Part shown: piece by piece, positions 1-64,000 of the stretch | How the letters are laid out: every line of letters starts with the position of its first letter | Position numbering within the stretch: the stretch's first letter is position 1 | Source of the DNA: Rhodoflexus caldus | GTDB taxonomy: Bacteria; Bacteroidota; Bacteroidia; Cytophagales; Thermoflexibacteraceae | Assembly: GCF_021206925.1 (NCBI RefSeq) | Contig: NZ_JAJPRF010000007.1 | Location: 1-64,000 of the forward strand | Direction of reading: 5' to 3' | DNA: 64,000 nucleotides | Notes under the pieces: model-generated | Database searches by the model: none | The model's input: only the letters and a program-made list of their open reading frames with translations | Told to the model about the DNA's origin: nothing | Translations under genes and position numbers: made by a program

Positions 1-143
1 GCTTTAGCAGGTTGTAAGCATTTTTTGGTGAATCAGATTAGAAGCAGAGTGAAGCAAAAAGAGCAGATATTAGAAAATTTCCAATTAACCGCAGGCTTAC
101 ATAATTACAAGTTGAAATTTTTAATCAATTGATTTTCAGTATT

Positions 144-209
144 TTAACTTCCAAAAAGTCTATTGCCGTTGGTGTCAAAACCAAGATTTTGCAAATCAAG
201 TAAGGTCAT
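144..209 (-). CDS. possible 21-residue ORF coupled to the nuclease-like gene
   Basis: The ORF begins MTLLDLQNLGF. Its ATG overlaps the TGA stop of the upstream nuclease-like gene as ATGA, and GGAGGT lies at the right distance in front. That arrangement would couple its translation to the upstream gene. At 21 residues it may be a remnant of a longer protein. No family is recognised, and the rest of the window edge (1-143) shows nothing further. Confidence 0.25.
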   Translation of the reverse strand: MTLLDLQNLGFDTNGNRLFGS

Positions 210-655
210 TTTGCACCTCCTTTTCGTTTGCCGGGTGGTTGGTCGGGTAGTTCGGTCATGCCTGCGAATTGCAGCCCTTTGATGATGTCGCTTTCGTCGG
301 TTATTTGCTCGTAATCTGTTGTGTATTTCAGCCAAATACCTGTCTGATAGTCGCAAATGAACACTTCTTGAACGCCGTACTCCTCAAAATAGGCTTCCAG
401 TTTGGATTTAGCGCGTTTCAGTCGTTTGGTGCGCTCTAATTCTACTACTATCAGGGGTTTGCGGCTTCCTTTTTTGCATATCATCAGGTCGGGTACAAGG
501 CTGTCGGGGTCGCGCTCGTTGGCGGCTGCCTCTTGGTAGATTTCATACTTTGTAAAGCCGAATTGCAAGTAGAAGTTAATCAGAATGTTGCGGCTGATTT
601 GTTTGTGTTCAAGGCTTGGGGTTGCCATTCCCAGCCCGCTCAGGTCATAGCCCAT
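206..655 (-). CDS. Uma2/PD-(D/E)xK-like nuclease-family protein
   Basis: This 149-residue protein has the core of a restriction-endonuclease-like fold. PDLM (Asp56) is followed about 15 residues later by a hydrophobic strand ending in VELERTK (Glu72 to Lys76), then a helix and a second strand (EVFICD). This resembles the catalytic arrangement of Uma2-type proteins, although the (D/E)xK signature is not perfect. It is shorter than typical Uma2 proteins of about 190 residues. An AGGAGGTG Shine-Dalgarno sits just before the ATG, which is unusual for Bacteroidota and unlike the neighbouring genes, so lateral acquisition is possible. Nuclease activity and substrate are inferred. Confidence 0.6.
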   Translation of the reverse strand: MGYDLSGLGMATPSLEHKQISRNILINFYLQFGFTKYEIYQEAAANERDPDSLVPDLMICKKGSRKPLIVVELERTKRLKRAKSKLEAYFEEYGVQEVFICDYQTGIWLKYTTDYEQITDESDIIKGLQFAGMTELPDQPPGKRKGGAK

Positions 656-1008
656 GTTTCACCTCCTCTTTTGCTTGGTTATATGACAATTTGCTGCCGG
701 GTTTCATAAATAAAGTTGGTTGTGGTTTCATAATACATATTCAATTTTAAGGTTTAAAATGCCTGATTCTGCGCGGAGTTTTTGCAGGATTCTGCCCATA
801 TGTCGCAATCCTTCTTCTGTTTCTTCAAAATACCTGTAAAGTGCTTTGGTTGTTCTAATGGTGATTGTATCTTGTCGCAATTTGACAGGCTGCAATTGCG
901 AAAGTTTGGCTAACAAACCTATTTTTCATCTATAAAAAATTTACCCAAGACTTATCACACGTGTAATAAAACCGCGAAAGCCAATAATTTTTTCAACCGT
1001 CGGTTTTC
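656..1008. other. region without a confident gene; overlapping tiny ORFs on the - strand
   Basis: A 62-codon frame on the - strand (728-916) has no ATG near its 5' end, only TTG. Two tiny ORFs overlap after it: 679-738 (19 aa, starting MYYETTT) and 645-707 (20 aa, starting MKPGSKL), the latter running into the nuclease-like gene. They may be a decayed upstream gene or a translated leader. No family match is recognised. Confidence 0.3.
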
Positions 1009-1017
1009 TACATTTGC
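1009..1017 (+). promoter_or_regulatory. Bacteroidota -7 promoter element
   Basis: TACATTTGC matches the Bacteroidota -7 consensus TAnnTTTGY and lies 31 bp before the ATG at 1049. The -33 region is T-rich but lacks an exact TTTG. Confidence 0.5.
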
Positions 1018-1048
1018 CCTTCTAACGTTTATTTCCTTGAACCCAAGT

Positions 1049-1450
1049 ATGTTATTCCAAAACAACTTTTTAACTATTACGCAATCCGATGATATTCAAG
1101 GCATTACTATCCAATGGCACACAGGCTCCGTTCGGATGAGTGATGATGAATTTCGGGAGAGTATCATCGGTATCAAAAATGCCATATTAACAGCCAAACC
1201 CCAAGCTATTTTTGCTGATACGCTTCACATGGAATATGCAATCGTTCCCGAATTGCAAGAGTGGCATAACGAGGTGGTTTTCCCGGCCATGACCTCGGTT
1301 AATGTAAATAAACTTGGCATTGTTGTCAGTCAAGATATTTTTACCCAAATATCAATTGAACAACTCATAGAAGACAGCATCAACAACGAAATAAAAGTAA
1401 GATATTTCAGCAGCCCTGAAGCGGCATTGGAATGGTTGCGCAACGAATAG
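1049..1450 (+). CDS. SpoIIAA/STAS-like hypothetical protein
   Basis: The protein has 133 residues from the ATG at 1049; a TTG four codons upstream is less likely. The order of elements resembles single-domain SpoIIAA/STAS-like proteins common in Cytophagales: an N-terminal sheet, a helix with DDEFRESI, a strand ending IFADT, a loop with an aromatic-rich segment, a strand (KLGIVVSQDIF), and a C-terminal helix (SPEAALEWLR). Such proteins are usually cytosolic and of unknown role. The -7 element at 1009 supports independent transcription. No catalytic motif is visible. Confidence 0.6.
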   Translation: MLFQNNFLTITQSDDIQGITIQWHTGSVRMSDDEFRESIIGIKNAILTAKPQAIFADTLHMEYAIVPELQEWHNEVVFPAMTSVNVNKLGIVVSQDIFTQISIEQLIEDSINNEIKVRYFSSPEAALEWLRNE

Positions 1451-1460
1451 CTACGCCAAC

Positions 1461-2552
1461 TCATTTAAAAACTTTATACTCCCTGAATCCCTTTCTGATT
1501 TCCAAGAAAGACACCTTGATGACTGTATAGGCCGGAATAGCAGCCAACATTCCCAATACCCCTCCTATGGTAGCACCCGCAAAAACACTTATAAAAATTT
1601 CAAGCGGGTGCGCCTTTACACTTTTTGAAAAAATAATCGGCTGCAAAATAACATTATCGATTACCTGAGTGATGATAAAAGCCAACAGCAACTGTCCCAG
1701 TAAAAAAAGATAACCATTACCTTCCAATAATTCGGGCGGTGCAGTAGAAATACCAACAATTACTCCGAAAATAGTACCTATCAGAGGCCCCGCAAAAGGA
1801 ATTACATTGGCAATTGCTGCAAAAATGCCAATTGTAACTGCATAGTTTACCCCCAGAAGAATTAAACTGAACGAAACAATCGTAAAAATAGAAATAATTT
1901 GTAACAGCAGCCCGAGCAGGTAGTTAGACAACAATCTTTCAATTTTATGAATGGCGCTGATACTGACTTCAAAATAGCGATTGGGAATCAGGGCGATTAG
2001 CTGTTTTCTAACTTTGCCTTTTTCAAAAAGGAGAAAAAAGGTGATAAAGAGTACGGCTAAAATTCCGATGAAAATATTACCTGTCGTCAGCAGCAAATCG
2101 TTAAGCACATTACCTAATTTGAATTGTGTAAATATTTCACCCAATTTTTCCTTAAATTGAATAATGAGGAAACCACGCGGCTGATTAACTATCTTTGAGT
2201 TAATCAAAAAATCTTCTACATGGGCTATTGGCAGGGATAGCTTATCGGAAAACTCATCATAAGGAATATTGGCAATAACGGCAGCTTGCTCATTAATCAG
2301 CGGCATAAATAGCAGTACGAACAATGCCAATACCCCTACCAAAATGCTGAACGAAATCAAAATTGCAATACTGCGCGGAATGCGCACACCCCTCACCTGA
2401 ATTTGACTGATGGCATTGGTTGGCACTTTTAGGATGCCGGAAAGCACCATAGCGAGGATGATGTACATGACAATATCCGCAAAAATCCATGCGGCAGCCA
2501 GCAAGCCCGCCAGCAAGGCTATAAATCCCCAATTGATTTTCATTTGTGGCAT
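1461..2552 (-). CDS. AI-2E family (PerM-type) membrane transporter
   Basis: This polytopic inner-membrane protein of about 363 residues has paired hydrophobic helices at the N-terminus and a long extracytoplasmic stretch around residues 90-140. Another helix cluster follows, including the conserved region with NVIPFAGPLIG and the later IIGGVLGMLAAIPAY-type segment typical of AI-2E family (YdiK/PerM-like) transporters. Substrates vary in the family and are usually unknown. The ATG at 2552 is preferred over an upstream TTG at 2558. It is transcribed divergently from moeA. Confidence 0.85.
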   Translation of the reverse strand: MPQMKINWGFIALLAGLLAAAWIFADIVMYIILAMVLSGILKVPTNAISQIQVRGVRIPRSIAILISFSILVGVLALFVLLFMPLINEQAAVIANIPYDEFSDKLSLPIAHVEDFLINSKIVNQPRGFLIIQFKEKLGEIFTQFKLGNVLNDLLLTTGNIFIGILAVLFITFFLLFEKGKVRKQLIALIPNRYFEVSISAIHKIERLLSNYLLGLLLQIISIFTIVSFSLILLGVNYAVTIGIFAAIANVIPFAGPLIGTIFGVIVGISTAPPELLEGNGYLFLLGQLLLAFIITQVIDNVILQPIIFSKSVKAHPLEIFISVFAGATIGGVLGMLAAIPAYTVIKVSFLEIRKGFREYKVFK

Positions 2553-2628
2553 ATCCAAAAAAATTCGGCCTTCCGGCTACTATATGTTAAAAATAATCCA
2601 AAATTAGCGGTGTTGCCTATTTTGGAAT

Positions 2629-3852
2629 ATGCGAGCACAGAAAAAAAACTTGATAAGTGCAGACGAAGCATGGCAGGCTGTACAAGATGCGGCCCCTCCT
2701 GCTGCGGAAGAACTGACCTCTCTCAAAGATGCGACAGGAAAAATTCTGCGGCGGCCGGTGGTTGCCGACAGGGACTTCCCGCCGTTTGACAGAGTAACAA
2801 TGGACGGCATTGTTATTTCGTACGAGGCCTTCGCACGAGGCAAAAGACAGTTTCGGATAGCACATACAACCATGGCAGGCACTGCACCGCCGCCCCTGCA
2901 AAATCCTGATGATTGTATAGAAATTATGACAGGTGCTCCTTTGCCCTTACATGCCGATACTGTTATTCGCTACGAAGACATTGATATTTCAGACGGGCGA
3001 ATAGCTTCTTTAAAGCCTGATGCCACTGTCCAAAGGTATCAGAATGTTCATCGGAAGGGAAGCGATGCTGCAGCCAATCAGCAACTGATAGCCCCCGGCA
3101 CTTTGTTGAAACCTGCACACATAGCCGTTGCAGCGGCTTGCGGTTATGCACAATTGTACACATCACGTATGCCGACGGCAATAGTTATCGGTACGGGCGA
3201 CGAACTTGTCCCGATAGAATCCGCTCCGTTGCCGCATCAGATTAGGCAGTCTAATGCCCATATGCTGGCCGCAGCATTAGCCACCCATGGTATATCTGCA
3301 CATACGAGCCACCTGCCCGACAATCCGCAAATAATTACAACCAATCTTGCTCATATTATCAGCAGCTACGACTTAATTATTATCAGTGGCGGAGTTTCGG
3401 CAGGCAAAGCGGACTATATACCCGACTTGCTTGAAAATCTGGGTGTTGAAATTGTTTTTCATGGTGTCAAACAAAAACCGGGGAAACCTCTGTTGTTTGG
3501 CCGGATGAAAACAAGCCCTGCCACTGTTTTTGCGCTCCCGGGTAATCCTGTATCGGCCTTTATGTGCCTGCAACGCTACGTAACGGCTTGGCTGCGAAAA
3601 CATTTGTTGCAACAAGAACAACCCCTACTCTATGCCCGCCTGACTGATAATGTAACGTTCAGCCCTGCACTGACTTATTTTTTACAAGTGCATACGTACA
3701 CCGACCGCGAGGGCATCTGTTGGGCAGAACCGGTAGCAGGCGGCGGCTCAGGAGACTTTGTGAATTTGTTGTCGGTAAACGGATTTCTTTTGCTGCCGCC
3801 GCATCAATCGCATTTTAAAAAAGGCGAAACCTATCCTTTGTTGCCTTTCTGA
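2629..3852 (+). CDS. moeA: molybdopterin molybdenumtransferase MoeA
   Basis: The 407-residue protein has the MoeA domain order. An N-terminal region carries PPFDRVTMDG (family: PPFDNSAMDGYA) and IMTGAPLP. A central MoaB/Mog-type domain carries ISGGVSAGKADY (family: SGGVSVGxxD) and LPGNPVSAFMC. A small C-terminal beta domain ends in LLPPHQSHFKKGE. MoeA inserts molybdate into adenylylated molybdopterin in the last step of molybdenum cofactor synthesis. No other Moco biosynthesis gene is adjacent, although a MOSC-domain gene lies at 11.2-12.0 kb. The TMDGI variant of the MDGYA motif is slightly unusual. Confidence 0.93.
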   Translation: MRAQKKNLISADEAWQAVQDAAPPAAEELTSLKDATGKILRRPVVADRDFPPFDRVTMDGIVISYEAFARGKRQFRIAHTTMAGTAPPPLQNPDDCIEIMTGAPLPLHADTVIRYEDIDISDGRIASLKPDATVQRYQNVHRKGSDAAANQQLIAPGTLLKPAHIAVAAACGYAQLYTSRMPTAIVIGTGDELVPIESAPLPHQIRQSNAHMLAAALATHGISAHTSHLPDNPQIITTNLAHIISSYDLIIISGGVSAGKADYIPDLLENLGVEIVFHGVKQKPGKPLLFGRMKTSPATVFALPGNPVSAFMCLQRYVTAWLRKHLLQQEQPLLYARLTDNVTFSPALTYFLQVHTYTDREGICWAEPVAGGGSGDFVNLLSVNGFLLLPPHQSHFKKGETYPLLPF

Positions 3853-3911
3853 TGTGGTTAAACAAAAAAAACGTATTTTAGTGCGCATGAAAACGCATAA
3901 AAAACGCCATT

Positions 3912-5726
3912 ATGTCCAATAGTTCTAAGCTGTATCTGATTGCACTTGCCGCTGTTGTCCTTTCCGTAACGGGTTATTTTTTGGGCAACAATCCGCAAAG
4001 CACTTGGGATGAGTTGTTTCTGATAGTAATCATTGTCAATATTTTAACACTGTTGATTTTTACACATGTATGGTTTGTTGAGCCTATAAAAAAAATAGCT
4101 AATGCAGCCAAAAAAATAACCAATGGCGACTACAATATTCAATTTGATTATACCGGAAATCCGGATGTTGACCAGATTAGTTACGGCTTGAACACCACCA
4201 CAAGTAGCATCAGTCGAGCACGCGAATTTATCGGACAAATAGGTGAAGGAAAATTAGATGCTGAATTTCAGACCACAGACAAAACAGCACTGGCCAAAGA
4301 CCCCTTGGCACAGGCACTGCTGGCCATGAAAGAACAGTTAGTACTTATTGACCAAAAAGAACGACAGCGCAAATGGACAGCCGAGGGCGTAGCGCTTTTC
4401 GCCGAAATATTGCGAGCCAACCAGAAAAGCGAGGAGGAAATAGCCCGCGATATCATTACCAACATGGTTCGGTATATCAACGGCATTCAGGGCGCACTCT
4501 ACATTCTCTCAGAAGACTATGAAGGCAACAGCATCCTGCAACTGTCTGCCGCTTTTGCCCTGTCGGAAGAGCGCCTTGCCAAACAACAACTGCTGCCCGG
4601 AGAAGGGCTCGTAGGGCAGGCTTTGTTAGAAAAACAACATTTCTATTTGGATAACCTCCCTGCCGAGTACACCCGCGTAGCGTCAGGTTTGGGCGAATCC
4701 GCTCCCCGATACCTGCTCATTGTGCCACTGAAAGCCAACGAATCGGCCTACGGTGTCATTGAAATAGCTTCCATGGAGCCCATAGAGAAGTATGTGATTG
4801 ACTTTGTACTGCGGGTAAGCGAAAACATTGCGGCTACTGTAGCCACCGTTATCGCTAACCGTAAAAATGTCCGTTTGCTGGAAGAGGCACAAGCCATGAC
4901 CGAGCAACTCCGCGCACAGGAAGAAGAAATGCGCCAAAATATGGAAGAACTGATGGCTACTCAGGAAGAAATGGCGCGCAGGCAAGCAGAACTGGAACGT
5001 TCGCGTGAGCAGTTGCAAAAAGCCAAAGAAGAACTGGAAGAAAATGAGCGCCAAATCCGCAAAGTAGCCGAAGAACAAAAAGAAATGATTGCGCAATTAG
5101 ACATTCAGAAAAAGAAATTAGAAGCTAACGAAACAGTACTCAAAAAAGCATATGATAAAATGCGCCAAAATCAGGAAGATGCCGACAAAAAACGCAGGGA
5201 AATAGAAGAAGTCAATAGGCAACTGATGGCGCAAAAAACCAAAATAGAGGCCAATGAAATCATTTTGAAGAAATCATACGAAAAAATGCGCCAGCAACAG
5301 AAGGAATTTAAAGCCAAAGAAACAGAATTGATACTGAAAAGTACAATCAATCGGGCGCTGATTAATACAATGGAAGGTTTCTATTACGTTTGTGATGCAA
5401 CCAAAGACTACCGCGCAAGCATTATTGAAGGCAATATACAGCAGCTTACCGGCTATCAGCCCGAACAAGTGCTCAGCAATGAAATTCCCTTGGGCAAACT
5501 CATTCATCCCGACTACAAAAACTATGTAGATACAGAAGTTGAAAAGGCCATTAACGACCGCAAGAGCTACATTTTGGAGTATGATATGCTCATTGCCGAC
5601 GGAAAAACCAGAAAAGTCTGGGAAAAAGGATTTCCCGTATTTGACGACAAGGAAGAACTCAGCCACCTGATAGGCTTTATTATTGACTATGAATTAGCCA
5701 AAAAACTTAAACTCAACGCTGCCTAA
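3912..5726 (+). CDS. membrane HAMP-GAF-coiled coil-PAS sensor protein
   Basis: The 604-residue protein has two N-terminal membrane helices (about 6-24 and 33-56), a HAMP-like segment (about 57-110), a GAF domain (about 155-310), a long charged coiled coil rich in Glu, Lys and Gln (about 315-470) and a C-terminal PAS domain (about 478-600). No histidine kinase, cyclase or methyl-accepting output domain is visible, so it must signal through partners or the coiled coil. The coiled coil contains a duplicated unit (IEANEIILKKSYEKMRQ and a near copy). It is the first gene of a compact five-gene + strand run, two bases from the next ORF. Confidence 0.8.
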   Translation: MSNSSKLYLIALAAVVLSVTGYFLGNNPQSTWDELFLIVIIVNILTLLIFTHVWFVEPIKKIANAAKKITNGDYNIQFDYTGNPDVDQISYGLNTTTSSISRAREFIGQIGEGKLDAEFQTTDKTALAKDPLAQALLAMKEQLVLIDQKERQRKWTAEGVALFAEILRANQKSEEEIARDIITNMVRYINGIQGALYILSEDYEGNSILQLSAAFALSEERLAKQQLLPGEGLVGQALLEKQHFYLDNLPAEYTRVASGLGESAPRYLLIVPLKANESAYGVIEIASMEPIEKYVIDFVLRVSENIAATVATVIANRKNVRLLEEAQAMTEQLRAQEEEMRQNMEELMATQEEMARRQAELERSREQLQKAKEELEENERQIRKVAEEQKEMIAQLDIQKKKLEANETVLKKAYDKMRQNQEDADKKRREIEEVNRQLMAQKTKIEANEIILKKSYEKMRQQQKEFKAKETELILKSTINRALINTMEGFYYVCDATKDYRASIIEGNIQQLTGYQPEQVLSNEIPLGKLIHPDYKNYVDTEVEKAINDRKSYILEYDMLIADGKTRKVWEKGFPVFDDKEELSHLIGFIIDYELAKKLKLNAA

Positions 5727-5728
5727 CA

Positions 5729-6169
5729 ATGAATGAGCAGAACGATATTTTTTATGAACTCTTATTCTCTCAACCTCTTTACCTGATACCGGACAAACAT
5801 GAGATGCCGCGGGCTGATGAGCGCATACAGTCATCTGTTTTGGTTGTAGTAACCAACCTGCCACTTGCCCCCGCAGAAGAAGAGTTGCTGCAAAAAATCC
5901 TGCAAGCCGCTAAAATCAATCCGGCGCAGGTTGATAAAATGCCTGTTGCGGACTATCGCGCAGAAGAAAACAGCAACAGAAAGCATATCCTGTTTTTTGT
6001 AAAACCCGACCGATTGCCCAAAGAATTAGCTGTTTTTGGCATATACCGCGCCGCACCTGCTTATGAAAAAGCGCACGTAATCATTGCCAACGACTTAGCT
6101 ACGCTTGCCACCGACACCGCAGGCAAAAAACAATTATGGGAACTTCTCAAACAAACCTTCCTGCAATGA
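5729..6169 (+). CDS. conserved hypothetical protein, possibly HolD-like
   Basis: The 146-residue protein follows the sensor gene by two bases and overlaps the next gene by ATGA. It has a strand-loop segment (VLVVVTNLPL), a helix (EELLQKILQAAKINPAQV), a second strand (HILFFV) and a C-terminal IIANDLATLA...KKQLWELLKQTF. This order resembles the psi subunit (HolD) of DNA polymerase III, which has a hydrophobic strand ending NDLP, a helix ending in a PDQV-type turn, and a C-terminal LW helix. The resemblance is by eye and may be superficial; the safe call is hypothetical. Confidence 0.65.
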   Translation: MNEQNDIFYELLFSQPLYLIPDKHEMPRADERIQSSVLVVVTNLPLAPAEEELLQKILQAAKINPAQVDKMPVADYRAEENSNRKHILFFVKPDRLPKELAVFGIYRAAPAYEKAHVIIANDLATLATDTAGKKQLWELLKQTFLQ

Positions 6170-8322
6170 AAAAATTCACAAAAGTAACCAAAAATCTATT
6201 GCCCGTCCTTGCCGCCGTTGCATTTGCGGGCTGCCAATCTAAGCAACCCTCAGAGATGGAAAACCAAACGCTGCCACCGGCACCTGTTGCCAAAATTATC
6301 CCCAAAGAACTGACTGCACACGGCCACACTCGTATTGACAACTACTATTGGCTCAATAACAGGGAAGATACCGCTGTCATTAATTACCTAAAAGCCGAAA
6401 ATGAATATTTGGATGCCGTAATGGCTCCTACCGCTGCCTTACAGGAAAAACTTTTCAATGAAATGAAAAGCCGAATCAAAGAACAAGACGAGTCTGTACC
6501 TTACTTACTGCGAGGTTATCACTACATCACCCGCTACGAGCAAGGCGGTGAATACCCGATTTATACCCGCAAAAAAGGGACATTAGAAGCCCCCGAAGAG
6601 GTAATGCTGAACGTCAATGAAATGGCCAAAGGACATGCCTACTATCAGGTCGGAGGGCTGAAAGTAAGCGATGACAATCGCCTGCTTGCCTACGGCGTAG
6701 ATACCGTCAGTCGCCGCATTTACACCCTGTATTTCAAGGACTTGCAAACCGGAGAAACACTCAAAGACGTAATTGCCAACACTACGGGCAACATTGCATG
6801 GGCTGCCGACAATAAAACCGTGTTCTACTCCCGCCAAGATTTGCAAACCCTGCGCTCCTACCAAATCTGGAAGCACGTAATCGGCACCAATCCCCAAGAA
6901 GACCAACTGATTTACGAAGAAAAAGACGAGACATTCAGTGTGGGCGTATATCGGTCAAAATCAGACAAATACCTGTTTATCTACTCCGGCAGCATACTGA
7001 CTACCGAAGCCCGTTTTCTGGATGCTGCACAGCCTAACGGCAAATTCACGGTATTTCTGCCGCGCGAGCGCGGACACGAGTACAGCATAGACCATGCGGG
7101 CAATAAATTTTACATTCGTACCAACTGGCAGGCAGAAAATTTCCGCGTCATGGAAGCAGACGAAAAAGCCGTTGGCAACAAACAAGCATGGAAAGAACTC
7201 ATTCCGCACCGCACCGATGTATTTGTAGAAAGTTTTGACGTTTTTAAAGACCATTTGGTCATAGAAGAGCGCAAAGAAGGCTTGATTCACTTGCGGATAC
7301 GCCCTTGGGCAAACCCCGCTGCCGAGTATTACGTGGACTTTGGCGAACCAACCTATACCGCCGGCTTGGGCAGCAACCCCGAATTTAACACTACCGTACT
7401 GCGCTACGGCTATACCTCACTCACCACGCCCAACTCCACCTATGACTACGACATGGCAACCAAAACCAAGAAACTGCTCAAACAACAGGAGGTTTTGGGC
7501 GGCTTCAAAAGTGAGGACTATCAGTCGGAAAGGCTCTACGCCACAGCCCGCGACGGTGTAAAAGTTCCCATTTCAATTGTGTACAAAAAAGGTTTTAAGA
7601 AAGACGGCAAAGCGCCTCTGCTGCTCTATGCTTACGGCTCTTACGGCTACTCAACGGACGCTTATTTCAGTTCAAGTCGCCTGAGCCTGCTCGACCGCGG
7701 CTTTGCCTTTGCCATCGCACACATTCGCGGCGGGCAAGAAATGGGCAGACAATGGTATGAAAACGGCAAACTGCTCAAAAAGAAAAATACCTTCTACGAT
7801 TTCATTGATTGCGGCAAATATCTGATAGCCGAAAAATACACTTCGCCCGAGCATTTGTATGCCAACGGCGGCAGTGCGGGCGGTTTGCTGATGGGTGCAG
7901 TTGCCAACATGGCTCCCGAACTGTTCAAAGGTATCGTAGCCGATGTGCCTTTTGTGGATGTAGTAACCACCATGCTGGATGACTCCATCCCACTTACCAC
8001 AGGCGAGTATGACGAGTGGGGCAACCCGAACGACAAAACTTACTACGACTACATGCTCAGCTATTCACCCTACGATAACGTAGAGAAAAAAGCCTACCCG
8101 AATTTGTTGGTAACAACAGGCTTGCACGATTCGCAAGTGCAATACTGGGAACCGGCCAAGTGGGTAGCCAAACTCCGCGCCACGAAGACCGACAACAACT
8201 TGCTGCTGCTCAAAACCAACATGGAAGCAGGGCATATCGGCGCTTCGGGCAGATTTGCGCCTTTGAAAGAGGTAGCGCTGGAATATGCATTCTACCTTTA
8301 TCTAGAAGGCATCAAAGAGTAA
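6166..8322 (+). CDS. S9A oligopeptidase B-like lipoprotein
   Basis: The start is the ATG at 6166, which overlaps the upstream stop (ATGA) and gives a lipoprotein signal with the lipobox AFAGC. The 718-residue protein has an N-terminal seven-bladed propeller and a C-terminal alpha/beta hydrolase domain. The nucleophile Ser is in GGSAGG, the acid is likely Asp in GLHDSQVQYWEP, and His is in EAGHIGASGR, the signature of oligopeptidase B (PtrB) rather than classical prolyl oligopeptidase. It is expected to cleave short peptides after basic residues. The lipid anchor places it in the envelope, whereas many homologues are cytosolic. Confidence 0.9.
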   Translation: MKKFTKVTKNLLPVLAAVAFAGCQSKQPSEMENQTLPPAPVAKIIPKELTAHGHTRIDNYYWLNNREDTAVINYLKAENEYLDAVMAPTAALQEKLFNEMKSRIKEQDESVPYLLRGYHYITRYEQGGEYPIYTRKKGTLEAPEEVMLNVNEMAKGHAYYQVGGLKVSDDNRLLAYGVDTVSRRIYTLYFKDLQTGETLKDVIANTTGNIAWAADNKTVFYSRQDLQTLRSYQIWKHVIGTNPQEDQLIYEEKDETFSVGVYRSKSDKYLFIYSGSILTTEARFLDAAQPNGKFTVFLPRERGHEYSIDHAGNKFYIRTNWQAENFRVMEADEKAVGNKQAWKELIPHRTDVFVESFDVFKDHLVIEERKEGLIHLRIRPWANPAAEYYVDFGEPTYTAGLGSNPEFNTTVLRYGYTSLTTPNSTYDYDMATKTKKLLKQQEVLGGFKSEDYQSERLYATARDGVKVPISIVYKKGFKKDGKAPLLLYAYGSYGYSTDAYFSSSRLSLLDRGFAFAIAHIRGGQEMGRQWYENGKLLKKKNTFYDFIDCGKYLIAEKYTSPEHLYANGGSAGGLLMGAVANMAPELFKGIVADVPFVDVVTTMLDDSIPLTTGEYDEWGNPNDKTYYDYMLSYSPYDNVEKKAYPNLLVTTGLHDSQVQYWEPAKWVAKLRATKTDNNLLLLKTNMEAGHIGASGRFAPLKEVALEYAFYLYLEGIKE

Positions 8323-8370
8323 ATACAGGTGAACAACCGATATTTTAACAATCTGAAAACGAAAACAACT

Positions 8371-9537
8371 ATGACAAACTACAATCGCAAAATGCGCATG
8401 GGGATGGTTGGCGGAGGCATTGGTGCTTTCATTGGTGCGGTGCATCGCATGGCAGCCGCCCTTGACGGTGAAATAGAGCTTGTTTGCGGCGCTTTCAGCA
8501 GCGACCCCGAAAAATCGCGACTCTCCGGCGCACAGCTCTACCTGCCGCCGGAACGTGTCTACGGTAGCTATGAGGAAATGATTCTCAAAGAAAAAACGCT
8601 GCCGATAGGCGAACGTATGGATTTTGTGGCCATCGTAACGCCTAATCACATGCACTTCCCCCCTGCCAAAATGGCATTAGAAAACGGTTTTGATGTCGTT
8701 TGCGACAAACCCGTAACCTTTAACCTGACTGAGGCCAAAGAGTTGGCGGAAATCGTGCAAAAAAGCGGGCGACTGTTTGCCCTTACGCACAACTACACCG
8801 GCTATCCGATGGTGAAAGAAGCGCGCGAGATTGTTCGCAGCGGGCGCATCGGGAAAGTACGCAAAGTAGTGGTAGAGTATCCGCAAGGCTGGCTGGCAAC
8901 TCTTGTGGAAGCCACCGGCAGCAAGCAGGCATCGTGGCGCACCGACCCAACCAAATCGGGTGCAGCGGGCTGCATCGGCGATATCGGTACTCACGCCGAA
9001 AACCTCGCCGAATACATCACCGGCCTGCAAATCACCGAACTTTGCGCCGATATCACCGCCTTTGTTCCCGGACGGAAGTTGGATGACGACGGCAACATAT
9101 TGCTGCGATTCAACAACGGCGCAAAAGGCATTCTGCAAGCAAGTCAGATTTGCGTAGGCGAAGAAAACAACCTCAACATCCGCGTGTATGGCGAAACAGG
9201 CGGCATCTGGTGGCATCAGATGGAACCTAACACCTTAGAACTGACCCTGATAGACCAACCCAAACAACTGATTCGCACAGGAGTAGGGCAACTGTCGGCG
9301 GCAGCACAAGCCCATACGCGCATCCCCGCAGGCCATCCGGAAGGCTACTTGGAAGCATTTGCCAACATTTACCGAAACTTTGCCCGCACGCTGCGAAGCC
9401 GCTTGAAAGGAGAAACTCCTGACCCACTCTACACCGACTTCCCTACGATAGAAGACGGCGTAAGAGGTATGGCATTCATTGAGGCAGTTGTAGCCGCATC
9501 GGCAAGCAATGAAAAATGGTATCCGTTTGCAAAATGA
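8371..9537 (+). CDS. Gfo/Idh/MocA family oxidoreductase
   Basis: The preferred start is the ATG at 8371, giving 388 residues. The N-terminal Rossmann fold begins [15 protein letters not shown], followed by [10 protein letters not shown] and the family catalytic motif as CDKPVTFN (family EKP). The C-terminal alpha/beta domain contains [10 protein letters not shown], with the likely substrate-binding His. Members are NAD(P)-dependent sugar or inositol dehydrogenases; the substrate here cannot be read from sequence. It lies 48 bp after the oligopeptidase gene and overlaps xerD by ATGA, so it is cotranscribed. Confidence 0.9.
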
Positions 9538-10472
9538 GCGAAACCACACTTGTCAAAGCTAACGAAAAACACTGGCAGGCGGCTATCAGGCGATTTGAAA
9601 ACTACCTGCGTTTGGAACGAGGCTTTACCGAAAATTCGGTAGATGCCTACAAGCGCGACATAAAAAAACTGGCGGAGTTTATCTGTATGGACTATCCTTA
9701 TTTGGAAAGCCGACAGATTGAACTCTGCCACTTACAACGATTCATGAAATTTTTGACAGAATTACAACTGTCCCACAGTACGCAAGCTCGTATTGTTTCA
9801 GGCATCCGTACCTTTTTTAAATACATGGAAGAGGTGGAAAACCTGCCGAGCAATCCTGCCGAGAGCCTGCAAGCACCTGTTACTCAATACTTTTTGCCCG
9901 ATACGCTGAGCGTACAAGAGATAGAAGCCGTTATCAATGCCGTTGATTTATCGCAAAACGAAGGGCACAGAAATCGCGCTATTCTGGAAGTTTTGTACAG
10001 TTGCGGGGTGCGGGTCAGCGAACTGATTGCACTCCGCATCACCGACTTCCTTCCCGACTTGGGTTTTATACGTGTCAGAGGGAAAGGCCGCAAAGAGCGC
10101 CTTATTCCTATCGGGAAACATGCCACGCAGGCGTTAGAACTCTACCTGAACCATGTCCGCCCCCAACAACCCATAGCGCAAGGGCATGAGAATATCATTT
10201 TTCTCAACCGAAACGGCAAAGCGCTGTCCCGTGTTATGATTTTCTACATTGTCCGCAAGGCTGTTAAAAGCGCAGGCATTAGCAAAACCGTAAGCCCGCA
10301 TACTTTCCGCCATTCTTTTGCCACGCATCTGATTGAACGCGGCGCAGACCTGCTTTCCGTGCGCGATATGCTGGGGCACGAGTCCATCATCACAACAGGC
10401 ATCTACACGCACGTAAGCCGCGAACATTTAAAGCAAGTGGTCAATCAGTGCCATCCGGCGGCGCAATGGTAG
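9534..10472 (+). CDS. xerD: tyrosine recombinase XerD-like
   Basis: The ATG at 9534 overlaps the previous stop. The 312-residue protein has a SAM-like core-binding N-terminal domain (about 15-105) and a catalytic domain with the full set of residues: Arg in CGVRVSEL, Lys in GKGRKERLIPIG, HxxR in SPHTFRHSFATH, His in MLGHESI and the nucleophile Tyr in TGIYTHVS. This matches chromosomal XerC/XerD recombinases that resolve dimers at dif with FtsK. The housekeeping context and lack of flanking mobile genes argue against an integron or phage integrase. A dif site was not found in the window. Confidence 0.9.
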   Translation: MSETTLVKANEKHWQAAIRRFENYLRLERGFTENSVDAYKRDIKKLAEFICMDYPYLESRQIELCHLQRFMKFLTELQLSHSTQARIVSGIRTFFKYMEEVENLPSNPAESLQAPVTQYFLPDTLSVQEIEAVINAVDLSQNEGHRNRAILEVLYSCGVRVSELIALRITDFLPDLGFIRVRGKGRKERLIPIGKHATQALELYLNHVRPQQPIAQGHENIIFLNRNGKALSRVMIFYIVRKAVKSAGISKTVSPHTFRHSFATHLIERGADLLSVRDMLGHESIITTGIYTHVSREHLKQVVNQCHPAAQW

Positions 10473-10473
10473 A

Positions 10474-11145
10474 TTATCTAAGTCCATACCCGGTTTCGTA
10501 GAGATAAAATTGCACCGCACAGTCGGCCTCCCAGTTTTTTGTTGATGCACTTGTTAAGTCCAACGCACTGTCATTGGCCTTGCCTTGTTTCAGCAAACTT
10601 CCGCGATAGTAGATGTGGGCATAGAAACGGAGTCTTTGCAGCGTGTCGTCAAACCCTGCTTTCCTGAATAAGTGCCTCATAATCACATCAAAAGCACGAA
10701 GGTAGCGCAATTGCCACTCGAGGCTGTACATGCGTTTCAGGCGCATACGGCGAATGTTTTTTTCGGAAATCTGCGGGTATAACAGTAGCCCCGCTTTGCT
10801 TTGCAGCGCAGGGTTATTTTTGAGGTATTGCTCAATTTCCTCTGCCATAGACAGACGCATCTGCAACTCCCCTACGGTATAGTCCACAGGTAAGTGCCCG
10901 AAGTGTATGTACTTCCACTCCATAAATTTCATTGTCAGCAGACCACTAAAACTAATGGCACGCATGATGCCGGGCAGTGCCAATGCGGTCAGAAAGGAGG
11001 CACGGCTGTTGTTGCGAATCAGATTATGAATAATCAGCGACTTGTGTTGGATAAAGAGTATCGCTTTTGTGTATGACTCCCGTGCATGTGCAGGGTGGCA
11101 TTGCACAAACAAAGGTTGTATGGCTGAAAACTGTGAGATAGGCAT
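10474..11145 (-). CDS. hypothetical protein under an ECF-like promoter
   Basis: The 223-residue protein is not recognised. The N-terminal third is rich in hydrophobic and basic residues without a clear signal peptide. The rest is predicted mostly helical with many Arg, Tyr and Leu (for example RMRLKRMYSLEWQLRYLRAFD). It converges on xerD with one base between the stops. An ECF-type promoter match at 11171-11198 lies 25 bp upstream of its ATG, which would tie it to the sigma factor at 21.5-22.1 kb. Confidence 0.55.
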   Translation of the reverse strand: MPISQFSAIQPLFVQCHPAHARESYTKAILFIQHKSLIIHNLIRNNSRASFLTALALPGIMRAISFSGLLTMKFMEWKYIHFGHLPVDYTVGELQMRLSMAEEIEQYLKNNPALQSKAGLLLYPQISEKNIRRMRLKRMYSLEWQLRYLRAFDVIMRHLFRKAGFDDTLQRLRFYAHIYYRGSLLKQGKANDSALDLTSASTKNWEADCAVQFYLYETGYGLR

Positions 11146-11170
11146 AAGTTCGTTGTTCGGTTTTTATTGC

Positions 11171-11198
11171 TTAATACCCGACAAACGCCATGCGTTCC
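11171..11198 (-). promoter_or_regulatory. ECF sigma promoter candidate, site 6
   Basis: Reading the - strand, GGAACGCAT is followed by a 12-bp spacer and GTATTAA. The -10 matches the other five sites exactly. The -35 keeps GGAACG but has CAT in place of TTT. It lies upstream of the hypothetical gene 10474-11145. Confidence 0.5.
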
Positions 11199-11222
11199 CG
11201 CTCATTCCAAAAAAATTCGGTG

Positions 11223-11996
11223 CTATGCCAACTGCACTTCATCGCCGATTTTCAGCACTTTATCTACCTGATTTTCAGGGATAATTGTATTAATGCTCAA
11301 ATAGTAGTAATGCGGAAACTGGCTTTGAGGTGCAAAAGGCGGCATTTGCCCGCGCCGATGCTGCTCAAAAATTAATTGAAATTGCCTGTCGGCTATCCCT
11401 GTATCGGGGTTTCGCGAAGGAACGGGGCAGCGCGCACAGGCTTTCAGTCCGTGTACCGTTACCGCTCCTAACCGAAAGGCGACCGATGAACCTATTTCGC
11501 CGATGAGGCTGTCTTCCCAAAAGGGCGGACAGCCGCCAAGCTCAATGTTAGCTCTGAATCGGCGGCGGGTTTCTTCCAAACTCATACCGAACCAATCAGC
11601 CACTGCCTGCAAGGTTGCCGTACTGATAACCGTAGGCCCGGTACGCTCGTCATCGTCGGGGAAGCCTGTCAGGTTGTTTTGCCGCATGGTAACAGATATA
11701 CCCAGAAAATCACCCACCCAACGGGCGATAGCTTCTTGGTCATAAAACAAATCAAAGGTTTTGCTTTGGTTATCTGCCGAAAGAGTAACCAAGCGGTAAT
11801 TGAGGTTATAGTCTGCCCTGATGCGCTGAATGGCAGGGTACTTTTTGGCATTTACGGTTCTGCCTTCTGCATTAAAAAAAGCAAATTGCCTGTCCCACGC
11901 AAGGCTGCCACCTTGGGTAATGGCAGCCTGCGCTACCGACAAGCCGTCCATTGACTTGACAGGATAAACAACAATGTTCTCTATGAAGGGAGTCAT
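11223..11996 (-). CDS. MOSC domain protein (YcbX/mARC-like)
   Basis: The 257-residue protein has an N-terminal MOSC beta-barrel domain (begins FIENIVVYPVKSMDG, residues 1-95) and a MOSC domain with the Moco-ligand Cys in the family context ACARCPVPSRNPDTG (about 200-215). Such proteins bind molybdenum cofactor and reduce N-hydroxylated compounds in the mARC/YcbX group. Its ATG overlaps the stop of the upstream gene by ATGA, so they are translationally coupled. moeA in the same window makes the cofactor but is not linked to it in an operon. Confidence 0.88.
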   Translation of the reverse strand: MTPFIENIVVYPVKSMDGLSVAQAAITQGGSLAWDRQFAFFNAEGRTVNAKKYPAIQRIRADYNLNYRLVTLSADNQSKTFDLFYDQEAIARWVGDFLGISVTMRQNNLTGFPDDDERTGPTVISTATLQAVADWFGMSLEETRRRFRANIELGGCPPFWEDSLIGEIGSSVAFRLGAVTVHGLKACARCPVPSRNPDTGIADRQFQLIFEQHRRGQMPPFAPQSQFPHYYYLSINTIIPENQVDKVLKIGDEVQLA

Positions 11997-12679
11997 TCCA
12001 TTTTGGTAAGCAAGGTAGAACTTTCTTTTCTGCCTTTATCGTCGTACAACTCCGACTTTACTACGCCCACGCCTTTGGCCAAATATTCTACGCCTTTCAT
12101 CTGGCGTGTACCCATTACTTTTACGGCCAAATCGTAGCTAACCTTTACGCAGTCAAATTTGCCGGCGGGTGTTTCTACCGTTTCCATACCTTCTACCTTG
12201 CGGTTTGTGTACGCAATGGTCATGTTCATAATGGTCATGCCGCCTTTAATGCCGGAAGTTATTTTAACACCGGCATCGCTGAGTGCCTGCCCTGCGGTCG
12301 GTTGGTTAGGATAAGCCAACTGGTCGCCGACAAAAGTCATTTCAAACTCAGGCCCTTTGGGCATGGCATCAGAAGAAAAGTTGCGAATATCGGAGTAGAA
12401 ACTGCCGTTTTCGCATCGGCCGTTGAACTCACCGGAGGTAAGAGGTTTGCCCTTGGCATCAAAAGTTTCACTTTTGAATACTAACAAAAATCCGCCATTG
12501 GCAGGCGTTTTTTTAATTATTGTGTTTCTGACAATGCTGGTGGGTTTGTCTTTTTTGTCGTAGGTGGTCAGCTCTACTTTGCTGCCCTCCTTAAACTGAA
12601 AATAACCGTCGCAGTTGTCTTGTGCAAAAGCGGCCAAGCACGTGGAAGCCGCAAGGAGAAATAATGATAAGCGTTTCAT
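11993..12679 (-). CDS. secreted TapB/DUF3108-like protein
   Basis: The 228-residue protein has a Sec signal peptide (MKRLSLFLLAASTCLAAFAQ). The mature part is mostly beta strands with a typical pattern ETVETPAGKFDCVKVSY, then YLAKGVGVVKSE. The phrase TPAGKFDCxK and the 'G-V-G-x-V-K' ending recur in TapB/DUF3108-like periplasmic proteins. No enzymatic residues are visible; a structural or binding role in the periplasm is inferred. It is coupled to the MOSC gene downstream. Confidence 0.7.
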   Translation of the reverse strand: MKRLSLFLLAASTCLAAFAQDNCDGYFQFKEGSKVELTTYDKKDKPTSIVRNTIIKKTPANGGFLLVFKSETFDAKGKPLTSGEFNGRCENGSFYSDIRNFSSDAMPKGPEFEMTFVGDQLAYPNQPTAGQALSDAGVKITSGIKGGMTIMNMTIAYTNRKVEGMETVETPAGKFDCVKVSYDLAVKVMGTRQMKGVEYLAKGVGVVKSELYDDKGRKESSTLLTKME

Positions 12680-12719
12680 AAGAGTATATAATTGGTAGAT
12701 AGTTTAGTGGGAAGCGGCA

Positions 12720-12992
12720 TTAACTTGCCGGAGCGGCCTGCAAAATTTCTTTGAGCCGTTTCTGCGATTTTTCCGATAAACCATCGGGCGCTATGTCTAA
12801 CTGCCTGATGATATCAACTAAGCTGTTAATCTTTCCTTCCAACGGGAAAAATTTATTAATCAGGATGACGCGTGTATCTTTCAATACACAGTATCCTGAT
12901 TTGAAATTACCTTTTTCATAGCGCAGGATATAGTCTGTTTCGGCAATAATATTTTCCAGCGAATCGAGAAAAGGCTTGGTATAGCGAATCAT
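12720..12992 (-). CDS. small hypothetical protein next to the response regulator
   Basis: The 90-residue protein starts four bases after the response regulator stop, so it is very likely in the same operon. It looks like a small alpha/beta protein: an N-terminal helix (LDSLENIIAETDYILRYEKG), two strands (SGYCVLKDTRVILINKFF) and a C-terminal helix. It has no known motif to me, but its pattern and position suggest a conserved cytosolic partner of the two-component genes. Confidence 0.6.
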   Translation of the reverse strand: MIRYTKPFLDSLENIIAETDYILRYEKGNFKSGYCVLKDTRVILINKFFPLEGKINSLVDIIRQLDIAPDGLSEKSQKRLKEILQAAPAS

Positions 12993-12996
12993 AGGG

Positions 12997-13371
12997 TTAA
13001 GCGTTGGTCAGGCGGCGAACGGTTTCTACCAGTATGTCAAAATTGATAGGCTTTTGAATGTAGTCATTGATACCGGCATTGCGGAAATCATCCATGGTAT
13101 AGTTTTTTGCATTGCCCGTAATGGCCACAATCGGAATAGCTGCTTTTTTGGGGTCGGGCAGTTGGCGAATGCGTCCGGCACATTCCATACCGTCCATCAC
13201 AGGCATACTGATATCCATCAGGATAATATCGCAGTCGTTATTTTCCAGATAGTCCAGCACCTGCTGACCATTTTTTACCACTGTGATATCAAAATTCTGA
13301 AACTGCAAAACGCGGCGCGTAATATTTTGAATAACAGAACTGTCTTCAGCAATTAAAACTTGTTTGGGCAT
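12997..13371 (-). CDS. single-domain response regulator (CheY-like)
   Basis: The 124-residue receiver domain has no output domain. The acidic pair is at AEDSS, the phospho-acceptor is Asp53 in LMDISMPVMDG, Thr is in VAITGNA, and Lys is in IQKPIN. It lies 26 bp downstream of the large hybrid kinase. It likely receives phosphate from that kinase's C-terminal Hpt domain or passes it on. With no DNA-binding domain, its output is through protein contacts. Confidence 0.92.
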   Translation of the reverse strand: MPKQVLIAEDSSVIQNITRRVLQFQNFDITVVKNGQQVLDYLENNDCDIILMDISMPVMDGMECAGRIRQLPDPKKAAIPIVAITGNAKNYTMDDFRNAGINDYIQKPINFDILVETVRRLTNA

Positions 13372-13397
13372 GTATGTAGGGGTTTAGCAGTGCGATT

Positions 13398-16300
13398 TTA
13401 CGAATTTATCTGCAAAATAGACCGATAATGTTGTTGAAATTCGGCAAAAAGGCGTACTAAACCTGCAAACTCGTCCTCGGCGTTTTGCGTTTGATTTTGT
13501 TTGAGCGCTGCTTCAAATGCTGCTGCGGCAGCGTACAGTTTTTCTATGCCCAGCGTACCGGCGTTGCCTTTGAGTGTGTGCAAAATTCCTTTGGCAGCAT
13601 CAAACTGTTTTTCCGAAATATGAATGGCCAACGCCTCGAGCAGTTGTCGGCTTTCTTGCTCAAATTCTACGTAGGATTCTTCTATCATTTCTCTGCCGCC
13701 GTATTTGGTCATTTGTGCCACCACCTCCGGATTAATGATGTCTAAGGCGGTTTCCGTAGCTGCACGCTCTATCAAAGGAGTATCCTCCGAAGCAAGCTGC
13801 ATTTTTCTTTCACTGCTGCCGGCAACCAACTCTTTTACTTTTGCAATCAGTGCCTGCGCCTTAATGGGTTTGGCAATAAAATCGTCCATGCCTGCCTGTA
13901 AAAAACTTTCGCGTTCTTCCTGCATGGAAAATGCCGTCATGGCAACGATAGGCGGCAGATGCGGCAGGCCAAGTTGTTTGATGTGTTGGGTGGTTTCTAT
14001 GCCGTTCATTACGGGCATTTGTACGTCCATAAAAATCAGGTCAAAATCCTGCTGCTGCACCATCTCAATGGCTTCCTTACCGCTGCGGGCTATGCTTACG
14101 TTACATCCGGCACGTTTCAGGATGCTGCGGGCTACGTTCAGGTTTACGCTGTTGTCATCAACTACCAGCACGTGCGGGTTGGACAGAATCTGCCCGCTGA
14201 TTTGTGTTTCGCGCTGCTGCTCGGTTTCTTCAGTAACTACGTCTTCCGCCCGACAGGCTTTGGCGCGGAAAGTGAACCAGAATGTACTGCCCACACCCGG
14301 CTCCGACTCTACGCCAATATCGCCGTACATCAGGCGGCAAAGTTCTTGCGAAATGGAAAGGCCAAGCCCCGTGCCGCCATAAGATTTGGTATAGCTATTG
14401 TCCAATTGGCTGAATTTCTGGAAAAGTAGTTCTTGTTGCTCGCGGGCAATGCCGATGCCTGTGTCTATTACCTTGGCTCTGAGCAAATAACCTTGTTCAT
14501 GTTCATCTAACAAAATGTCGTTGGGGTCGGGTTGTTCGGCCACTTCCAGCACAATTTCAATGCTGCCTTTTTCGGTAAATTTGAGCGCATTGGAGGTCAG
14601 GTTAGAAAGAATCTGCAATAGGCGCGTTTCATCGGCAACGATATGGACAGGAACATCGGGTGCTATGCGATAGCTGAAATCAATATCTTTTTGCAAAGCC
14701 CGCTGCTGGAAAAGCGCAATCAGTTTGTCCATCATGTGCATCAACGATACGGGGACTTTGCGCAACTCCATTTTACCTGCTTCAATTTTTGACAGGTCGA
14801 GGATATCGTTGAGGATGTAAAGCAGCGTTTCCGATGATTTTTTAATCGTAGTGATGTACTGACGGTACTCGGGCTCCAAATTTTCGGCCTCCGAAAGCAG
14901 GTCAATCATACCGATGATACCGTTCATCGGTGTGCGGATTTCGTGGCTCATGTTGGAAAGGAAGCGTTTTTTGACTTCCAGCGAGTGTTCGGCCAAATCT
15001 TTGGCAAGGCGCAACTCATCGGCTGCTTTCTTTTTAACGGTGATGTTATGCGCCACGCCTGCCACCTCATCTACCTCAAAACTGTTGGTCGTAATAATGG
15101 GGTTGAGGAACACCTCATACCAATATTCCTCGCCGTTGATACCTGTCATTTTCCGCTCAAACTGCTGCGGATACCCCGAAAGGGCTAATTTGTATTTGTC
15201 TAACCAAAAATAAACCTGTTCGCGGTCGTTTTGTCGGTAAATATCGGGCAGCGACATCCCCGCCACAAGGTTGATGTTATACAGCAAGCGCAAAGAGTTG
15301 GCATAGTTACCGTTGAATCGGGTAATGTTCAGGTCTTTATTAACTGACCACATCAGGTGCTGGCCGCTTTCAAAAATAGCTTGCAGGCGTGCGTTTTGCT
15401 CATTGATTTTCTCCTGATTCTGTGTGCGCTGAATGGCTGTGGCCAACTGTCCGGAAATAAAATTCAACAAGTCAAGGTCGCGCTTGTTATACATCTTGCG
15501 GTCTTTGTAGGACTGCAAAATAATCATACCGATTACCCGCTGGTCTATTTTGAGCGGTACGCCCATCCACGTTTGCGGCAGAACTTCCTCGGCGTGTATG
15601 TCGTTGCTTTGGATGATGCGCTGCAACATGTCGTCATAAAAGAACATCGGGCGGTCAAAACTGAGCGCATATTCGGCAAAAGCCCGCCCCTGAATACCTT
15701 CGTCGGGGGCATAGTCCGAATTGACGTAGTAGGGAAAATAAACGCTCTGGTCTTTTTCGCTGCGCAAGGCAATCAGGAAACTGTCCACTTCTATGGTCTT
15801 TTTGAGTTCCATGTAGAAATTGTGGTACAGCATTTCCAAATTGGTGCTGTTAACGGTCAGTTTGGAGAGGTTGTAATAGAGTGTTTGCGCCTTTTCCGAG
15901 CGAATTTGTTCGGTTACATCGTGCAGTACGGCACGATAGATGGCAGGTTTGCCATCTTCAAAACTATAGCTGATGCTGCCCCGCAAATTGATTTTGCGCC
16001 CGCTGCGGCTCACAAAGCAAGTCTCAAAATTGCCTACCGCCCCTTCTATGGCGGCTTTATCTAAGGTATGGTTCAGCATGGCCGCATCGTCGGGGTGCAC
16101 AACGTCCTGCAAACGCATGATGCGGATACTTTCAGGCGTATACTCGAGTGTGTTGTACCATGCTTTATTGACAAAAACAAAGTTGCCGGCAGCATCCGTA
16201 ATTTGAATCAGGTCGCTGGCATTGTCAAACAAATCCTGTAACAGCAAATTGCTTTGTGTCAGTGCCTGTTGTACGCGCAGGGTTTCGGAAACATCCTCTC

Positions 16301-18317
16301 CAACAATGGTGATAGAGGCAGGTTGCCCGTCGAGATTGTTCCATACTATGGTGTTAAATCGGAGTTGGAGTTGCTCGCCATTGGCACAGCGCAACCTTCC
16401 GCGAAAAGTGTTGAGCAGTTGCTCGTGGAACAATGTGTTCTCCCCTGCCAGTTTTTCCGACTGGTCAAACAGTAAAATTTGCTGCAAGGGCGTTCCTATG
16501 AGTGCTTCCTCGTCCCAGCCGGTGCTTTCCAGCAAAAAGCGGTTACAATAAGAAATGCGCCCGTCGGTTTCTACGGTCAGTGCCAGAATGTTGGCCTTTT
16601 CAATGGCACTTTCCAAGCCTTCGCGCGAGTAGCGCAGTGCCTCTGCTCGCGTCAGTTCCAGTTCTTTTGCTTTGCGTTCGGTAACATCCGAAGCCGAAAA
16701 TATAAATCCCTTGAACTCATTGCGGTTGTCAAAATAAGGCATTCCGTTTTCCAGCATCCATCGGTACTCGCCGTTTTGCTTGCGCAAACGATACCCCACC
16801 TCAAAATTCTGCCGCTTGACCAAGTTTTCGTTGAATACGGCAATCAGATAGGTTCTGTCTTCCGGATGTACGTATTGCAGCCATTGAATGTGTTCACGCG
16901 GGCTTAGCCCGACAAACTTGTACCAGCGCTGGCTGAAAAACACAAAATTTCCGGCGGCATCGGTGGTGCGCAACAGCGAAGGAGAATTATCGGCAATAAT
17001 GCGGAATCGGTTTTCGCTTTGTACCAATTTGTTGGCCATCCGTGCCTGCGTAATAAAGCTGCTGATTTCTGCCCCCAACAAGTTCAGCAACAAGGTTGAG
17101 TTGCGCATATTGCTGTCCAACTCAAACAATAGGGCGTGGCTCGTTTTATTTTCAATGATGATAGGGATAAACAGTAAATGGTTTTCCTGCGCGGAGCTGA
17201 TGGTGCCGGCGGGCAGTTCCAGCGACTGGCGCTCTTGGAATAATGTGGGGTATTGTGCCGTTTGAATTTCTTTAAGTTCGGGCAGCAACGCTTGGGTGAT
17301 ATTGAAATGAAATTTGAGCAGTGCAAAATACAAATCGTTGCTGACCTGATAAAAACCTGCTCCTTTGAGGTAATCCAGCTCGTACAGTTTGGCAATGGCC
17401 GTTATCAGAATGTCATCGGTGCGGTGCATACCGGAAACTGCCCGAATGGTTTCTTTGACAACTTTCAGCTCGTTGTAGTTGGCAATAACCGACTCCTCCT
17501 TTATTTGCTGGTGGGTAATGTCGCTAAGGAAACCTATGAGCATTTCCTGCCTGCCGTAGCGAATTTTCTTAAATGCAATCTCGCTTTGCCTCAAATCACC
17601 GTAGGGGCTTTTCTCCGTCCACCGATACGTGGACTGAAGATTCTTCCATGCCTCTATAATTTGCTCGCGCAGTTGTTTTTTGTGAACCGTTCCCGATTTG
17701 AGCAAATCGTAGAAAGGCACGCCATGTACTGTTTCGTCGGCATTTCTTTGAAGGAATTTCAAAGCCGCATCATTGATTTCCACAACCATACTGCCTGCAT
17801 TGAGCAATACCATCGGCTGCGGACTGTCTTCGAACAACTGGCGGTAAAATTCCTGCTGAGAGGCTTCGGGCTGCTCTTGGCTCATGTCCCACCCCAACCA
17901 GCGCACATAGCTCCCGCTTTCCGAAACGGTTGTTACCTGCTCTAACCGCGCCTCAAACCTGACATAGTGCAGGTTGCCGTTTTTGTCAATCAGTCGCTGC
18001 TTACCTGCTGCGTACTGATGCTCGATGAGTTGCTCGATATAACTGTGGAACAGGTGGCGCTCGTCGTGTGCAATAAAATGGCGGATATTTTCGGGTTTGC
18101 CGTCTTTGCCAAAAGCATCAAAAAAATCAGCCATTTCATCGTTTATGCGGATGATACTGCCCGAAATATCGTGCAAACAGACCCAAGATGCCGTATCTGC
18201 GGATACTTCATCGGGCGGATAATTCAACTTTTCTTCTAACGCCCTGAGTTGTTGGCGCAGATGTTCCGCTTCCTGCTGTAATAACTGTCTGCTTTTGCCG
18301 GTATCGGAAAATATCAT
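13398..18317 (-). CDS. multi-PAS/GAF hybrid histidine kinase with receiver and Hpt
   Basis: The 1639-residue protein has no membrane helix, so it is a cytosolic phosphorelay protein. Rough domains are PAS (38-146), PAS (157-275), GAF-like (290-430), PAS (434-555), PAS (565-680), PAS (690-805), GAF (812-965), PAS (975-1095), HisKA with His1125 in NMSHEIRTPMNG, HATPase (1225-1350; DTGIGI, YGGTGLGLSIS), receiver with Asp1431 in FMDVQMPVMNG, and Hpt with His1580 in LHTLKGNAG. A full His-Asp-His relay in one chain feeding the adjacent single-domain regulator fits the operon order. The signals sensed are unknown. Confidence 0.93.
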   Translation of the reverse strand: MIFSDTGKSRQLLQQEAEHLRQQLRALEEKLNYPPDEVSADTASWVCLHDISGSIIRINDEMADFFDAFGKDGKPENIRHFIAHDERHLFHSYIEQLIEHQYAAGKQRLIDKNGNLHYVRFEARLEQVTTVSESGSYVRWLGWDMSQEQPEASQQEFYRQLFEDSPQPMVLLNAGSMVVEINDAALKFLQRNADETVHGVPFYDLLKSGTVHKKQLREQIIEAWKNLQSTYRWTEKSPYGDLRQSEIAFKKIRYGRQEMLIGFLSDITHQQIKEESVIANYNELKVVKETIRAVSGMHRTDDILITAIAKLYELDYLKGAGFYQVSNDLYFALLKFHFNITQALLPELKEIQTAQYPTLFQERQSLELPAGTISSAQENHLLFIPIIIENKTSHALLFELDSNMRNSTLLLNLLGAEISSFITQARMANKLVQSENRFRIIADNSPSLLRTTDAAGNFVFFSQRWYKFVGLSPREHIQWLQYVHPEDRTYLIAVFNENLVKRQNFEVGYRLRKQNGEYRWMLENGMPYFDNRNEFKGFIFSASDVTERKAKELELTRAEALRYSREGLESAIEKANILALTVETDGRISYCNRFLLESTGWDEEALIGTPLQQILLFDQSEKLAGENTLFHEQLLNTFRGRLRCANGEQLQLRFNTIVWNNLDGQPASITIVGEDVSETLRVQQALTQSNLLLQDLFDNASDLIQITDAAGNFVFVNKAWYNTLEYTPESIRIMRLQDVVHPDDAAMLNHTLDKAAIEGAVGNFETCFVSRSGRKINLRGSISYSFEDGKPAIYRAVLHDVTEQIRSEKAQTLYYNLSKLTVNSTNLEMLYHNFYMELKKTIEVDSFLIALRSEKDQSVYFPYYVNSDYAPDEGIQGRAFAEYALSFDRPMFFYDDMLQRIIQSNDIHAEEVLPQTWMGVPLKIDQRVIGMIILQSYKDRKMYNKRDLDLLNFISGQLATAIQRTQNQEKINEQNARLQAIFESGQHLMWSVNKDLNITRFNGNYANSLRLLYNINLVAGMSLPDIYRQNDREQVYFWLDKYKLALSGYPQQFERKMTGINGEEYWYEVFLNPIITTNSFEVDEVAGVAHNITVKKKAADELRLAKDLAEHSLEVKKRFLSNMSHEIRTPMNGIIGMIDLLSEAENLEPEYRQYITTIKKSSETLLYILNDILDLSKIEAGKMELRKVPVSLMHMMDKLIALFQQRALQKDIDFSYRIAPDVPVHIVADETRLLQILSNLTSNALKFTEKGSIEIVLEVAEQPDPNDILLDEHEQGYLLRAKVIDTGIGIAREQQELLFQKFSQLDNSYTKSYGGTGLGLSISQELCRLMYGDIGVESEPGVGSTFWFTFRAKACRAEDVVTEETEQQRETQISGQILSNPHVLVVDDNSVNLNVARSILKRAGCNVSIARSGKEAIEMVQQQDFDLIFMDVQMPVMNGIETTQHIKQLGLPHLPPIVAMTAFSMQEERESFLQAGMDDFIAKPIKAQALIAKVKELVAGSSERKMQLASEDTPLIERAATETALDIINPEVVAQMTKYGGREMIEESYVEFEQESRQLLEALAIHISEKQFDAAKGILHTLKGNAGTLGIEKLYAAAAAFEAALKQNQTQNAEDEFAGLVRLFAEFQQHYRSILQINS

Positions 18318-18405
18318 GCTGTTTATTGGCTATTGGACGCATACCGAATATAGCAAATTCACAGCAAAGAATATGACTTTTTTGAGAGAAAAGCGATTTT
18401 GCCCG

Positions 18406-19047
18406 CTAAATTTTGCAAAAGGGGTTGGTGCGCTGCTCATAGCCGATGGTAGTTTCGGGGCCGTGTCCCGGGTAAACCACTGTTTCGGGCGGCAGGGTGT
18501 ACAACTGCGAACGGATGCCGGCAAGCAACTGCTCGTGGTTGCCGCCCGGCAAATCAGTTCTGCCGATGCTGTTGTAGAAAAGTACATCGCCACCAATGCA
18601 AAAACCATCGGACGGGCTATAAAAAACCAGATGCCCGGGCGAGTGCCCCGGCACAAAGCGGATTTCCATTTGCGCCGTGCCGAAAACAAGTTGGTCTTTT
18701 TCGGTCAGAAAACCCGAAGGCGTGGCGGGTTCATAGCCGCCGAAGCCATATAAGCCCGCATATTGCGGCACGGATGCCAATACACTCTGCTCTTTTTCGG
18801 GAATTAAAAACGGGACTTTATAGGTTTGTTGGATAAAATAATTACCCAGCACATGGTCTATATGGCAATGTGTATTGACAAGCAACACAATTTCCAGCCC
18901 ATTTTCGGCAATATATTGCTGCAAAACGGCCTTTTCGCGCCTGTGATAGCAGCCGGGGTCTATCACTACCGTTTTGCCTTGCGGGTCGGAAAGCAGGTAA
19001 GTGTTTTCCTGAAATTCGTTGAAAGTAAATCGGTGTATTTTAAGCAT
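18406..19047 (-). CDS. MBL-fold hydrolase (glyoxalase II-like)
   Basis: The chosen start is the ATG at 19047 (MLKIHRFTFN), giving 213 residues. The zinc motif THCHIDHVLGN (family HxHxDH), then VPGHSPGHLVFY, GGDVLF and YPGHGPETTIGYE are the metal ligands of the YcbL/glyoxalase II-type subgroup of the metallo-beta-lactamase fold. It probably hydrolyses a thioester or similar small substrate in the cytosol. THCHIDH has Cys in the second position instead of the common Ala/Gly. A strong housekeeping promoter lies 136 bp upstream, with a leader ORF between. Confidence 0.88.
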   Translation of the reverse strand: MLKIHRFTFNEFQENTYLLSDPQGKTVVIDPGCYHRREKAVLQQYIAENGLEIVLLVNTHCHIDHVLGNYFIQQTYKVPFLIPEKEQSVLASVPQYAGLYGFGGYEPATPSGFLTEKDQLVFGTAQMEIRFVPGHSPGHLVFYSPSDGFCIGGDVLFYNSIGRTDLPGGNHEQLLAGIRSQLYTLPPETVVYPGHGPETTIGYEQRTNPFCKI

Positions 19048-19130
19048 GAGATAAGCAATCAATAAGGAACTTTGTCAAAAAAACGGCCTTTCTGCGCGCA
19101 CTTCATCAGATGGAAGCGACATTGCAAAAG

Positions 19131-19175
19131 TCAGCCCCCTTTGCGTAAATGCCAAATATCCGATGTGTTTTTCAT
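19131..19175 (-). CDS. possible 14-codon leader ORF
   Basis: The ORF reads MKNTSDIWHLRKGG then TGA. Its ATG lies only a few bases from the transcription start predicted from the promoter at 19183-19216, so it would be translated almost leaderless. It precedes the MBL-fold gene by about 80 bp. Translation is not shown, and no similar leader is known to me. Confidence 0.2.
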   Translation of the reverse strand: MKNTSDIWHLRKGG

Positions 19176-19182
19176 CAGGATT

Positions 19183-19216
19183 ACAAAAGTATCTGCATAA
19201 AATCAGCCTTACCAAA
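19183..19216 (-). promoter_or_regulatory. strong Bacteroidota promoter for the MBL-fold gene
   Basis: On the - strand, TTTG (19213-19216), a 21-bp spacer and TACTTTTGT (19183-19191) match the -33/-7 consensus TTTG...TAnnTTTGY. The predicted start is near 19177, giving a 5' leader of about 130 nt. Confidence 0.7.
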
Positions 19217-19237
19217 CACCGAAGGTTGGTAAGGCTG
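19204..19237. repeat. 12-bp perfect inverted repeat overlapping the -33 box
   Basis: CAGCCTTACCAA (19204-19215) and TTGGTAAGGCTG (19226-19237) are perfect inverted repeats around a 10-base loop. The left arm covers most of the -33 TTTG of the MBL-gene promoter. It could be an operator for a dimeric regulator. There is no T-run on either side, so a terminator is less likely. Confidence 0.55.
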
Positions 19238-19277
19238 ACAAGTAATTGAATAGTTTAAACCGAACTTGTCAAAATCC

Positions 19278-19328
19278 GCTCACAGGGTCTAACTCCTGCT
19301 GTTAGGAATTCGGAAAGAGCCTGTGAGC
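19278..19328. repeat. nested inverted repeat
   Basis: GCTCACAGG (19278-19286) pairs with CCTGTGAGC (19320-19328), and an inner CTAAC/GTTAG (19289-19293, 19301-19305) can form a smaller hairpin. Function unknown. It lies in the 757-base stretch between the MBL gene and the gene ending at 19821. No convincing protein gene was found in that stretch. Confidence 0.45.
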
Positions 19329-19378
19329 CGTCGCAGACGCTAACAGCGCTTTACACGAAAACAACGTTCTAAATTGCA

Positions 19379-19470
19379 CGCGAATTTTGCGGAAAAATCT
19401 TGGAAAAATTTAATTCGGTTTTGTGTTGCACCTGTATTACAGGTCATTACCTGCCCCTACAAATTTACCC
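19379..19470 (+). repeat. dispersed intergenic repeat, copy A
   Basis: The segment shares CGCGAATTT, ATCTTGGAAAAA, a TTAA-rich stretch, GGTTTTG(T/C)GTTGCACCTGTA and a final CCTGCCCCTAC-type end with 38281-38390. An internal palindrome ACCTGTA-T-TACAGGT is present. It looks like a small non-coding repeat family (MITE- or REP-like), with two copies in this window. Confidence 0.55.
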
Positions 19471-19709
19471 GCATCGGAAAAATACAATTCGCAGAATCAC
19501 ATTTTCGTGCAAGCGGTGTCGTTTTGATTTTTTTACACAAAGCACACTGATTTTCAATTGAATAGCAAATAATTCGCGTTAAACTGCGCAATTGATTAAA
19601 AGAACAGCACCACCGTCAAACCGACATCTCGGCGCAAAATACCCTGCAAGGCAGTTGTTAGCTGTCATCAAACCTCAATCAAGCCAACTTCCCGCAAAAA
19701 GGCATTGTG

Positions 19710-19743
19710 TTTGGCGGCGGCTTGGGCGGTCGGTTATATTTGC
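19710..19743 (+). promoter_or_regulatory. orphan + strand promoter
   Basis: TTTG (19710-19713), a 21-bp spacer and TATATTTGC (19735-19743) form an exact match to the Bacteroidota -33/-7 pattern. No + strand gene follows. Transcription would start near 19749 and run antisense into the gene 19821-20273. A tiny frame starting MKTALK (19745-19795) begins too close to the start site to be convincing. Confidence 0.5.
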
Positions 19744-19820
19744 GATGAAAACTGCCCTGAAATGTTTTTTACAGTCTCTACACTCTCCTCATTAATTTAG
19801 CAGACAACTGCTCACTGCTG

Positions 19821-20273
19821 TTATGCAGGCTTTATCTCAATACCCCATTCCGTCAATATTTTTAAGACCGTTTTATCGGTTTGCTCATAGTAGGCTTTGT
19901 TGAGCGATTCATTTACCCGCTCATCTATCTGTTCCACAGGAATTTGCATATTTTGCCGTTTCAGGGTAGCGATAAAAACTTCTTTGAGTTTAGCGCCGAC
20001 CATCCGGCGCACACGCTCGCAGTTGTATATCACATCGCGGAAACTGTCTTCCCAAAGAATTTGATTATCTGCGACATTCACAATGCGCAAGCTGCTCAGG
20101 TAGGTTACACCGATACCTTGGGCAATGCCTTCTTCTACACGAATATTTCCTATTTCGCGCTCGCCGGTATAAACAGTGAAACCGGACATCAGATGCGCGG
20201 CCGCAGTAACGCGCAGACCACGTGGGTCAATGATAGTGACAGCAGGTTGGTTATTATTTTGAACAATCAGCAT
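19821..20273 (-). CDS. hypothetical protein, paralogue of its upstream neighbour
   Basis: The 150-residue protein has no signal peptide. Its N-terminal two thirds are beta-rich (VTIIDPRGLRVTAAAHL), followed by a helical tail LKEVFIATLKRQNMQIPVEQIDERVNESL. That tail has the same pattern as the tail of the protein at 20306-20740 (AKRQKIQVNRAQIENEVRTRLD), so the two are probably diverged duplicates. The genes are 32 bp apart and share the ECF-like promoter at 20768-20796. Function unknown; placement next to a sigma/anti-sigma pair suggests a role in the same response. Confidence 0.65.
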   Translation of the reverse strand: MLIVQNNNQPAVTIIDPRGLRVTAAAHLMSGFTVYTGEREIGNIRVEEGIAQGIGVTYLSSLRIVNVADNQILWEDSFRDVIYNCERVRRMVGAKLKEVFIATLKRQNMQIPVEQIDERVNESLNKAYYEQTDKTVLKILTEWGIEIKPA

Positions 20274-20305
20274 GTTTTTTTCGGGTTTAAGGTTGGGGAA
20301 GATGA

Positions 20306-20740
20306 TTATTTCAGTCTTTGGGTTGCATCCAGGCGGGTACGCACTTCGTTTTCTATCTGCGCACGATTTACCTGAATTTTTTGCCTCTTAGCGGCATCCA
20401 TGATAGCCTCGGTGAGCATCTCTGCAGCTTCATGCGCAATAGCTTCTTCCGAATAGACACGGTAATGAAAGCTGCGCTCGGCAATCAGTTGATTATTGCG
20501 CGTGTAAATTTTCAGCCCGTTCAGAAAGGTGTATTTCCAGCCTTGTCCAATGTCTTCTTTGATAACAAAATCGTTGGTGAGGGAAATGGCAGCGAAGTAG
20601 GTATTGCCTGCGTTGCTTGTATAGCCTTCGGTAAGCAGTTTTTTGCCATCGGCAGAAACACTGAGGCGGGTACCATCAGGCAAAATAACTTTAAAGAGTG
20701 CGTTCATTTGAGAAACGTTTGCAAGGGCTGAGGTTGTCAT
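20306..20740 (-). CDS. hypothetical protein, first gene of an ECF-controlled pair
   Basis: The 144-residue cytosolic protein is beta-rich at the start (ALFKVILPDGTRLSVSADGKKLL, FVIKEDIGQGWKYTFLNGLKIYT) with a helical tail (AKRQKIQVNRAQIENEVRTRL) like that of the next gene. Phrases such as LNGLKIYTRNNQLIAERSF and its neighbour's YLSSLRIVNVADNQILWEDSF align over the middle too, supporting duplication. An ECF promoter match ends 28 bp before the ATG. No known domain is recognised. Confidence 0.65.
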   Translation of the reverse strand: MTTSALANVSQMNALFKVILPDGTRLSVSADGKKLLTEGYTSNAGNTYFAAISLTNDFVIKEDIGQGWKYTFLNGLKIYTRNNQLIAERSFHYRVYSEEAIAHEAAEMLTEAIMDAAKRQKIQVNRAQIENEVRTRLDATQRLK

Positions 20741-20767
20741 ATCTTCTGATGTTTAGATGTTTGAAGA

Positions 20768-20796
20768 TTAATACCCTGCGTTTTGCAAACGTCTCC
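20768..20796 (-). promoter_or_regulatory. ECF sigma promoter candidate, site 3
   Basis: On the - strand, GGAGACGTTT, a 12-bp spacer and GTATTAA lie upstream of the paralogue pair and directly downstream of the sigma/anti-sigma genes. It matches the other ECF-like sites in both boxes and spacing. Confidence 0.7.
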
Positions 20797-20814
20797 TTAT
20801 GAACTGAATAAAAA

Positions 20815-21483
20815 TTATTCTAAGGCTTCAGGTTTTGGGGTGTACCGCTTCAGTGCGTATTTTTTCCCGCGGAAAGTCAGGAAGTAAGTATCGTTTTGGG
20901 TGCGATCGTAGGTCAGAAAAAGCCCCAGCGACTGCTGAAAAGCACTGTCTTTCAGTTGCGTATCATCGGCTATAGGCACAAAAACTTGCAGCGTATCTCT
21001 GAAAAGATAGGTAGCGGCAGGGGCATCGGCAGGTGCTGCGGTCAGCCACAAAGGAATGAGCTGTTGTGCGGAGTCCACACCTGCAAAGCCCATACCCGTA
21101 TTTTCCCGTGATTGAATGGTTTGCTGCGGAATCTGTAAAAGTTCCTGTGCAGGTTTTTTCGTTTGTGCCAGTTGCGGTTGTTCCTGCTTATTCCATTGCC
21201 AATAGGCAGCAATACCTGCCGCCAGTACAACAGCCGCCGCCGCTGCATAGCGAATGGTTACGGTAAGTACATTTTGCCGTTTTATTTCTTTGTCATAAGC
21301 CGCGAATCGTTTTTTGCGATGTTCGCGGGTGAGTGCGGCATCTACTGCCCGATGAGCAGCCACATAAGCCGCCAGTTCGGCATCGGTTTGGAGCCTTGCC
21401 TGAAAATTTTTGCGTTCGCTTTCGCTTAACTCGTTTGCCAGATAGCGCTCTACCAGCAAGGTGTCGTTGTCATTCAGTTCCAT
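20815..21483 (-). CDS. membrane anti-sigma factor
   Basis: The 222-residue protein is encoded one base after the ECF sigma gene stop. The N-terminal 70 residues are helical and charged (LLVERYLANELSESERKNFQARLQTD), the typical start of Bacteroidota anti-sigma domains. A single membrane helix (about 76-94) follows, then a roughly 125-residue periplasmic part. No zinc-binding HxxxCxxC is visible. It should hold the sigma factor at the inner membrane until an envelope signal releases it. The periplasmic part is rich in Gln, Ala and Thr and is not recognised. Confidence 0.8.
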   Translation of the reverse strand: MELNDNDTLLVERYLANELSESERKNFQARLQTDAELAAYVAAHRAVDAALTREHRKKRFAAYDKEIKRQNVLTVTIRYAAAAAVVLAAGIAAYWQWNKQEQPQLAQTKKPAQELLQIPQQTIQSRENTGMGFAGVDSAQQLIPLWLTAAPADAPAATYLFRDTLQVFVPIADDTQLKDSAFQQSLGLFLTYDRTQNDTYFLTFRGKKYALKRYTPKPEALE

Positions 21484-21484
21484 G

Positions 21485-22111
21485 TCAGTATTGTAGTTTT
21501 TTGTTCCACGCCGGAATCACTATTTCGCGCAGTTTTTCGCGACATTTATGAACAGCTTTTTTCAATGCTTCGCCGCTGCTTTTACCAAATTGGACTGCCA
21601 GTTCGTCGGAAGTCCCCCATTTGCGTTCATACCATGCATCTAACAATTGCCGGCACTGCTCCCCGATTTTAGAAAGCCCCAGCCTGAGCACTTGCAGTTG
21701 CTCTTCCTGCCATTCGGAGTCATTCTCTGCTGCGCCCAGAAACTTTTCCAAAATACCTGTCGGCGCATCGCCATCTTCATCATTGCCGCCATCGGCAACA
21801 ATAGGCACGGTCGGATTTTCTTTGCGCACCAGCTTGTACCATTTCTTGGTTGCAATGCCCATCAGGTAGGTGCTCATCTTTGCCTCCAACTGAAAGTTGG
21901 CATCGCTGATTTTTTCCATTGCAACAATCATCGTTTCCTGATACAAGTCTTCTGCCTGTATTTCCGTAGTGCCTTTTTGCATGAGGTAGCGTACCACTTT
22001 GTTCTTGTACTTTTTATATAAATAAGCCTCAGCCTTGGGGTCATGCCGTTGTATGGCACGCACCAGTGCATGTTCATCGGCAAAGGGGTTGCCCAACGAA
22101 AGTATTTTCAT
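21485..22111 (-). CDS. ECF-type RNA polymerase sigma factor
   Basis: The 208-residue protein has region 2 (KAEAYLYKKYKNKVVRYLM, then AEDLYQETMIVAMEKI), an acidic linker (GGNDEDGDAP) and region 4 with a helix-turn-helix (LLDAWYERKWGTSDELAVQFGKSSGEALKKAVHKCREKL). It directs RNA polymerase to ECF promoters. A promoter of the same type as five other sites in the window lies immediately upstream (22115-22142), implying autoregulation. That promoter's expected start is at or next to the ATG, so the message may be leaderless. The anti-sigma gene follows. Confidence 0.9.
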   Translation of the reverse strand: MKILSLGNPFADEHALVRAIQRHDPKAEAYLYKKYKNKVVRYLMQKGTTEIQAEDLYQETMIVAMEKISDANFQLEAKMSTYLMGIATKKWYKLVRKENPTVPIVADGGNDEDGDAPTGILEKFLGAAENDSEWQEEQLQVLRLGLSKIGEQCRQLLDAWYERKWGTSDELAVQFGKSSGEALKKAVHKCREKLREIVIPAWNKKLQY

Positions 22112-22114
22112 GTG

Positions 22115-22142
22115 TATATACCGTGATGATTGTAAACGTTAC
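22115..22142 (-). promoter_or_regulatory. ECF sigma promoter candidate, site 4 (autoregulatory)
   Basis: On the - strand, AACGTTT (22134-22140) preceded by GGT, a 12-bp spacer and GTATATA (22115-22121) lie just upstream of the sigma gene. The -10 differs at one position from the GTATTAA of the other sites. Confidence 0.6.
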
Positions 22143-22159
22143 CTGTTTATTGAAAAAAA

Positions 22160-23749
22160 TTATTCTTCCGCAACATACCACTGTCTGAGCACTTTCCCGG
22201 AGTCGTCCAGTTCTGCCAGCAGGCCACACGCGGGAAAATACCAGCACTTGCTGCCCAATGCACGGGGATTGCCATGGGTTTTTATCAGGCTGTTACCGGT
22301 AGTTGGTGCATTGGTTTGTTTATACCAGATATATATTTTCTTTTCGGCAGTCTGTATCACAAGCGGTGAATTTTCCGCTTCGGTTTTCGCGCGGTATTCC
22401 ATGCGGACAAACAGTGGCGAATCGCTGATGTTACGTGCCAGTAGCTGTTGAGTTGCAATCAGCGGCTCTTTGGGAATGACAGGCGGCTGACAATTCTTTT
22501 TGAATGATTCATCCTGATTCAACCACTGCCGAAGGGGTGCTGTCATGCGATAAACAACAGAAGAGCGGCTTTGAAAAACTTCCTGATTGGCTTTGCCGTA
22601 CCAGATGCCTGTTTTAGTAACTTGCTCAAACAGAGCCGCAGCTTCATCATTGCGTCCAACTGTTGCATAGGCAATTGCTCCCATCGTCTGCCATGCCTGC
22701 TGATTCTGTAAAAACATGCCTTCCATTTCTTTTGTCCTGCCGATAACTGCTTCGGGATTACCTGATAACAGCCTCACAGCCATCCAGTTTAATAAAGCAG
22801 GCTGGTAGTTTTTATCTATAGCCAATGCTTTATCCAAATAGGTTATGCAACGATTTAGCAGTAGTTGCCGTGCGCCTGTAGCTGTTTCGCCGCGTTCTCT
22901 TGGTTTACGCAGTCGCACATCGCTTTCTACAGGCAAATAGTAAGGCATTTCCTGATTGTTAGTTTGTTCGATGACTTGCCACAGAAGCGCTACAGCTGCG
23001 TTGTTATAGGCTTCTTTGGGGCCTTTCAGACCGACTGCTTCATTCCGTTTAATGACGTACAAAAAAGCCTGTTCAGCTTGCGGATAGCTCCCTGTTGCCA
23101 TCAGCAGTAACCCTGTGCGAAACGCTGCAATGAGTTCCTGTGCTTCTGTCTGACTTTCCCGAGCAGTAGCTATGCGCTCCTGTTTGGGCGGATAGCCTTC
23201 TAAACGGTCCGGCAACCGATAGTGTATGTAAATTTCACTCATCAGACCTTCGCAAATGTTATAGGGCTGATAGCCTGCAAGGTAAGCATAAAAAGCGCCC
23301 AGATAATCTGCCTGTTTTTCTGCTGCGGCATTAGGACTGCTGCTATTGGGTTCTTTGGCAAAGCGTTGTGGCTTACCAAATTGCGCAATCCACTGATGAT
23401 TGGCATACAAGTGTACCAATTCGTGCCCTAAGAGCATGGCGAGCGCATCTTGCACATGATTACTGAATTTATTCAGGCACAAGTCATAAAGCGACTCCTG
23501 CATATCTATCACCGCTTGTCCATGGCGGTAGTTGAGCTCCAGAATCAGCTTGCTGTCGGGGTCAGCTGCATGAATACGCAATAAGGGAGCAACGCCATCG
23601 CCGGGGGGCTGCCCGAAGACCTCAATCAGCCGATTTAAAACTTGTCGGGCTGATTTCACCTTCGGGCTGGTGTCAGGCAGCAGTCGCTGTGCCCGCAAAG
23701 GTACCACAGCAAATATTAGCAGTAGTATGCAGAAGCAACAACGAATCAT
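22160..23749 (-). CDS. exported M48-like metallopeptidase with TPR-like region
   Basis: The 529-residue protein has a Sec signal peptide ending VVPLRAQ. The zincin motif is HELVH (His109-Glu110...His113) in LLGHELVHLYAN, and the third ligand is probably Glu144 in AAAEKQADYLGAF, as in M48 peptidases with their ExxxD pattern. The rest (about 190-480) is helical with TPR-like units (TGSYPQAEQAFLYVI, YLDKALAIDKNYQPALLNWMAVRL). A periplasmic protease is inferred. It lies between the sigma gene and the pseudo-protease, with its own unidentified promoter. Confidence 0.75.
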   Translation of the reverse strand: MIRCCFCILLLIFAVVPLRAQRLLPDTSPKVKSARQVLNRLIEVFGQPPGDGVAPLLRIHAADPDSKLILELNYRHGQAVIDMQESLYDLCLNKFSNHVQDALAMLLGHELVHLYANHQWIAQFGKPQRFAKEPNSSSPNAAAEKQADYLGAFYAYLAGYQPYNICEGLMSEIYIHYRLPDRLEGYPPKQERIATARESQTEAQELIAAFRTGLLLMATGSYPQAEQAFLYVIKRNEAVGLKGPKEAYNNAAVALLWQVIEQTNNQEMPYYLPVESDVRLRKPRERGETATGARQLLLNRCITYLDKALAIDKNYQPALLNWMAVRLLSGNPEAVIGRTKEMEGMFLQNQQAWQTMGAIAYATVGRNDEAAALFEQVTKTGIWYGKANQEVFQSRSSVVYRMTAPLRQWLNQDESFKKNCQPPVIPKEPLIATQQLLARNISDSPLFVRMEYRAKTEAENSPLVIQTAEKKIYIWYKQTNAPTTGNSLIKTHGNPRALGSKCWYFPACGLLAELDDSGKVLRQWYVAEE

Positions 23750-23833
23750 ATCAGGAGGTATTAAAACACTGGATTAACGCAAAAAAAGCGCCTTTGGTCA
23801 TTTTATGGTACAAAAAATTTATCCCTTGTGATA

Positions 23834-23861
23834 GGAACGTTTGCAGAAGGTCGGGTATTAA
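23834..23861 (+). promoter_or_regulatory. ECF sigma promoter candidate, site 1
   Basis: GGAACGTTT (23834-23842), a 12-bp spacer and GTATTAA (23855-23861) lie 18 bp before the ATG of the pseudo-protease gene. This is the best match to the deduced consensus. Confidence 0.75.
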
Positions 23862-23879
23862 ACCGCAAAAGCAAACCTT

Positions 23880-25574
23880 ATGAAACAAATAGTTCGCAAC
23901 ATGATATGGCTGATAATCATTTGCTTATATGCAAATACAGCCGCTACGCAGGTAATGCCTGACAAAATCATTCAGGAATCGGCGAAAGCCATTGTCAAAA
24001 TCAGGATGTATTCAAAAACAGGTAAAATCCGAATTTTTACCGGCTTTTTTATTGATGAAAGCGGCACCTGTATGACAGATCTTTATAATCTGGAGAACGC
24101 ACTGTGGGGTAGTGTCATCACCGAAGACGGCAGTGAGTATGAGATAGATCGCATCACTGCGATTAGTCGCTCGTATAATGCGGCAAAGTTTACGCTCAAA
24201 AATACAAAGGGTAGAAAGTTTCCTTTCCTCAATATGGCAGCAGATCCCCGCAACGGCTATCGTTATGCCACTTTTATTCACTCATCTGAGGAAAAAGCTG
24301 CGATTTATTACGAAGGTATTATTCATAACCGCTTTATGAATCGCTACACAGACCATGAGTCCATGCACATATCTGCCTTGCCCCGTGAGCGCGAAGGATG
24401 GGGCGTACCACTTCTGAATGCCCGAGGAGAGGTAATAGGCATGGTAAGCTACATAGAAGATGAAAAAGATTTCATCGCGGAATACATAGCTCCGCCCGAC
24501 AGCTGGGAAAAGACAGACCGCACAGTGATTGCCATGAATGAAGATAAAATTGTGCCATTGTTGCGTATCCCTGAAACAGAACCAAACCTGATTTATTATG
24601 CCATAGAGCTAACCCCAGAGACTACTTACGTATATGCGGCTTATACCCATACATGGATATATTATGCTAAGCAGTTTTTCCTTTGGAATGAGCGGGACCG
24701 TCAGCAGTTTGGCTTCTATATCAAAGACCGGAACACGGGGCGTATGTTTTACCTGAAGGAATCAACATTGGGCAGTAATGGTAAAGGGACGGAGGTAGAG
24801 CCCTGTATGACGCAATACTTCCGTTTGACTTTCCCGCCGCTGCCGCCCGATGTGCAGCAGATTGACCTCATAGAGGGTTCATTGCAGGAGTGGAATCTTT
24901 CGCAAATAGAGTTGCAGGCAAATCACCCGATTACCATGCGCTCTGTGGCCGAAAAAGAACACGCGCTCAGATACTATCTGCAAAAAATCAAAGTTGGAAA
25001 GAGTAATTATTACATGCAAAAGTTCAAACAGACCTTTGAGACGTATCCCGCGCAGCAAGAAATGGCACTTAACGGTCAGGCTTATGCCATGTTGTTCAAC
25101 GGTGAATCAATAGATGATGTGGTCAGTATGCTGGAAAAATATACGCAGACTGCTAAACCTACTAATCTGACATGGCTCAATCTGTATCGCTTGTATCGCT
25201 GGCAGGAAAGTTATGACAAGGCGCTTACAGCCATCAATCGGGTAATTGAACTTACGCAGGGCGCACGCTTGCAGGAGTGGTATGCCGAAAGAGCAAGTCT
25301 GTACGAATATTTAAATGATTATGATGCCGCTTATAAAGATTGGGAAACGGCCTCCAAAGTATTCTATGTTGCATCGCAATACTCCCCCTGGATGTTTACT
25401 GCCTACAAAATGGCATGTGCCTATGAAGCAGGCAAGGCAGCACTCGCCAAAACCCAATATCAGGAATTGCAAAAGCAGTTGCGCGAATGGTCAGAAGCCA
25501 ACAACAACGCACAGATAGGGGCAGGGTGGCAGGAATACATTGACCAATATGCACGGAAAATGGGGTTTAAATAA
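23880..25574 (+). CDS. trypsin-like pseudo-protease with C-terminal TPRs
   Basis: The 564-residue exported protein has a signal peptide followed by a trypsin/HtrA-like fold (about 30-200). The expected His falls at Tyr69 (TDLYNLEN instead of TNxHV), the Asp at Asn100 (YNAAKFTL) and the Ser at Trp174 (EGWGVPLL instead of GNSGGPL). The flanking fold markers (TGFFIDESG, ARGEVIGMV) are intact, so it is an inactive relative. A beta-rich middle (about 230-360) and TPR-like helices (about 390-560, YDKALTAINRVIELTQG) follow. It likely binds rather than cleaves. ECF site 1 drives it. Confidence 0.75.
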   Translation: MKQIVRNMIWLIIICLYANTAATQVMPDKIIQESAKAIVKIRMYSKTGKIRIFTGFFIDESGTCMTDLYNLENALWGSVITEDGSEYEIDRITAISRSYNAAKFTLKNTKGRKFPFLNMAADPRNGYRYATFIHSSEEKAAIYYEGIIHNRFMNRYTDHESMHISALPREREGWGVPLLNARGEVIGMVSYIEDEKDFIAEYIAPPDSWEKTDRTVIAMNEDKIVPLLRIPETEPNLIYYAIELTPETTYVYAAYTHTWIYYAKQFFLWNERDRQQFGFYIKDRNTGRMFYLKESTLGSNGKGTEVEPCMTQYFRLTFPPLPPDVQQIDLIEGSLQEWNLSQIELQANHPITMRSVAEKEHALRYYLQKIKVGKSNYYMQKFKQTFETYPAQQEMALNGQAYAMLFNGESIDDVVSMLEKYTQTAKPTNLTWLNLYRLYRWQESYDKALTAINRVIELTQGARLQEWYAERASLYEYLNDYDAAYKDWETASKVFYVASQYSPWMFTAYKMACAYEAGKAALAKTQYQELQKQLREWSEANNNAQIGAGWQEYIDQYARKMGFK

Positions 25575-25583
25575 ATTGAGAGC

Positions 25584-25618
25584 GATTGAGGTGGCGAAAA
25601 CCCTTCGCCACCTCAATC
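25584..25618. terminator. bidirectional terminator hairpin
   Basis: A perfect 15-bp stem (GATTGAGGTGGCGAA and its complement) around the 5-base loop AACCC lies between the convergent pseudo-protease and CHAT genes. T-runs are short on both sides. Confidence 0.7.
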
Positions 25619-25628
25619 TTCAATCCCC

Positions 25629-28600
25629 TCACTCACCTACCAGCACAAACGCACCCCAATAATACGGCTCGGGGTGCTTTTGGCGCAGTGCCGCCTGTGC
25701 TTCGTTGAACGCCTGCCGCTTGGGTTTCTTTTCTGCCAACCAACGGCGGTAAAAATCGCTCATCAACTCTTGCGTCGGCTCGTCGGCGACTTTCCAAAGG
25801 CTGTAAATGACCGCCTGCGCACCTGCAATCTGAAATGCCCGATGCAACCCGTACACGCCCTCGCCGTTTTTGCTCACACCCAAGCCCGTTTCACATGCCG
25901 ACAGCACAACCAATTCCGTGCCGTCCAAGCGCAGCGATGCCGCTTCGTAGGCTGTCAAAATGCCGTCGTTCGTGCCGTCGGGGAGGCGCTCGCGGTTGTT
26001 GAGCGTATGCTCTGCTCCTGCCAAGTACAAGCCGCAGCGCAAGTAAGGATTCTCAAACGCACGTTCACCCTGCAAGCCCGACAGCGACAAACGCTCGGAA
26101 TGCCGCTCGGCAACGGCTTCAAAAAATCCGTGCGTGGCAATGTGCAACACTTGCGGCGAACGCAACGCCCGCACCTGAGCTTCGCTTGCTTCGGCTTGTT
26201 GCCATACCCGATGCGCCACGTTTTGACTTGCCATGATGCGGCTGATGTTAGCAACTTCCGCTTTGGTGCCGGGCAACGGACTGATGCTGCCTGCCCGTTC
26301 TAAAGCGCGGTAGGTGGCATAGCCCGAAGCGGCGGCTAACAAACCCTCACTGTTGGCGGCTTTGGGCGCGGCGGCATAGTCAGGGAAGCCGAACAATGCG
26401 GCAGATTGTGTGGCAGGCGCAGCCTTGCGCGGCTGTACCAAGTCGCGCGTTGAGCCGACGATGTGAAGGTCTAAGCGGTCTGCCAAGTAGCCGCCTTGGG
26501 GGTGCGGCAGCGTCAGCAGGTTGATTTGATGAAAAACCCCATCGGGCGAAAGGTACACGGTGCGGAAATTGCCCAAACTGTCTAAGGTTTGCTGAATGGG
26601 CTGCCAGAACAGGCGGTACAGCGAATCAGCGGGCATGGTGCTTTCCTCTTCGGGTTCTACGCCCACGCCGCGCAGAGCAGCCACCGCCGCACGATAGCCT
26701 TGCGTGCCGCGGGCTTCCATCAAATCGCCGTGAGGTAAAATTACTGCCTGCGGTTGTTTCAGTTGCGGGGTCAGTACCAAAGCCGCATAGCGGACGGTAT
26801 CTTTCCACTGTTTATCATACAGGCGAAAACGAACGATTTCCACAGCGGCTTGGTCGGGTTGCAAGCGTTTTTGTACCTCCTGCCAACGGGTAACTTTCAA
26901 CTGATTATCCTTAGCTTTTGCGGCAAGTTGCTTTTCTATCTCGTTGATTTTGATTTCCAAATTGTCAATTGCCTCAATATCCGGCTCGGATGTATTGAGC
27001 ATTTCAAGCCATTTTTGTTTGGCTGATTCCCATGCATCCATGGTTTGCAATAATTTTTCATCGTTGGCAGCCAAAATATTCAACCGAAGTCGGATAGTAC
27101 TTTGCAAAAGAATACCCTTCAGCAGTAAGACATTGTCGTACATGTGTCCCGCAATGGCAGGATTAGCTTTTTTGCGCTTCAGAACAAAGGAACTAAACTT
27201 CTCAAATTCATCGGCAACGGTTGCGAGTAAATTTTCCCGCTCTTTTTCGGAAAGCAGATGTAAAAACTCGCTCAAGTGCTTATAGATAATTTCTTGCGAT
27301 TGCAGCAGCAAAGGCTCTGCTTTCTGATAGGCATCTTCATCGGTATAAGTTGCTGCCGATTGGGATAAAAATTTTGCATAATCCATATGGCTTTCGCCAA
27401 CAGTTGTTCTGTAAATGCCGCCCGCCTGCCGATAAAGTGCTTGAGATTTTACAAAGTCTTTCAATTTGCCTTTCACTCTTGCCCAATTCGTCAACAGGTG
27501 TGCAATTTCGGGGTGATTTTCACCTAAAGTTTGCTTTTGGACTTGGAAAGCCTTTTGCAGCATTTCGTCTGCTTTGGAAAGTTCCCCGCATCTTTCGTAC
27601 AAAGCGGCAGCCTGTATGAGCGAACGTATATAATCAGGGTGACTTTCGCCGAGTACTTCTTTGCGGGTATGCCATACGTGCAGATGCAGTTTTGCCGCTT
27701 CGGGGTTATTTTGCATCTGATACAATTGTGCGATGGCGTATAGAACGTTTAAATATTGAGGATTTTTTTCACCTAAAACTTCTTTTTTGACGATTGCGGC
27801 TTGCTGATAGTTAGCGGCAGCTTTTTTGTAATCCCACAAGTTGACGTACAAGTCGCCTAATCGCTGCAATGTGTTGGCATAATCGATGTGTTTTTCGCCG
27901 AGCAGTTGTTTTTGTATGGCGGCAGTTTGTTCATAGAGCAACGCGGCTTGATGAAAAGCCCCTTGCTTGTGATAGACGGTTGCCATACATTCCAACATTG
28001 CCGCGTAAAGAGGCGATTTTTTACCGAATGTTTTCTCGTGAATTCCGATTGCTTCTTTAACTGTAACAAGTGCTTTGGAATAAGCCGCCATGTCGGTGTA
28101 AAGCAACGCCAATTGATAAAGGGAGGCAACGTAATCCGTGTGATTTTTCCCTAAAACATTTTTGCGGATGTTCAATCCTTGTTGCAGTGCGGGCAACGCT
28201 TTGCCATACTCGCCTTTGATTCGGTAGAGGCTTCCCATGTTTGTCAGCAAGGCGGCAAACTCGGGATGACGCTCGCCTAGGCGGCTTTTTTGCTTATTTA
28301 ACGATTGTTCGTACAACTCAAGTGCGCGATTGTATGCCCCTTGTATTCTGTAAATATCGGCTAATTGTACGGCTATGGATACGGTGAGGGGATGCTCCTC
28401 ACCCGTTTTATTTTTAGAGATTTGATAGGCTTGCTCAAGCAGAGGGCGCGCTTTGTCGTATTGTCCGTTTTTTTGAAAAATTTGTGCCAATCGGGTAATA
28501 CTTCTCTGATAGTCGCGGTGTTCTTCGCCTTGAGAGACTTTTCTGACAGCTACGGCTTGTTCATAGCTCTGCTCGGCTTTTTTAAAATCGCTCATATCCT

Positions 28601-29321
28601 CATAAAGCCCTGCCAAATTTTCCAGAAAATCGGCAAAATCGGGATGGTTTTTATTGGCAAAACCGTTGCGCATGTTAACAGCCGCTATAATCAGGGGCAA
28701 GGCTTTATCGTAATCGCCCATGCTGCGATACAACGCCCCGATTTGGTTCAATACAGCCGCATAGCCGATGTGGCGTTCGCCTAAGGTGATTTTACAGATG
28801 TCTTTTGCCTGTTCAAAACAAGCCATCGCTTTGCGATAATTGCCCATTTTCTGATGTATGCGTCCAATACTCATCAGCGACTGGGCATAAGCCAGATGCT
28901 TTTTCCCGAATTCGTCTTTCCGTATGTCTAACGCTTGTTCTGCCAACGAGAGGGCTTGCGCATACTCTCCTTCCAGCAGGCGAATATTGGCTAATCCACT
29001 GATTACCTGTGCAATAGCTTGCCTGTTAGCGGGCATACGGGTATTTCTGATTTGCAAAACTTTTTGCATAAGCGAATCGGCAAGTGCATAATTATCCATG
29101 CTTTGGTAAATGATGGCGGCATGATACAACGCTACCGCCTGATTTTCCGAGTCGGGAGCAGCCGTTGCTACGGCTTTTTGTGCCGTTGTCAGTGCTTCTT
29201 GAAGCGCTCCTTTCTGATACAAATAAAGCGTTTGGCTGTAGAGTTTGTCCCATTCTGTGGCTTGCTGTGCATAAACAAACGAAACATAAAACAATAAAAT
29301 CAGCGTGATGGCAAATTTCAT
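25629..29321 (-). CDS. exported TPR-CHAT (caspase-like) protein
   Basis: The chosen start is the ATG at 29321 (MKFAITLILL), which gives a Sec signal peptide ending FVYAQ; about 1230 residues. Some 14 tandem 42-residue kinesin-light-chain-type TPRs (LGERHPEFAALLTNMGSLYR-like units) fill residues 30-600. A helical linker follows, then a C-terminal CHAT domain with the caspase-like dyad: His in VLHIATHGFFE and Cys in LSACETGLG (about residue 1143). CHAT proteases are best known in the cytosol; export here suggests a periplasmic role. It converges with the pseudo-protease gene. Confidence 0.9.
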   Translation of the reverse strand: MKFAITLILLFYVSFVYAQQATEWDKLYSQTLYLYQKGALQEALTTAQKAVATAAPDSENQAVALYHAAIIYQSMDNYALADSLMQKVLQIRNTRMPANRQAIAQVISGLANIRLLEGEYAQALSLAEQALDIRKDEFGKKHLAYAQSLMSIGRIHQKMGNYRKAMACFEQAKDICKITLGERHIGYAAVLNQIGALYRSMGDYDKALPLIIAAVNMRNGFANKNHPDFADFLENLAGLYEDMSDFKKAEQSYEQAVAVRKVSQGEEHRDYQRSITRLAQIFQKNGQYDKARPLLEQAYQISKNKTGEEHPLTVSIAVQLADIYRIQGAYNRALELYEQSLNKQKSRLGERHPEFAALLTNMGSLYRIKGEYGKALPALQQGLNIRKNVLGKNHTDYVASLYQLALLYTDMAAYSKALVTVKEAIGIHEKTFGKKSPLYAAMLECMATVYHKQGAFHQAALLYEQTAAIQKQLLGEKHIDYANTLQRLGDLYVNLWDYKKAAANYQQAAIVKKEVLGEKNPQYLNVLYAIAQLYQMQNNPEAAKLHLHVWHTRKEVLGESHPDYIRSLIQAAALYERCGELSKADEMLQKAFQVQKQTLGENHPEIAHLLTNWARVKGKLKDFVKSQALYRQAGGIYRTTVGESHMDYAKFLSQSAATYTDEDAYQKAEPLLLQSQEIIYKHLSEFLHLLSEKERENLLATVADEFEKFSSFVLKRKKANPAIAGHMYDNVLLLKGILLQSTIRLRLNILAANDEKLLQTMDAWESAKQKWLEMLNTSEPDIEAIDNLEIKINEIEKQLAAKAKDNQLKVTRWQEVQKRLQPDQAAVEIVRFRLYDKQWKDTVRYAALVLTPQLKQPQAVILPHGDLMEARGTQGYRAAVAALRGVGVEPEEESTMPADSLYRLFWQPIQQTLDSLGNFRTVYLSPDGVFHQINLLTLPHPQGGYLADRLDLHIVGSTRDLVQPRKAAPATQSAALFGFPDYAAAPKAANSEGLLAAASGYATYRALERAGSISPLPGTKAEVANISRIMASQNVAHRVWQQAEASEAQVRALRSPQVLHIATHGFFEAVAERHSERLSLSGLQGERAFENPYLRCGLYLAGAEHTLNNRERLPDGTNDGILTAYEAASLRLDGTELVVLSACETGLGVSKNGEGVYGLHRAFQIAGAQAVIYSLWKVADEPTQELMSDFYRRWLAEKKPKRQAFNEAQAALRQKHPEPYYWGAFVLVGE

Positions 29322-29446
29322 GGCGGTTTGGCTTATCAATTTATCAAGAATAACGATGCGGCAGGATTAAAATTATTGCTTTCCCGCAAAGGCACAAACA
29401 AAAAATCCTCTTGCAAGGCTTTAAGAAATTTTTTCGGCAATCAGGC

Positions 29447-29473
29447 GGGACGTTTTGCCCGCGACGGTATTAA
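29447..29473 (+). promoter_or_regulatory. ECF sigma promoter candidate, site 5
   Basis: GGGACGTTT (29447-29455), an 11-bp spacer and GTATTAA (29467-29473) lie 90 bp before the beta-barrel gene. The leader between them is G+C-rich with repeated GAAA-containing hairpins. Confidence 0.6.
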
Positions 29474-29562
29474 GCCATAGGACACAACGCCGAAAGTCCC
29501 TAAAAACAGGCAGCGAAAGCCAAAAAGCTGATAGAGTAGGCAAATTTCATTTCATTATTACC

Positions 29563-30312
29563 ATGTACAATTTAAAAAAAGTGTGTTTTATTTTCCTATT
29601 TGCGCTCTATGGCACAATCGCTTGTGCACAAGTAACGCTTATGCCGCGTGTGGGTGGTAGCATGACTCGTCCTGTTTCCAACTATACCGATGATTTTTAT
29701 GTATCCGAAGAACTTAACTTCTCGTGGGGAGCCGGGTTTTCCGCAGGCATGGATATCCTGATTCCGATTTCAGGAGGTTTTTCTGTCCAGCCGGGTATTG
29801 GCATTGCCCGAAAAACAGGTAAAGTATTTTACAAAGGTGTTTCACGCAGCTATACACATACACATGACATCAAAGGAAGTGGTTTTTTCATAGAACCTTC
29901 TGCGCTTTTACGCTTTGATTTAGATGCCGACCAACGCAATTCTTCACTCTATTTTGTGGCAGGACCGACTTTGAGCATTATTGCAGGTGGCAGTGTGGAT
30001 GATAACTACCTTATGGTTACTAATAGAAGTAATCAGATTGTTTTTAGTGAAAATAAGAGTGCCTTAAAAATTACAGGTTTAGAATCTCAGGAAATTGTAC
30101 AGCCTTTGGGACTTTCAGGCATAGTGGGTATAGGTTATCGTCTTTCGCTGGGTGGCATTGCAGCTTTTGCCGATGTGCGCTATCAACATGGTTTGATGAG
30201 CTATGTAAACGGTAAATACTTTCAACAGCAAGACGGTTGGGATTTTCAACCTACCCTGCGTAAAAATACCCTTGCCTTGAATTTTGGTATTGCGCTGCCG
30301 TTGGGTAAATAA
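29563..30312 (+). CDS. outer-membrane beta-barrel-like protein
   Basis: The preferred ATG at 29563 starts a signal peptide ending TIACAQ; 249 residues. The mature part alternates hydrophobic and polar residues in strands separated by Gly-rich turns (SGGFSVQPGIGIARKTG, LSLGGIAAFADVRYQHG) and ends NFGIALPLGK. This is the pattern of 8- to 12-strand porin-like or OmpW/PorT-like barrels of Bacteroidota. It lies behind ECF site 5 and a possible structured leader, and a 15-bp hairpin ends the gene. Confidence 0.75.
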   Translation: MYNLKKVCFIFLFALYGTIACAQVTLMPRVGGSMTRPVSNYTDDFYVSEELNFSWGAGFSAGMDILIPISGGFSVQPGIGIARKTGKVFYKGVSRSYTHTHDIKGSGFFIEPSALLRFDLDADQRNSSLYFVAGPTLSIIAGGSVDDNYLMVTNRSNQIVFSENKSALKITGLESQEIVQPLGLSGIVGIGYRLSLGGIAAFADVRYQHGLMSYVNGKYFQQQDGWDFQPTLRKNTLALNFGIALPLGK

Positions 30313-30316
30313 TCTC

Positions 30317-30368
30317 AATTGGATTGCCGTTGTTAGTATTCCACCACATAACGGCAATCCAATTTTCA
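30317..30368 (+). terminator. terminator after the beta-barrel gene
   Basis: AATTGGATTGCCGTT pairs perfectly with AACGGCAATCCAATT across an 18-base loop, followed by TTTTC. It separates the barrel gene from the frameshifted PPC-domain gene. Confidence 0.6.
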
Positions 30369-30402
30369 TTACTTTTATATTATTCACCAAACTTTAACTC
30401 TG

Positions 30403-31127
30403 ATGAAAAAAATCTGTTAGTATTAGCAGTTTTTGTAGGTCTGAGCTTTGCAGCACAGGCACAAAATGACGGTAAATCGCCCAACGTAGGCGATAAAAAA
30501 GAAATCAATGCCGAAGAATCCGAACAACTCAATCAGCTTGCCATGGCGCAGTCGCTCGCTGTTTATGGCAAAAAGAACAATTTAGTAGAGGCATTGGTTC
30601 TGGCAGCCAAAATGCTTCGCCAAATGCCGGGCTATGACAAACTGGCAGCAGAGAAAAAACCGAAGGCGAAGGAGTAGCTTCTGAAAAAGAAAGCAGTGCC
30701 ATGATTGTATTGGAAAAAGCAGCACTATTGGCAGAAGCCCGCAAAATAGCAGACAAAGACAAAGCGCTCAACGAACTGATTGCAAGCGTAGAAAAAACCC
30801 CCAAGTCGCCGCGGAGCGGTGGGCGGTGCCAAAGTAGCCTATGAGAAGGTATTGGCACTCAGTACAGACACATATGCAGTTCGCTTTACAGGTGGCAGTC
30901 GCGCTTATGTGGCTATCAACGGCGACGGCGATACCGACTTGGATTTGTTTGTCTATGACGAAAACGACAACTTAATTGCCAAAGACGACGACCATTTAGA
31001 CCGTTGCGTGGTAGAGTGGTATCCTAAATGGACGGGGCCTTTTGTGATTAAAGTTAAGAATCTGGGGCGCGTTTACAACAACTATCGGATAGTTACGAAT
31101 GACGACTGTAATCACTTTCTCACGTAA
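30403..31127 (+). pseudogene. PPC-domain exported protein broken by three homopolymer frameshifts
   Basis: An ATG at 30403 is followed by A7. One more A would give MKKNLLVLAVFVGLSFAA, a complete signal peptide, but as read it stops after five codons. The frame carrying the signal peptide is then lost at A6 (30654-30659), a middle segment (about 30659-30790) is open in another frame, and the first frame returns near A6C5 (30792-30802). The last part has a PPC-type domain (DTDLDLFVYDENDNLIAKDD, PFVIKVKNLGRVYNNYRI). With three one-base corrections it encodes one protein of about 240 residues. It may be a decaying gene, phase variation, or sequencing error. Confidence 0.7.
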
Positions 31128-31148
31128 GAGATTAAAAGTCAATTGATT

Positions 31149-31184
31149 AAACCTGACAGGTCTTGAAAGACCTATCAGGTTTTT
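31149..31184 (+). terminator. intrinsic terminator after the PPC-domain gene
   Basis: AAACCTGACAGGTCT and AGACCTATCAGGTTT form a 15-bp stem with one mismatch around a 4-base loop, followed by TTTTTC on the + strand. Confidence 0.75.
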
Positions 31185-31224
31185 CTATAAACCGACGGTT
31201 CGGGATTCAGGATTAAAAAATCCA

Positions 31225-31251
31225 TGAAAAACCCGTATCACCCGTGGGTTT
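31225..31251 (-). terminator. possible terminator of the S9 peptidase gene
   Basis: On the - strand, AAACCC and GGGTTT pair across 11 bases and are followed by a short T-run. It lies 31 bp downstream of the S9 peptidase stop. Confidence 0.4.
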
Positions 31252-31281
31252 GACGCTTTGCTTGGCTCAATTACTTATCCG

Positions 31282-33711
31282 TTAATTGCTCTTTGCGTTT
31301 TTCACGTACTTCTCTAACCACTGATCCATTTCCCACAGCATGTGCATCACCGATTCTTTGGCACGGTAGCCGTGGCTTTCGTGCGGCAGCAGCACAAAAC
31401 GGGTAGTTGCGCCGTGCCCTTTCAGCGCATTGTAGAAACGCTCGCTCTGAATAGGAAAAGTGCCGGAGTTGTTATCGGCCTCGCCGTGAATCAGCAGGAT
31501 AGGTTCTTTGATTTTGTCGGCATACATAAACGGCGACATTTGGCTGTAAACTTCGGGAACTTCCCAGAAAGTACGTTCTTCGCTTTGGAATCCAAACGGT
31601 GTCAAAGTGCGGTTATAAGCACCGCTGCGGGCAATTCCTGCACGGAAGTAGTCGGTATGTGCCAGCAAGTTAGCCGTCATAAATGCGCCGTAGGAGTGGC
31701 CGCCTACTGCAATGCGGTTTTTGTCCATTACGCCTAAGCGTGTACCCTCCTCTATCAAGGCTTTGGAGTTCAGGTCTAATTGCTGCACGAAAGAATCGTT
31801 CGGCTGTTTGTCGCCCTCGCCCACAATAGGCATGGCGGCGTTGTCAAATACGGCGTAACCTCTTGTTACCCAGAAGATGGGCGAGCCCCATGAAAGGCGC
31901 GTAAAGCGATACGGCGAACCGCTTACCTGACCTGCCGCCGCCGCACTCTTGTACTCGCGCGGATAAGCCCACACAAAAGAAGGCAGTGGGCCGTCTTCTT
32001 TTTTATAGCCGGCAGGTAGGTACAAATCGGCGCTCATTTCAACGCCATCGGCACGTTTGTACTTGATTAGTTGCTTGGTTACACCTTTCAGCCCTTCATA
32101 CGGATTGGGGAAGAAGGTCAGTTGTGTGATTTGCTTTTTCTTCAAATCGCGCAGGAAATAGTTCGGATTTTCGGTGGTTGATTCACGCACCGTAATCAAC
32201 AGTTGCTTTTCGTTATTGATGATATCCACCGGACGCTCGTAGTAAGGGGCTTCCGAACGCCACAAACGGGTAGCTTTTTTGGTTGTCAGGTTGAATAAAT
32301 CAACAAACGGACGGTCGCCTTCGGGTGAAGCACCTGTGCCAAAGAAAAAGATAGTGTTGTCTTTCTGGATGTCTAACACACTGCGGCCGTAGGCATTGCG
32401 CTTGGTGCGGGGCGAGCCCGGGTCGGTGTAAGTATCTTCATAGGAGCGGTCAAACAGCACCACAGGGGCTGCCTGTGCATCAGGATGAATGATTTGTACC
32501 ACCTCTTTGCGGGTAGCCCACCAACGCTCGCGGGCGAAAGCCATTTTTTCGTTGCCCCAAGTAATGCCCGTAAAACGGAATTTTGTGGCCAGAATTTCTT
32601 TGGGCTGTCCGTCAAACGGAGCGTTCAGTGCAAATACGCGGTCGCGGATAGCTACTTCCTTTTTGGGGTCGCCTTCATCCTGTGCCTCTACCCATACGAT
32701 GGTGGCAGGTGCATCGGCACGCCAAGTGTGGCGGCGCGGCCCTGTCGGAACGGCATCAAAACCTGTGGGTAGGTTCTCTGCCAGCGGGCGCTCTGTCAAA
32801 ACTTTTACCTGTTTGCCCGTAGCAGCGTCATAAACGGCTACCTGATAGGGGAAATTATTGACAGGCACTAAGTAAGAAAACGGGCGTTTGATTATCTGCA
32901 TCATCACAAAACGACCATCGGGGGAAGCAGATGCATCGCCAATCATGCCCGCATCGCCAATCATGGTCAGCGAACCGTTCAAATCGGTAATGGCAGTTTG
33001 TGCAGTTGCATAATATTCAAAAATCTTTTCGTCGGAGGGCGATTTCAACAAATCCTGATAGGTGCGTGCCGGTGCGCGTTTGCCCACATTTTCCTGAACC
33101 ACAGGGCCTTGCGGTACGTTATCGGGAGCAGGAGCGGCACCGCGGCCTTGCGGCACAATGGTACAAAGCAGGCGGTTGCTGTCGTTCATCCACTCAAAAG
33201 GGTTGCCCAGCACGCTGTTCAGCGCAAAGTTGCCCACGCGCTTGGCCGTTGCAGTTGCCACGTCAATTACCCACAGTTCAATGTGCTTGTCGGTAGTATG
33301 TGCAAAAGCGATTTTCTTTTCATCGGGCGACCATGATACGTTGGAAATCAGCGGATTGGCAGGCATACCTTTTATCTCTATTTCCTCCTTACCCATCAAC
33401 TTGCGCAATTTGATGCCGATAATGTAACCGGCACGGCTCGGGCCGTTGGTATTGGGGTTGATGCGCAAACCGGCCAGTCGCAACTCGGGTTGGGCGAGCT
33501 CAGCAATGCTCGGCAGTTCAGACTGCATGAGTAGCACCATCCATTCTCCCTTGCTGTCAATGCTTACAGCCGGTGTAGAAGGGGCATTTACCAAATCAAC
33601 GATAGATTGAGGCGGCGTTTGGTACTTGATGTCTGTTTGTGCCAGCAAATTTGCGGCAGGGCTTAAACCACACAACAGCAGCACAGCACCTTGAAACAGT
33701 AGTTTTTTCAT
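31282..33711 (-). CDS. exported S9-family prolyl oligopeptidase-like peptidase
   Basis: The start is the ATG at 33711 with a signal peptide ending NLLAQ; 809 residues. An N-terminal propeller (about 60-540, repeated SPDEKKIAFA and SPDGRFVMM units) precedes an alpha/beta hydrolase domain. Ser is in GGHSYGAFM, Asp in IHGEADNNSGTFP and His in LPHESHGYR, the layout of the S9C/S9D-like secreted glutamyl or acylaminoacyl peptidases. The INTEGRAL roles are probably nutrient peptide breakdown in the periplasm. A -7 box lies at 33742. Confidence 0.9.
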   Translation of the reverse strand: MKKLLFQGAVLLLCGLSPAANLLAQTDIKYQTPPQSIVDLVNAPSTPAVSIDSKGEWMVLLMQSELPSIAELAQPELRLAGLRINPNTNGPSRAGYIIGIKLRKLMGKEEIEIKGMPANPLISNVSWSPDEKKIAFAHTTDKHIELWVIDVATATAKRVGNFALNSVLGNPFEWMNDSNRLLCTIVPQGRGAAPAPDNVPQGPVVQENVGKRAPARTYQDLLKSPSDEKIFEYYATAQTAITDLNGSLTMIGDAGMIGDASASPDGRFVMMQIIKRPFSYLVPVNNFPYQVAVYDAATGKQVKVLTERPLAENLPTGFDAVPTGPRRHTWRADAPATIVWVEAQDEGDPKKEVAIRDRVFALNAPFDGQPKEILATKFRFTGITWGNEKMAFARERWWATRKEVVQIIHPDAQAAPVVLFDRSYEDTYTDPGSPRTKRNAYGRSVLDIQKDNTIFFFGTGASPEGDRPFVDLFNLTTKKATRLWRSEAPYYERPVDIINNEKQLLITVRESTTENPNYFLRDLKKKQITQLTFFPNPYEGLKGVTKQLIKYKRADGVEMSADLYLPAGYKKEDGPLPSFVWAYPREYKSAAAAGQVSGSPYRFTRLSWGSPIFWVTRGYAVFDNAAMPIVGEGDKQPNDSFVQQLDLNSKALIEEGTRLGVMDKNRIAVGGHSYGAFMTANLLAHTDYFRAGIARSGAYNRTLTPFGFQSEERTFWEVPEVYSQMSPFMYADKIKEPILLIHGEADNNSGTFPIQSERFYNALKGHGATTRFVLLPHESHGYRAKESVMHMLWEMDQWLEKYVKNAKSN

Positions 33712-33741
33712 AGTTAAATCTGTGTTGTTTAACGAATATGC

Positions 33742-33749
33742 CAAAGGTA
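33742..33749 (-). promoter_or_regulatory. -7 promoter element for the S9 peptidase
   Basis: TACCTTTG on the - strand matches TAnnTTTG, 31 bp upstream of the ATG. No exact -33 TTTG is seen. Confidence 0.4.
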
Positions 33750-33964
33750 AACATTTTTTCCGTTTGCGTGAGGCTGGTTCATGCAACAGCCAATGACCAA
33801 TAGGCAGTTGCTATCTTCCGCAAATGCAGTGTTTTTCACAAATCACTTGCGCTTTTGATACAATCCATTCAGCGAAATATCAGCACGCACAACTTGAAGT
33901 GTCCAATTGCTTAAACAGTAACCGCAAAGTGCAAAAACTGCCGTTTTTTTATTAGTTTGAGTGC

Positions 33965-34753
33965 ATGAAACGGAACATGTATTTGACAGGATGGCTATTG
34001 CTCGGCATATGGTTGCTGAATGCTTGCAAGAGTTCGGAAAAAACAACAGCGGCAGCATTGCCTGCGCTTTCGGCCGCCGAGATTCTGAAACGGGCTGTGG
34101 CTGCTGCCGGCGGCGACACATGGCAGCGCCCGCAAACTTTGGTTTTACAAGGCACTGCCGATTTTTTCCCCGACGGGCGGCAGGATATGAAAATGCACTT
34201 TGACAAATATGCCATGTACCGCGTCTATCCGCCCGAAAACGACGAAGCCCACAAAGCCAACGGGCGCGTACGTTTTGATGCGGCAGAAGGCGACTCCGTA
34301 TTTTTCAAATTGGCTTTTGACGGCAAAACCTCATCCACCTACCTCGCGCCCAAGGCCAAGCCCTACGAAAAACATTTTGCATGGAGCAACAACTTCGGTT
34401 TCGGCATCATCCGCTTTGCCGATTCGCCGGGTTTCAGGCTGGATTTGCTTGCCAACGACCAAGTAGAAGGTTTTCCTTGTTACTTCATCCAAATTACCGA
34501 CCCCAAACAGAGCAAAACCTTGTTTGCGATAGATGCTAAAAATTTCTACATCCGCATGGTAGGTTTTGATACAGAAGTAGGCTATCACTATCGCATTTAC
34601 TCCGATTTCAAACAAGCACCTAATGTTTCCTTTTTGCAACCTACCCGTGTGCGTCTCTATTTTGAAGGGGCAAAATGGATGGATATCCATTGGAAACAAT
34701 TTGCTGTTAATCAGCCAATTGACCCGCAAGTGTTTGTAGCAGCGGGCAAATAG
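33965..34753 (+). CDS. outer-membrane lipoprotein of unknown function
   Basis: The 262-residue protein starts MKRNMYLTGWLLLGIWLLNAC, with a lipobox LNAC followed by KSS, so it is a lipoprotein. The mature part begins with a helix (AAEILKRAVAAAGGDTW) and continues as a large beta sheet (LVLQGTADFFPDGRQDMKMHF, KTLFAIDAKNFYIRMVGFDT). This resembles the LolA/LolB-like open barrel seen in many Bacteroidota lipid-handling proteins, with phrases like 'GFDTEVGYHYRIYSDFK'. The lipid-binding role is inferred only. It is divergent from the S9 gene. Confidence 0.7.
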   Translation: MKRNMYLTGWLLLGIWLLNACKSSEKTTAAALPALSAAEILKRAVAAAGGDTWQRPQTLVLQGTADFFPDGRQDMKMHFDKYAMYRVYPPENDEAHKANGRVRFDAAEGDSVFFKLAFDGKTSSTYLAPKAKPYEKHFAWSNNFGFGIIRFADSPGFRLDLLANDQVEGFPCYFIQITDPKQSKTLFAIDAKNFYIRMVGFDTEVGYHYRIYSDFKQAPNVSFLQPTRVRLYFEGAKWMDIHWKQFAVNQPIDPQVFVAAGK

Positions 34754-34846
34754 GCTTTTTTTAAGCAAGTAAAATTAAACGGGGTTCGGGATTTGGATGC
34801 GGGATTTGCCGTTTTCAGTTCTTTATCATCTGACTATCAATTTGTT

Positions 34847-36649
34847 ATGAAAAATTTTTACCGCATTGTACTGCTTTGCACGCTTTGGCATACAATCACT
34901 TTGGCACAGTCGCCCAAGCGGGAGTTTCGCGGGGTATGGGTTGCCCACGTAAGCAATATTGACTGGCCGAGCCGCCGCGACCTGACCGCCCAACAGCAAC
35001 GGCAGGAGTTTATCAGCTTGCTGGATGAGCATAAACGCAACGGTATCAATGCGGTGGTTGTGCAGGTTCGCAGTGCCTGTGATGCGATATACCCCAGTGA
35101 AATTGAGCCATGGAGCGAATGGCTGACAGGCAGGCAGGGACAAAACCCGGGCTATGACCCACTGGCATTTATGATTGCCGAAGCCCGCAAACGTGGCATG
35201 GAGTTTCACGCATGGTTCAATCCTTTTCGTGCCGTTACCGATGTGCGCTCGGCAAGTATTGCGCCCAATCATATCAGCGTTACCCGCCCCGAGTGGATAC
35301 TGGCCTATGGCAATTTGCGCATCCTCAACCCGGGTATCCCCGAAGCAAGGGCGCACATCCTACGCGCTGTAATGGACGTGGTACGCAAATACGATATTGA
35401 TGCCGTACACTATGACGATTATTTTTACCCGTATCCTGTTACGGGGCAAACGCTGGACGATGAGGCTACTTTCCGTGCTTTCGGACGCGGAATTGCCAAC
35501 ATAGACGACTGGCGACGCGACAATATAGACCTTTTCATTCGTGCCTCTTACGACAGCATCCGCGCTGCAAAGCCTTGGGTTAAGTTTGGCGTATCGCCTT
35601 TTGGCATCTGGCAAAACCGCAGCACTGCCCAACCGCTTGGCTCGGCTACCTCCGGTTTACAAAGTTTCAGCGCTATTTATGCCGATTCGCGCAAATGGGT
35701 AGAACAACAATGGATGGACTATGTAGCCCCCCAAATTTATTGGACAATCGGCTTCAACGCCGCACGCTATGAAGTATTAGTGCCTTGGTGGGCACAAAAC
35801 AGCTTCGGCAGGCACTTGTACATTGGGCAAGGTGCCTACCGCATCAACGAAACAGGCTCAGATGCCAACTGGCGCAACCCCAATCAGGTGCCGGAGCAAG
35901 TGCGCCTGAACCGCCGTACCGCCGAAGTGCGTGGCAATATCTTTTTTAGTTCCCGCTCGCTGGCTGCTAACCCGCTGGGATTTCGCGATTCGCTGCGCAA
36001 CGACTTGTTCCGCCTGCCCGCCGTGATTCCGCCGATGCCGTGGAAAGACAATGCAGCGCCGGCAGCCCCCCAAAACCTGACCGCTACCGTTGTGCGCAAC
36101 GGTGTGGAATTGCGCTGGAACAAGCCTCCGGGCACACAGCCGCTGGATGCCACACGCTATTTTGCCGTTTATCGCTTTGAAGCGGGCAGCAACATCAATA
36201 CAGACGATGCACGCGCCATTCGTATCATTACTCCGAATGATACTACCGCCTTTACCGATGAAACCAACACATTGGCCGATGTACGCTACACCTACGTAGT
36301 TACGGCATTTGACCGCCTGCACAATGAAAGTCCGCCGTCTAATCCTGTAAGCGTGCTGGTAACTTCCACCGAAGAAGCAGTTGCTCGTGTCGGTCAGCTT
36401 TTTCAGAACTATCCCAATCCGTTTGCACAGGAAACCCGCATCCGCTACTACTTGCCCCAACGCAGCGAAGTGCTGTTACAAGTGTATGACCTGACAGGCA
36501 AGCCCGTAGCCATCCTTGCCGAAGGGATGCAAGAATCCGGTACACACGAACTTACATTTGATGCCGACCGTTTATCGGCAGGGGTGTATATTTGTACGCT
36601 CCATACGGCCTATATGCAAATCAGCAGGCGCATGGTATTGGTGAAATAA
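34847..36649 (+). CDS. T9SS-secreted glycoside hydrolase-like 10 (GHL10) protein
   Basis: The preferred ATG at 34847 starts a signal peptide (ending ITLAQ); about 600 residues. The GHL10/DUF187 domain (about 25-330) shows the family start KREFRGVWVAHVSNIDWPS, then VVVQVRSACDAIYPSEIEPW and DAVHYDDYFYPYP with acidic residues. A fibronectin type III domain (about 385-480, PAAPQNLTATVVRNGVELRW) and a type A sorting domain (last 80, LFQNYPNPFAQETRIRYYLP ... GVYICTL) follow. Export by the type IX system to the surface is thus expected. Substrate unknown; peptidoglycan or glycan hydrolysis is plausible. Confidence 0.9.
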   Translation: MKNFYRIVLLCTLWHTITLAQSPKREFRGVWVAHVSNIDWPSRRDLTAQQQRQEFISLLDEHKRNGINAVVVQVRSACDAIYPSEIEPWSEWLTGRQGQNPGYDPLAFMIAEARKRGMEFHAWFNPFRAVTDVRSASIAPNHISVTRPEWILAYGNLRILNPGIPEARAHILRAVMDVVRKYDIDAVHYDDYFYPYPVTGQTLDDEATFRAFGRGIANIDDWRRDNIDLFIRASYDSIRAAKPWVKFGVSPFGIWQNRSTAQPLGSATSGLQSFSAIYADSRKWVEQQWMDYVAPQIYWTIGFNAARYEVLVPWWAQNSFGRHLYIGQGAYRINETGSDANWRNPNQVPEQVRLNRRTAEVRGNIFFSSRSLAANPLGFRDSLRNDLFRLPAVIPPMPWKDNAAPAAPQNLTATVVRNGVELRWNKPPGTQPLDATRYFAVYRFEAGSNINTDDARAIRIITPNDTTAFTDETNTLADVRYTYVVTAFDRLHNESPPSNPVSVLVTSTEEAVARVGQLFQNYPNPFAQETRIRYYLPQRSEVLLQVYDLTGKPVAILAEGMQESGTHELTFDADRLSAGVYICTLHTAYMQISRRMVLVK

Positions 36650-36673
36650 TCGCACAACCATAAATCAACTCAT

Positions 36674-37069
36674 ATGACGGCGCATTTTTACAAGAAACTT
36701 TACAAAAACATCGGCGTATTGCTCTATGCCATTGCCAAAGCCGACGGCCAAATTCAGGACAAGGAAATTAAGGTCATCCACCGAATTGTGGTAGAAGACC
36801 TTGCGCCACTGGAAGAAAGTGTAGATAACTTCGGCACGGATGCCGCCTTTTTTGCCGAATTTGAATTTGAGATTTTGCAAGACCGCGACATCAGCGCACA
36901 GAAAGCGTTTGACCGATTCGTTGCATTTGCCAAAGAAAACCAGAAAAATCTTTCCCCTGAACTGCGCGCGCTTATTGTCAAAAGCGTAGAGAAAGTAGCA
37001 GCGGCCTATCGCGGCACCAACAAAGCCGAGGCAGAAATGATTGAATCGCTGAAAAAGCATCTGCTCTAA
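36674..37069 (+). CDS. TerB-like helical protein
   Basis: The 131-residue cytosolic all-helical protein starts 24 bp after the GHL10 gene. The segment GVLLYAIAKADGQIQDKEIKVI carries the A-x-A-D-G-x-I-x-x-x-E pattern of the TerB/DjlA N-terminal-like family, with a second DG-like unit near AFFAEFEFEILQDRDIS. TerB-like domains bind divalent metal or act as adaptors at membranes. The specific role is unknown. The next gene has its own ECF promoter. Confidence 0.75.
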   Translation: MTAHFYKKLYKNIGVLLYAIAKADGQIQDKEIKVIHRIVVEDLAPLEESVDNFGTDAAFFAEFEFEILQDRDISAQKAFDRFVAFAKENQKNLSPELRALIVKSVEKVAAAYRGTNKAEAEMIESLKKHLL

Positions 37070-37087
37070 ATTTTTTTTCACAAACAG

Positions 37088-37114
37088 GGAACGTTTGAAA
37101 AACTGCGGTATTAA
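37088..37114 (+). promoter_or_regulatory. ECF sigma promoter candidate, site 2
   Basis: GGAACGTTT (37088-37096), an 11-bp spacer and GTATTAA (37108-37114) lie 31 bp before the trypsin-CAP gene. It is identical to site 1 in both boxes, 13 kb away. Confidence 0.75.
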
Positions 37115-37145
37115 ATAGCAGAAAACACTCAATCAAGCGTTCCCT

Positions 37146-38216
37146 ATGAAAAAGTTTCAGCTCATCCTGTTCGTTATCCTGCTGTTGGCAGCCAATGCCT
37201 TTTCCCAAAACCCTGAGGCTGTTTTTAAGAAAGCCATCAAATCTTCTGTCAATGTGATTGGCAAAAACCAGTCCGGTTCAGGGTTCTTTGTGCTGCCTGA
37301 TGTGGTGGCCACCAACTTCCACGTGATTGAAGGCGAAGGCGAAATTGAAATCCATGCCAACGATTCCGAGCAAAAATGGAAGGTAACAGGTGTGGTCGGC
37401 TATGACATTGCTGCCGACTTAGCTCTTTTACAAGTAAACGGCAAAGGTCAGCCGCTTGCCTTGGGCAGCAACCCGCAGGTAGGACAACAGGTGTTCACCA
37501 TTGGCCGACCGCTGGGCCTGTCCGCCACTTTCACCGACGGACTTATCAGCGGTATGCGCAGTTTTGATGATATTGAGCACCTGCAAATCAGCGTACCCAT
37601 TTCATCGGGTAACAGCGGAGGGCCACTGATTAACCTGCAAAATGAGGTAATAGGTGTCATCGTAGGGTCAATGGTACGCGGCCAAAACCTCAACTTTGCC
37701 ATCCATGTCAATCATCTGAAAACCCTTTTGCAGAATCGCTTTAACACACCGATGCCATTAGTTAATCTGCTCAAAGCGATGGTAGTAGAAACGCAGCGCT
37801 CTGCAACAGGCTACACCAACGAGGCCGCCTTTATTGCCGATGTGCTTACCATGTTGAACGATTTCAGAAAAGGCCCGTGGCCAAGTCAATACGGTTTGAG
37901 TGCCTGCAAAAACAACCTGACATGGAACGACTTACTGGCACAGGCGGCACTCTCTACATTAGACAAAGTTAAAGGCGCAGCCCCGATGACGGTAAAAACT
38001 TATGACGGAGAAACCTCTATGCAACGCGCTCTGCTGGCAGGCGTAAAGGCCAATGGTATCCACGAAATGCTTATCCACGGTCATGAAAACATAGAAGATT
38101 GCCTGAATGCATGGATAAAATTCCCGCAATTCCGCAACAAAATTTTAGACCCGCGCATCAGAGAGATAGGTATTGCACGCCAAGGGAAATACTGGTCTAT
38201 GATGCTATTGTATTGA
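37146..38216 (+). CDS. exported trypsin-like (S1C) protease fused to a CAP domain
   Basis: The 356-residue protein has a signal peptide ending NAFSQ. The protease domain (about 25-205) has an intact triad: His59 in TNFHVIEG, Asp91 in AADLALLQV and Ser157 in GNSGGPLIN. There is no PDZ domain. A C-terminal CAP/SCP-like domain (about 222-356) replaces it, with LNDFRKGPWPSQYG, LTWNDLLAQAAL, HGHENIEDCLNAWI and DPRIREIGIARQGKYW as family marks. Its promoter is identical in both boxes to that of the pseudo-protease gene. CAP domains bind ligands or cleave peptides; the role here is unknown. Confidence 0.88.
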   Translation: MKKFQLILFVILLLAANAFSQNPEAVFKKAIKSSVNVIGKNQSGSGFFVLPDVVATNFHVIEGEGEIEIHANDSEQKWKVTGVVGYDIAADLALLQVNGKGQPLALGSNPQVGQQVFTIGRPLGLSATFTDGLISGMRSFDDIEHLQISVPISSGNSGGPLINLQNEVIGVIVGSMVRGQNLNFAIHVNHLKTLLQNRFNTPMPLVNLLKAMVVETQRSATGYTNEAAFIADVLTMLNDFRKGPWPSQYGLSACKNNLTWNDLLAQAALSTLDKVKGAAPMTVKTYDGETSMQRALLAGVKANGIHEMLIHGHENIEDCLNAWIKFPQFRNKILDPRIREIGIARQGKYWSMMLLY

Positions 38217-38240
38217 TAGCGTAGTTTCAGTTACTCAAAT

Positions 38241-38275
38241 AAAGCCATCCCGCATTTTTCGGGGTGGCTTTTTTA
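38241..38275 (+). terminator. terminator of the trypsin-CAP gene
   Basis: AAAGCCATCCCG and CGGGGTGGCTTT pair with one G-U around a short loop, then TTTTTATT follows on the + strand. Confidence 0.75.
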
Positions 38276-38280
38276 TTGAA

Positions 38281-38390
38281 CGCGAATTTAAATGCTATGG
38301 AATCTTGGAAAAATTAAATTTGGTTTTGCGTTGCACCTGTAGGGACAGGGCATGCCCGTTGCACGTCGCCTGTCCCTACGAATATGCTCG
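38281..38390 (+). repeat. dispersed intergenic repeat, copy B
   Basis: It shares CGCGAATTT, ATCTTGGAAAAA and GGTTTTGCGTTGCACCTGTA with copy A at 19379-19470. The 3' half forms a hairpin of about 11 bp (GTAGGGACAGG with CCTGTCCCTAC). Confidence 0.6.
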
Positions 38391-38405
38391 CATAAGCCCC
38401 TTTGC

Positions 38406-38450
38406 CAAAAAACAGTAAACCGGTGCAGAAGCATTTCCACACCGGTTTAC
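38406..38450 (-). terminator. terminator of the TonB receptor gene
   Basis: A perfect 11-bp stem (GTAAACCGGTG/CACCGGTTTAC, 38415-38425 and 38440-38450) is followed on the - strand by CTGTTTTTTGG. It lies 30 bp past the receptor stop. Confidence 0.8.
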
Positions 38451-38480
38451 AAAAATTTAAGGTTTCAGTGATGCCTTAGA

Positions 38481-41400
38481 TTAGTTGAAAGTATAGCGCA
38501 CACCAAATTGCATACGATACACATCACCAAAGCCTGTAGAAGTAGCATAAGTTGTATTAGGCAATACAGGAGCCGTAGTAGTACCTACGTTTACCAAGCG
38601 ATAGGTTGGTACGCCCTGTGCGTTTACACCTGCAAAGTTCAACGGAGTAGTAGTGATGATGGTGTTACCTACACCCCACTTGTCATTCAGCAGGTTGCCT
38701 ACGTTGAATACGTCCCAACGGAATTGCAACTTGTTCTTAGGAGTAACTTTCACGTCAAGTTGCAAGCTGAAGTCTGCACGATAAACCCAAGGCAATATAG
38801 CACCGTTGCGCTCGGCATACTGACCACGACGTGAGCTCAGGTATTTATCTTGGTTGATGAATGCATCAAACGCAGCAGCTTGTTCTTCCGGAGTAAACGT
38901 ACGGTTGCCAATTACCAGAGGCAGGAAAGTCAAATCGCTGGCACGGTTCGGGATGAACAACAGGTCGTTACCGTTCAAACCATCACCGTTCATATCGCCG
39001 TTGATGCGGTAGCTGAAACGACCCTGATTGCGTGCTTCGTAGAACAGAGAGGCAGTCAGCGTAACCAGCTTACCAAAGTTTTTGCGATAGTCAATAGAAG
39101 AAATCAAACGATGACGCTGGTCGTTATCAGAATAAGACATTTCGGGCAGGTTGTTGCCGCGAACGGTTGGCAGACCAGACCATGAAGAGAATGCAATAGA
39201 AGCAGGGTCAATCAGGTTGCGTGAGTCGCCGCGGTTGTAAGCTACCATCACGTTCAGACCAAAGTTAAAGCGCTTCTCTAAGCGGGCAGTGATGTTGTAA
39301 GAACGGCCTTGGTTAGTGTTTTTCAGTACAATCGCATCTGTAATGTTCGGGTTAATACGGATAGCGTTGTTCTGGGCAGTACCGGTCAAGCCTGAACCCG
39401 GGAAGCGAGGACGGTTGTCAGGGCCGTTGAAAGTAGCAGTAGCTGCTGCACGGTTAGCATCAATATAGTAAGCCTGATTTACATCTTTGCTGTAAATGAC
39501 CTCCAAAGTACCGATGATACCGCCCGGCAATTTCTGGTCAATCGCGATGTTAGAACGCCATACCTGAGGGAAACGGAAAGATGGGTCGGTTACTGCAATG
39601 TTGAAAGAAGAAGGCAGTGTAGGGTTCGCAGGAATATGACGACGAGGATTGGGGTCAAATGGGAAGGCAGTAGTGTTGTCAATGTTAATCAAACCTGTCA
39701 ATACACCGTTGTTGCCTATCTGGTTAGAAATCCACACGAAAGGAGGACGACCTGAGAAGATACCTGTTCCGCCGCGCACCTGTGTAGTTTGATTCTTGAA
39801 CACATCCCAGTTGAAGCCTAAGCGAGGCGACCATAAGATGTTAGAGTCAGGCAGTTTAGCTGTGTTGTAACGTACAGTAGCGCCTGTTTCATCGCGGAAG
39901 CTCAAATTCTGTACAATAGGGTTGAAGTAACCTGTCTCGGCAAAGAAAGGCACATCTACACGCACGCCGGCAGTTACTTTAAAGTTGTCGGCAGCTTGGA
40001 TTTCATCTTGCAAGTAAATGCCTGCATATGTTACCTTGGTAGGCTGTACAGGTTCTGCGCCACCGGGAAGAGCTGAGTAGTTCAAGCGATAGTTACGCAC
40101 TGTTACAGGAGAGGTAGTACGTCCCGGGTCTGCCAAATAAGCGTTGGCGGCAGTATAGAAATCTTGCAAAGAGTTAAACGCGTAGCGACCTTGTGAGAAT
40201 GGGAAGAACACGTTCACGAATGACAAACGCTCCAAGTTAAAGCCGGCAGTAATGGTGTGCTTACGACCGTAATAAGTGAAGTTGTTTTGCATTTGGAACG
40301 TTTTGTAATTCAACTTGTTGTTTGGCGTGAAAGGCTCAAAACCAAAGGTGATATAGGTTGCGCCGCCTTGTGCAATTTCAACCAACGGGAAGAATGAACC
40401 ACGAGAAGCGCGGTCTTCGTTCTGATAAGTATAGCCGATGATGAAGTTGTTAGAAAACTTGCCTTTAAAGTTAGAGTTCAACTCGGCAATTGCAGAACGG
40501 ATGTTTTCCAACTGAATGTAGTTAGAGTTCTGATAGTTCAAAGCGTTCAAGTTGCCGCGACGATTACCCAAAACGGTGGTACTGTTACTTACCAAAATAT
40601 CTGCTTGGGAGTTCAAGTGGTTGTAACGAACGCTCAACTTATGATTGTCGTTGATGTTATAGTCTAAGCGAGCCAAGAATTTGTCGCTGCGGGTTTCGTT
40701 GTTATAACCTTCGTAAGGGCCTGTTTCGTAGTTGAAACGAGTGCGCAGGAAGTTGCTCAGTTCGTCGAGGTCAGAGCGCAATACGCGGGTTACGTTACCG
40801 CCTACTGTTTCGCCGCCGGCATTAGAACGGAAAGTAGTACCCGGTTCTGTCTGACGCTCCAACTCACCGTTAAGGAAGAAGAATAATTTGTTTTTAATAA
40901 TCGGGCCGCCAAAACGGAAACCTGTTTGCGTTACGTTAAAGTCGCCGACAATTACATCTTGACCTTTTGCTTTTGTACCAACCAGATTTTTATTGCGGTT
41001 GTTGTAGAAAATAGAACCGCTGAATTCGTTGGTTCCGCTGCGGGTTACGGCGTTTACGCCTGCACCAACGAAACCACCCTGACGCACATCATAAGGAGCA
41101 AGGTTTACCTGCACTTCTTCAATCGCATCCAGAGAGATAGGAGACTGACCTGTACGGCCGCCGGGCTGGCCTGAAAGACCAAAGCTGTTGTTAAACAATG
41201 AACCGTCAATGGTAATATTGTTCAAACGGTTATCCGCACCGCCAAAAGAACCGTTACCGCTTGCCTGAGGAGTCAGACGGGTAAAGTCGTTGATAGAACG
41301 GTTCAGCGTAGGCATGGTGGCAATTTGCTCTTTGCCGATGTTAGTAGCAGCACCTGTACGGTCAGAACTGAAAATATCGTTGCGGCTGCCTGTAATCACT

Positions 41401-41762
41401 ACTTCGCCGAGCTCAACGTTATCTTCTTTCATAGTGAAGCTCACATCTGCAGCAGTACCCAGATTCAGGAAAATGTTCTCCTGAGATTGCTCTTTGTAAC
41501 CCACAAAAGTTACCGTTACTTTATATGGGCCGCCTACACGCATACCCGGGATAGTGTAACGTCCGTCAAGTTGGGTTGCAGTGCCATAACGGGTTCCCGA
41601 AGGCACGTGGATGGCTACTACGTTCGCACCCGGCAAGCCCTGACCTTTGTCGTCAAGTACCTTACCTGTCATGGCTGCAGTGGTTACCTGCGCTTGTACA
41701 GCTGTTGCAGCAAACAAGCAAAGCAGTGCAGCAAACACATTGAGTAATAATTTTCTGGTCAT
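38481..41762 (-). CDS. Oar-like TonB-dependent outer-membrane receptor
   Basis: The 1093-residue protein has a signal peptide ending AVQAQ, and a carboxypeptidase regulatory-like domain follows (about 27-110, GKVLDDKGQGLPGANVVAIH, LDGRYTIPGMRVGG). The plug domain follows (about 120-250, ITGSRNDIFSSDRTGAATNI, NRLNNITIDGSLFNN). The rest is a 22-strand barrel ending MQFGVRYTFN. The plug features and length fit the Oar subgroup rather than SusC, and no SusD gene is adjacent. Substrate unknown; TonB-driven uptake or protein export helper role is possible. Confidence 0.93.
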   Translation of the reverse strand: MTRKLLLNVFAALLCLFAATAVQAQVTTAAMTGKVLDDKGQGLPGANVVAIHVPSGTRYGTATQLDGRYTIPGMRVGGPYKVTVTFVGYKEQSQENIFLNLGTAADVSFTMKEDNVELGEVVITGSRNDIFSSDRTGAATNIGKEQIATMPTLNRSINDFTRLTPQASGNGSFGGADNRLNNITIDGSLFNNSFGLSGQPGGRTGQSPISLDAIEEVQVNLAPYDVRQGGFVGAGVNAVTRSGTNEFSGSIFYNNRNKNLVGTKAKGQDVIVGDFNVTQTGFRFGGPIIKNKLFFFLNGELERQTEPGTTFRSNAGGETVGGNVTRVLRSDLDELSNFLRTRFNYETGPYEGYNNETRSDKFLARLDYNINDNHKLSVRYNHLNSQADILVSNSTTVLGNRRGNLNALNYQNSNYIQLENIRSAIAELNSNFKGKFSNNFIIGYTYQNEDRASRGSFFPLVEIAQGGATYITFGFEPFTPNNKLNYKTFQMQNNFTYYGRKHTITAGFNLERLSFVNVFFPFSQGRYAFNSLQDFYTAANAYLADPGRTTSPVTVRNYRLNYSALPGGAEPVQPTKVTYAGIYLQDEIQAADNFKVTAGVRVDVPFFAETGYFNPIVQNLSFRDETGATVRYNTAKLPDSNILWSPRLGFNWDVFKNQTTQVRGGTGIFSGRPPFVWISNQIGNNGVLTGLINIDNTTAFPFDPNPRRHIPANPTLPSSFNIAVTDPSFRFPQVWRSNIAIDQKLPGGIIGTLEVIYSKDVNQAYYIDANRAAATATFNGPDNRPRFPGSGLTGTAQNNAIRINPNITDAIVLKNTNQGRSYNITARLEKRFNFGLNVMVAYNRGDSRNLIDPASIAFSSWSGLPTVRGNNLPEMSYSDNDQRHRLISSIDYRKNFGKLVTLTASLFYEARNQGRFSYRINGDMNGDGLNGNDLLFIPNRASDLTFLPLVIGNRTFTPEEQAAAFDAFINQDKYLSSRRGQYAERNGAILPWVYRADFSLQLDVKVTPKNKLQFRWDVFNVGNLLNDKWGVGNTIITTTPLNFAGVNAQGVPTYRLVNVGTTTAPVLPNTTYATSTGFGDVYRMQFGVRYTFN

Positions 41763-41783
41763 AAGAATGCTTTTTATTGCGCC

Positions 41784-41792
41784 GCAAAGTTA
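41784..41792 (-). promoter_or_regulatory. -7 promoter element for the TonB receptor
   Basis: TAACTTTGC on the - strand matches TAnnTTTGY, 22 bp before the ATG. The -33 region has no exact TTTG. Confidence 0.5.
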
Positions 41793-41850
41793 TGCGTTAC
41801 AACAAGCATCCGTTGTAGTCCAATGTTAAGAAATTGCTAAATACTCTAAA

Positions 41851-41881
41851 GCCGACAGCCCCAAGAAGCAGTGCTGTCGGC
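41851..41881 (-). terminator. possible terminator of the desaturase gene
   Basis: GCCGACAG and CTGTCGGC pair over 15 bases, just downstream of the desaturase stop on the - strand. The following T-run is weak (CTTTAG). Confidence 0.4.
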
Positions 41882-41894
41882 AATGATGCTGTTT

Positions 41895-42878
41895 TCAGCT
41901 GAGAATCCATCGGAATTTGTATTCCAATTGCGGAGTTTTGATGCGTTCTGCTATACGTTCCAAACGGGCAGGAAGTTGCAAAAGGTATTCTCTGGCTTTC
42001 TCGCCGGAGTCTTTTAATTGGGGCAGCCCTTCAATATCCCACTCTTTGAGCAGTTGCCGCAAAATATCCACATAGTCGGTGGCCGTATATACGCCCAGCC
42101 GCTGCGCCGCATCTGTAAAGTGCGCAAATGTTTTACCTATCTCTACGCCTATTTCGCGCATGAAGTGAGCGGGCATTACTATTTTCTTGCGCATCATATC
42201 CTCAAACGCCAGAATGGCTTCGTTGGGGTCAATCTCAAAAATATGGCGAATGAAAGTAATATAAGCCTTAGCATGACGGGCTTCGTCGGCGGCCACCTGT
42301 CCGCAGATTTTGGCAAGCAGCGAATCGCCCTGCTTCTTGGCAATAGATGCCACACGTCGGTGTGAAATATTGGTTGCCAACTCCTGAAAACTGGTATAAA
42401 TAAAAGTGCGATAAGGGTCATCGCCAATCTGTGTATCAAAGCCGTCAGCAATCAGGTATTGCGTAGAGGCTTCCATTTCGCGCATATTAATTCGCCCTGT
42501 CAGGTACAGATAGCGGTTCAACACATCGCCGTGGCGATTCTCTTCGGCCGTCCAGTGCCTTGTCCATGTACGCCAACCACTTTCGCGGTCGGCCTCATGT
42601 ACACCTTTAACCGTATGAATCCACGACTCATAGCTGGGCAGTGCTTCCTCCGTAATGGTATCCCCAATCAGCACAGCTACTAAATCATAAGAAAGTTCGC
42701 GCGCACGCTCCTGCAAACGCTTTACTTCCTCAAAAAAATTTTCCATCGACGCGTTGGGCAAAAGGTCTGCCGGTTGCCAGTTTTCGTCAATCGGACGCAA
42801 AAATTCCTTTACATAGCCCAGAATTTTTTTGTCGAGAAATTGCATCACTTCACTTCTCGCAGGCTGAGAAAAACTCAT
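41895..42878 (-). CDS. soluble acyl-ACP desaturase (ferritin-like diiron)
   Basis: The 327-residue all-helical protein has two diiron motifs: EENRH in HWTAEENRHGDVLNRYLY and DEARH in VAADEARHAKAYITFIRH. Spacing and the flanking text (TWTRHWTAEENRHG; NISHRRVAS) match the plant/actinobacterial stearoyl-ACP 9-desaturase family, which inserts a cis double bond into acyl-ACP with O2 and ferredoxin. No ferredoxin gene is adjacent. This soluble type is less common in Bacteroidota than membrane desaturases. It diverges from the DUF4290 gene. Confidence 0.9.
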   Translation of the reverse strand: MSFSQPARSEVMQFLDKKILGYVKEFLRPIDENWQPADLLPNASMENFFEEVKRLQERARELSYDLVAVLIGDTITEEALPSYESWIHTVKGVHEADRESGWRTWTRHWTAEENRHGDVLNRYLYLTGRINMREMEASTQYLIADGFDTQIGDDPYRTFIYTSFQELATNISHRRVASIAKKQGDSLLAKICGQVAADEARHAKAYITFIRHIFEIDPNEAILAFEDMMRKKIVMPAHFMREIGVEIGKTFAHFTDAAQRLGVYTATDYVDILRQLLKEWDIEGLPQLKDSGEKAREYLLQLPARLERIAERIKTPQLEYKFRWILS

Positions 42879-42960
42879 CGTGTTTGTTGGTTACGTACTA
42901 AACTAATATTTCCATTTCAACGCCTTTACACAACGGCGCGGGCTTAAAAGTAGAGTGAAC

Positions 42961-42994
42961 TTTGGTGAAATTACGCATTTTGCAATAAATTTGT
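42961..42994 (+). promoter_or_regulatory. Bacteroidota promoter of the DUF4290-plsC-gatC genes
   Basis: TTTG (42961-42964), a 21-bp spacer and TAAATTTGT (42986-42994) fit the -33/-7 consensus exactly. The ATG is 14 bp downstream. Confidence 0.75.
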
Positions 42995-43008
42995 AGAAAT
43001 ATTTTTTG

Positions 43009-43653
43009 ATGGAAAACTTCGAGTACAATACGGAGCGCAGCCAGCTAATCCTGAAAGAATATGGCCGCAGCGTACAACAAATTGCAGATTATATTGCTTC
43101 CAGACCTACCAAAGAAGAGCGCACAGCCCTCTCGCATGTACTCATAGGTCTGATGAAGCAACTCAACCCATCGGTACGGGAAAACATCGAGACTCCGCAA
43201 CGCATATGGGACCACTTGCACCATATGGCAGGTTATAAATTAGATATAGATGGCCCTTTCCCGCCGCCGCAGCCGGGCGAATTGTTCCAAAAGCCACAAA
43301 AAATGCCCTACAATTCCCACGCGATTACCTACCGTCATTACGGCAAAAACGTGGAGTTGATGATTGAAAAAGCCATCAAACTGGAAGACCCCGAAGAACG
43401 GAAAGCAGCCGCTATCAGTATTTTCAAACTAATGCGCACTTTTTATGCGGCATGGAACAAAGAAAACACAGAAGACGAAGTAATAGCCGCGCAGTTGCGT
43501 GAACTTTCCAACAATCAATTAGATGTGGATATACAATCGCTTCGCTCGGAATATGCTGAAAGAGAACACCGCTACAAGCCACAACATCAACAACACTATT
43601 CCGGCCATTCATACGGCAACAACAAGCGCAAAAAAGACAAGCGCAGGAAGTAG
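43009..43653 (+). CDS. DUF4290 family protein
   Basis: The ATG at 43009 (MENFEYNTERSQLILKEYGR) is preferred over the TTG one codon upstream; 214 residues. The start and the phrases LIGLMKQLNP, IWDHLHHMAGYKLDID and YRHYGKNVELMIEKAI are hallmarks of DUF4290, a cytosolic helical family found almost only in Bacteroidota. The tail is rich in His, Lys and Arg and low in complexity. Function unknown. The tail overlaps in another frame with the possible N-terminus of plsC. Confidence 0.85.
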   Translation: MENFEYNTERSQLILKEYGRSVQQIADYIASRPTKEERTALSHVLIGLMKQLNPSVRENIETPQRIWDHLHHMAGYKLDIDGPFPPPQPGELFQKPQKMPYNSHAITYRHYGKNVELMIEKAIKLEDPEERKAAAISIFKLMRTFYAAWNKENTEDEVIAAQLRELSNNQLDVDIQSLRSEYAEREHRYKPQHQQHYSGHSYGNNKRKKDKRRK

Positions 43654-44389
43654 GCTGTACGGGCTTTGGTGCGCAGCCTGTTTGGTTGGTTTTTTCTTGC
43701 CTATCGCACCCCCGGCCATTATTGGCAGTTGGCATCGCAAATTGCATGTGGTTAGTTTGGCCGCTTATAAGGTATGGGGAACGCTTCTCTTTTGGATGAG
43801 CGCATTACCCGTGCGGGTTGTCGGGCGGGAAAACCTCCCCAAAGGACAACCTTACATTATGACCCCCAACCATGTTTCTTATTTGGATGTACCGCTGATG
43901 GTACATGCCATCCCACACCTGTTTGTTTTTGTGGGTAAAAGTTCGCTGGCCAAAATCCCTATTTTTGGGTACATCTTTCGTCGGGTACATATTCCCGTCA
44001 ATCGTTCTAACCCTAAAAGTGGACTGGGTGCTTTGCAAAAAGCCAAAGACCGCCTCGAGCGCGGCCGCAGCGTGCTGATTTTCCCCGAAGGCGGTTTCGG
44101 CCGAATTGCTCCGCCAACCCTTGCGCCTTTTAAAGAAGGAGCATTCCGCCTTGCCATTGAAACAGGAGCGCCCATTGTGCCCGTAACCATGCCTTACAAT
44201 TGGCAAATTCTGCCCGAAAAGTCAGGTTGGCGCGTATTGCGCAAGCAGGCTCTGGTAGTTATACACCCCCCGATAGAAACCAAAGGCCTTACACTTGCCG
44301 ATGTGGACATGCTCAAAGAGCAGACCTATCAAATTATTGCAGACGAACTTACCCGACATTTTCCGCAATCCGTTATCCGTCATTCATAA
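43553..44389 (+). CDS. plsC: 1-acyl-sn-glycerol-3-phosphate acyltransferase PlsC
   Basis: The protein has up to 278 residues. The catalytic motif HxxxxD is NHVSYLDV, with FPEGGFGRI and VPVTMPYN as the later acyltransferase blocks, so it makes phosphatidic acid from lysophosphatidic acid at the inner membrane. One N-terminal hydrophobic helix (CLVGFFLPIAPPAIIG) is present. The start is uncertain: the in-frame ATGs at 43523 and 43553 lie inside the DUF4290 gene, and no ATG follows before the conserved part. Either the genes overlap by about 100 bp or a TTG is used. Confidence 0.88.
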   Translation: MLKENTATSHNINNTIPAIHTATTSAKKTSAGSRLYGLWCAACLVGFFLPIAPPAIIGSWHRKLHVVSLAAYKVWGTLLFWMSALPVRVVGRENLPKGQPYIMTPNHVSYLDVPLMVHAIPHLFVFVGKSSLAKIPIFGYIFRRVHIPVNRSNPKSGLGALQKAKDRLERGRSVLIFPEGGFGRIAPPTLAPFKEGAFRLAIETGAPIVPVTMPYNWQILPEKSGWRVLRKQALVVIHPPIETKGLTLADVDMLKEQTYQIIADELTRHFPQSVIRHS

Positions 44390-44392
44390 ACC

Positions 44393-44680
44393 ATGGAAAT
44401 TACGCCTGAAGCCTTAGAAAAAATCGCCCACTTGGCGCGCTTGCAAGTAGCCCCGCAAGACCGTGAAAAACTATTGGAAAGCCTGAACAAAACAATTGCT
44501 TGGGTAGATAAACTCAGCGAGGTAGATACTACGGGCATAGAGCCGCTTACGCACATGACGCACGAGGTCAATCGCCTGCGTAAAGATAAAATTGAACAGA
44601 CCCTGACACACGAACAGGCACTTTCGCAAGCACCCGACCACGACGCCGATTATTTTCGCGTACCCAAAGTAATTGATTAA
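44393..44680 (+). CDS. gatC: aspartyl/glutamyl-tRNA amidotransferase subunit C
   Basis: The 95-residue protein has the GatC pattern: EKIAHLARLQV, LNKTIAWVDKLSEVDTTGIE, then RLRKD and a C-terminal DYFRVPKVID. GatC stabilises the GatA subunit of the GatCAB complex, which converts Glu-tRNA(Gln) or Asp-tRNA(Asn) to the amide. It follows plsC by 3 bp. gatA and gatB are not in the window. Confidence 0.93.
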   Translation: MEITPEALEKIAHLARLQVAPQDREKLLESLNKTIAWVDKLSEVDTTGIEPLTHMTHEVNRLRKDKIEQTLTHEQALSQAPDHDADYFRVPKVID

Positions 44681-44774
44681 CAGAGTATTGCAAAAAAGTT
44701 ACAAAAAACTTTCAGCAAAGGCTTGGTGGATAAAAAACCGCGTTTTACTTTTGTGCCACCAAAAACAACAAGGC

Positions 44775-44847
44775 GGTGCGGTAGCTCAGTTGGTAGAGCA
44801 AAGGACTGAAAATCCTTGTGTCGGGGGTTCGATTCCCTCCCACACCA
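44775..44847 (+). tRNA. tRNA-Phe (GAA)
   Basis: The 73-nt cloverleaf has acceptor GGTGCGG/CCACACC, D-arm GCTC...GAGC, anticodon stem AAGGA/TCCTT with loop CTGAAAA (anticodon GAA) and T-arm GGGGG-TTCGATT-CCCTC. The CCA end is not encoded. The acceptor stem has one mismatched pair (C5 with A68). A terminator follows 15 bp later. Confidence 0.95.
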
Positions 44848-44861
44848 CGAAAGCCTGTAAA

Positions 44862-44896
44862 AACCCTGTCTGAGGCACTTCTGACAGGGTTTTTTC
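44862..44896 (+). terminator. terminator of tRNA-Phe
   Basis: AACCCTGTC and GACAGGGTT form a 9-bp stem around 12 bases, followed by TTTTTC. Confidence 0.85.
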
Positions 44897-45066
44897 TTTA
44901 AATTCAAGTACACAAGACCGTACACACTTTTTCAAAATAAGCAGTTGAGCAGTTGAAAACCGACCTTCAAATTGCTTGTAAAGTCGGTTAAGCGTTTTTA
45001 CTGACGATTATTTTTTGGCTTGCTTACATTTGTTTCGGTGTAAGTAAAAAAGTATATGCATCCGCA

Positions 45067-45100
45067 TTTGCCGAAAACCGTACACTTTTACGTACATTTG
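45067..45100 (+). promoter_or_regulatory. Bacteroidota promoter of glyA
   Basis: TTTG (45067-45070), a 22-bp spacer and TACATTTG (45093-45100) precede the glyA ATG by 24 bp. A second -7-like TACATTTGT lies near 45025 without a good -33 box. Confidence 0.65.
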
Positions 45101-45124
45101 TAGCCTCATTTTCCCTCAATTTCC

Positions 45125-46429
45125 ATGATTAAGGCTGATAATCAAGTATTTTCCCTCATCCAAAAAGAGTTTGAGCGCCAAACTCACGGCATTGAACTGA
45201 TTGCTTCCGAAAACTTTGCCTCACCTTATGTGATGCAGGCTATGGGCAGCGTGCTGACCAACAAGTACGCCGAAGGACTGCCCGGCAAGCGCTACTACGG
45301 CGGCTGTGAAATAGTTGACCAAATTGAAAACATTGCCATTGAACGCCTCAAACAACTGTTTGGTGCAGCTTGGGCAAATGTGCAACCGCACTCGGGGGCT
45401 CAGGCGAATGCGGCCGTCATGCTGGCAGTATTGCAACCCGGCGATAAAATTCTGGGCTTTGACCTCTCGCACGGCGGGCATCTCACCCATGGCTCACCCG
45501 TGAACTTCTCGGGAAAACTCTATCAGCCTTCATTTTATGGTGTTGAACGCGAAACGGGACTGATTGACTGGGACAAAGTAGAGGAAACAGCCCTGCGCGA
45601 ACAGCCTAAACTGATTATCTGCGGCGCTTCGGCTTACTCTCGCGACTGGGATTATGCCCGCCTCCGCGTCATTGCCGACAAAGTGGGTGCCCTGTTGCTG
45701 GCCGATATTTCCCATCCTTCCGGACTGATTGCCCGCGGTTTGTTGAATGACCCGCTGCAACATTGCCACATCGTAACTTCCACTACGCATAAAACCCTGC
45801 GTGGCCCTCGCGGCGGAATCATTATGATGGGACAGGATTTTGAAAATCCGTTTGGCATCACCAACCCCAAAGGACAGATAAAAATGATGTCCGAACTATT
45901 AGACGGTGCTGTTTTCCCCGGCACACAGGGGGGGCCATTGGAACACGTAATTGCTGCCAAAGCCGTAGCCTTCGGCGAAGCCCTTTCCGACAGCTACATG
46001 CAATACGTTAAGCGCGTAGCCGAAAACGCACAAGCACTGGCTAAGGCTTTTGTGGACATGGGCTACCACATCATCTCCGGCGGAACAGACAACCACCTGA
46101 TGCTGATTGACCTGCGCAACAAAGGCATCAGCGGCAAACTGGCAGAAAATACGCTGATTAAAGCCGACATTACCATCAATAAAAACATGGTGCCGTTTGA
46201 CGACAAGTCGCCGTTTGTTACTTCGGGTATGCGTATCGGTACGCCTGCCATCACTACCCGCGGACTGGTGGCTGCCGATATGCCGCGCATTGCCATGCTA
46301 ATTGATAAGGCACTGATGAATAATGACAACGATACCATACTTGCCGAAGTGCGCAAAGAAGTAAACAGCTGGATGCAACAGTATCCGTTGTTTGCCGAAT
46401 CGGAAGAGTTGGTAGCGGCTATGTTCTAA
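45125..46429 (+). CDS. glyA: serine hydroxymethyltransferase
   Basis: The 434-residue PLP enzyme has the family marks [38 protein letters not shown] and the PLP lysine Lys223 in [13 protein letters not shown]. It converts serine and tetrahydrofolate to glycine and methylene-tetrahydrofolate, feeding one-carbon and methionine metabolism. Length is normal. It is transcribed alone, from its own promoter to a strong terminator. Confidence 0.97.
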
Positions 46430-46442
46430 CAGCCTGATATAC

Positions 46443-46480
46443 AAAAAACCCGACAGCACCTGCAAACTGTCGGGTTTTTT
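46443..46480. terminator. bidirectional terminator after glyA
   Basis: AAAAAACCCGACAG and CTGTCGGGTTTTTT form a 14-bp stem with a 10-base loop, with T-runs on both strands. It serves glyA and the convergent gene 46500-47141. Confidence 0.9.
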
Positions 46481-46499
46481 TCAATTGATGCGTGCTTTA

Positions 46500-47141
46500 T
46501 CATTTGCGCGCCGATACCTGCACGATAGCACCGGTATTCTGGTCGTGGAAAGTTCCCTGCAATACGTTGCCCCTGATGCGGAAAGTCCCCTGCCCTGTTG
46601 TGCCAAATAGCGTCTGATAATTGACAGTCGCATTGCCCGCCGCATCTACGTACCCTGCCCCGCTTGCCGAAACAAAAGATTCCCCCAAAAAATAGGAATA
46701 TTCGGTGATTGTAATTTGATTGCCGTTTTGCTCAATCAGGTAATACGCCCCCGTATTATTGCTGTCCATCCATTTGCCGGCAATGTTGGGAATGTTGCCA
46801 TCGCTGCTGTAACTGCCCGAAGGCGGCGCAGAGGGCTGATGTTGTTTCAGATATTTTTCGCGTTCGCGCAGGTCGTTTACTGCTTCGGTTTCATCGCCGC
46901 CATATTGCGACAGCACCTTTTTTTCCTGTTCAGCTTTGAAATTTTCATATTCCATGCGCTGCTTTTCCAACTCTAATTTTTTCTTTTCCACCTCAATCTC
47001 TGCCACCTGTTTTTCCAGTTCGGCTTTACCTTTCTCGCTTTCGCTTTGCTGATAGCGATTGAAATAAACAACAACCGCGATAATGGCAACAATAATGCCC
47101 ACGATTTTATACTTCCCGATGATTGATTCAATGCCATCCAT
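46500..47141 (-). CDS. membrane-anchored coiled-coil hypothetical protein
   Basis: The ATG at 47141 (MDGIESIIGKYKIVG) is preferred; 213 residues. One N-terminal membrane helix (about 11-26) is followed by a coiled coil rich in Glu and Lys (about 30-70), a Pro/Ser linker and a beta-rich C-terminal domain (about 110-213, GKWMDSNNTGAYYLIEQNG, GQGTFRIRGNVLQGTFHDQ). The last domain resembles small lipocalin-like sheets that end many uncharacterised Bacteroidota proteins. Function unknown. Confidence 0.65.
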   Translation of the reverse strand: MDGIESIIGKYKIVGIIVAIIAVVVYFNRYQQSESEKGKAELEKQVAEIEVEKKKLELEKQRMEYENFKAEQEKKVLSQYGGDETEAVNDLREREKYLKQHQPSAPPSGSYSSDGNIPNIAGKWMDSNNTGAYYLIEQNGNQITITEYSYFLGESFVSASGAGYVDAAGNATVNYQTLFGTTGQGTFRIRGNVLQGTFHDQNTGAIVQVSARK

Positions 47142-47280
47142 GGTATTTTCAAGGTTTTGAAGTGAAAAAATGATTGAAACAGCAAGCCGGGCAGCGACTT
47201 TTCCTAAGTTAAAAATTCTTTCGGGAAAAACAGGGCAGATGAAAAAGAATCCCCAAATTTGCGACAACCAACCTTGGCAT

Positions 47281-47793
47281 ATGCAAAACGAAAGCCGCCA
47301 TCTGATATTAAACAACCGCCAGATTACACAAAAAATCAGGCGCATCGCTTTTGAAATTTGCGAACGCAATTTTGAGGAAAAGGAAATCATCGTGGCAGGA
47401 ATTGCGCCACAAGGCTACCTCTTTGCAGAACTGTTGTTAGGCGAACTCAAACAAATTCTGCCGATTACGTGGAAACTCGTAAAGTTGAATATAGACAAAC
47501 AAAATCCTGCCACCAGCCCCGTAACGCTGGATGTGCCTACTGAGCAGTTACACGGCAAAACCATCATTCTGGCAGATGATGTACTTTATACAGGCAGAAC
47601 TTTTTGCTTTGCCATTCGCTCCATTCTGGACGTACACCCCAAGCGCCTGCAAACGGCGGTGATTGTGGACAGAGGGCATCAGGAATTTCCAATTGCCGCA
47701 GATTATGTGGGCTACGCACTTTCTACGACCGTTCGCCAGCACGTAGATGTGCATCTGGATAATCCGCAGCAATTGGCGGTTTACCTGCGATAG
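47281..47793 (+). CDS. PyrR/HPRT-like phosphoribosyltransferase
   Basis: The start is the ATG at 47281 (MQNESRHLILNNRQI), giving 170 residues. The PRPP loop is IILADDVLYTGRT (about 95-107), and the start with RQITQKIRRIAFEICERN is like PyrR. The N-terminal shape and length fit a PyrR-type protein, which can act as uracil phosphoribosyltransferase or an RNA-binding attenuator of pyr genes. No pyr genes are nearby, so the role could be purine or pyrimidine salvage. It is divergent from the coiled-coil gene. Confidence 0.8.
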   Translation: MQNESRHLILNNRQITQKIRRIAFEICERNFEEKEIIVAGIAPQGYLFAELLLGELKQILPITWKLVKLNIDKQNPATSPVTLDVPTEQLHGKTIILADDVLYTGRTFCFAIRSILDVHPKRLQTAVIVDRGHQEFPIAADYVGYALSTTVRQHVDVHLDNPQQLAVYLR

Positions 47794-47934
47794 AGTAGCA
47801 AGTGAGCACTTTAAAACGCGCTTTCAAATCTTCTACTGCCAAGTGTGCAGAGTGTTCTTCCAACGATTATTGATTTCTGCACTTTGGGATTGAAGCTTTG
47901 CGAACCCCGCGGTAAAAAAGCATGTGTTAATTTC

Positions 47935-49755
47935 TTACATCCGTTCAGGTGCCTGAATACCAATCAGTTGCAGGGCAGATTTCAGGACTTTGGCAGTTTG
48001 TGCCGAAAGGGCTACGCGCAGGCTTTTCAGAGCCGCATCCGACTCGTTGAAAATGGACAGTTCCGCATAGAAACGGCTGTAAGTTTTCGCCAGTTCATAG
48101 GCATAAGCGGCAATCAGTGAAGGTGCGTACTCGTTGGCAGCATCGGCAATGCGCTTTGGATAGGCTGCCAGCGTCTGAATAAGTTCTACCTCTTGCGGTG
48201 CAAGCACCGAAGCAGCAGCAAAAGCAGCAGGCGAAGCATCAATGCCCGATGCCTGTGCACGGCGCAAGATAGCCGCAATTTTCGCGTGCGTGTATTGGAT
48301 ATAAACGCCTGTATCCCCTTGAAAATCAATGGATTCTTCGGGGTTGAAGAGCATTTTTTTCTTCGGATCAACGCGCAGCAGGTAGTATTTCAGCGCACCC
48401 ATTGCCAAGGCATGATACAGTGCTTCGGCTTCTGCACTTTCAAAGTCATCAATTTTGCCCAATTCTTTGGTGCGTTCGCGGGCAATTTTCACCATTTCAT
48501 CTATCAAATCGTCGGCATCTACTACCGTGCCTTCGCGGCTTTTCATCTTGCCGCTGGGCAGTTCTACCATGCCGTAAGAGAGGTGATAGACTCCGTCGGC
48601 GTAGCTTCTGCCGAGTTTTTGCAGGATGAGTTTGAGAACTTTGAAATGATAATCCTGCTCATTACCAACCACATACACCGATTTTTGCATCGGGAAGTCG
48701 GCGTACTTCATGTCTGCCGTGCCGAGGTCTTGCGTGATGTAAACCGAGGTGCCGTCGGAACGGAGCAGGAGTTTTTGGTCTAAGCCATCAGCGGTCAAAT
48801 CTACCCACACCGAGCCGTCTTCTTTCTTGAAAAACAGCCCCTTGGCAAGTCCTTCTTCCACTACGGCTTTGCCGAGCAGGTAAGTATTGCTTTCGTAGTA
48901 GGTTTTGTCAAAATCAACGCCCATTTTTTGGTAGGTGGCATCAAAACCTTCGTACACCCAGCCGTTCATGGTTTGCCAAAGTTGTACGATTTCGGGATTG
49001 CCTTCTTCCCATTGGCGCAGCATTTCCTGTGCTTCTAACAGTAGCGGGGAGTTTTTGGCGGCTTTTTCGGCTAATTTTTCGGGGTCTTCGTTCGGATAAG
49101 CAGCCTTGTACTCTTCCAGCAGTTGCGCAGTTGCTTTCTTGTTTTCGCGGTCAAAAACCACGTAATAATGCCCTACCAAGTGGTCGCCTTTCATACCCGA
49201 AGATTGCGGGGTTTCGCCATTGCCGAACTTTTGGTAAGCCAGCATGGACTTGCAGATATGGATGCCGCGGTCGTTTACCAGATTGACCTTCATAACATCG
49301 TATCCGTTGGTTTTCAGGATGTTAGACACCGAATAACCTAAGAAAATATTGCGCATGTGCCCCAAGTGCAGCGGCTTGTTCGTATTCGGTGATGAATACT
49401 CTACCATCACTTTCTGCCCGTTATTGGCAAAAAGTCCGTAGTTGGGGTTGTTGGCAATTTGTGTCAGGGTCTCAATCCATACGGCTTGCGAAAGCGAGAT
49501 ATTCAGAAAGCCTTTCACCACATTAAACTTCGCTACTTGCGGATTGTGCTGCACAAGGTATTCGCCGATGGTTTGTGCCAACACTTCGGGCTTTTCTTGT
49601 ACTTTTTTAAGAAAAGGGAAAATCACCAGCGTAACATCGCCCTCAAATTCTTTGCGGGTGGTTTGAAAAGTTATTTCACTGTCCGAAAGTTGGATGTTGA
49701 ATTTTTCCTCAAAACACTTACTGATGGTTGGAATCAGTGGCAGGGCGATATTCAT
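47935..49755 (-). CDS. argS: arginyl-tRNA synthetase
   Basis: The 606-residue class I synthetase has an N-terminal Arg-tRNA-binding domain, the HIGH motif as SSPNTNKPLHLGHMRNIFLG, and the KMSKS loop replaced by KMKSREG, which is usual for ArgS. A C-terminal DALR-type helical anticodon-binding domain follows (about 480-606, SLIAAYAYELAKTYSRFYAE). It charges tRNA-Arg. Length and motifs are normal. Confidence 0.96.
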   Translation of the reverse strand: MNIALPLIPTISKCFEEKFNIQLSDSEITFQTTRKEFEGDVTLVIFPFLKKVQEKPEVLAQTIGEYLVQHNPQVAKFNVVKGFLNISLSQAVWIETLTQIANNPNYGLFANNGQKVMVEYSSPNTNKPLHLGHMRNIFLGYSVSNILKTNGYDVMKVNLVNDRGIHICKSMLAYQKFGNGETPQSSGMKGDHLVGHYYVVFDRENKKATAQLLEEYKAAYPNEDPEKLAEKAAKNSPLLLEAQEMLRQWEEGNPEIVQLWQTMNGWVYEGFDATYQKMGVDFDKTYYESNTYLLGKAVVEEGLAKGLFFKKEDGSVWVDLTADGLDQKLLLRSDGTSVYITQDLGTADMKYADFPMQKSVYVVGNEQDYHFKVLKLILQKLGRSYADGVYHLSYGMVELPSGKMKSREGTVVDADDLIDEMVKIARERTKELGKIDDFESAEAEALYHALAMGALKYYLLRVDPKKKMLFNPEESIDFQGDTGVYIQYTHAKIAAILRRAQASGIDASPAAFAAASVLAPQEVELIQTLAAYPKRIADAANEYAPSLIAAYAYELAKTYSRFYAELSIFNESDAALKSLRVALSAQTAKVLKSALQLIGIQAPERM

Positions 49756-49959
49756 GTTGATACAGTTTTAGCTTAAATCGTGTGTCGTTAAAATGTCGCG
49801 CCCTTTTGCGGTAAAAAGCTATGCCGCAAAATGAGCAAAAGTTTAAAAACGCCAACAGCACAAACAGTATGTGCCTATGCGGCTGCAAAATTAGTGGAAA
49901 GCCAACTGAAATACATCAGAAAGCCACTATCTTAGCCATCATTTCCTAAAATCCTGATT

Positions 49960-51615
49960 ATGCGCATTTTTTACACCTTATTTTTCGTGCTGTTGCTGCT
50001 GGGCAGTTGCGGCAAAAAGCAGTCTGCCGATTTGATATTGCACAACGGACAGTGCTATTTGCCCGACAGCACTTTTGCCGAAGCAGTAGCTGTTGGCAAC
50101 GGCAAAATTCTGGCAGTCGGCAGCAGTGCGGATATTTTAGCACAATATGAAGCTGCGGAAGTGCTTGATTTACAGGGCAAGTTGGTGCTGCCCGGCTTAC
50201 ACGATGCACACGTGCACCCAATTGGCGGGGCTACCGAAACGGTACAATGTCAGTTGAGCGGGCTAAACACCATCGCAGAAGTGCGCCAAGCCATTGCCGA
50301 CTATGTGAAAGCTCACCCCAACGATGAGTGGATACTTGGCAGGGGTTGGGAACTGCACGTATTCCCGCCCGACGGCAATCCTTCGCGTGCCCTGTTGGAC
50401 AGCATCGCGCCTGACCGCCCTGTGTACCTCAGGTCTTGGGATGGGCACTCCGCATGGGTGAACAGCAAAGGCCTTGAAATGGCAGGCATCACTGCCAAAA
50501 CTCCCGACCCGCCGCAAGGACGTATTGAAAAAGACAGCAAAGGGCAGCCGTCAGGTACGCTGCGCGAGGAGGCGATGGGCTTGGTAAGCAAGTTGATTCC
50601 CAAAGACACCCACGAGCAGCGTGTGAATTTGCTGAAAACTGCCATGCAAAAAATGCACGAATTGGGCATTACAAGTTTTACAGATGCCTCTGCGCCCCTC
50701 TCCTACTTGAAAGCCTATGAGGAGCTACACCGCAAAGGTGAATTAAATTCGCGTGTAATCACCTCATTGTCAGTTGGTTTAAATGGCATCGTTCCTGTTG
50801 CTTCCTTAGACAGTCTGCGCCGCATCTATACCAAAGACGAGTGGCTGCGGGCAACATGTGTCAAAATTTTTACCGATGGTGTACCCGAAGCACACACGGC
50901 AGCGCTGTTAGCCCCCTACGACGACCGCCCCAACGATACAGGCATTTTGAACTATAACCCCGACGAGTTGTGCCGCTACTGCCGACAGTTGGACAGTGCA
51001 GGCTTTCAGATTCACTTCCACGCGCTGGGCGATAAGGCAGTGCGCGTTTCCTTGGATGCCGTGGAAGGCAGCAATCCCGCTTTGCGGCACAATATTTCGC
51101 ATTTGCAGGTAATAGACTCCGCCGACCGCGCGCGGTTTGCCCGCCAACAGGTGGTAGCTAACTTCCAACCTTTTTGGGCAAAAGGCGATTTATTGAATAT
51201 CAACCTGATTTCCAGAATTTTAGGGCCTAAACGTGCCCGCAGCCAATACCCGATGGCAAGTATTTGGAACACCGGCGCACGGCTGGCAGCAGGCAGCGAT
51301 TGGCCGGTTTCTACGGTCAATCCGTTTGAGGCTATTCAGGTGGCAATAACCCGTATGCAAATCAATGTGCCGGACGACCACCCGTGGATTCCCGAAGAAC
51401 GCCTGACTTTGCATCAAATCATCCATGCTTACACGCTGGGCGGCGCTTACCTGATGCATCAGGATAACATTACAGGCAGCATAGCACCGGGCAAAGCAGC
51501 GGATTTAATTGTACTTGACCAAAATCTTTTCAAAATACCGCCCGCCGATATTCATAAAACCAAGGTGTTGCTCACTTTGGCAGGCGGCAAGGCCGTACAC
51601 CGAAAGGGAATTTGA
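49960..51615 (+). CDS. amidohydrolase-3 (YtcJ-like) lipoprotein
   Basis: The 551-residue protein has a lipoprotein signal (MRIFYTLFFVLLLLGSC, lipobox LGSC). The amidohydrolase fold shows the metal motif HDAHVHPIGG, a catalytic region with VYLRSWDGHSAWVNS, KIFTDGVPEAHTAALL, FHALGDKAVR and DWPVSTVNP, ending with the N/C-terminal composite sheet. These are marks of the amidohydrolase-3 group (YtcJ, N-substituted formamide deformylase). Substrate unknown. The lipid anchor places it in the envelope. It is followed by the DUF1080 gene 43 bp later. Confidence 0.87.
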   Translation: MRIFYTLFFVLLLLGSCGKKQSADLILHNGQCYLPDSTFAEAVAVGNGKILAVGSSADILAQYEAAEVLDLQGKLVLPGLHDAHVHPIGGATETVQCQLSGLNTIAEVRQAIADYVKAHPNDEWILGRGWELHVFPPDGNPSRALLDSIAPDRPVYLRSWDGHSAWVNSKGLEMAGITAKTPDPPQGRIEKDSKGQPSGTLREEAMGLVSKLIPKDTHEQRVNLLKTAMQKMHELGITSFTDASAPLSYLKAYEELHRKGELNSRVITSLSVGLNGIVPVASLDSLRRIYTKDEWLRATCVKIFTDGVPEAHTAALLAPYDDRPNDTGILNYNPDELCRYCRQLDSAGFQIHFHALGDKAVRVSLDAVEGSNPALRHNISHLQVIDSADRARFARQQVVANFQPFWAKGDLLNINLISRILGPKRARSQYPMASIWNTGARLAAGSDWPVSTVNPFEAIQVAITRMQINVPDDHPWIPEERLTLHQIIHAYTLGGAYLMHQDNITGSIAPGKAADLIVLDQNLFKIPPADIHKTKVLLTLAGGKAVHRKGI

Positions 51616-51658
51616 TAGCCTTTTTGCCTATATTAGACACCGTTAAACTACAAAAACA

Positions 51659-52393
51659 ATGAAGAAACTCACTTTACTTGGCGTTGCAGTCCTTTTCAGC
51701 GCAGCAGTTAATGCGCAGGACAAACCCAAACCCGAAGAAACCGAAGTTTGGGAGCCTGAACCCAAAGTAATTACGGCTCCCGGTATGGGAAAAGCTCCTT
51801 CCGATGCTATTTTATTATTTGATGGCAGCAACCTCAACGAATGGGTGAGCGCCAAAGACGGCAGTGCTGCCAAATGGGAAGTAAAAGACGGTATTTTTAC
51901 CGTTGTGCCGGGCACGGGCGACATCCAGACCAAACGCACCTTTGGCGATTTTCAACTGCACATAGAGTGGCGCTCGCCCGATGAGCCTAATCGCAAAGGG
52001 CAGGACAAAGGCAACAGTGGCATATTTATGCAGGGGCGTTATGAAGTGCAGGTTTTGAACTCCTACGAAAACCGCACCTACTCCAACGGGCAGGCGGCAA
52101 GCATTTACAAGCAACACATTCCCTTAGTGAATGCCACCTCTAAGCCGGGCGATTGGAATACCTACGACATCATTTACACCGCGCCGCGTTTTCGCAAAAA
52201 TGGTTCTTTGGAACGACCTGCCTACATAACCGTGCTTCACAACGGAGTGGTTGTACAAAACCATGTGGAAATTCATGGAACGACCGAATACATAGGCGCA
52301 CCCAAGTACATTGCACACGGCAAAGGCCCTATTTTACTGCAAGACCACAGCAACCCTGTGAGCTACCGCAATATCTGGATTCGGGAAATGTAA
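51659..52393 (+). CDS. DUF1080 (3-keto-disaccharide hydrolase-like) exported protein
   Basis: The 244-residue protein has a signal peptide ending AAVNAQ. The DUF1080 domain shows [30 protein letters not shown], a jelly-roll with [30 protein letters not shown] and the ending [20 protein letters not shown]. These are the standard family blocks. Members cleave oxidised (3-keto) disaccharides or bind sugars in the periplasm. It is probably cotranscribed with the amidohydrolase. Confidence 0.9.
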
Positions 52394-52483
52394 ACGTACT
52401 GCGGCCAACCTTTGCGCCTTTTGCAGCATACAAGATAGCAGCAGTGTGCGCTGAATCTCAAATACAAATTACGCATATGAAAT

Positions 52484-52515
52484 AACGCTGTCGGGAACAA
52501 TCTCCTGACAGCGTT
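52484..52515. terminator. hairpin between the DUF1080 gene and the MFS gene
   Basis: AACGCTGTCGGGA pairs with TCCTGACAGCGTT (one G-U) around ACAATC. T-runs are weak on both strands, but its position between convergent genes fits a terminator. Confidence 0.55.
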
Positions 52516-52566
52516 TGCTATGTAAGGCGGTACTCTTCCCTTGATGTATCGGCAAATGTCCGTAAA

Positions 52567-53850
52567 CTATGCGCCCGATGAATTGCTTCTGTACTTTCCC
52601 CAAAAATAAACCGCCGAAACCAGCATCAGCAGCGTGCCAACGATACATACGATATAGCTGCCTTGTATGAAAAACGGCAGCCAACCCGTAGATTGTTGTC
52701 CAAAATTTTTATAAAGCAATACCGAAACACTGCCTACATAGCCAAAAGAATCGGCAAGGTAAATCAGGAAACCAACATTGCCCGCATGGCGAAAGGTGGC
52801 AATCAGGCGGTCAAACAGCACGCTGTTGAAGGGAACATAGCCCAAGTACAAGCCGAAACCAACGCTGATAATCCACCAAACAGGGGAAACAATGCCTGCC
52901 TGAAAACCCAGCGTAGCCAATCCCACAAGCAGAAATCCGCCGCCAATCATGGCGTGGTTGATGAGGAAAGCACGCAAGTTGTCTTTTACCAGCATCATCA
53001 GGCTGACGGCTATCATTACGGCCAGCGCAACGGGCGTTTCGGTGAGTGTAAACATCTGCGGTGAGCCGCCGTAGCCCAATGCCTGCCATATTTCGGCAGC
53101 GTAGTTATCGCGAAAATCGCGGTAAATGGTGAGCAGGATATATGCCAAAATCAGGCTCAGCAGCCCGAAAGCAAAACGGCGGACAAATGCCAGCCGCTCT
53201 GCACCGCTCATAGGTTCGCGACGGGTGCGGGCTGCTTCGTCCTCCGCAGAAGGCGGCGGCAGTTGCTCCAACAACCAGATGAACCCGACCAGCGGCAGCG
53301 AAAATCCGACAGCTACGACCAAAGGCATCAGAAACGGGCTGATTCCCAAACTGTTGATTACCCACAGGCCAATGGTTTTGGAAATTCCCGAGGAGAAAAT
53401 GAAACTCACGGACAACCCTGCCCCCAGCACTTCGGTTACGCGCCGCCCTTCCAAATAACCAATCATCAGCCCCCAACCCATGCCCAAGGGTAAACCGTTG
53501 AAAAACAGACAGATAATGTTATAGGGTGGCGGCACAATTGCAAACCCGACCCATGAGGCCAGTGCCACGGCAACCATAATGGCAATGCTTAGCGCCCGTT
53601 TGCCCCGCGACATTTCGGCAATCAGTTTAATGCCGATGAATTTGGACAACATATAGCCCAGCACCTGCGCCGTAATCAGCCAGATTTTGTAATCTATCCC
53701 CGCAAAAGACAAGCCCTCAAATGTGGCAGCCGTGAAAGGCTTTCGCAAGGCGAAAATGCAGGTATAGGCGCAAAAAGCCGCCCCTGCGGCATAGGCAGAA
53801 AAGACGGCGGGAGAGCTTCGGGAAAGCCGCTGTTGCAGTGCTGACGACAT
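52567..53850 (-). CDS. MFS-like transporter, DUF5690 family
   Basis: The 427-residue protein has about 12 membrane helices in two groups of six with a charged central loop (about 210-225, PPPSAEDEAARTRREP). The N-terminal FALRKPFTAATFEG and the LPLGMGWGLMIGYLEGRR segment are typical of the DUF5690 group of the major facilitator fold, found in Bacteroidota. Substrate unknown. It is a single gene, with ribD downstream on the coordinate but transcribed from its own start. Confidence 0.85.
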   Translation of the reverse strand: MSSALQQRLSRSSPAVFSAYAAGAAFCAYTCIFALRKPFTAATFEGLSFAGIDYKIWLITAQVLGYMLSKFIGIKLIAEMSRGKRALSIAIMVAVALASWVGFAIVPPPYNIICLFFNGLPLGMGWGLMIGYLEGRRVTEVLGAGLSVSFIFSSGISKTIGLWVINSLGISPFLMPLVVAVGFSLPLVGFIWLLEQLPPPSAEDEAARTRREPMSGAERLAFVRRFAFGLLSLILAYILLTIYRDFRDNYAAEIWQALGYGGSPQMFTLTETPVALAVMIAVSLMMLVKDNLRAFLINHAMIGGGFLLVGLATLGFQAGIVSPVWWIISVGFGLYLGYVPFNSVLFDRLIATFRHAGNVGFLIYLADSFGYVGSVSVLLYKNFGQQSTGWLPFFIQGSYIVCIVGTLLMLVSAVYFWGKYRSNSSGA

Positions 53851-53989
53851 ATCGGTTGAGTTAATAGTTGCAAAATATACTGCAAATGATTGATACTCAA
53901 ACTTTGCGATATTTCACACTTTCCATACTTGTATGCTTGCAATGAAATCAACGCGAAAGAAGCGATGCGTTTGAATTTGCGCAGACGGC

Positions 53990-55018
53990 TTACTTCCTGA
54001 AAACCAGCAGTTCATCGCCCAACAGATTTTCCCGCGCTACCATTCTGCCCTGAGGACGCGGTGCAGCGATGCCGTCGCCCATGGGATGCGCTGAACGGAA
54101 CAGGCGAATTTCATCGTATAAATCCAAAGCAATCAGGGTTTGCAGCAATCGCGGGCCTGCTTCCACCAATACCGACTGTATTTTTCGCTCATACAAATCG
54201 GCAAACAGGTCAGTTAAAAATGTACCTGCGGGCAGTTGCTGCCAAATCAGACCGGGCTGCTCTTCGCTGCGGTGCAAGTTGTAGCAGATGGTAGGCTGTG
54301 AGCCGTCAAACAGGTGCAAATCGGGTGGCAGTTGCAGGCTGCGGTCAATAACTATGCGGTAGGGCTGGCGGCGGATAATCGGAAAGTCACGCACGTTCAG
54401 GCGCGGGTTATCGTGCAGGGCTGTCCCCGCCCCTGTCAGAACGGCATCCTCTTCGCTGCGCCACTTATGCACCAACTGCCGCGAAAGGCGGTTGCTAATC
54501 CATACAGGGCGGCGGTCAGCGGCGGCCATCAAGCCATCGGCACTTTCTGCCCATTTCAGGATGATATAGGGGCGTTTGTGGCGCATAAACGTAAAAAAAC
54601 GGCGATTCATTTCGGCTGCTTCGCGCGCCAGTACACCCGTTTGCACCTCTATGCCTGCCTCTTGTAACTTGCGGATACCGTTGCCGCTCACCAAAGGGTT
54701 AATATCTACATTCGCCACAACAACTTTGGGGATGCGGTGGCGCACAATCAGGTCGGCACAGGGAGGCGTTTTACCAAAGTGCGAGCAAGGTTCAAGCGTA
54801 ACATACAGCGTAGATTCGGACAGCAGTTCAGGATTGGCAACAGCATTCACCGCGTTCACTTCGGCATGTGCCTCGCCGTAGCGCCGATGATAACCTTCTC
54901 CAATGATGACTCCGTTGTGTACAATCACACAGCCAACCATCGGGTTAGGGCTAACGCTGCCGCGCCCCAATTGGGCAATAGCCATGGCGCGCTGCATGAA
55001 AATTTCGTCCGTATGCAC
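53990..55018 (-). CDS. ribD: riboflavin biosynthesis deaminase/reductase RibD
   Basis: The 342-residue two-domain enzyme has an N-terminal deaminase with zinc ligands in GEAHAEVNAV and EPCSHFGKTPPCADLI, and a C-terminal reductase (about 150-342, RPYIILKWAESADG, RQLVHKWRSEEDAVLTGAGT). It performs the second and third steps of riboflavin synthesis from GTP. No FMN riboswitch was seen upstream. Ending and length are normal. Confidence 0.95.
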   Translation of the reverse strand: MHTDEIFMQRAMAIAQLGRGSVSPNPMVGCVIVHNGVIIGEGYHRRYGEAHAEVNAVNAVANPELLSESTLYVTLEPCSHFGKTPPCADLIVRHRIPKVVVANVDINPLVSGNGIRKLQEAGIEVQTGVLAREAAEMNRRFFTFMRHKRPYIILKWAESADGLMAAADRRPVWISNRLSRQLVHKWRSEEDAVLTGAGTALHDNPRLNVRDFPIIRRQPYRIVIDRSLQLPPDLHLFDGSQPTICYNLHRSEEQPGLIWQQLPAGTFLTDLFADLYERKIQSVLVEAGPRLLQTLIALDLYDEIRLFRSAHPMGDGIAAPRPQGRMVARENLLGDELLVFRK

Positions 55019-55096
55019 TTTCTAACTGCTTTTTTTGTTTCTTATTCAACTACTGCCGTTTATTATCGGCTGATTTTTCACACTACCCGACTTACT

Positions 55097-55330
55097 ATGA
55101 TTACTTCAACAGAATTTTTTCGCCTTTCTCTCACTCGGCAATGCACGCTTTTAGATAAGGAAGGCTATTTGTTAGGCAGTCGCCAAAGCAACAATTACAA
55201 AGTCAGGCTGTACCTGATTTACGACTTTCTGGTAGAAGTCTATTTTGAAAACGGCGGCTGGATAAGTAGCACCTCCCTACCTGAGCCTTATCTGCTGAAC
55301 CTGTACCCGCACCATTTTGGCGAGGCATAA
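55097..55330 (+). CDS. small conserved hypothetical protein
   Basis: The 77-residue ORF starts at the ATG at 55097 (MITSTEFFRLSLTRQC); a longer frame upstream would overlap ribD and is not credible. The sequence has a helix-turn start and short beta strands (KVRLYLIYDFLVEVYFEN), and ends NLYPHHFGEA. It resembles small cytosolic proteins of unknown function in Cytophagales by general pattern. It is divergent from ribD with about 80 bp between. Confidence 0.65.
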   Translation: MITSTEFFRLSLTRQCTLLDKEGYLLGSRQSNNYKVRLYLIYDFLVEVYFENGGWISSTSLPEPYLLNLYPHHFGEA

Positions 55331-55366
55331 GTTTTTTTAAGAATACAGGTTTTTCCACCAAATTCG

Positions 55367-55424
55367 CTAACAGAGCCTGCAACTTCTGTTAGAAATTTTT
55401 ACTTATGTACCCCAACAGAAGTTG
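55367..55424. repeat. two mutually exclusive hairpins near hisA
   Basis: CTAACAGA (55367-55374) pairs with TCTGTTAG (55385-55392), and the overlapping CAACTTCTGTT (55380-55390) pairs with AACAGAAGTTG (55414-55424). Both are perfect and cannot form together. They lie between the 77-residue gene and the convergent end of hisA, where a terminator is expected; neither has a clear T-run. Confidence 0.5.
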
Positions 55425-55428
55425 GGCA

Positions 55429-56148
55429 TTAACTGGCGTAGTATTTTAATTCTTCCCACGTAATGCGCCCTTCGTAGAAGGCTTTCCCGATAATTACGCC
55501 GTATAAATCCAGCGGCTGCAAGGCTTCCACATCGGCAATGCTGCCGATACCGCCGCTTGCAATCAGTTGTAAATCAGGAAATTGCTGCATGAGCTCTGCG
55601 TACAGTTCGCCTGCTGCGCCCTGCAACATACCGTCGCGGCCAACATCTGTACAAATGGCATACTTCACGCCCTTTGCGATATAGTCGCCGATAAAATCGT
55701 TGAGCGGCAGTTCGGTTATCTCCTGCCAACCGCTAACGGCTATCTTACCGTCGCGTGCATCTGCTCCCAAAATGATGCGGTCGCTGCCATAGGTTTGCAG
55801 CCAACGGGTAAACATTTCGGGATTTTTAACAGCAATGCTGCCGCCTGTTACTTGCGCTGCTCCGGCATCAAACACGCGGCGAATGTCCTCATCGCTTTGT
55901 ACGCCGCCGCCAAAATCAATATGCAGCGATGTATGGCGGGCAATGCCTTCCAGCACATGCAAATTGACCACTGTTTTGGCTTTTGCACCGTCCAAATCTA
56001 CCAGATGCAGGTGCGAAATACCCGCATCTTCAAAACGCTGCGCCACTTCCACGGGGTTGTCGTGGTAAACCGTCATTTTTTGATAGTCGCCCTGTGTCAG
56101 GCGTACACATTTGCCACCAATCAGGTCTATGGCAGGTATCAAATACAT
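55429..56148 (-). CDS. hisA: phosphoribosylformimino-AICAR phosphate isomerase HisA
   Basis: The 239-residue (beta/alpha)8 barrel has the family start MYLIPAIDLIGGKCVRLTQG, the second-half acid in LGADARDGKIAVSGW, CTDVGRDGMLQG and the phosphate loop IASGGIGSIADVEAL. It isomerises ProFAR to PRFAR in histidine synthesis. Other his genes are not adjacent, so it is outside a complete his operon. Normal length. Confidence 0.96.
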   Translation of the reverse strand: MYLIPAIDLIGGKCVRLTQGDYQKMTVYHDNPVEVAQRFEDAGISHLHLVDLDGAKAKTVVNLHVLEGIARHTSLHIDFGGGVQSDEDIRRVFDAGAAQVTGGSIAVKNPEMFTRWLQTYGSDRIILGADARDGKIAVSGWQEITELPLNDFIGDYIAKGVKYAICTDVGRDGMLQGAAGELYAELMQQFPDLQLIASGGIGSIADVEALQPLDLYGVIIGKAFYEGRITWEELKYYAS

Positions 56149-56239
56149 GGTATAAAATATTTAGTGTGATTGACAGGTTGCTTGCAAGAACGTTTAAGGG
56201 CTGCCATACCTGACAACCCTTGCTGTTTTTGGCAATGAA

Positions 56240-57103
56240 TTAATCAATCAAGCGTTTAGTAATAACATCGTAGCTGTCAATGCGGCGGTCGCGGAGGAAC
56301 GGCCAGTGCGTGCGGTAGTAGTCGCTTTGTTCTAAGTCAATGGTTTGCACGTGGACTTCTTCCTTGTCATGGCTGGCTTGATACAACACTTTGCCGTAGG
56401 CATTGGCCACAAAAGAGCCGCCCCAAAACAGCATGTCGCCCTCCTGACCAACGCGGTTTACCGAAACCACAGGCACGCCGTTGGCAATGGCATGGCTGCG
56501 TTGAATGGTTTGCCAGGCACTGTATTGGTCTTGGTTCACCTCTTCGGTTTGCGAAACAGCCCAGCCGATAGCCGTCGGGTAAAACAGAATTTCAGCTCCC
56601 ATCAGTGCGGTAATGCGCGCTGCTTCGGGATACCATTGGTCCCAGCAAATAAGGATACCCAACTTGCCGAATTTGGTGTCAAATACTTTGTAGCCCAAAT
56701 CGCCGGGGGTGAAATAGAATTTTTCATAATAGCCGGGGTCATCGGGGATGTGCATTTTGCGATACTTGCCCAAATAGCTGCCGTCAGCATCAATCACAGC
56801 CGTTGTGTTATGGTACAAGCCCTGTGCACGTTTTTCAAACAGGGAAGCAATCACCACAATGCCAAGTTCTTTGGCAAGCGCCTGAAACTGCTCGGTAGTA
56901 GGCCCCGGAATAGCCTCTGCAAGTTTAAAATTGTCATAATCTTCTACATCACAGAAGTAGAGCGAAGTAAAAAGCTCCTGTAAACAAACAATTTGAGCGC
57001 CTTTTTGAGCGGCTTCGCGCGTTTTTTCCAACGCTTTGGCAATATTAGCGGCTTTGTCTGCTGTGCAGCTCATCTGCACCAAGCCTACACGAACTTGTTT
57101 CAC
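56240..57103 (-). CDS. aguB: N-carbamoylputrescine amidohydrolase AguB
   Basis: The nitrilase fold has the catalytic Glu in LQELFTSLYF, Lys in YRKMHIPDDPGYYEKFYFTPG and Cys in LICWDQWYPEAAR. The DDPGYYEK and YPTAIGW segments point to AguB, which makes putrescine from N-carbamoylputrescine. A GTG at 57103 (encoding the residue before KQVRVGLVQMSC) is chosen: a -7 box at 57127-57135 lies between it and the ATG at 57139, which would start a longer form. No aguA gene is adjacent. Confidence 0.9.
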   Translation of the reverse strand: MKQVRVGLVQMSCTADKAANIAKALEKTREAAQKGAQIVCLQELFTSLYFCDVEDYDNFKLAEAIPGPTTEQFQALAKELGIVVIASLFEKRAQGLYHNTTAVIDADGSYLGKYRKMHIPDDPGYYEKFYFTPGDLGYKVFDTKFGKLGILICWDQWYPEAARITALMGAEILFYPTAIGWAVSQTEEVNQDQYSAWQTIQRSHAIANGVPVVSVNRVGQEGDMLFWGGSFVANAYGKVLYQASHDKEEVHVQTIDLEQSDYYRTHWPFLRDRRIDSYDVITKRLID

Positions 57104-57126
57104 GGTTGCGGAATAAAATTTTTGCC

Positions 57127-57135
57127 GCAAAGATA
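57127..57135 (-). promoter_or_regulatory. -7 promoter element for aguB
   Basis: TATCTTTGC on the - strand matches TAnnTTTGY, 23 bp before the GTG at 57103. No exact -33 TTTG is visible. Confidence 0.4.
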
Positions 57136-57247
57136 GCATTTGGCAGCATTAAAATTGCCGAAATATAATTGGCTGTAAATCATACAATTGTAATATTAAC
57201 GCATTGTTACGGTTGCAAAAAAGCGCCGTTAGAGGCAAATTTGCACT

Positions 57248-58951
57248 ATGGAGAAACGTTGGGTAGTCAAGCCCGTCCCCGAACAGGAGCAAATTGCAGC
57301 TCTCGCATCCGCCATTAATGTAAGTGCGCCGCTGGCAACTTTGTTGCTGCAACGCGGTGTGCGTACTTTTGAGGAAGCACGTGCGTTTTTCCGTCTTTCC
57401 TTAGACCAGTTGCACGACCCTTTCCTGATGAAGGACATGGACAAAGCCGTGTGGCGACTGGAAGAAGCTATACGCAACGGGGAGCGCATCCTTATCTATG
57501 GCGATTACGACGTGGACGGCACCACTTCCGTGGCCATGTTCTACACCTTTTTGCGGCGTTATTACGGCAACGTGCTGTTCTATACGCCCGACCGCTATAC
57601 GGAAGGTTACGGTATTTCCATTACCGGCATTGACTGGGCAAAAGAACAGGGTATTTCGCTGATAATCAGCCTTGATTGCGGCATTAAGTCGCATCGTGCA
57701 ATTGGCTATGCCGCCGACTTGGGCATAGACTTCATCGTTTGCGACCACCACCTGCCGGGCGATACGCTGCCCCCTGCCTATGCCATTTTAGACCCCAAAC
57801 GCGCCGATTGCGAATATCCTTACAAAGAACTTTCGGGCTGTGGCGTTGGGTTTAAGTTTCTTCATGCCTTCTCCATCAGCAACAATCTGCCCACCGAGTG
57901 GCTGTTCAGTTTCTTAGACCTGGTGGCCGTGAGCATTGCCGCTGACATCGTACCGATTACGGGCGAAAACCGCGTTTTGGCACATTTCGGCCTGAAACAA
58001 CTCAACAGCAATCCGCGACCGGGCTTAAAAGCGCTGATAGATATTTCCGACCTGCGCGGCGAAATTGAAGTGGCCAATATTGTTTTCGGTATCGGCCCCC
58101 GCATCAATGCCGTTGGACGGGTGGCACATGCCAGCCATGCCATCCGTCTGCTTTCCTCCGATAACTTGCAAGAAGCGGTAGCACTGGCCGCCGTAGCCAA
58201 TGCCAACAACGAAGAGCGCCGCGAGTTTGACTCCAACATTACCCGCGAAGCCATTGAAATGATAGAACAGCATTTTCCTGACCGAAAAAGCACCGTACTG
58301 TTCAAAGAAAATTGGCATAAAGGAGTAATTGGCATTGTGGCGGCACGCTGCATTGAGAAATTCTACCGCCCGACAATTATTCTGACCCAGAGCGACGAAA
58401 AAGCCACAGGTTCTGCCCGTTCCATTGTCGGTTTTGATATTTACGAAGCCATCGCCGAATGTGCCGACCTGCTGGAACAGTACGGCGGACACAAGTATGC
58501 AGCAGGCTTAACCATGCCTATTGCCAACTTGCAGGCCTTTCAGGAGCGATTTGAGCAAATTGTTGCCGCCAATCTGCGCGAAGAAGACATGTACCCGCAA
58601 ATTGAAGTGGATTTAGAGGTGTCGTTGTCGCAGATTTCCTTTAAATTCCTGAATATCATCCGCCAAATGGCACCTTTCGGGCCGCAGAATATGCAACCTG
58701 TACTGGTGGCTCGGCGCGTGCAAGTATTGCCCGAAAGCGTGCGCGTACTGAAAGATATTCACCTCAAATTTGCCGTCCGTCAGGATGATTCCGTTGTTTA
58801 CGATGTGATAGGTTTCAGCATGGCACCTGATTATGAGGCGATTGTACGCAGCGAGCAACCCATAGACATTGCCTTCAATTTACAGGAAAACGACTACAAA
58901 GGCCGCAAGTCGCTCCAATTGTTGCTGCGCGATGTGCATCTGTCGCAATAG
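57248..58951 (+). CDS. recJ: single-stranded-DNA-specific exonuclease RecJ
   Basis: The 567-residue DHH-family nuclease has GDYDVDGTTSVAMF (motif I), SLDCGIKSH, the DHH motif as CDHHLPGD, a further acidic motif, and the DHHA1 segment GSARSIVGFDIYEAIAEC...YGGHKYAAG. An OB-like C-terminal domain follows. RecJ degrades single-stranded DNA 5' to 3' in recombination and mismatch repair. Length and motifs are normal. It is divergent from aguB with about 145 bp between. Confidence 0.96.
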   Translation: MEKRWVVKPVPEQEQIAALASAINVSAPLATLLLQRGVRTFEEARAFFRLSLDQLHDPFLMKDMDKAVWRLEEAIRNGERILIYGDYDVDGTTSVAMFYTFLRRYYGNVLFYTPDRYTEGYGISITGIDWAKEQGISLIISLDCGIKSHRAIGYAADLGIDFIVCDHHLPGDTLPPAYAILDPKRADCEYPYKELSGCGVGFKFLHAFSISNNLPTEWLFSFLDLVAVSIAADIVPITGENRVLAHFGLKQLNSNPRPGLKALIDISDLRGEIEVANIVFGIGPRINAVGRVAHASHAIRLLSSDNLQEAVALAAVANANNEERREFDSNITREAIEMIEQHFPDRKSTVLFKENWHKGVIGIVAARCIEKFYRPTIILTQSDEKATGSARSIVGFDIYEAIAECADLLEQYGGHKYAAGLTMPIANLQAFQERFEQIVAANLREEDMYPQIEVDLEVSLSQISFKFLNIIRQMAPFGPQNMQPVLVARRVQVLPESVRVLKDIHLKFAVRQDDSVVYDVIGFSMAPDYEAIVRSEQPIDIAFNLQENDYKGRKSLQLLLRDVHLSQ

Positions 58952-59111
58952 CAACCCACAACACGGTTGCTCCGCAACGCTGTGTGTGCTACGGATTACA
59001 GGCGGATTTCGCAGGGTTCTTTTTGGTTAAAAAACTACAATCAACATTTTTGCCCGTTATTATCCGCCAAAATCTGCTTGCTGCGTGTTTGGGTGATGTT
59101 TTTCAGCTTGC

Positions 59112-59528
59112 TCAACCGCCTTTTTTCTTGTTGAATTGCGTGGTTCGTAATCCAATACCTATCCCGAGATGCCATCTCCCATCGGTTGATGCAGTTCTGG
59201 CATTGTAATAAGCGGGCACTTGCAACGCCAAAGCCTTGTAGCAAAAAGTAAGTCCCATTCCCAGCGCCGGCGTAACAAAAGCATTTTTGGGTGTTGCGTG
59301 GTCTTGTTTAAAACGCAAAGACGGCAACATGCCTAATATAATCCGTAAATTCCCTTTGGTAATATTGATGTTAGGGCCTGTACAGTTTAAGAAGCCCCCA
59401 TCGTTTACATAACCGCCAACAATAATTCCATCGTATAAAAAAAGTTGCGCTTTACCATTGGTAGCACTTTGCGCATGAATTGTGTAAGTAAGTAATGCCA
59501 GTAATACCGATAGTGTAAACTTTTTCAT
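59112..59528 (-). CDS. small exported hypothetical protein in the met operon
   Basis: The 138-residue protein has a signal peptide (MKKFTLSVLLALLTYTIHAQ). The short mature part has alternating strands (GIIVGGYVNDGGFLNCTG, VTPALGMGLTFCYKALALQ, HLGIGIGLRTTQF), like a small beta-barrel or barrel fragment. It starts 6 bp after the metX stop, so it is expressed with the methionine genes. Function and link to methionine metabolism are unknown; the coupling may be chance. Confidence 0.6.
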   Translation of the reverse strand: MKKFTLSVLLALLTYTIHAQSATNGKAQLFLYDGIIVGGYVNDGGFLNCTGPNINITKGNLRIILGMLPSLRFKQDHATPKNAFVTPALGMGLTFCYKALALQVPAYYNARTASTDGRWHLGIGIGLRTTQFNKKKGG

Positions 59529-59534
59529 AAAAAA

Positions 59535-60584
59535 TCAAGCCGCTACTCGTAACATGGCAGATTGATAAAATGTTTTCAGAATTTGCTTCATCTGTTCATA
59601 TTCCACCAAAAAGCCATCATGCCCAAAAATAGAATCTATTTCTGCATAGACAGCATCGGGAATGTAGTGTGCCATCAATTTTTGTTCCGCAGGAGGAAAC
59701 AGAATGTCGGATGAAATACCTATTACCAGTGTTTTAGAGCGAACAGTGGCAAGAACTTGGTCAATTTCACCGCGTCCCCGCGCTATATTGTGACTGTCCA
59801 TGGCCTGCGAAAGCCGCAAGTACGCAATTGTATTGAATCGCTTCGTCAGTTTTTCGCCCTGATATTGCACATAACCTGCCGCCCTGAATCCCTTTAATTT
59901 TTCGTTGGTGTCTTCATGCTGGCGCAACTGATAGGCTTCATAGTTCCGATAGGAAAGCAAAGCAATGGCTCGCGCCGCTTTTAACCCGTGCAAACCTGCA
60001 TCGGGGCGCGGCTCGCACCAAGTCGGGTCGGCATAAATGGCCATGCGCTGTGCTTCATTAAAGGCTATGCCCCAAGGGGAATGGCAAGCATTGGAAGCCA
60101 GCAAAATCAGATGTTGAATCAAAAGCGGCTGCGAAATTGCCCACTCCAAAGCCTGCTGACCGCCCAAAGAACCGCCAATACAGGTGTGAATCTGCGTGAT
60201 ATTCAAATACTTGCGCAAAAGCTCATGCGCACGTACCATATCGCGGATGGTTACTTCGGGAAAGTCGGCGTAGTAATGGCCGCCCGTCAGAGGATTGACA
60301 GAAAGAGGCCCTGTACTGCCATAGCAAGAGCCAATAACATTGGCACAAACAATAAAGTACTCTTGCGGGTCATAAAAACAGCCTTCCCCAATCAGGCCGT
60401 TCCACCAGTCGGCCGCATCTGCATTGCCGGTAAGTGCATGACACACCCATATAACGTTATCGCGCGTTTCGTTGAGCACGCCCAACGTAGTATAAGCAAT
60501 TTGTAGCTGTGGCAAAACAGCCCCCTGCTCCAATGCAAAAGGCTGATTTGATTCAAAAACATATGTGCGGGACTTTGTTTCCAT
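59535..60584 (-). CDS. metX: homoserine O-acetyltransferase MetX
   Basis: The ATG at 60584 (METKSRTYVFESNQPF) is preferred over a GTG at 60638; about 349 residues. The alpha/beta hydrolase fold has CHALTGNADAADWW near the oxyanion region, nucleophile Ser in CIGGSLGGQQALEWA, acid in ISSDILFPP and His in SIFGHDGFLVEYE. It acetylates homoserine with acetyl-CoA, giving the substrate of MetY. The two genes are adjacent and share the riboswitch-controlled promoter upstream of metY. Confidence 0.94.
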   Translation of the reverse strand: METKSRTYVFESNQPFALEQGAVLPQLQIAYTTLGVLNETRDNVIWVCHALTGNADAADWWNGLIGEGCFYDPQEYFIVCANVIGSCYGSTGPLSVNPLTGGHYYADFPEVTIRDMVRAHELLRKYLNITQIHTCIGGSLGGQQALEWAISQPLLIQHLILLASNACHSPWGIAFNEAQRMAIYADPTWCEPRPDAGLHGLKAARAIALLSYRNYEAYQLRQHEDTNEKLKGFRAAGYVQYQGEKLTKRFNTIAYLRLSQAMDSHNIARGRGEIDQVLATVRSKTLVIGISSDILFPPAEQKLMAHYIPDAVYAEIDSIFGHDGFLVEYEQMKQILKTFYQSAMLRVAA

Positions 60585-60686
60585 AAACCTGATTTTCCGG
60601 AACGCTTGGGGCGCAGGGGTTTGCGTTGCCTTATCCACTTTTTTGCAAACCCCGCACCCGTTGCAATTACTTGATTATCAACACTA

Positions 60687-62015
<1,329 letters not shown>

Positions 62016-62019
62016 TTAA

Positions 62020-62094
62020 TTAATTAAAACGAAATGAAGAAATTATAAGAAAGATGTAAACGTAAAGCACTGCAACGGCAGCGCCTAAGCCCAT
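62020..62094 (-). CDS. possible 24-residue hydrophobic ORF in the metY leader
   Basis: The ORF begins MGLGAAVAVLYVYIFLII and could form one membrane helix. It ends 10 bp before the metY ATG. It may be a chance frame; it overlaps the leader hairpin at 62067-62084 (GCGCTGC/GCAGTGC on the - strand). No ribosome-binding site is clear. Confidence 0.2.
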   Translation of the reverse strand: MGLGAAVAVLYVYIFLIISSFRFN

Positions 62095-62124
62095 AGGGGG
62101 GTAATCAGCTAAACAACAGGAGAA

Positions 62125-62157
62125 TTAGCAACAACAGCAGCAACAGCACATTCGCAT
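62125..62157 (-). CDS. polycysteine leader peptide upstream of metY
   Basis: The ten-codon ORF reads Met-Arg-Met followed by seven Cys codons (TGC TGT TGC TGC TGT TGT TGC) and TAA. It lies downstream of the SAM-I riboswitch and its terminator and 115 bp before the metY ATG. Polycysteine leader ORFs act as cysteinyl-tRNA sensors in mycobacteria. By analogy, ribosome stalling when cysteine is low could change the downstream structure and raise metY expression. Translation is inferred from sequence only. A hairpin lies 40 bp further on (62067-62084), without a strong T-run. Confidence 0.65.
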   Translation of the reverse strand: MRMCCCCCCC

Positions 62158-62200
62158 GGAAATGCTGCCGATAATTGGAGAAACAGTAGGTGCGGAAACC

Positions 62201-62223
62201 AAAAAAGCCGAAAGATATTCGGC
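62201..62223 (-). terminator. riboswitch-associated intrinsic terminator
   Basis: On the - strand, GCCGAA and TTCGGC form a 6-bp stem with a 5-base loop, followed by TTTTTT. It lies 63 bp after the SAM-I aptamer, a suitable position for transcriptional attenuation. Confidence 0.75.
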
Positions 62224-62285
62224 CACTGATGCAGATGGAAAATAAGAATGAAAGATGTTGCCCTGAGCGTTCATAACAGCAATTA

Positions 62286-62382
62286 ATTTATATTTCCCTG
62301 ATTGGGTTAGGAATTAGCACCTTGAAAATTTCAGGTTGCTAAGGGTTCACAGAGCCTAATCTCTCCCCCTTTCTTTATAAAT
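62286..62382 (-). ncRNA. SAM-I (S-box) riboswitch
   Basis: On the - strand, P1 pairs ATTTATA (62376-62382) with TATAAAT (62286-62292). Inside are the conserved S-box elements AAAGAAAGGGGGAGAG, CTCTGTGAACCCTTAGCAACC, and AAGGTGCTAATTCC, with P2 and P3 stems apparent. SAM binding should favour the terminator at 62201-62223 and turn off metY-metX. The aptamer begins about 20 nt after the predicted start. Confidence 0.9.
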
Positions 62383-62409
62383 CAACTGCCTGAGCAATTG
62401 ACTGATACT

Positions 62410-62442
62410 ACAAAGGAATGAAGTACATTTGTCAATTCCAAA
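62410..62442 (-). promoter_or_regulatory. promoter of the metY leader
   Basis: On the - strand, TTTG (62439-62442), a 20-bp spacer and TTCCTTTGT (62410-62418) fit the Bacteroidota pattern with one mismatch in the -7 box (TT for TA). The expected start is near 62403, just before the aptamer. Confidence 0.6.
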
Positions 62443-62485
62443 TTTTGCAAGCGTTTTTTGAAAAAAATTCAACAAACAGCCCATT

Positions 62486-63010
62486 CTATTGTTCCGACAA
62501 ATACTTGTGGATTTTGTTGTAAATATAGTCGGCGTTTAAGTCCACACCGCTTACTGCCACTTCGGCTTGGTCATAGTACGGGAACCGCTTTTGGTATAAT
62601 TCCTTTAACTTCTCGAGCATGTCCTCCGCATCTGCTGTTGCCAACAGTGGTCGCTCCTGTTGTTGCCGTTCAACTCTGCCGGCAATGATTGAAAGCGGAA
62701 TATTGATAAAAACAGCCAAACCGTGCTTATTGATTTGCTCCATATTGTCATAGAAGCAAGGCGTTCCGCCGCCGGTTGCAATAACACAGCGCGACATTTT
62801 GAAAGTACTGTGCAATGCTTGCTTTTCCTTTTCGCGAAAATAATCTTCACCTTTCTGCGCGAAAATATCGGCAATACTCATCTGTTCCTGCTCGGCAATC
62901 AGCTCGTCCAAGTCTACAAAATGGTAGGCCATCCGACTGGCCAACAACCTGCCTAAGGTGGTCTTTCCGGAACCCGGCATACCCACTAAATAAATACGTG
63001 AAGGAATCAT
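62486..63010 (-). CDS. aroK: shikimate kinase
   Basis: The 174-residue P-loop kinase has the Walker A GMPGSGKTTLG, the shikimate-binding DLDELIAEQEQMSIADIF region, GEDYFREKE, GGGTPCFYDN and RPLL (lid). It phosphorylates shikimate in aromatic amino acid synthesis. Length is normal. It lies upstream of the metY leader on the same strand and its message must end before the metY promoter; no clear terminator was seen there. Confidence 0.95.
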   Translation of the reverse strand: MIPSRIYLVGMPGSGKTTLGRLLASRMAYHFVDLDELIAEQEQMSIADIFAQKGEDYFREKEKQALHSTFKMSRCVIATGGGTPCFYDNMEQINKHGLAVFINIPLSIIAGRVERQQQERPLLATADAEDMLEKLKELYQKRFPYYDQAEVAVSGVDLNADYIYNKIHKYLSEQ

Positions 63011-63074
63011 TCAACAATCATCGGGTTTGCATTTCGGCAAGCAATATACAAAAGGGTTTCTAACAGAAAAGTAA

Positions 63075-63083
63075 TACATTTGC
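63075..63083 (+). promoter_or_regulatory. -7 promoter element for the membrane transporter gene
   Basis: TACATTTGC matches TAnnTTTGY, 25 bp before the ATG at 63109. The -33 region lacks an exact TTTG. Confidence 0.55.
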
Positions 63084-63108
63084 TTAATTGCGTTTTTTTG
63101 CCGCTGTT

Positions 63109-64000
63109 ATGAGTGTATTCAAACTGAAAACCCTGATGTACTGGTGCTATGGCATAGTTGCCATGCTGATTTTTTCGGCCAACTTTGTGGGTGTAGCAGC
63201 TTATCAGTATGATGTGGACAGCACGGCCGTACAGCATATCGGCCTGTACAGAGAACTTGCTACGCTGGCAAGCGGGCTGTTGCTGGCGGCAATCATTCCG
63301 GCCATAGGCTTGCGCAGACTTTTGCCGATGTCTTTTCTGTTCACGGCCATTATTTCGCTGGTAATTTTTATACAACCTTCGGCTATTGCATTCCACATTT
63401 TGTATGTCAGTCTTGGTTTCATTTTCGGTGCTCTTCAAATCGGCTTCCTCAACGAACTGGCAAGTATTAATAAACACGAGACAGGCCTACTGTCAGACGT
63501 TTGCCACCTCGAGGCCGTGTATGTATCGGGGATTTTGGCCATACTTGTTGTTTCAGGGATTATCATGAAGCTTCAGCAATTTGAATTGCACTATTTATAC
63601 CTCGTAACTGCAATCATTTGTACAGCAGTAGGGCTGTTCGTTATTTTCCGGAAACAGCATTTTTTCTTTGATGAATCGCAGGCAACGGCACGTGAGGTTG
63701 CACGGCTGTGGGTGCGCACGCTACCGGAAATATTTAATGCGTTGAGCAGAACCTTGGTCATCCTTGCCCTGTTTTGTTTAGGACTGACCATTATCGTAAC
63801 TACGTTTTTGCTCAACTGGGTAAACCTGTTCAATACGGCCACTTTACAGCTAAGCGACAACCTTGTTTGGCAGTTTTCCATTGTATTGATTCTTTCTACC
63901 ATCAGCGGCAGGTTGGTTATAGCTGCGCTTGCCCACTATCTGCCCCTGCTCACGCTCCTGTTAATTATCATATCTGTCAGCATTTTGTGCATTATGGCGT
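63109..64000 (+). CDS. MFS-like polytopic membrane protein, 3' end beyond the window
   Basis: The frame from ATG 63109 stays open for 297 codons to the window edge. It begins MSVFKLKTLMYWCYGIVAML and has at least seven to eight hydrophobic helices with short charged loops (IPAIGLRRLLPMS, RKQHFFFDESQATAREVARL). The spacing of six helices, then a cytoplasmic loop around residues 185-205, then more helices fits an MFS-type transporter, but the MFS loop motif is not clear. No substrate can be given. The C-terminus is missing. Confidence 0.75.
   Translation, partial: MSVFKLKTLMYWCYGIVAMLIFSANFVGVAAYQYDVDSTAVQHIGLYRELATLASGLLLAAIIPAIGLRRLLPMSFLFTAIISLVIFIQPSAIAFHILYVSLGFIFGALQIGFLNELASINKHETGLLSDVCHLEAVYVSGILAILVVSGIIMKLQQFELHYLYLVTAIICTAVGLFVIFRKQHFFFDESQATAREVARLWVRTLPEIFNALSRTLVILALFCLGLTIIVTTFLLNWVNLFNTATLQLSDNLVWQFSIVLILSTISGRLVIAALAHYLPLLTLLLIIISVSILCIMA

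Follow-up and report, generated by a model that had tools for sequence, protein, structure and literature searches.

A trypsin-like protein of Rhodoflexus caldus without a catalytic triad, and its degenerate HtrA-fold relatives in other genomes

Proteases of the HtrA family, such as DegS, DegP, DegQ and HtrA1, carry a catalytic triad and PDZ domains. HtrA-fold proteins that are not proteolytic are already known, MamO of magnetotactic bacteria being one; we know of no TPR and no beta-sandwich in MamO. The MamO study (PMC4794232) describes an HtrA-fold protein repurposed from proteolysis, as is probably true of the protein dealt with here; MamO binds a transition metal, has His, Asp and Thr at the triad positions, and is needed for MamE-dependent processing as a protein, its triad not being required. 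RsgI9 of Clostridium thermocellum (PDB 7sjy) provides a second case: its S1C domain, part of a membrane anti-sigma factor that also has an NTF2 domain, is protease-like and able to bind cellulose, according to PMC12203970. The pseudo-orthocaspases, as covered in those parts of PMC6426788 that concern them, are also bacterial pseudoproteases, some of them TPR-tailed, but their fold is that of caspases. Neither those parts nor the sections at hand of PMC7159879, which treats trypsin-bearing conflict systems, describe a family of catalytically dead trypsin-TPR proteins, and the literature consulted, chiefly openly accessible, yielded nothing on a TPR-linked pseudotrypsin architecture or on a dead form conserved throughout a family.

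The protein at issue, here called the pseudoprotease, is encoded in the 64,000 nucleotides of Rhodoflexus caldus DNA that were analysed (the window; Table 1). A plain family search would label its gene a trypsin-like peptidase, though the normal residues of a serine protease are gone. Of the three frames of 23880-25574, only that of the gene has coding-type codon usage (+0.23 bits per codon; the others score -0.79 and -0.87), and the character of the N-terminus indicates that the product is probably exported. PADLOC, searched for defence systems, gave no match for it at E<=1.

Table 1. Features of the window around the pseudoprotease gene and at the trypsin-CAP gene
Feature	Position	Strand	Basis or remark
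Promoter-like site before 223-aa ORF	11170..11199	-	matrix score 23.5
150-aa gene of sigma operon	19821..20273	-	38% relative in G001
144-aa gene of sigma operon	20306..20740	-	promoter-like site at 20796; 55% relative in G001
Promoter-like site before 144-aa gene	20767..20796	-	matrix score 21.6
Putative anti-sigma factor gene	20815..21483	-	NF052375, E 2e-6, below cut-off; 47% relative beside sigma in G001
ECF sigma factor gene	21485..22111	-	43% relative at G001:C3
Weak site just 5' of sigma gene, possible autoregulation	22114..22143	-	score 14.0, within shuffle range (largest 17.0)
M48-like peptidase with TPR, divergent neighbour	22160..23749	-	M48 19.9 bits vs cut-off 20.3
ECF-sigma-like promoter boxes AGGAACGTTTG-N10-GGTATTAAA, 17 bases 5' of ATG	23833..23862	+	pattern search; putative function
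Pseudoprotease gene	23880..25574	+	ATG start, 564 aa ORF
Probable Sec signal peptide, residues 1-23	23880..23948	+	by eye from sequence; model helix 2-22
Pseudo-trypsin (HtrA/S1C-fold) domain, residues 30-205	23967..24494	+	profile match and structure model
Tyr69, catalytic His position	24084..24086	+	HMM alignment
Asn100, catalytic Asp position	24177..24179	+	HMM alignment
Trp174, catalytic Ser position (Glu172, oxyanion-hole Gly position)	24399..24401 (Trp174)	+	HMM alignment
Beta-sandwich domain with LIEG...WN motif, residues 237-344	24588..24911	+	model and class-genome matches
TPR-like helical solenoid, residues 355-560	24942..25559	+	Pfam and model
TPR-CHAT (caspase-like) gene, convergent neighbour	25629..29321	-	ATG start; TTG-started ORF reaches 29339
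Promoter-like site before outer-membrane barrel gene	29446..29474	+	matrix score 22.5
Same promoter boxes before active-type trypsin-CAP gene	37087..37115	+	pattern and matrix
Trypsin-CAP gene, intact triad H59, D91, S157	37146..38216	+	HMM alignment

That the first domain is HtrA-like had been proposed from the sequence, and profile, Foldseek and superposition all bear this out. Pfam Trypsin_2 scores 24.2 bits on residues 54-188 (E 6e-5), a little short of its 27.6-bit cut-off, and a profile of 15 triad-bearing trypsin domains from related genomes matches residues 30-195 (E 1.2e-15 in a 47-protein set). An AlphaFold2 model, made with an input alignment of 34 window and locus sequences, has block pLDDT values of 92-97 for residues 31-120, 75-84 for 121-150, only 47-57 for 151-170 and 88-91 for 171-190; over the full length, with residues 208-352 unmodelled, mean pLDDT is 62.8 and pTM 0.43. 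Foldseek matches this model to 411 PDB chains at E<=0.001, RsgI9 S1C-NTF2 at the top, followed by chains of HtrA1, DegP and DegS. Superposition with VIA, the aligned ranges of which extend into the low-confidence region past residue 208, gives Z 20.5 for RsgI9 (179 residues, rmsd 2.9), 20.1 for HtrA1, 20.0 for Deg5 and 19.9 for MucD and DegQ. The initial annotation had proposed structure prediction and superposition on DegS as a check on its claim; the result, Z 19.2 over 186 residues of 1sot, is a trypsin-like fold, so that one of the two grounds for refutation named there, a fold of another kind, does not apply. As modelled, then, the N-terminal domain is a double beta-barrel of the chymotrypsin/HtrA (S1C) type. 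The likeness to RsgI9 is one of fold, and the protease domains of DegS, DegP, DegQ and HtrA1 share the fold at Z 19-20.

The catalytic residues are another matter. In an HMM alignment of 46 domains, Y69, N100 and W174 of the pseudoprotease occupy the His, Asp and Ser columns, exactly as claimed at the outset, and E172 stands in the column of the oxyanion-hole Gly (GxSG). Alignment with HtrA from the PDB gives the same triad replacements, the PDB match itself being weak (E 0.83). The triad is intact (HDS) in 23 of the 46 rows and not in the other 23, some of which are partly degenerate: His and Asp are kept in L128 and L131, Ser in L041, L116 and L127, and Asp in nine rows from the families f53 and f77. 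(The Ser region of L073-L077 is unalignable in the HMM alignment, and their Ser status is taken from a MAFFT alignment.) Judged by its sequence, the pseudoprotease thus lacks what marks an active S1 serine protease, the His-Asp-Ser triad and the oxyanion-hole glycine, and we infer that it cannot cleave. Catalysis kept through unusual residues is scarcely credible when neither the glycine nor any triad residue is left and Trp stands in the place of the nucleophile.

The C-terminal half was modelled separately (residues 194-564, 20 sequences). In this second model residues 237-344 form an all-beta domain (block pLDDT 68-94), and a helical solenoid follows at 355-560. The solenoid, together with a Pfam TPR_1 match at residues 468-491 that falls under the cut-off (E 1.8e-4), upholds the earlier assignment of TPR-like helices behind the trypsin domain. 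The beta-sandwich, at about residues 237-344, was absent from that assignment; it links the trypsin and TPR parts and has a LIEG...WNFY signature. At E<=1e-4 it has matches in 23 of 345 genomes of the class, counting the own one; by eye some of them lie beside TPR, OmpA-like or MORN-like parts and others form short stand-alone proteins; in L138 it is fused to an intact trypsin domain. Pfam names no beta-sandwich domain in either of two proteins tested, and Foldseek finds no match for the C-half model at E<=0.001. The VIA rows for that model are mostly TPR chains at Z 10-12, which may reflect common arrangement only. No PDZ domain was found: Pfam at E<=10 gives Trypsin_2 and TPR models only, and where the HtrA family has its PDZ domain the model shows strands only at 237-344, then helices. 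The pseudoprotease therefore differs from DegS, DegP, DegQ and HtrA1 both in having no triad and in having a beta-sandwich and TPR where their PDZ stands.

Since the HtrA barrel is kept, the catalytic residues are all lost and two further domains are present, one of them of a binding type (TPR), the protein is most simply taken to be a binder. Our preferred reading, to which we assign a probability of roughly 0.55, is that it is an exported, catalytically dead HtrA-fold scaffold or adaptor of the cell envelope. Its ligands may be envelope proteins or peptides, because export is likely and because the class of its promoter and its HtrA parentage point the same way. The pseudoprotease would be exported to the periplasm, where peptides, partner proteins or unfolded envelope proteins would lodge in the TPR groove and in what was once the substrate cleft; it would be switched on with an ECF-sigma regulon (discussed below) and form part of an envelope-stress or surface response.

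Whether orthologues also lack the triad, a question raised with the original claim, has a divided answer: close orthologues were not found, and distant relatives are often triad-less (15 of 26 at the class level, 70 of 70 in family f53). The three congeners (G001, G002 and G003) have no match to the pseudoprotease. A search of 148 relatives gave domain-sized matches only, in 6 other genomes, 4 of these to the TPR part, and two genome-contig scans and a plasmid tblastn yielded no close orthologue. A two-row profile brings up very large pseudotrypsin-TPR proteins from further families of the order (any match in 17 of 390 genomes, own included); the seven that were read, L041 among them, are 1374-2253 aa long and none keeps the His. 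With an eight-row profile, 27 of 395 genomes of the class, again counting the own genome, have a match at E<=1e-4. Among the resolved non-own loci, 26 in number, the triad is kept in 11 and missing in 15 (there are 27 non-own loci, of which L130, not resolved by ORF picking, stands outside all counts, and L142, cut by a contig end, is counted intact). Nine of the 15 triad-less proteins come from f53/f77 (556-584 aa) and four from f82 (484-529 aa), the other two being L116 (f45, 443 aa) and L134 (f88, 497 aa). The three f82 proteins read (L118, L122 and L128) have, by eye, a C-terminal half without recognisable TPR.

Family f53 was examined in greater depth. Matches at E<=1e-10, mostly in frames of about 550-620 codons, are present in 134 of its 151 genomes, in 97 of the 107 good genomes and in 28 of 30 genera. 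None of 70 copies examined (L210-L279) has an intact triad: His is kept in 2, Asp in 57 and Ser in 4. These 70 loci comprise 30 returned by the search and 40 picked to spread over genera, and the reading covers 70 of the 134 genomes with a match, leaving out 64 genomes and the weaker second matches. At the His position the residue is most often Ser or Thr (33/70), at the Ser position most often Val or Ile (40/70); an SCP motif is common at the latter in the same copies. The same neighbour genes recur in all six f53 loci read. We take these to be recN, coaBC, dnaQ and dnaN, which would fit Bacteroidaceae. The pseudoprotease gene is set differently, its neighbours being sigma, M48-TPR and CHAT genes and not the recN-coaBC-dnaQ-dnaN group.

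By profile, the nearest solved relative of the f53/f77 family is RsgI9 (E 1.6e-10). Compared with the f53/f77 profile by hhalign, the N-terminal half of the pseudoprotease reaches a probability of 97.7 and the C-terminal half 16.9 over 54 columns, with nothing detectable beyond TPR. The f53/f77 proteins resemble the pseudoprotease in a signal-like start (by eye), a dead trypsin domain and C-terminal TPR; they differ in usually keeping the Asp, in their chromosomal place and in that no counterpart of the beta-sandwich was found in them, hhalign aligning only residues 10-195 of the pseudoprotease. Conservation of the dead form in 134 of 151 f53 genomes implies a selected, non-catalytic job in the envelope, and the near-universal presence of dead proteases in one family suggests that they bind or scaffold instead of cutting. 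This family-wide conservation is in our view a more interesting result than the decoy link first proposed for the window gene. More tentatively, dead HtrA-fold proteins with TPR tails could represent a large group of early origin in this bacterial class, serving the envelope as receptors or adaptors without catalysis, with one branch near-universal in a family and placed beside DNA-metabolism genes; the window protein would then be a divergent offshoot, perhaps horizontally acquired, with an added beta-sandwich and under an ECF-sigma stress regulon.

A block of 11.9 kb around the gene (19378-31266) is missing from the close relative G003, in which the flanks are 90-95% identical and the site is filled by 3.5 kb with a different four-gene cluster, genes that lie on another contig of the own genome. 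This absence, and the restriction of the pseudoprotease to one species among those searched, would suit a gene that has no function, being in decay or newly acquired, a reading that we hold to be very unlikely: the 564-codon frame is intact, codon usage is of the native type and promoter boxes are present, the fold of the first domain is confident, and similarly built relatives are conserved elsewhere. In G001, relatives of the sigma, anti-sigma and two small genes occur together with no pseudoprotease beside them. G015 has M48-TPR, CHAT and sigma relatives, together with an anti-sigma gene recognised by eye, within 18 kb and no pseudoprotease. Adjacency to M48-TPR or CHAT-TPR as a conserved partnership finds no support, the M48-TPR relative and the sigma operon being on different contigs in G001 with no pseudoprotease beside either.

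Trypsin domains do appear to be tied recurrently to sigma circuits in these bacteria, as judged from two arrangements. On contig C2 of the own genome (G000; L048/L209, 2570-4368) a sigma gene is followed by that of a protein with an anti-sigma-like N-terminus (by eye), a TM-like helix and an intact trypsin domain; a similar anti-sigma-like/trypsin protein is encoded in G070 (L083, 6962-8562), next to genes for sigma and TPR-CHAT. In neither trypsin protein, that of L048/L209 or that of L083, does Pfam find an anti-sigma match. The pseudoprotease itself is tied to its sigma circuit by neighbourhood and promoter only. Neither Pfam (E<=10) nor NCBIfam (E<=1) shows an anti-sigma part in it, and its sole TM-type feature is the signal-like N-terminal helix, so that it does not have the make-up of an RsgI9-type protein. 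We therefore regard as quite unlikely a role as ligand sensor, in the manner of the RsgI9 S1C ectodomain, for the adjoining sigma/anti-sigma pair or the TPR-CHAT protease, even though RsgI9 is the top match both by fold and to the f53/f77 profile, sigma and putative anti-sigma genes adjoin, and the trypsin proteins of L048 and L083 stand beside sigma genes. That the sigma operon of G001 does without a neighbouring pseudoprotease also speaks against it.

In a tree of 45 domains (L076 omitted for short coverage) the division between intact and degenerate triads needs 2 changes, against 15.3 in shuffles, none of 500 of which was as low; this agrees with a single origin of the degenerate rows and equally with several. 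The pseudoprotease joins the f53/f77 clade with support of 93/88, on a long branch (1.74) and with an unusual composition, and the program warns that its placement is unsure. The domain of the trypsin-CAP protein falls in another clade, with L136, L138, L132 and L140 (support 98/95). An origin of the pseudoprotease as a recent duplicate of trypsin-CAP is rejected in view of the separate clades and of 24% identity over 182 residues. Trypsin-CAP is kept in all three congeners (55-87% identity), none of which has a match to the pseudoprotease.

The two genes nevertheless share a promoter type. As the initial annotation had noted, the boxes are the same at both genes: GGAACGTTTG and GGTATTAAA precede 23880 as well as 37146, 10 bases apart at the first and 9 at the second, and a search of the window for the joined pattern gives 2 matches vs 0.00 expected in shuffles. 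The boxes (a GAAC-type -35 and a -10) and the one-base freedom of their spacer look like an ECF-sigma promoter, from which the pseudoprotease is probably expressed. A looser pattern has 10 matches in the own genome vs 3 for the reversed control, 8 of the 10 carrying GAACGTTT and GGTATTA; the corresponding figures are 3 vs 1 in G001, 3 vs 4 (no excess) in G002 and 2 vs 0 in G003. Clear downstream genes are a PLD-like gene, one for an exported-looking 169-aa protein with a C14 caspase after it, a GH25 gene, trypsin-CAP and the pseudoprotease gene; to three sites (two on C4, and C9:107580) no such gene could be clearly assigned.

A weight matrix derived from 12 sites, among them the two from the window, finds five sites scoring 21 or more in the window, three of them outside the training set (29446+, 20796- and 11199-). 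At the same score there are none in 655,822 bases of other genera. Another 106,907 bases of the own genome contain 6, every one in a locus retrieved because of the motif, and 172,062 congener bases contain 7, 4 of these in loci retrieved in that way; ten window shuffles, scored on one strand, reach 17.0 at most. Of the congeners, G003 (35.3) and G002 (23.3) retain the trypsin-CAP site, and the matrix finds none at the G001 counterpart. The G001 relative of the 144-aa gene has similar upstream boxes by eye, and there the matrix scan gave none at 11 or more. With eight strong sites in the own genome, the boxes look like the mark of a regulon more than of a private pair, and the motif yields a concrete list of genes that may be co-regulated. 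The sigma factor of the window is a candidate only for the sigma factor of this regulon, its own upstream site (14.0) scoring below 17.0; G003 keeps the trypsin-CAP promoter, yet its sigma relatives are only 27-30% identical to the window sigma.

These findings bear on the proposal that the pseudoprotease acts on the trypsin-CAP protease as decoy, chaperone or allosteric regulator, in the way that MamO serves MamE. Identical boxes, signal-peptide-like starts in both proteins (by eye) and the MamO precedent (PMC4794232) lend it some weight, but six further strong promoter sites exist in the own genome, trypsin-CAP does without a pseudoprotease in 3/3 congeners, the domains are of different clades and 24% identical, and the genes are 13 kb apart. 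We consider the proposal unlikely, and in its narrower form, a private decoy or regulator of the 37146 enzyme, it finds no support, since the congeners keep trypsin-CAP alone, the clades are separate and the promoter is common to other genes; a looser regulatory role may exist. What survives of the original description as an inactive binding relative of HtrA is the inactivity, as read from the loss of the triad, and, probably, the binding.

The own-genome copies of the motif show some further features. Those at G000:C4:322289 and C4:332406 (L105), without a clear downstream gene, have near-identical upstream flanks, perhaps as part of a repeat. On C5 (L106, 7797-13020) there are two regulon-type promoters, one before the PLD-like gene, which is followed by a membrane-protein-like gene, and the second before the 169-aa gene with the C14 caspase; at L086 a protein resembling this 169-aa one precedes a beta-sandwich-TPR gene (by eye). 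The leader of the outer-membrane barrel gene contains, downstream of the 29446 site, a match to the Rfam DUF805b RNA (RF02914, 36.3 bits; 29510-29542, + strand), and over 119 bases this leader shares 83% identity with the one that precedes the caspase operon at G000:C5.
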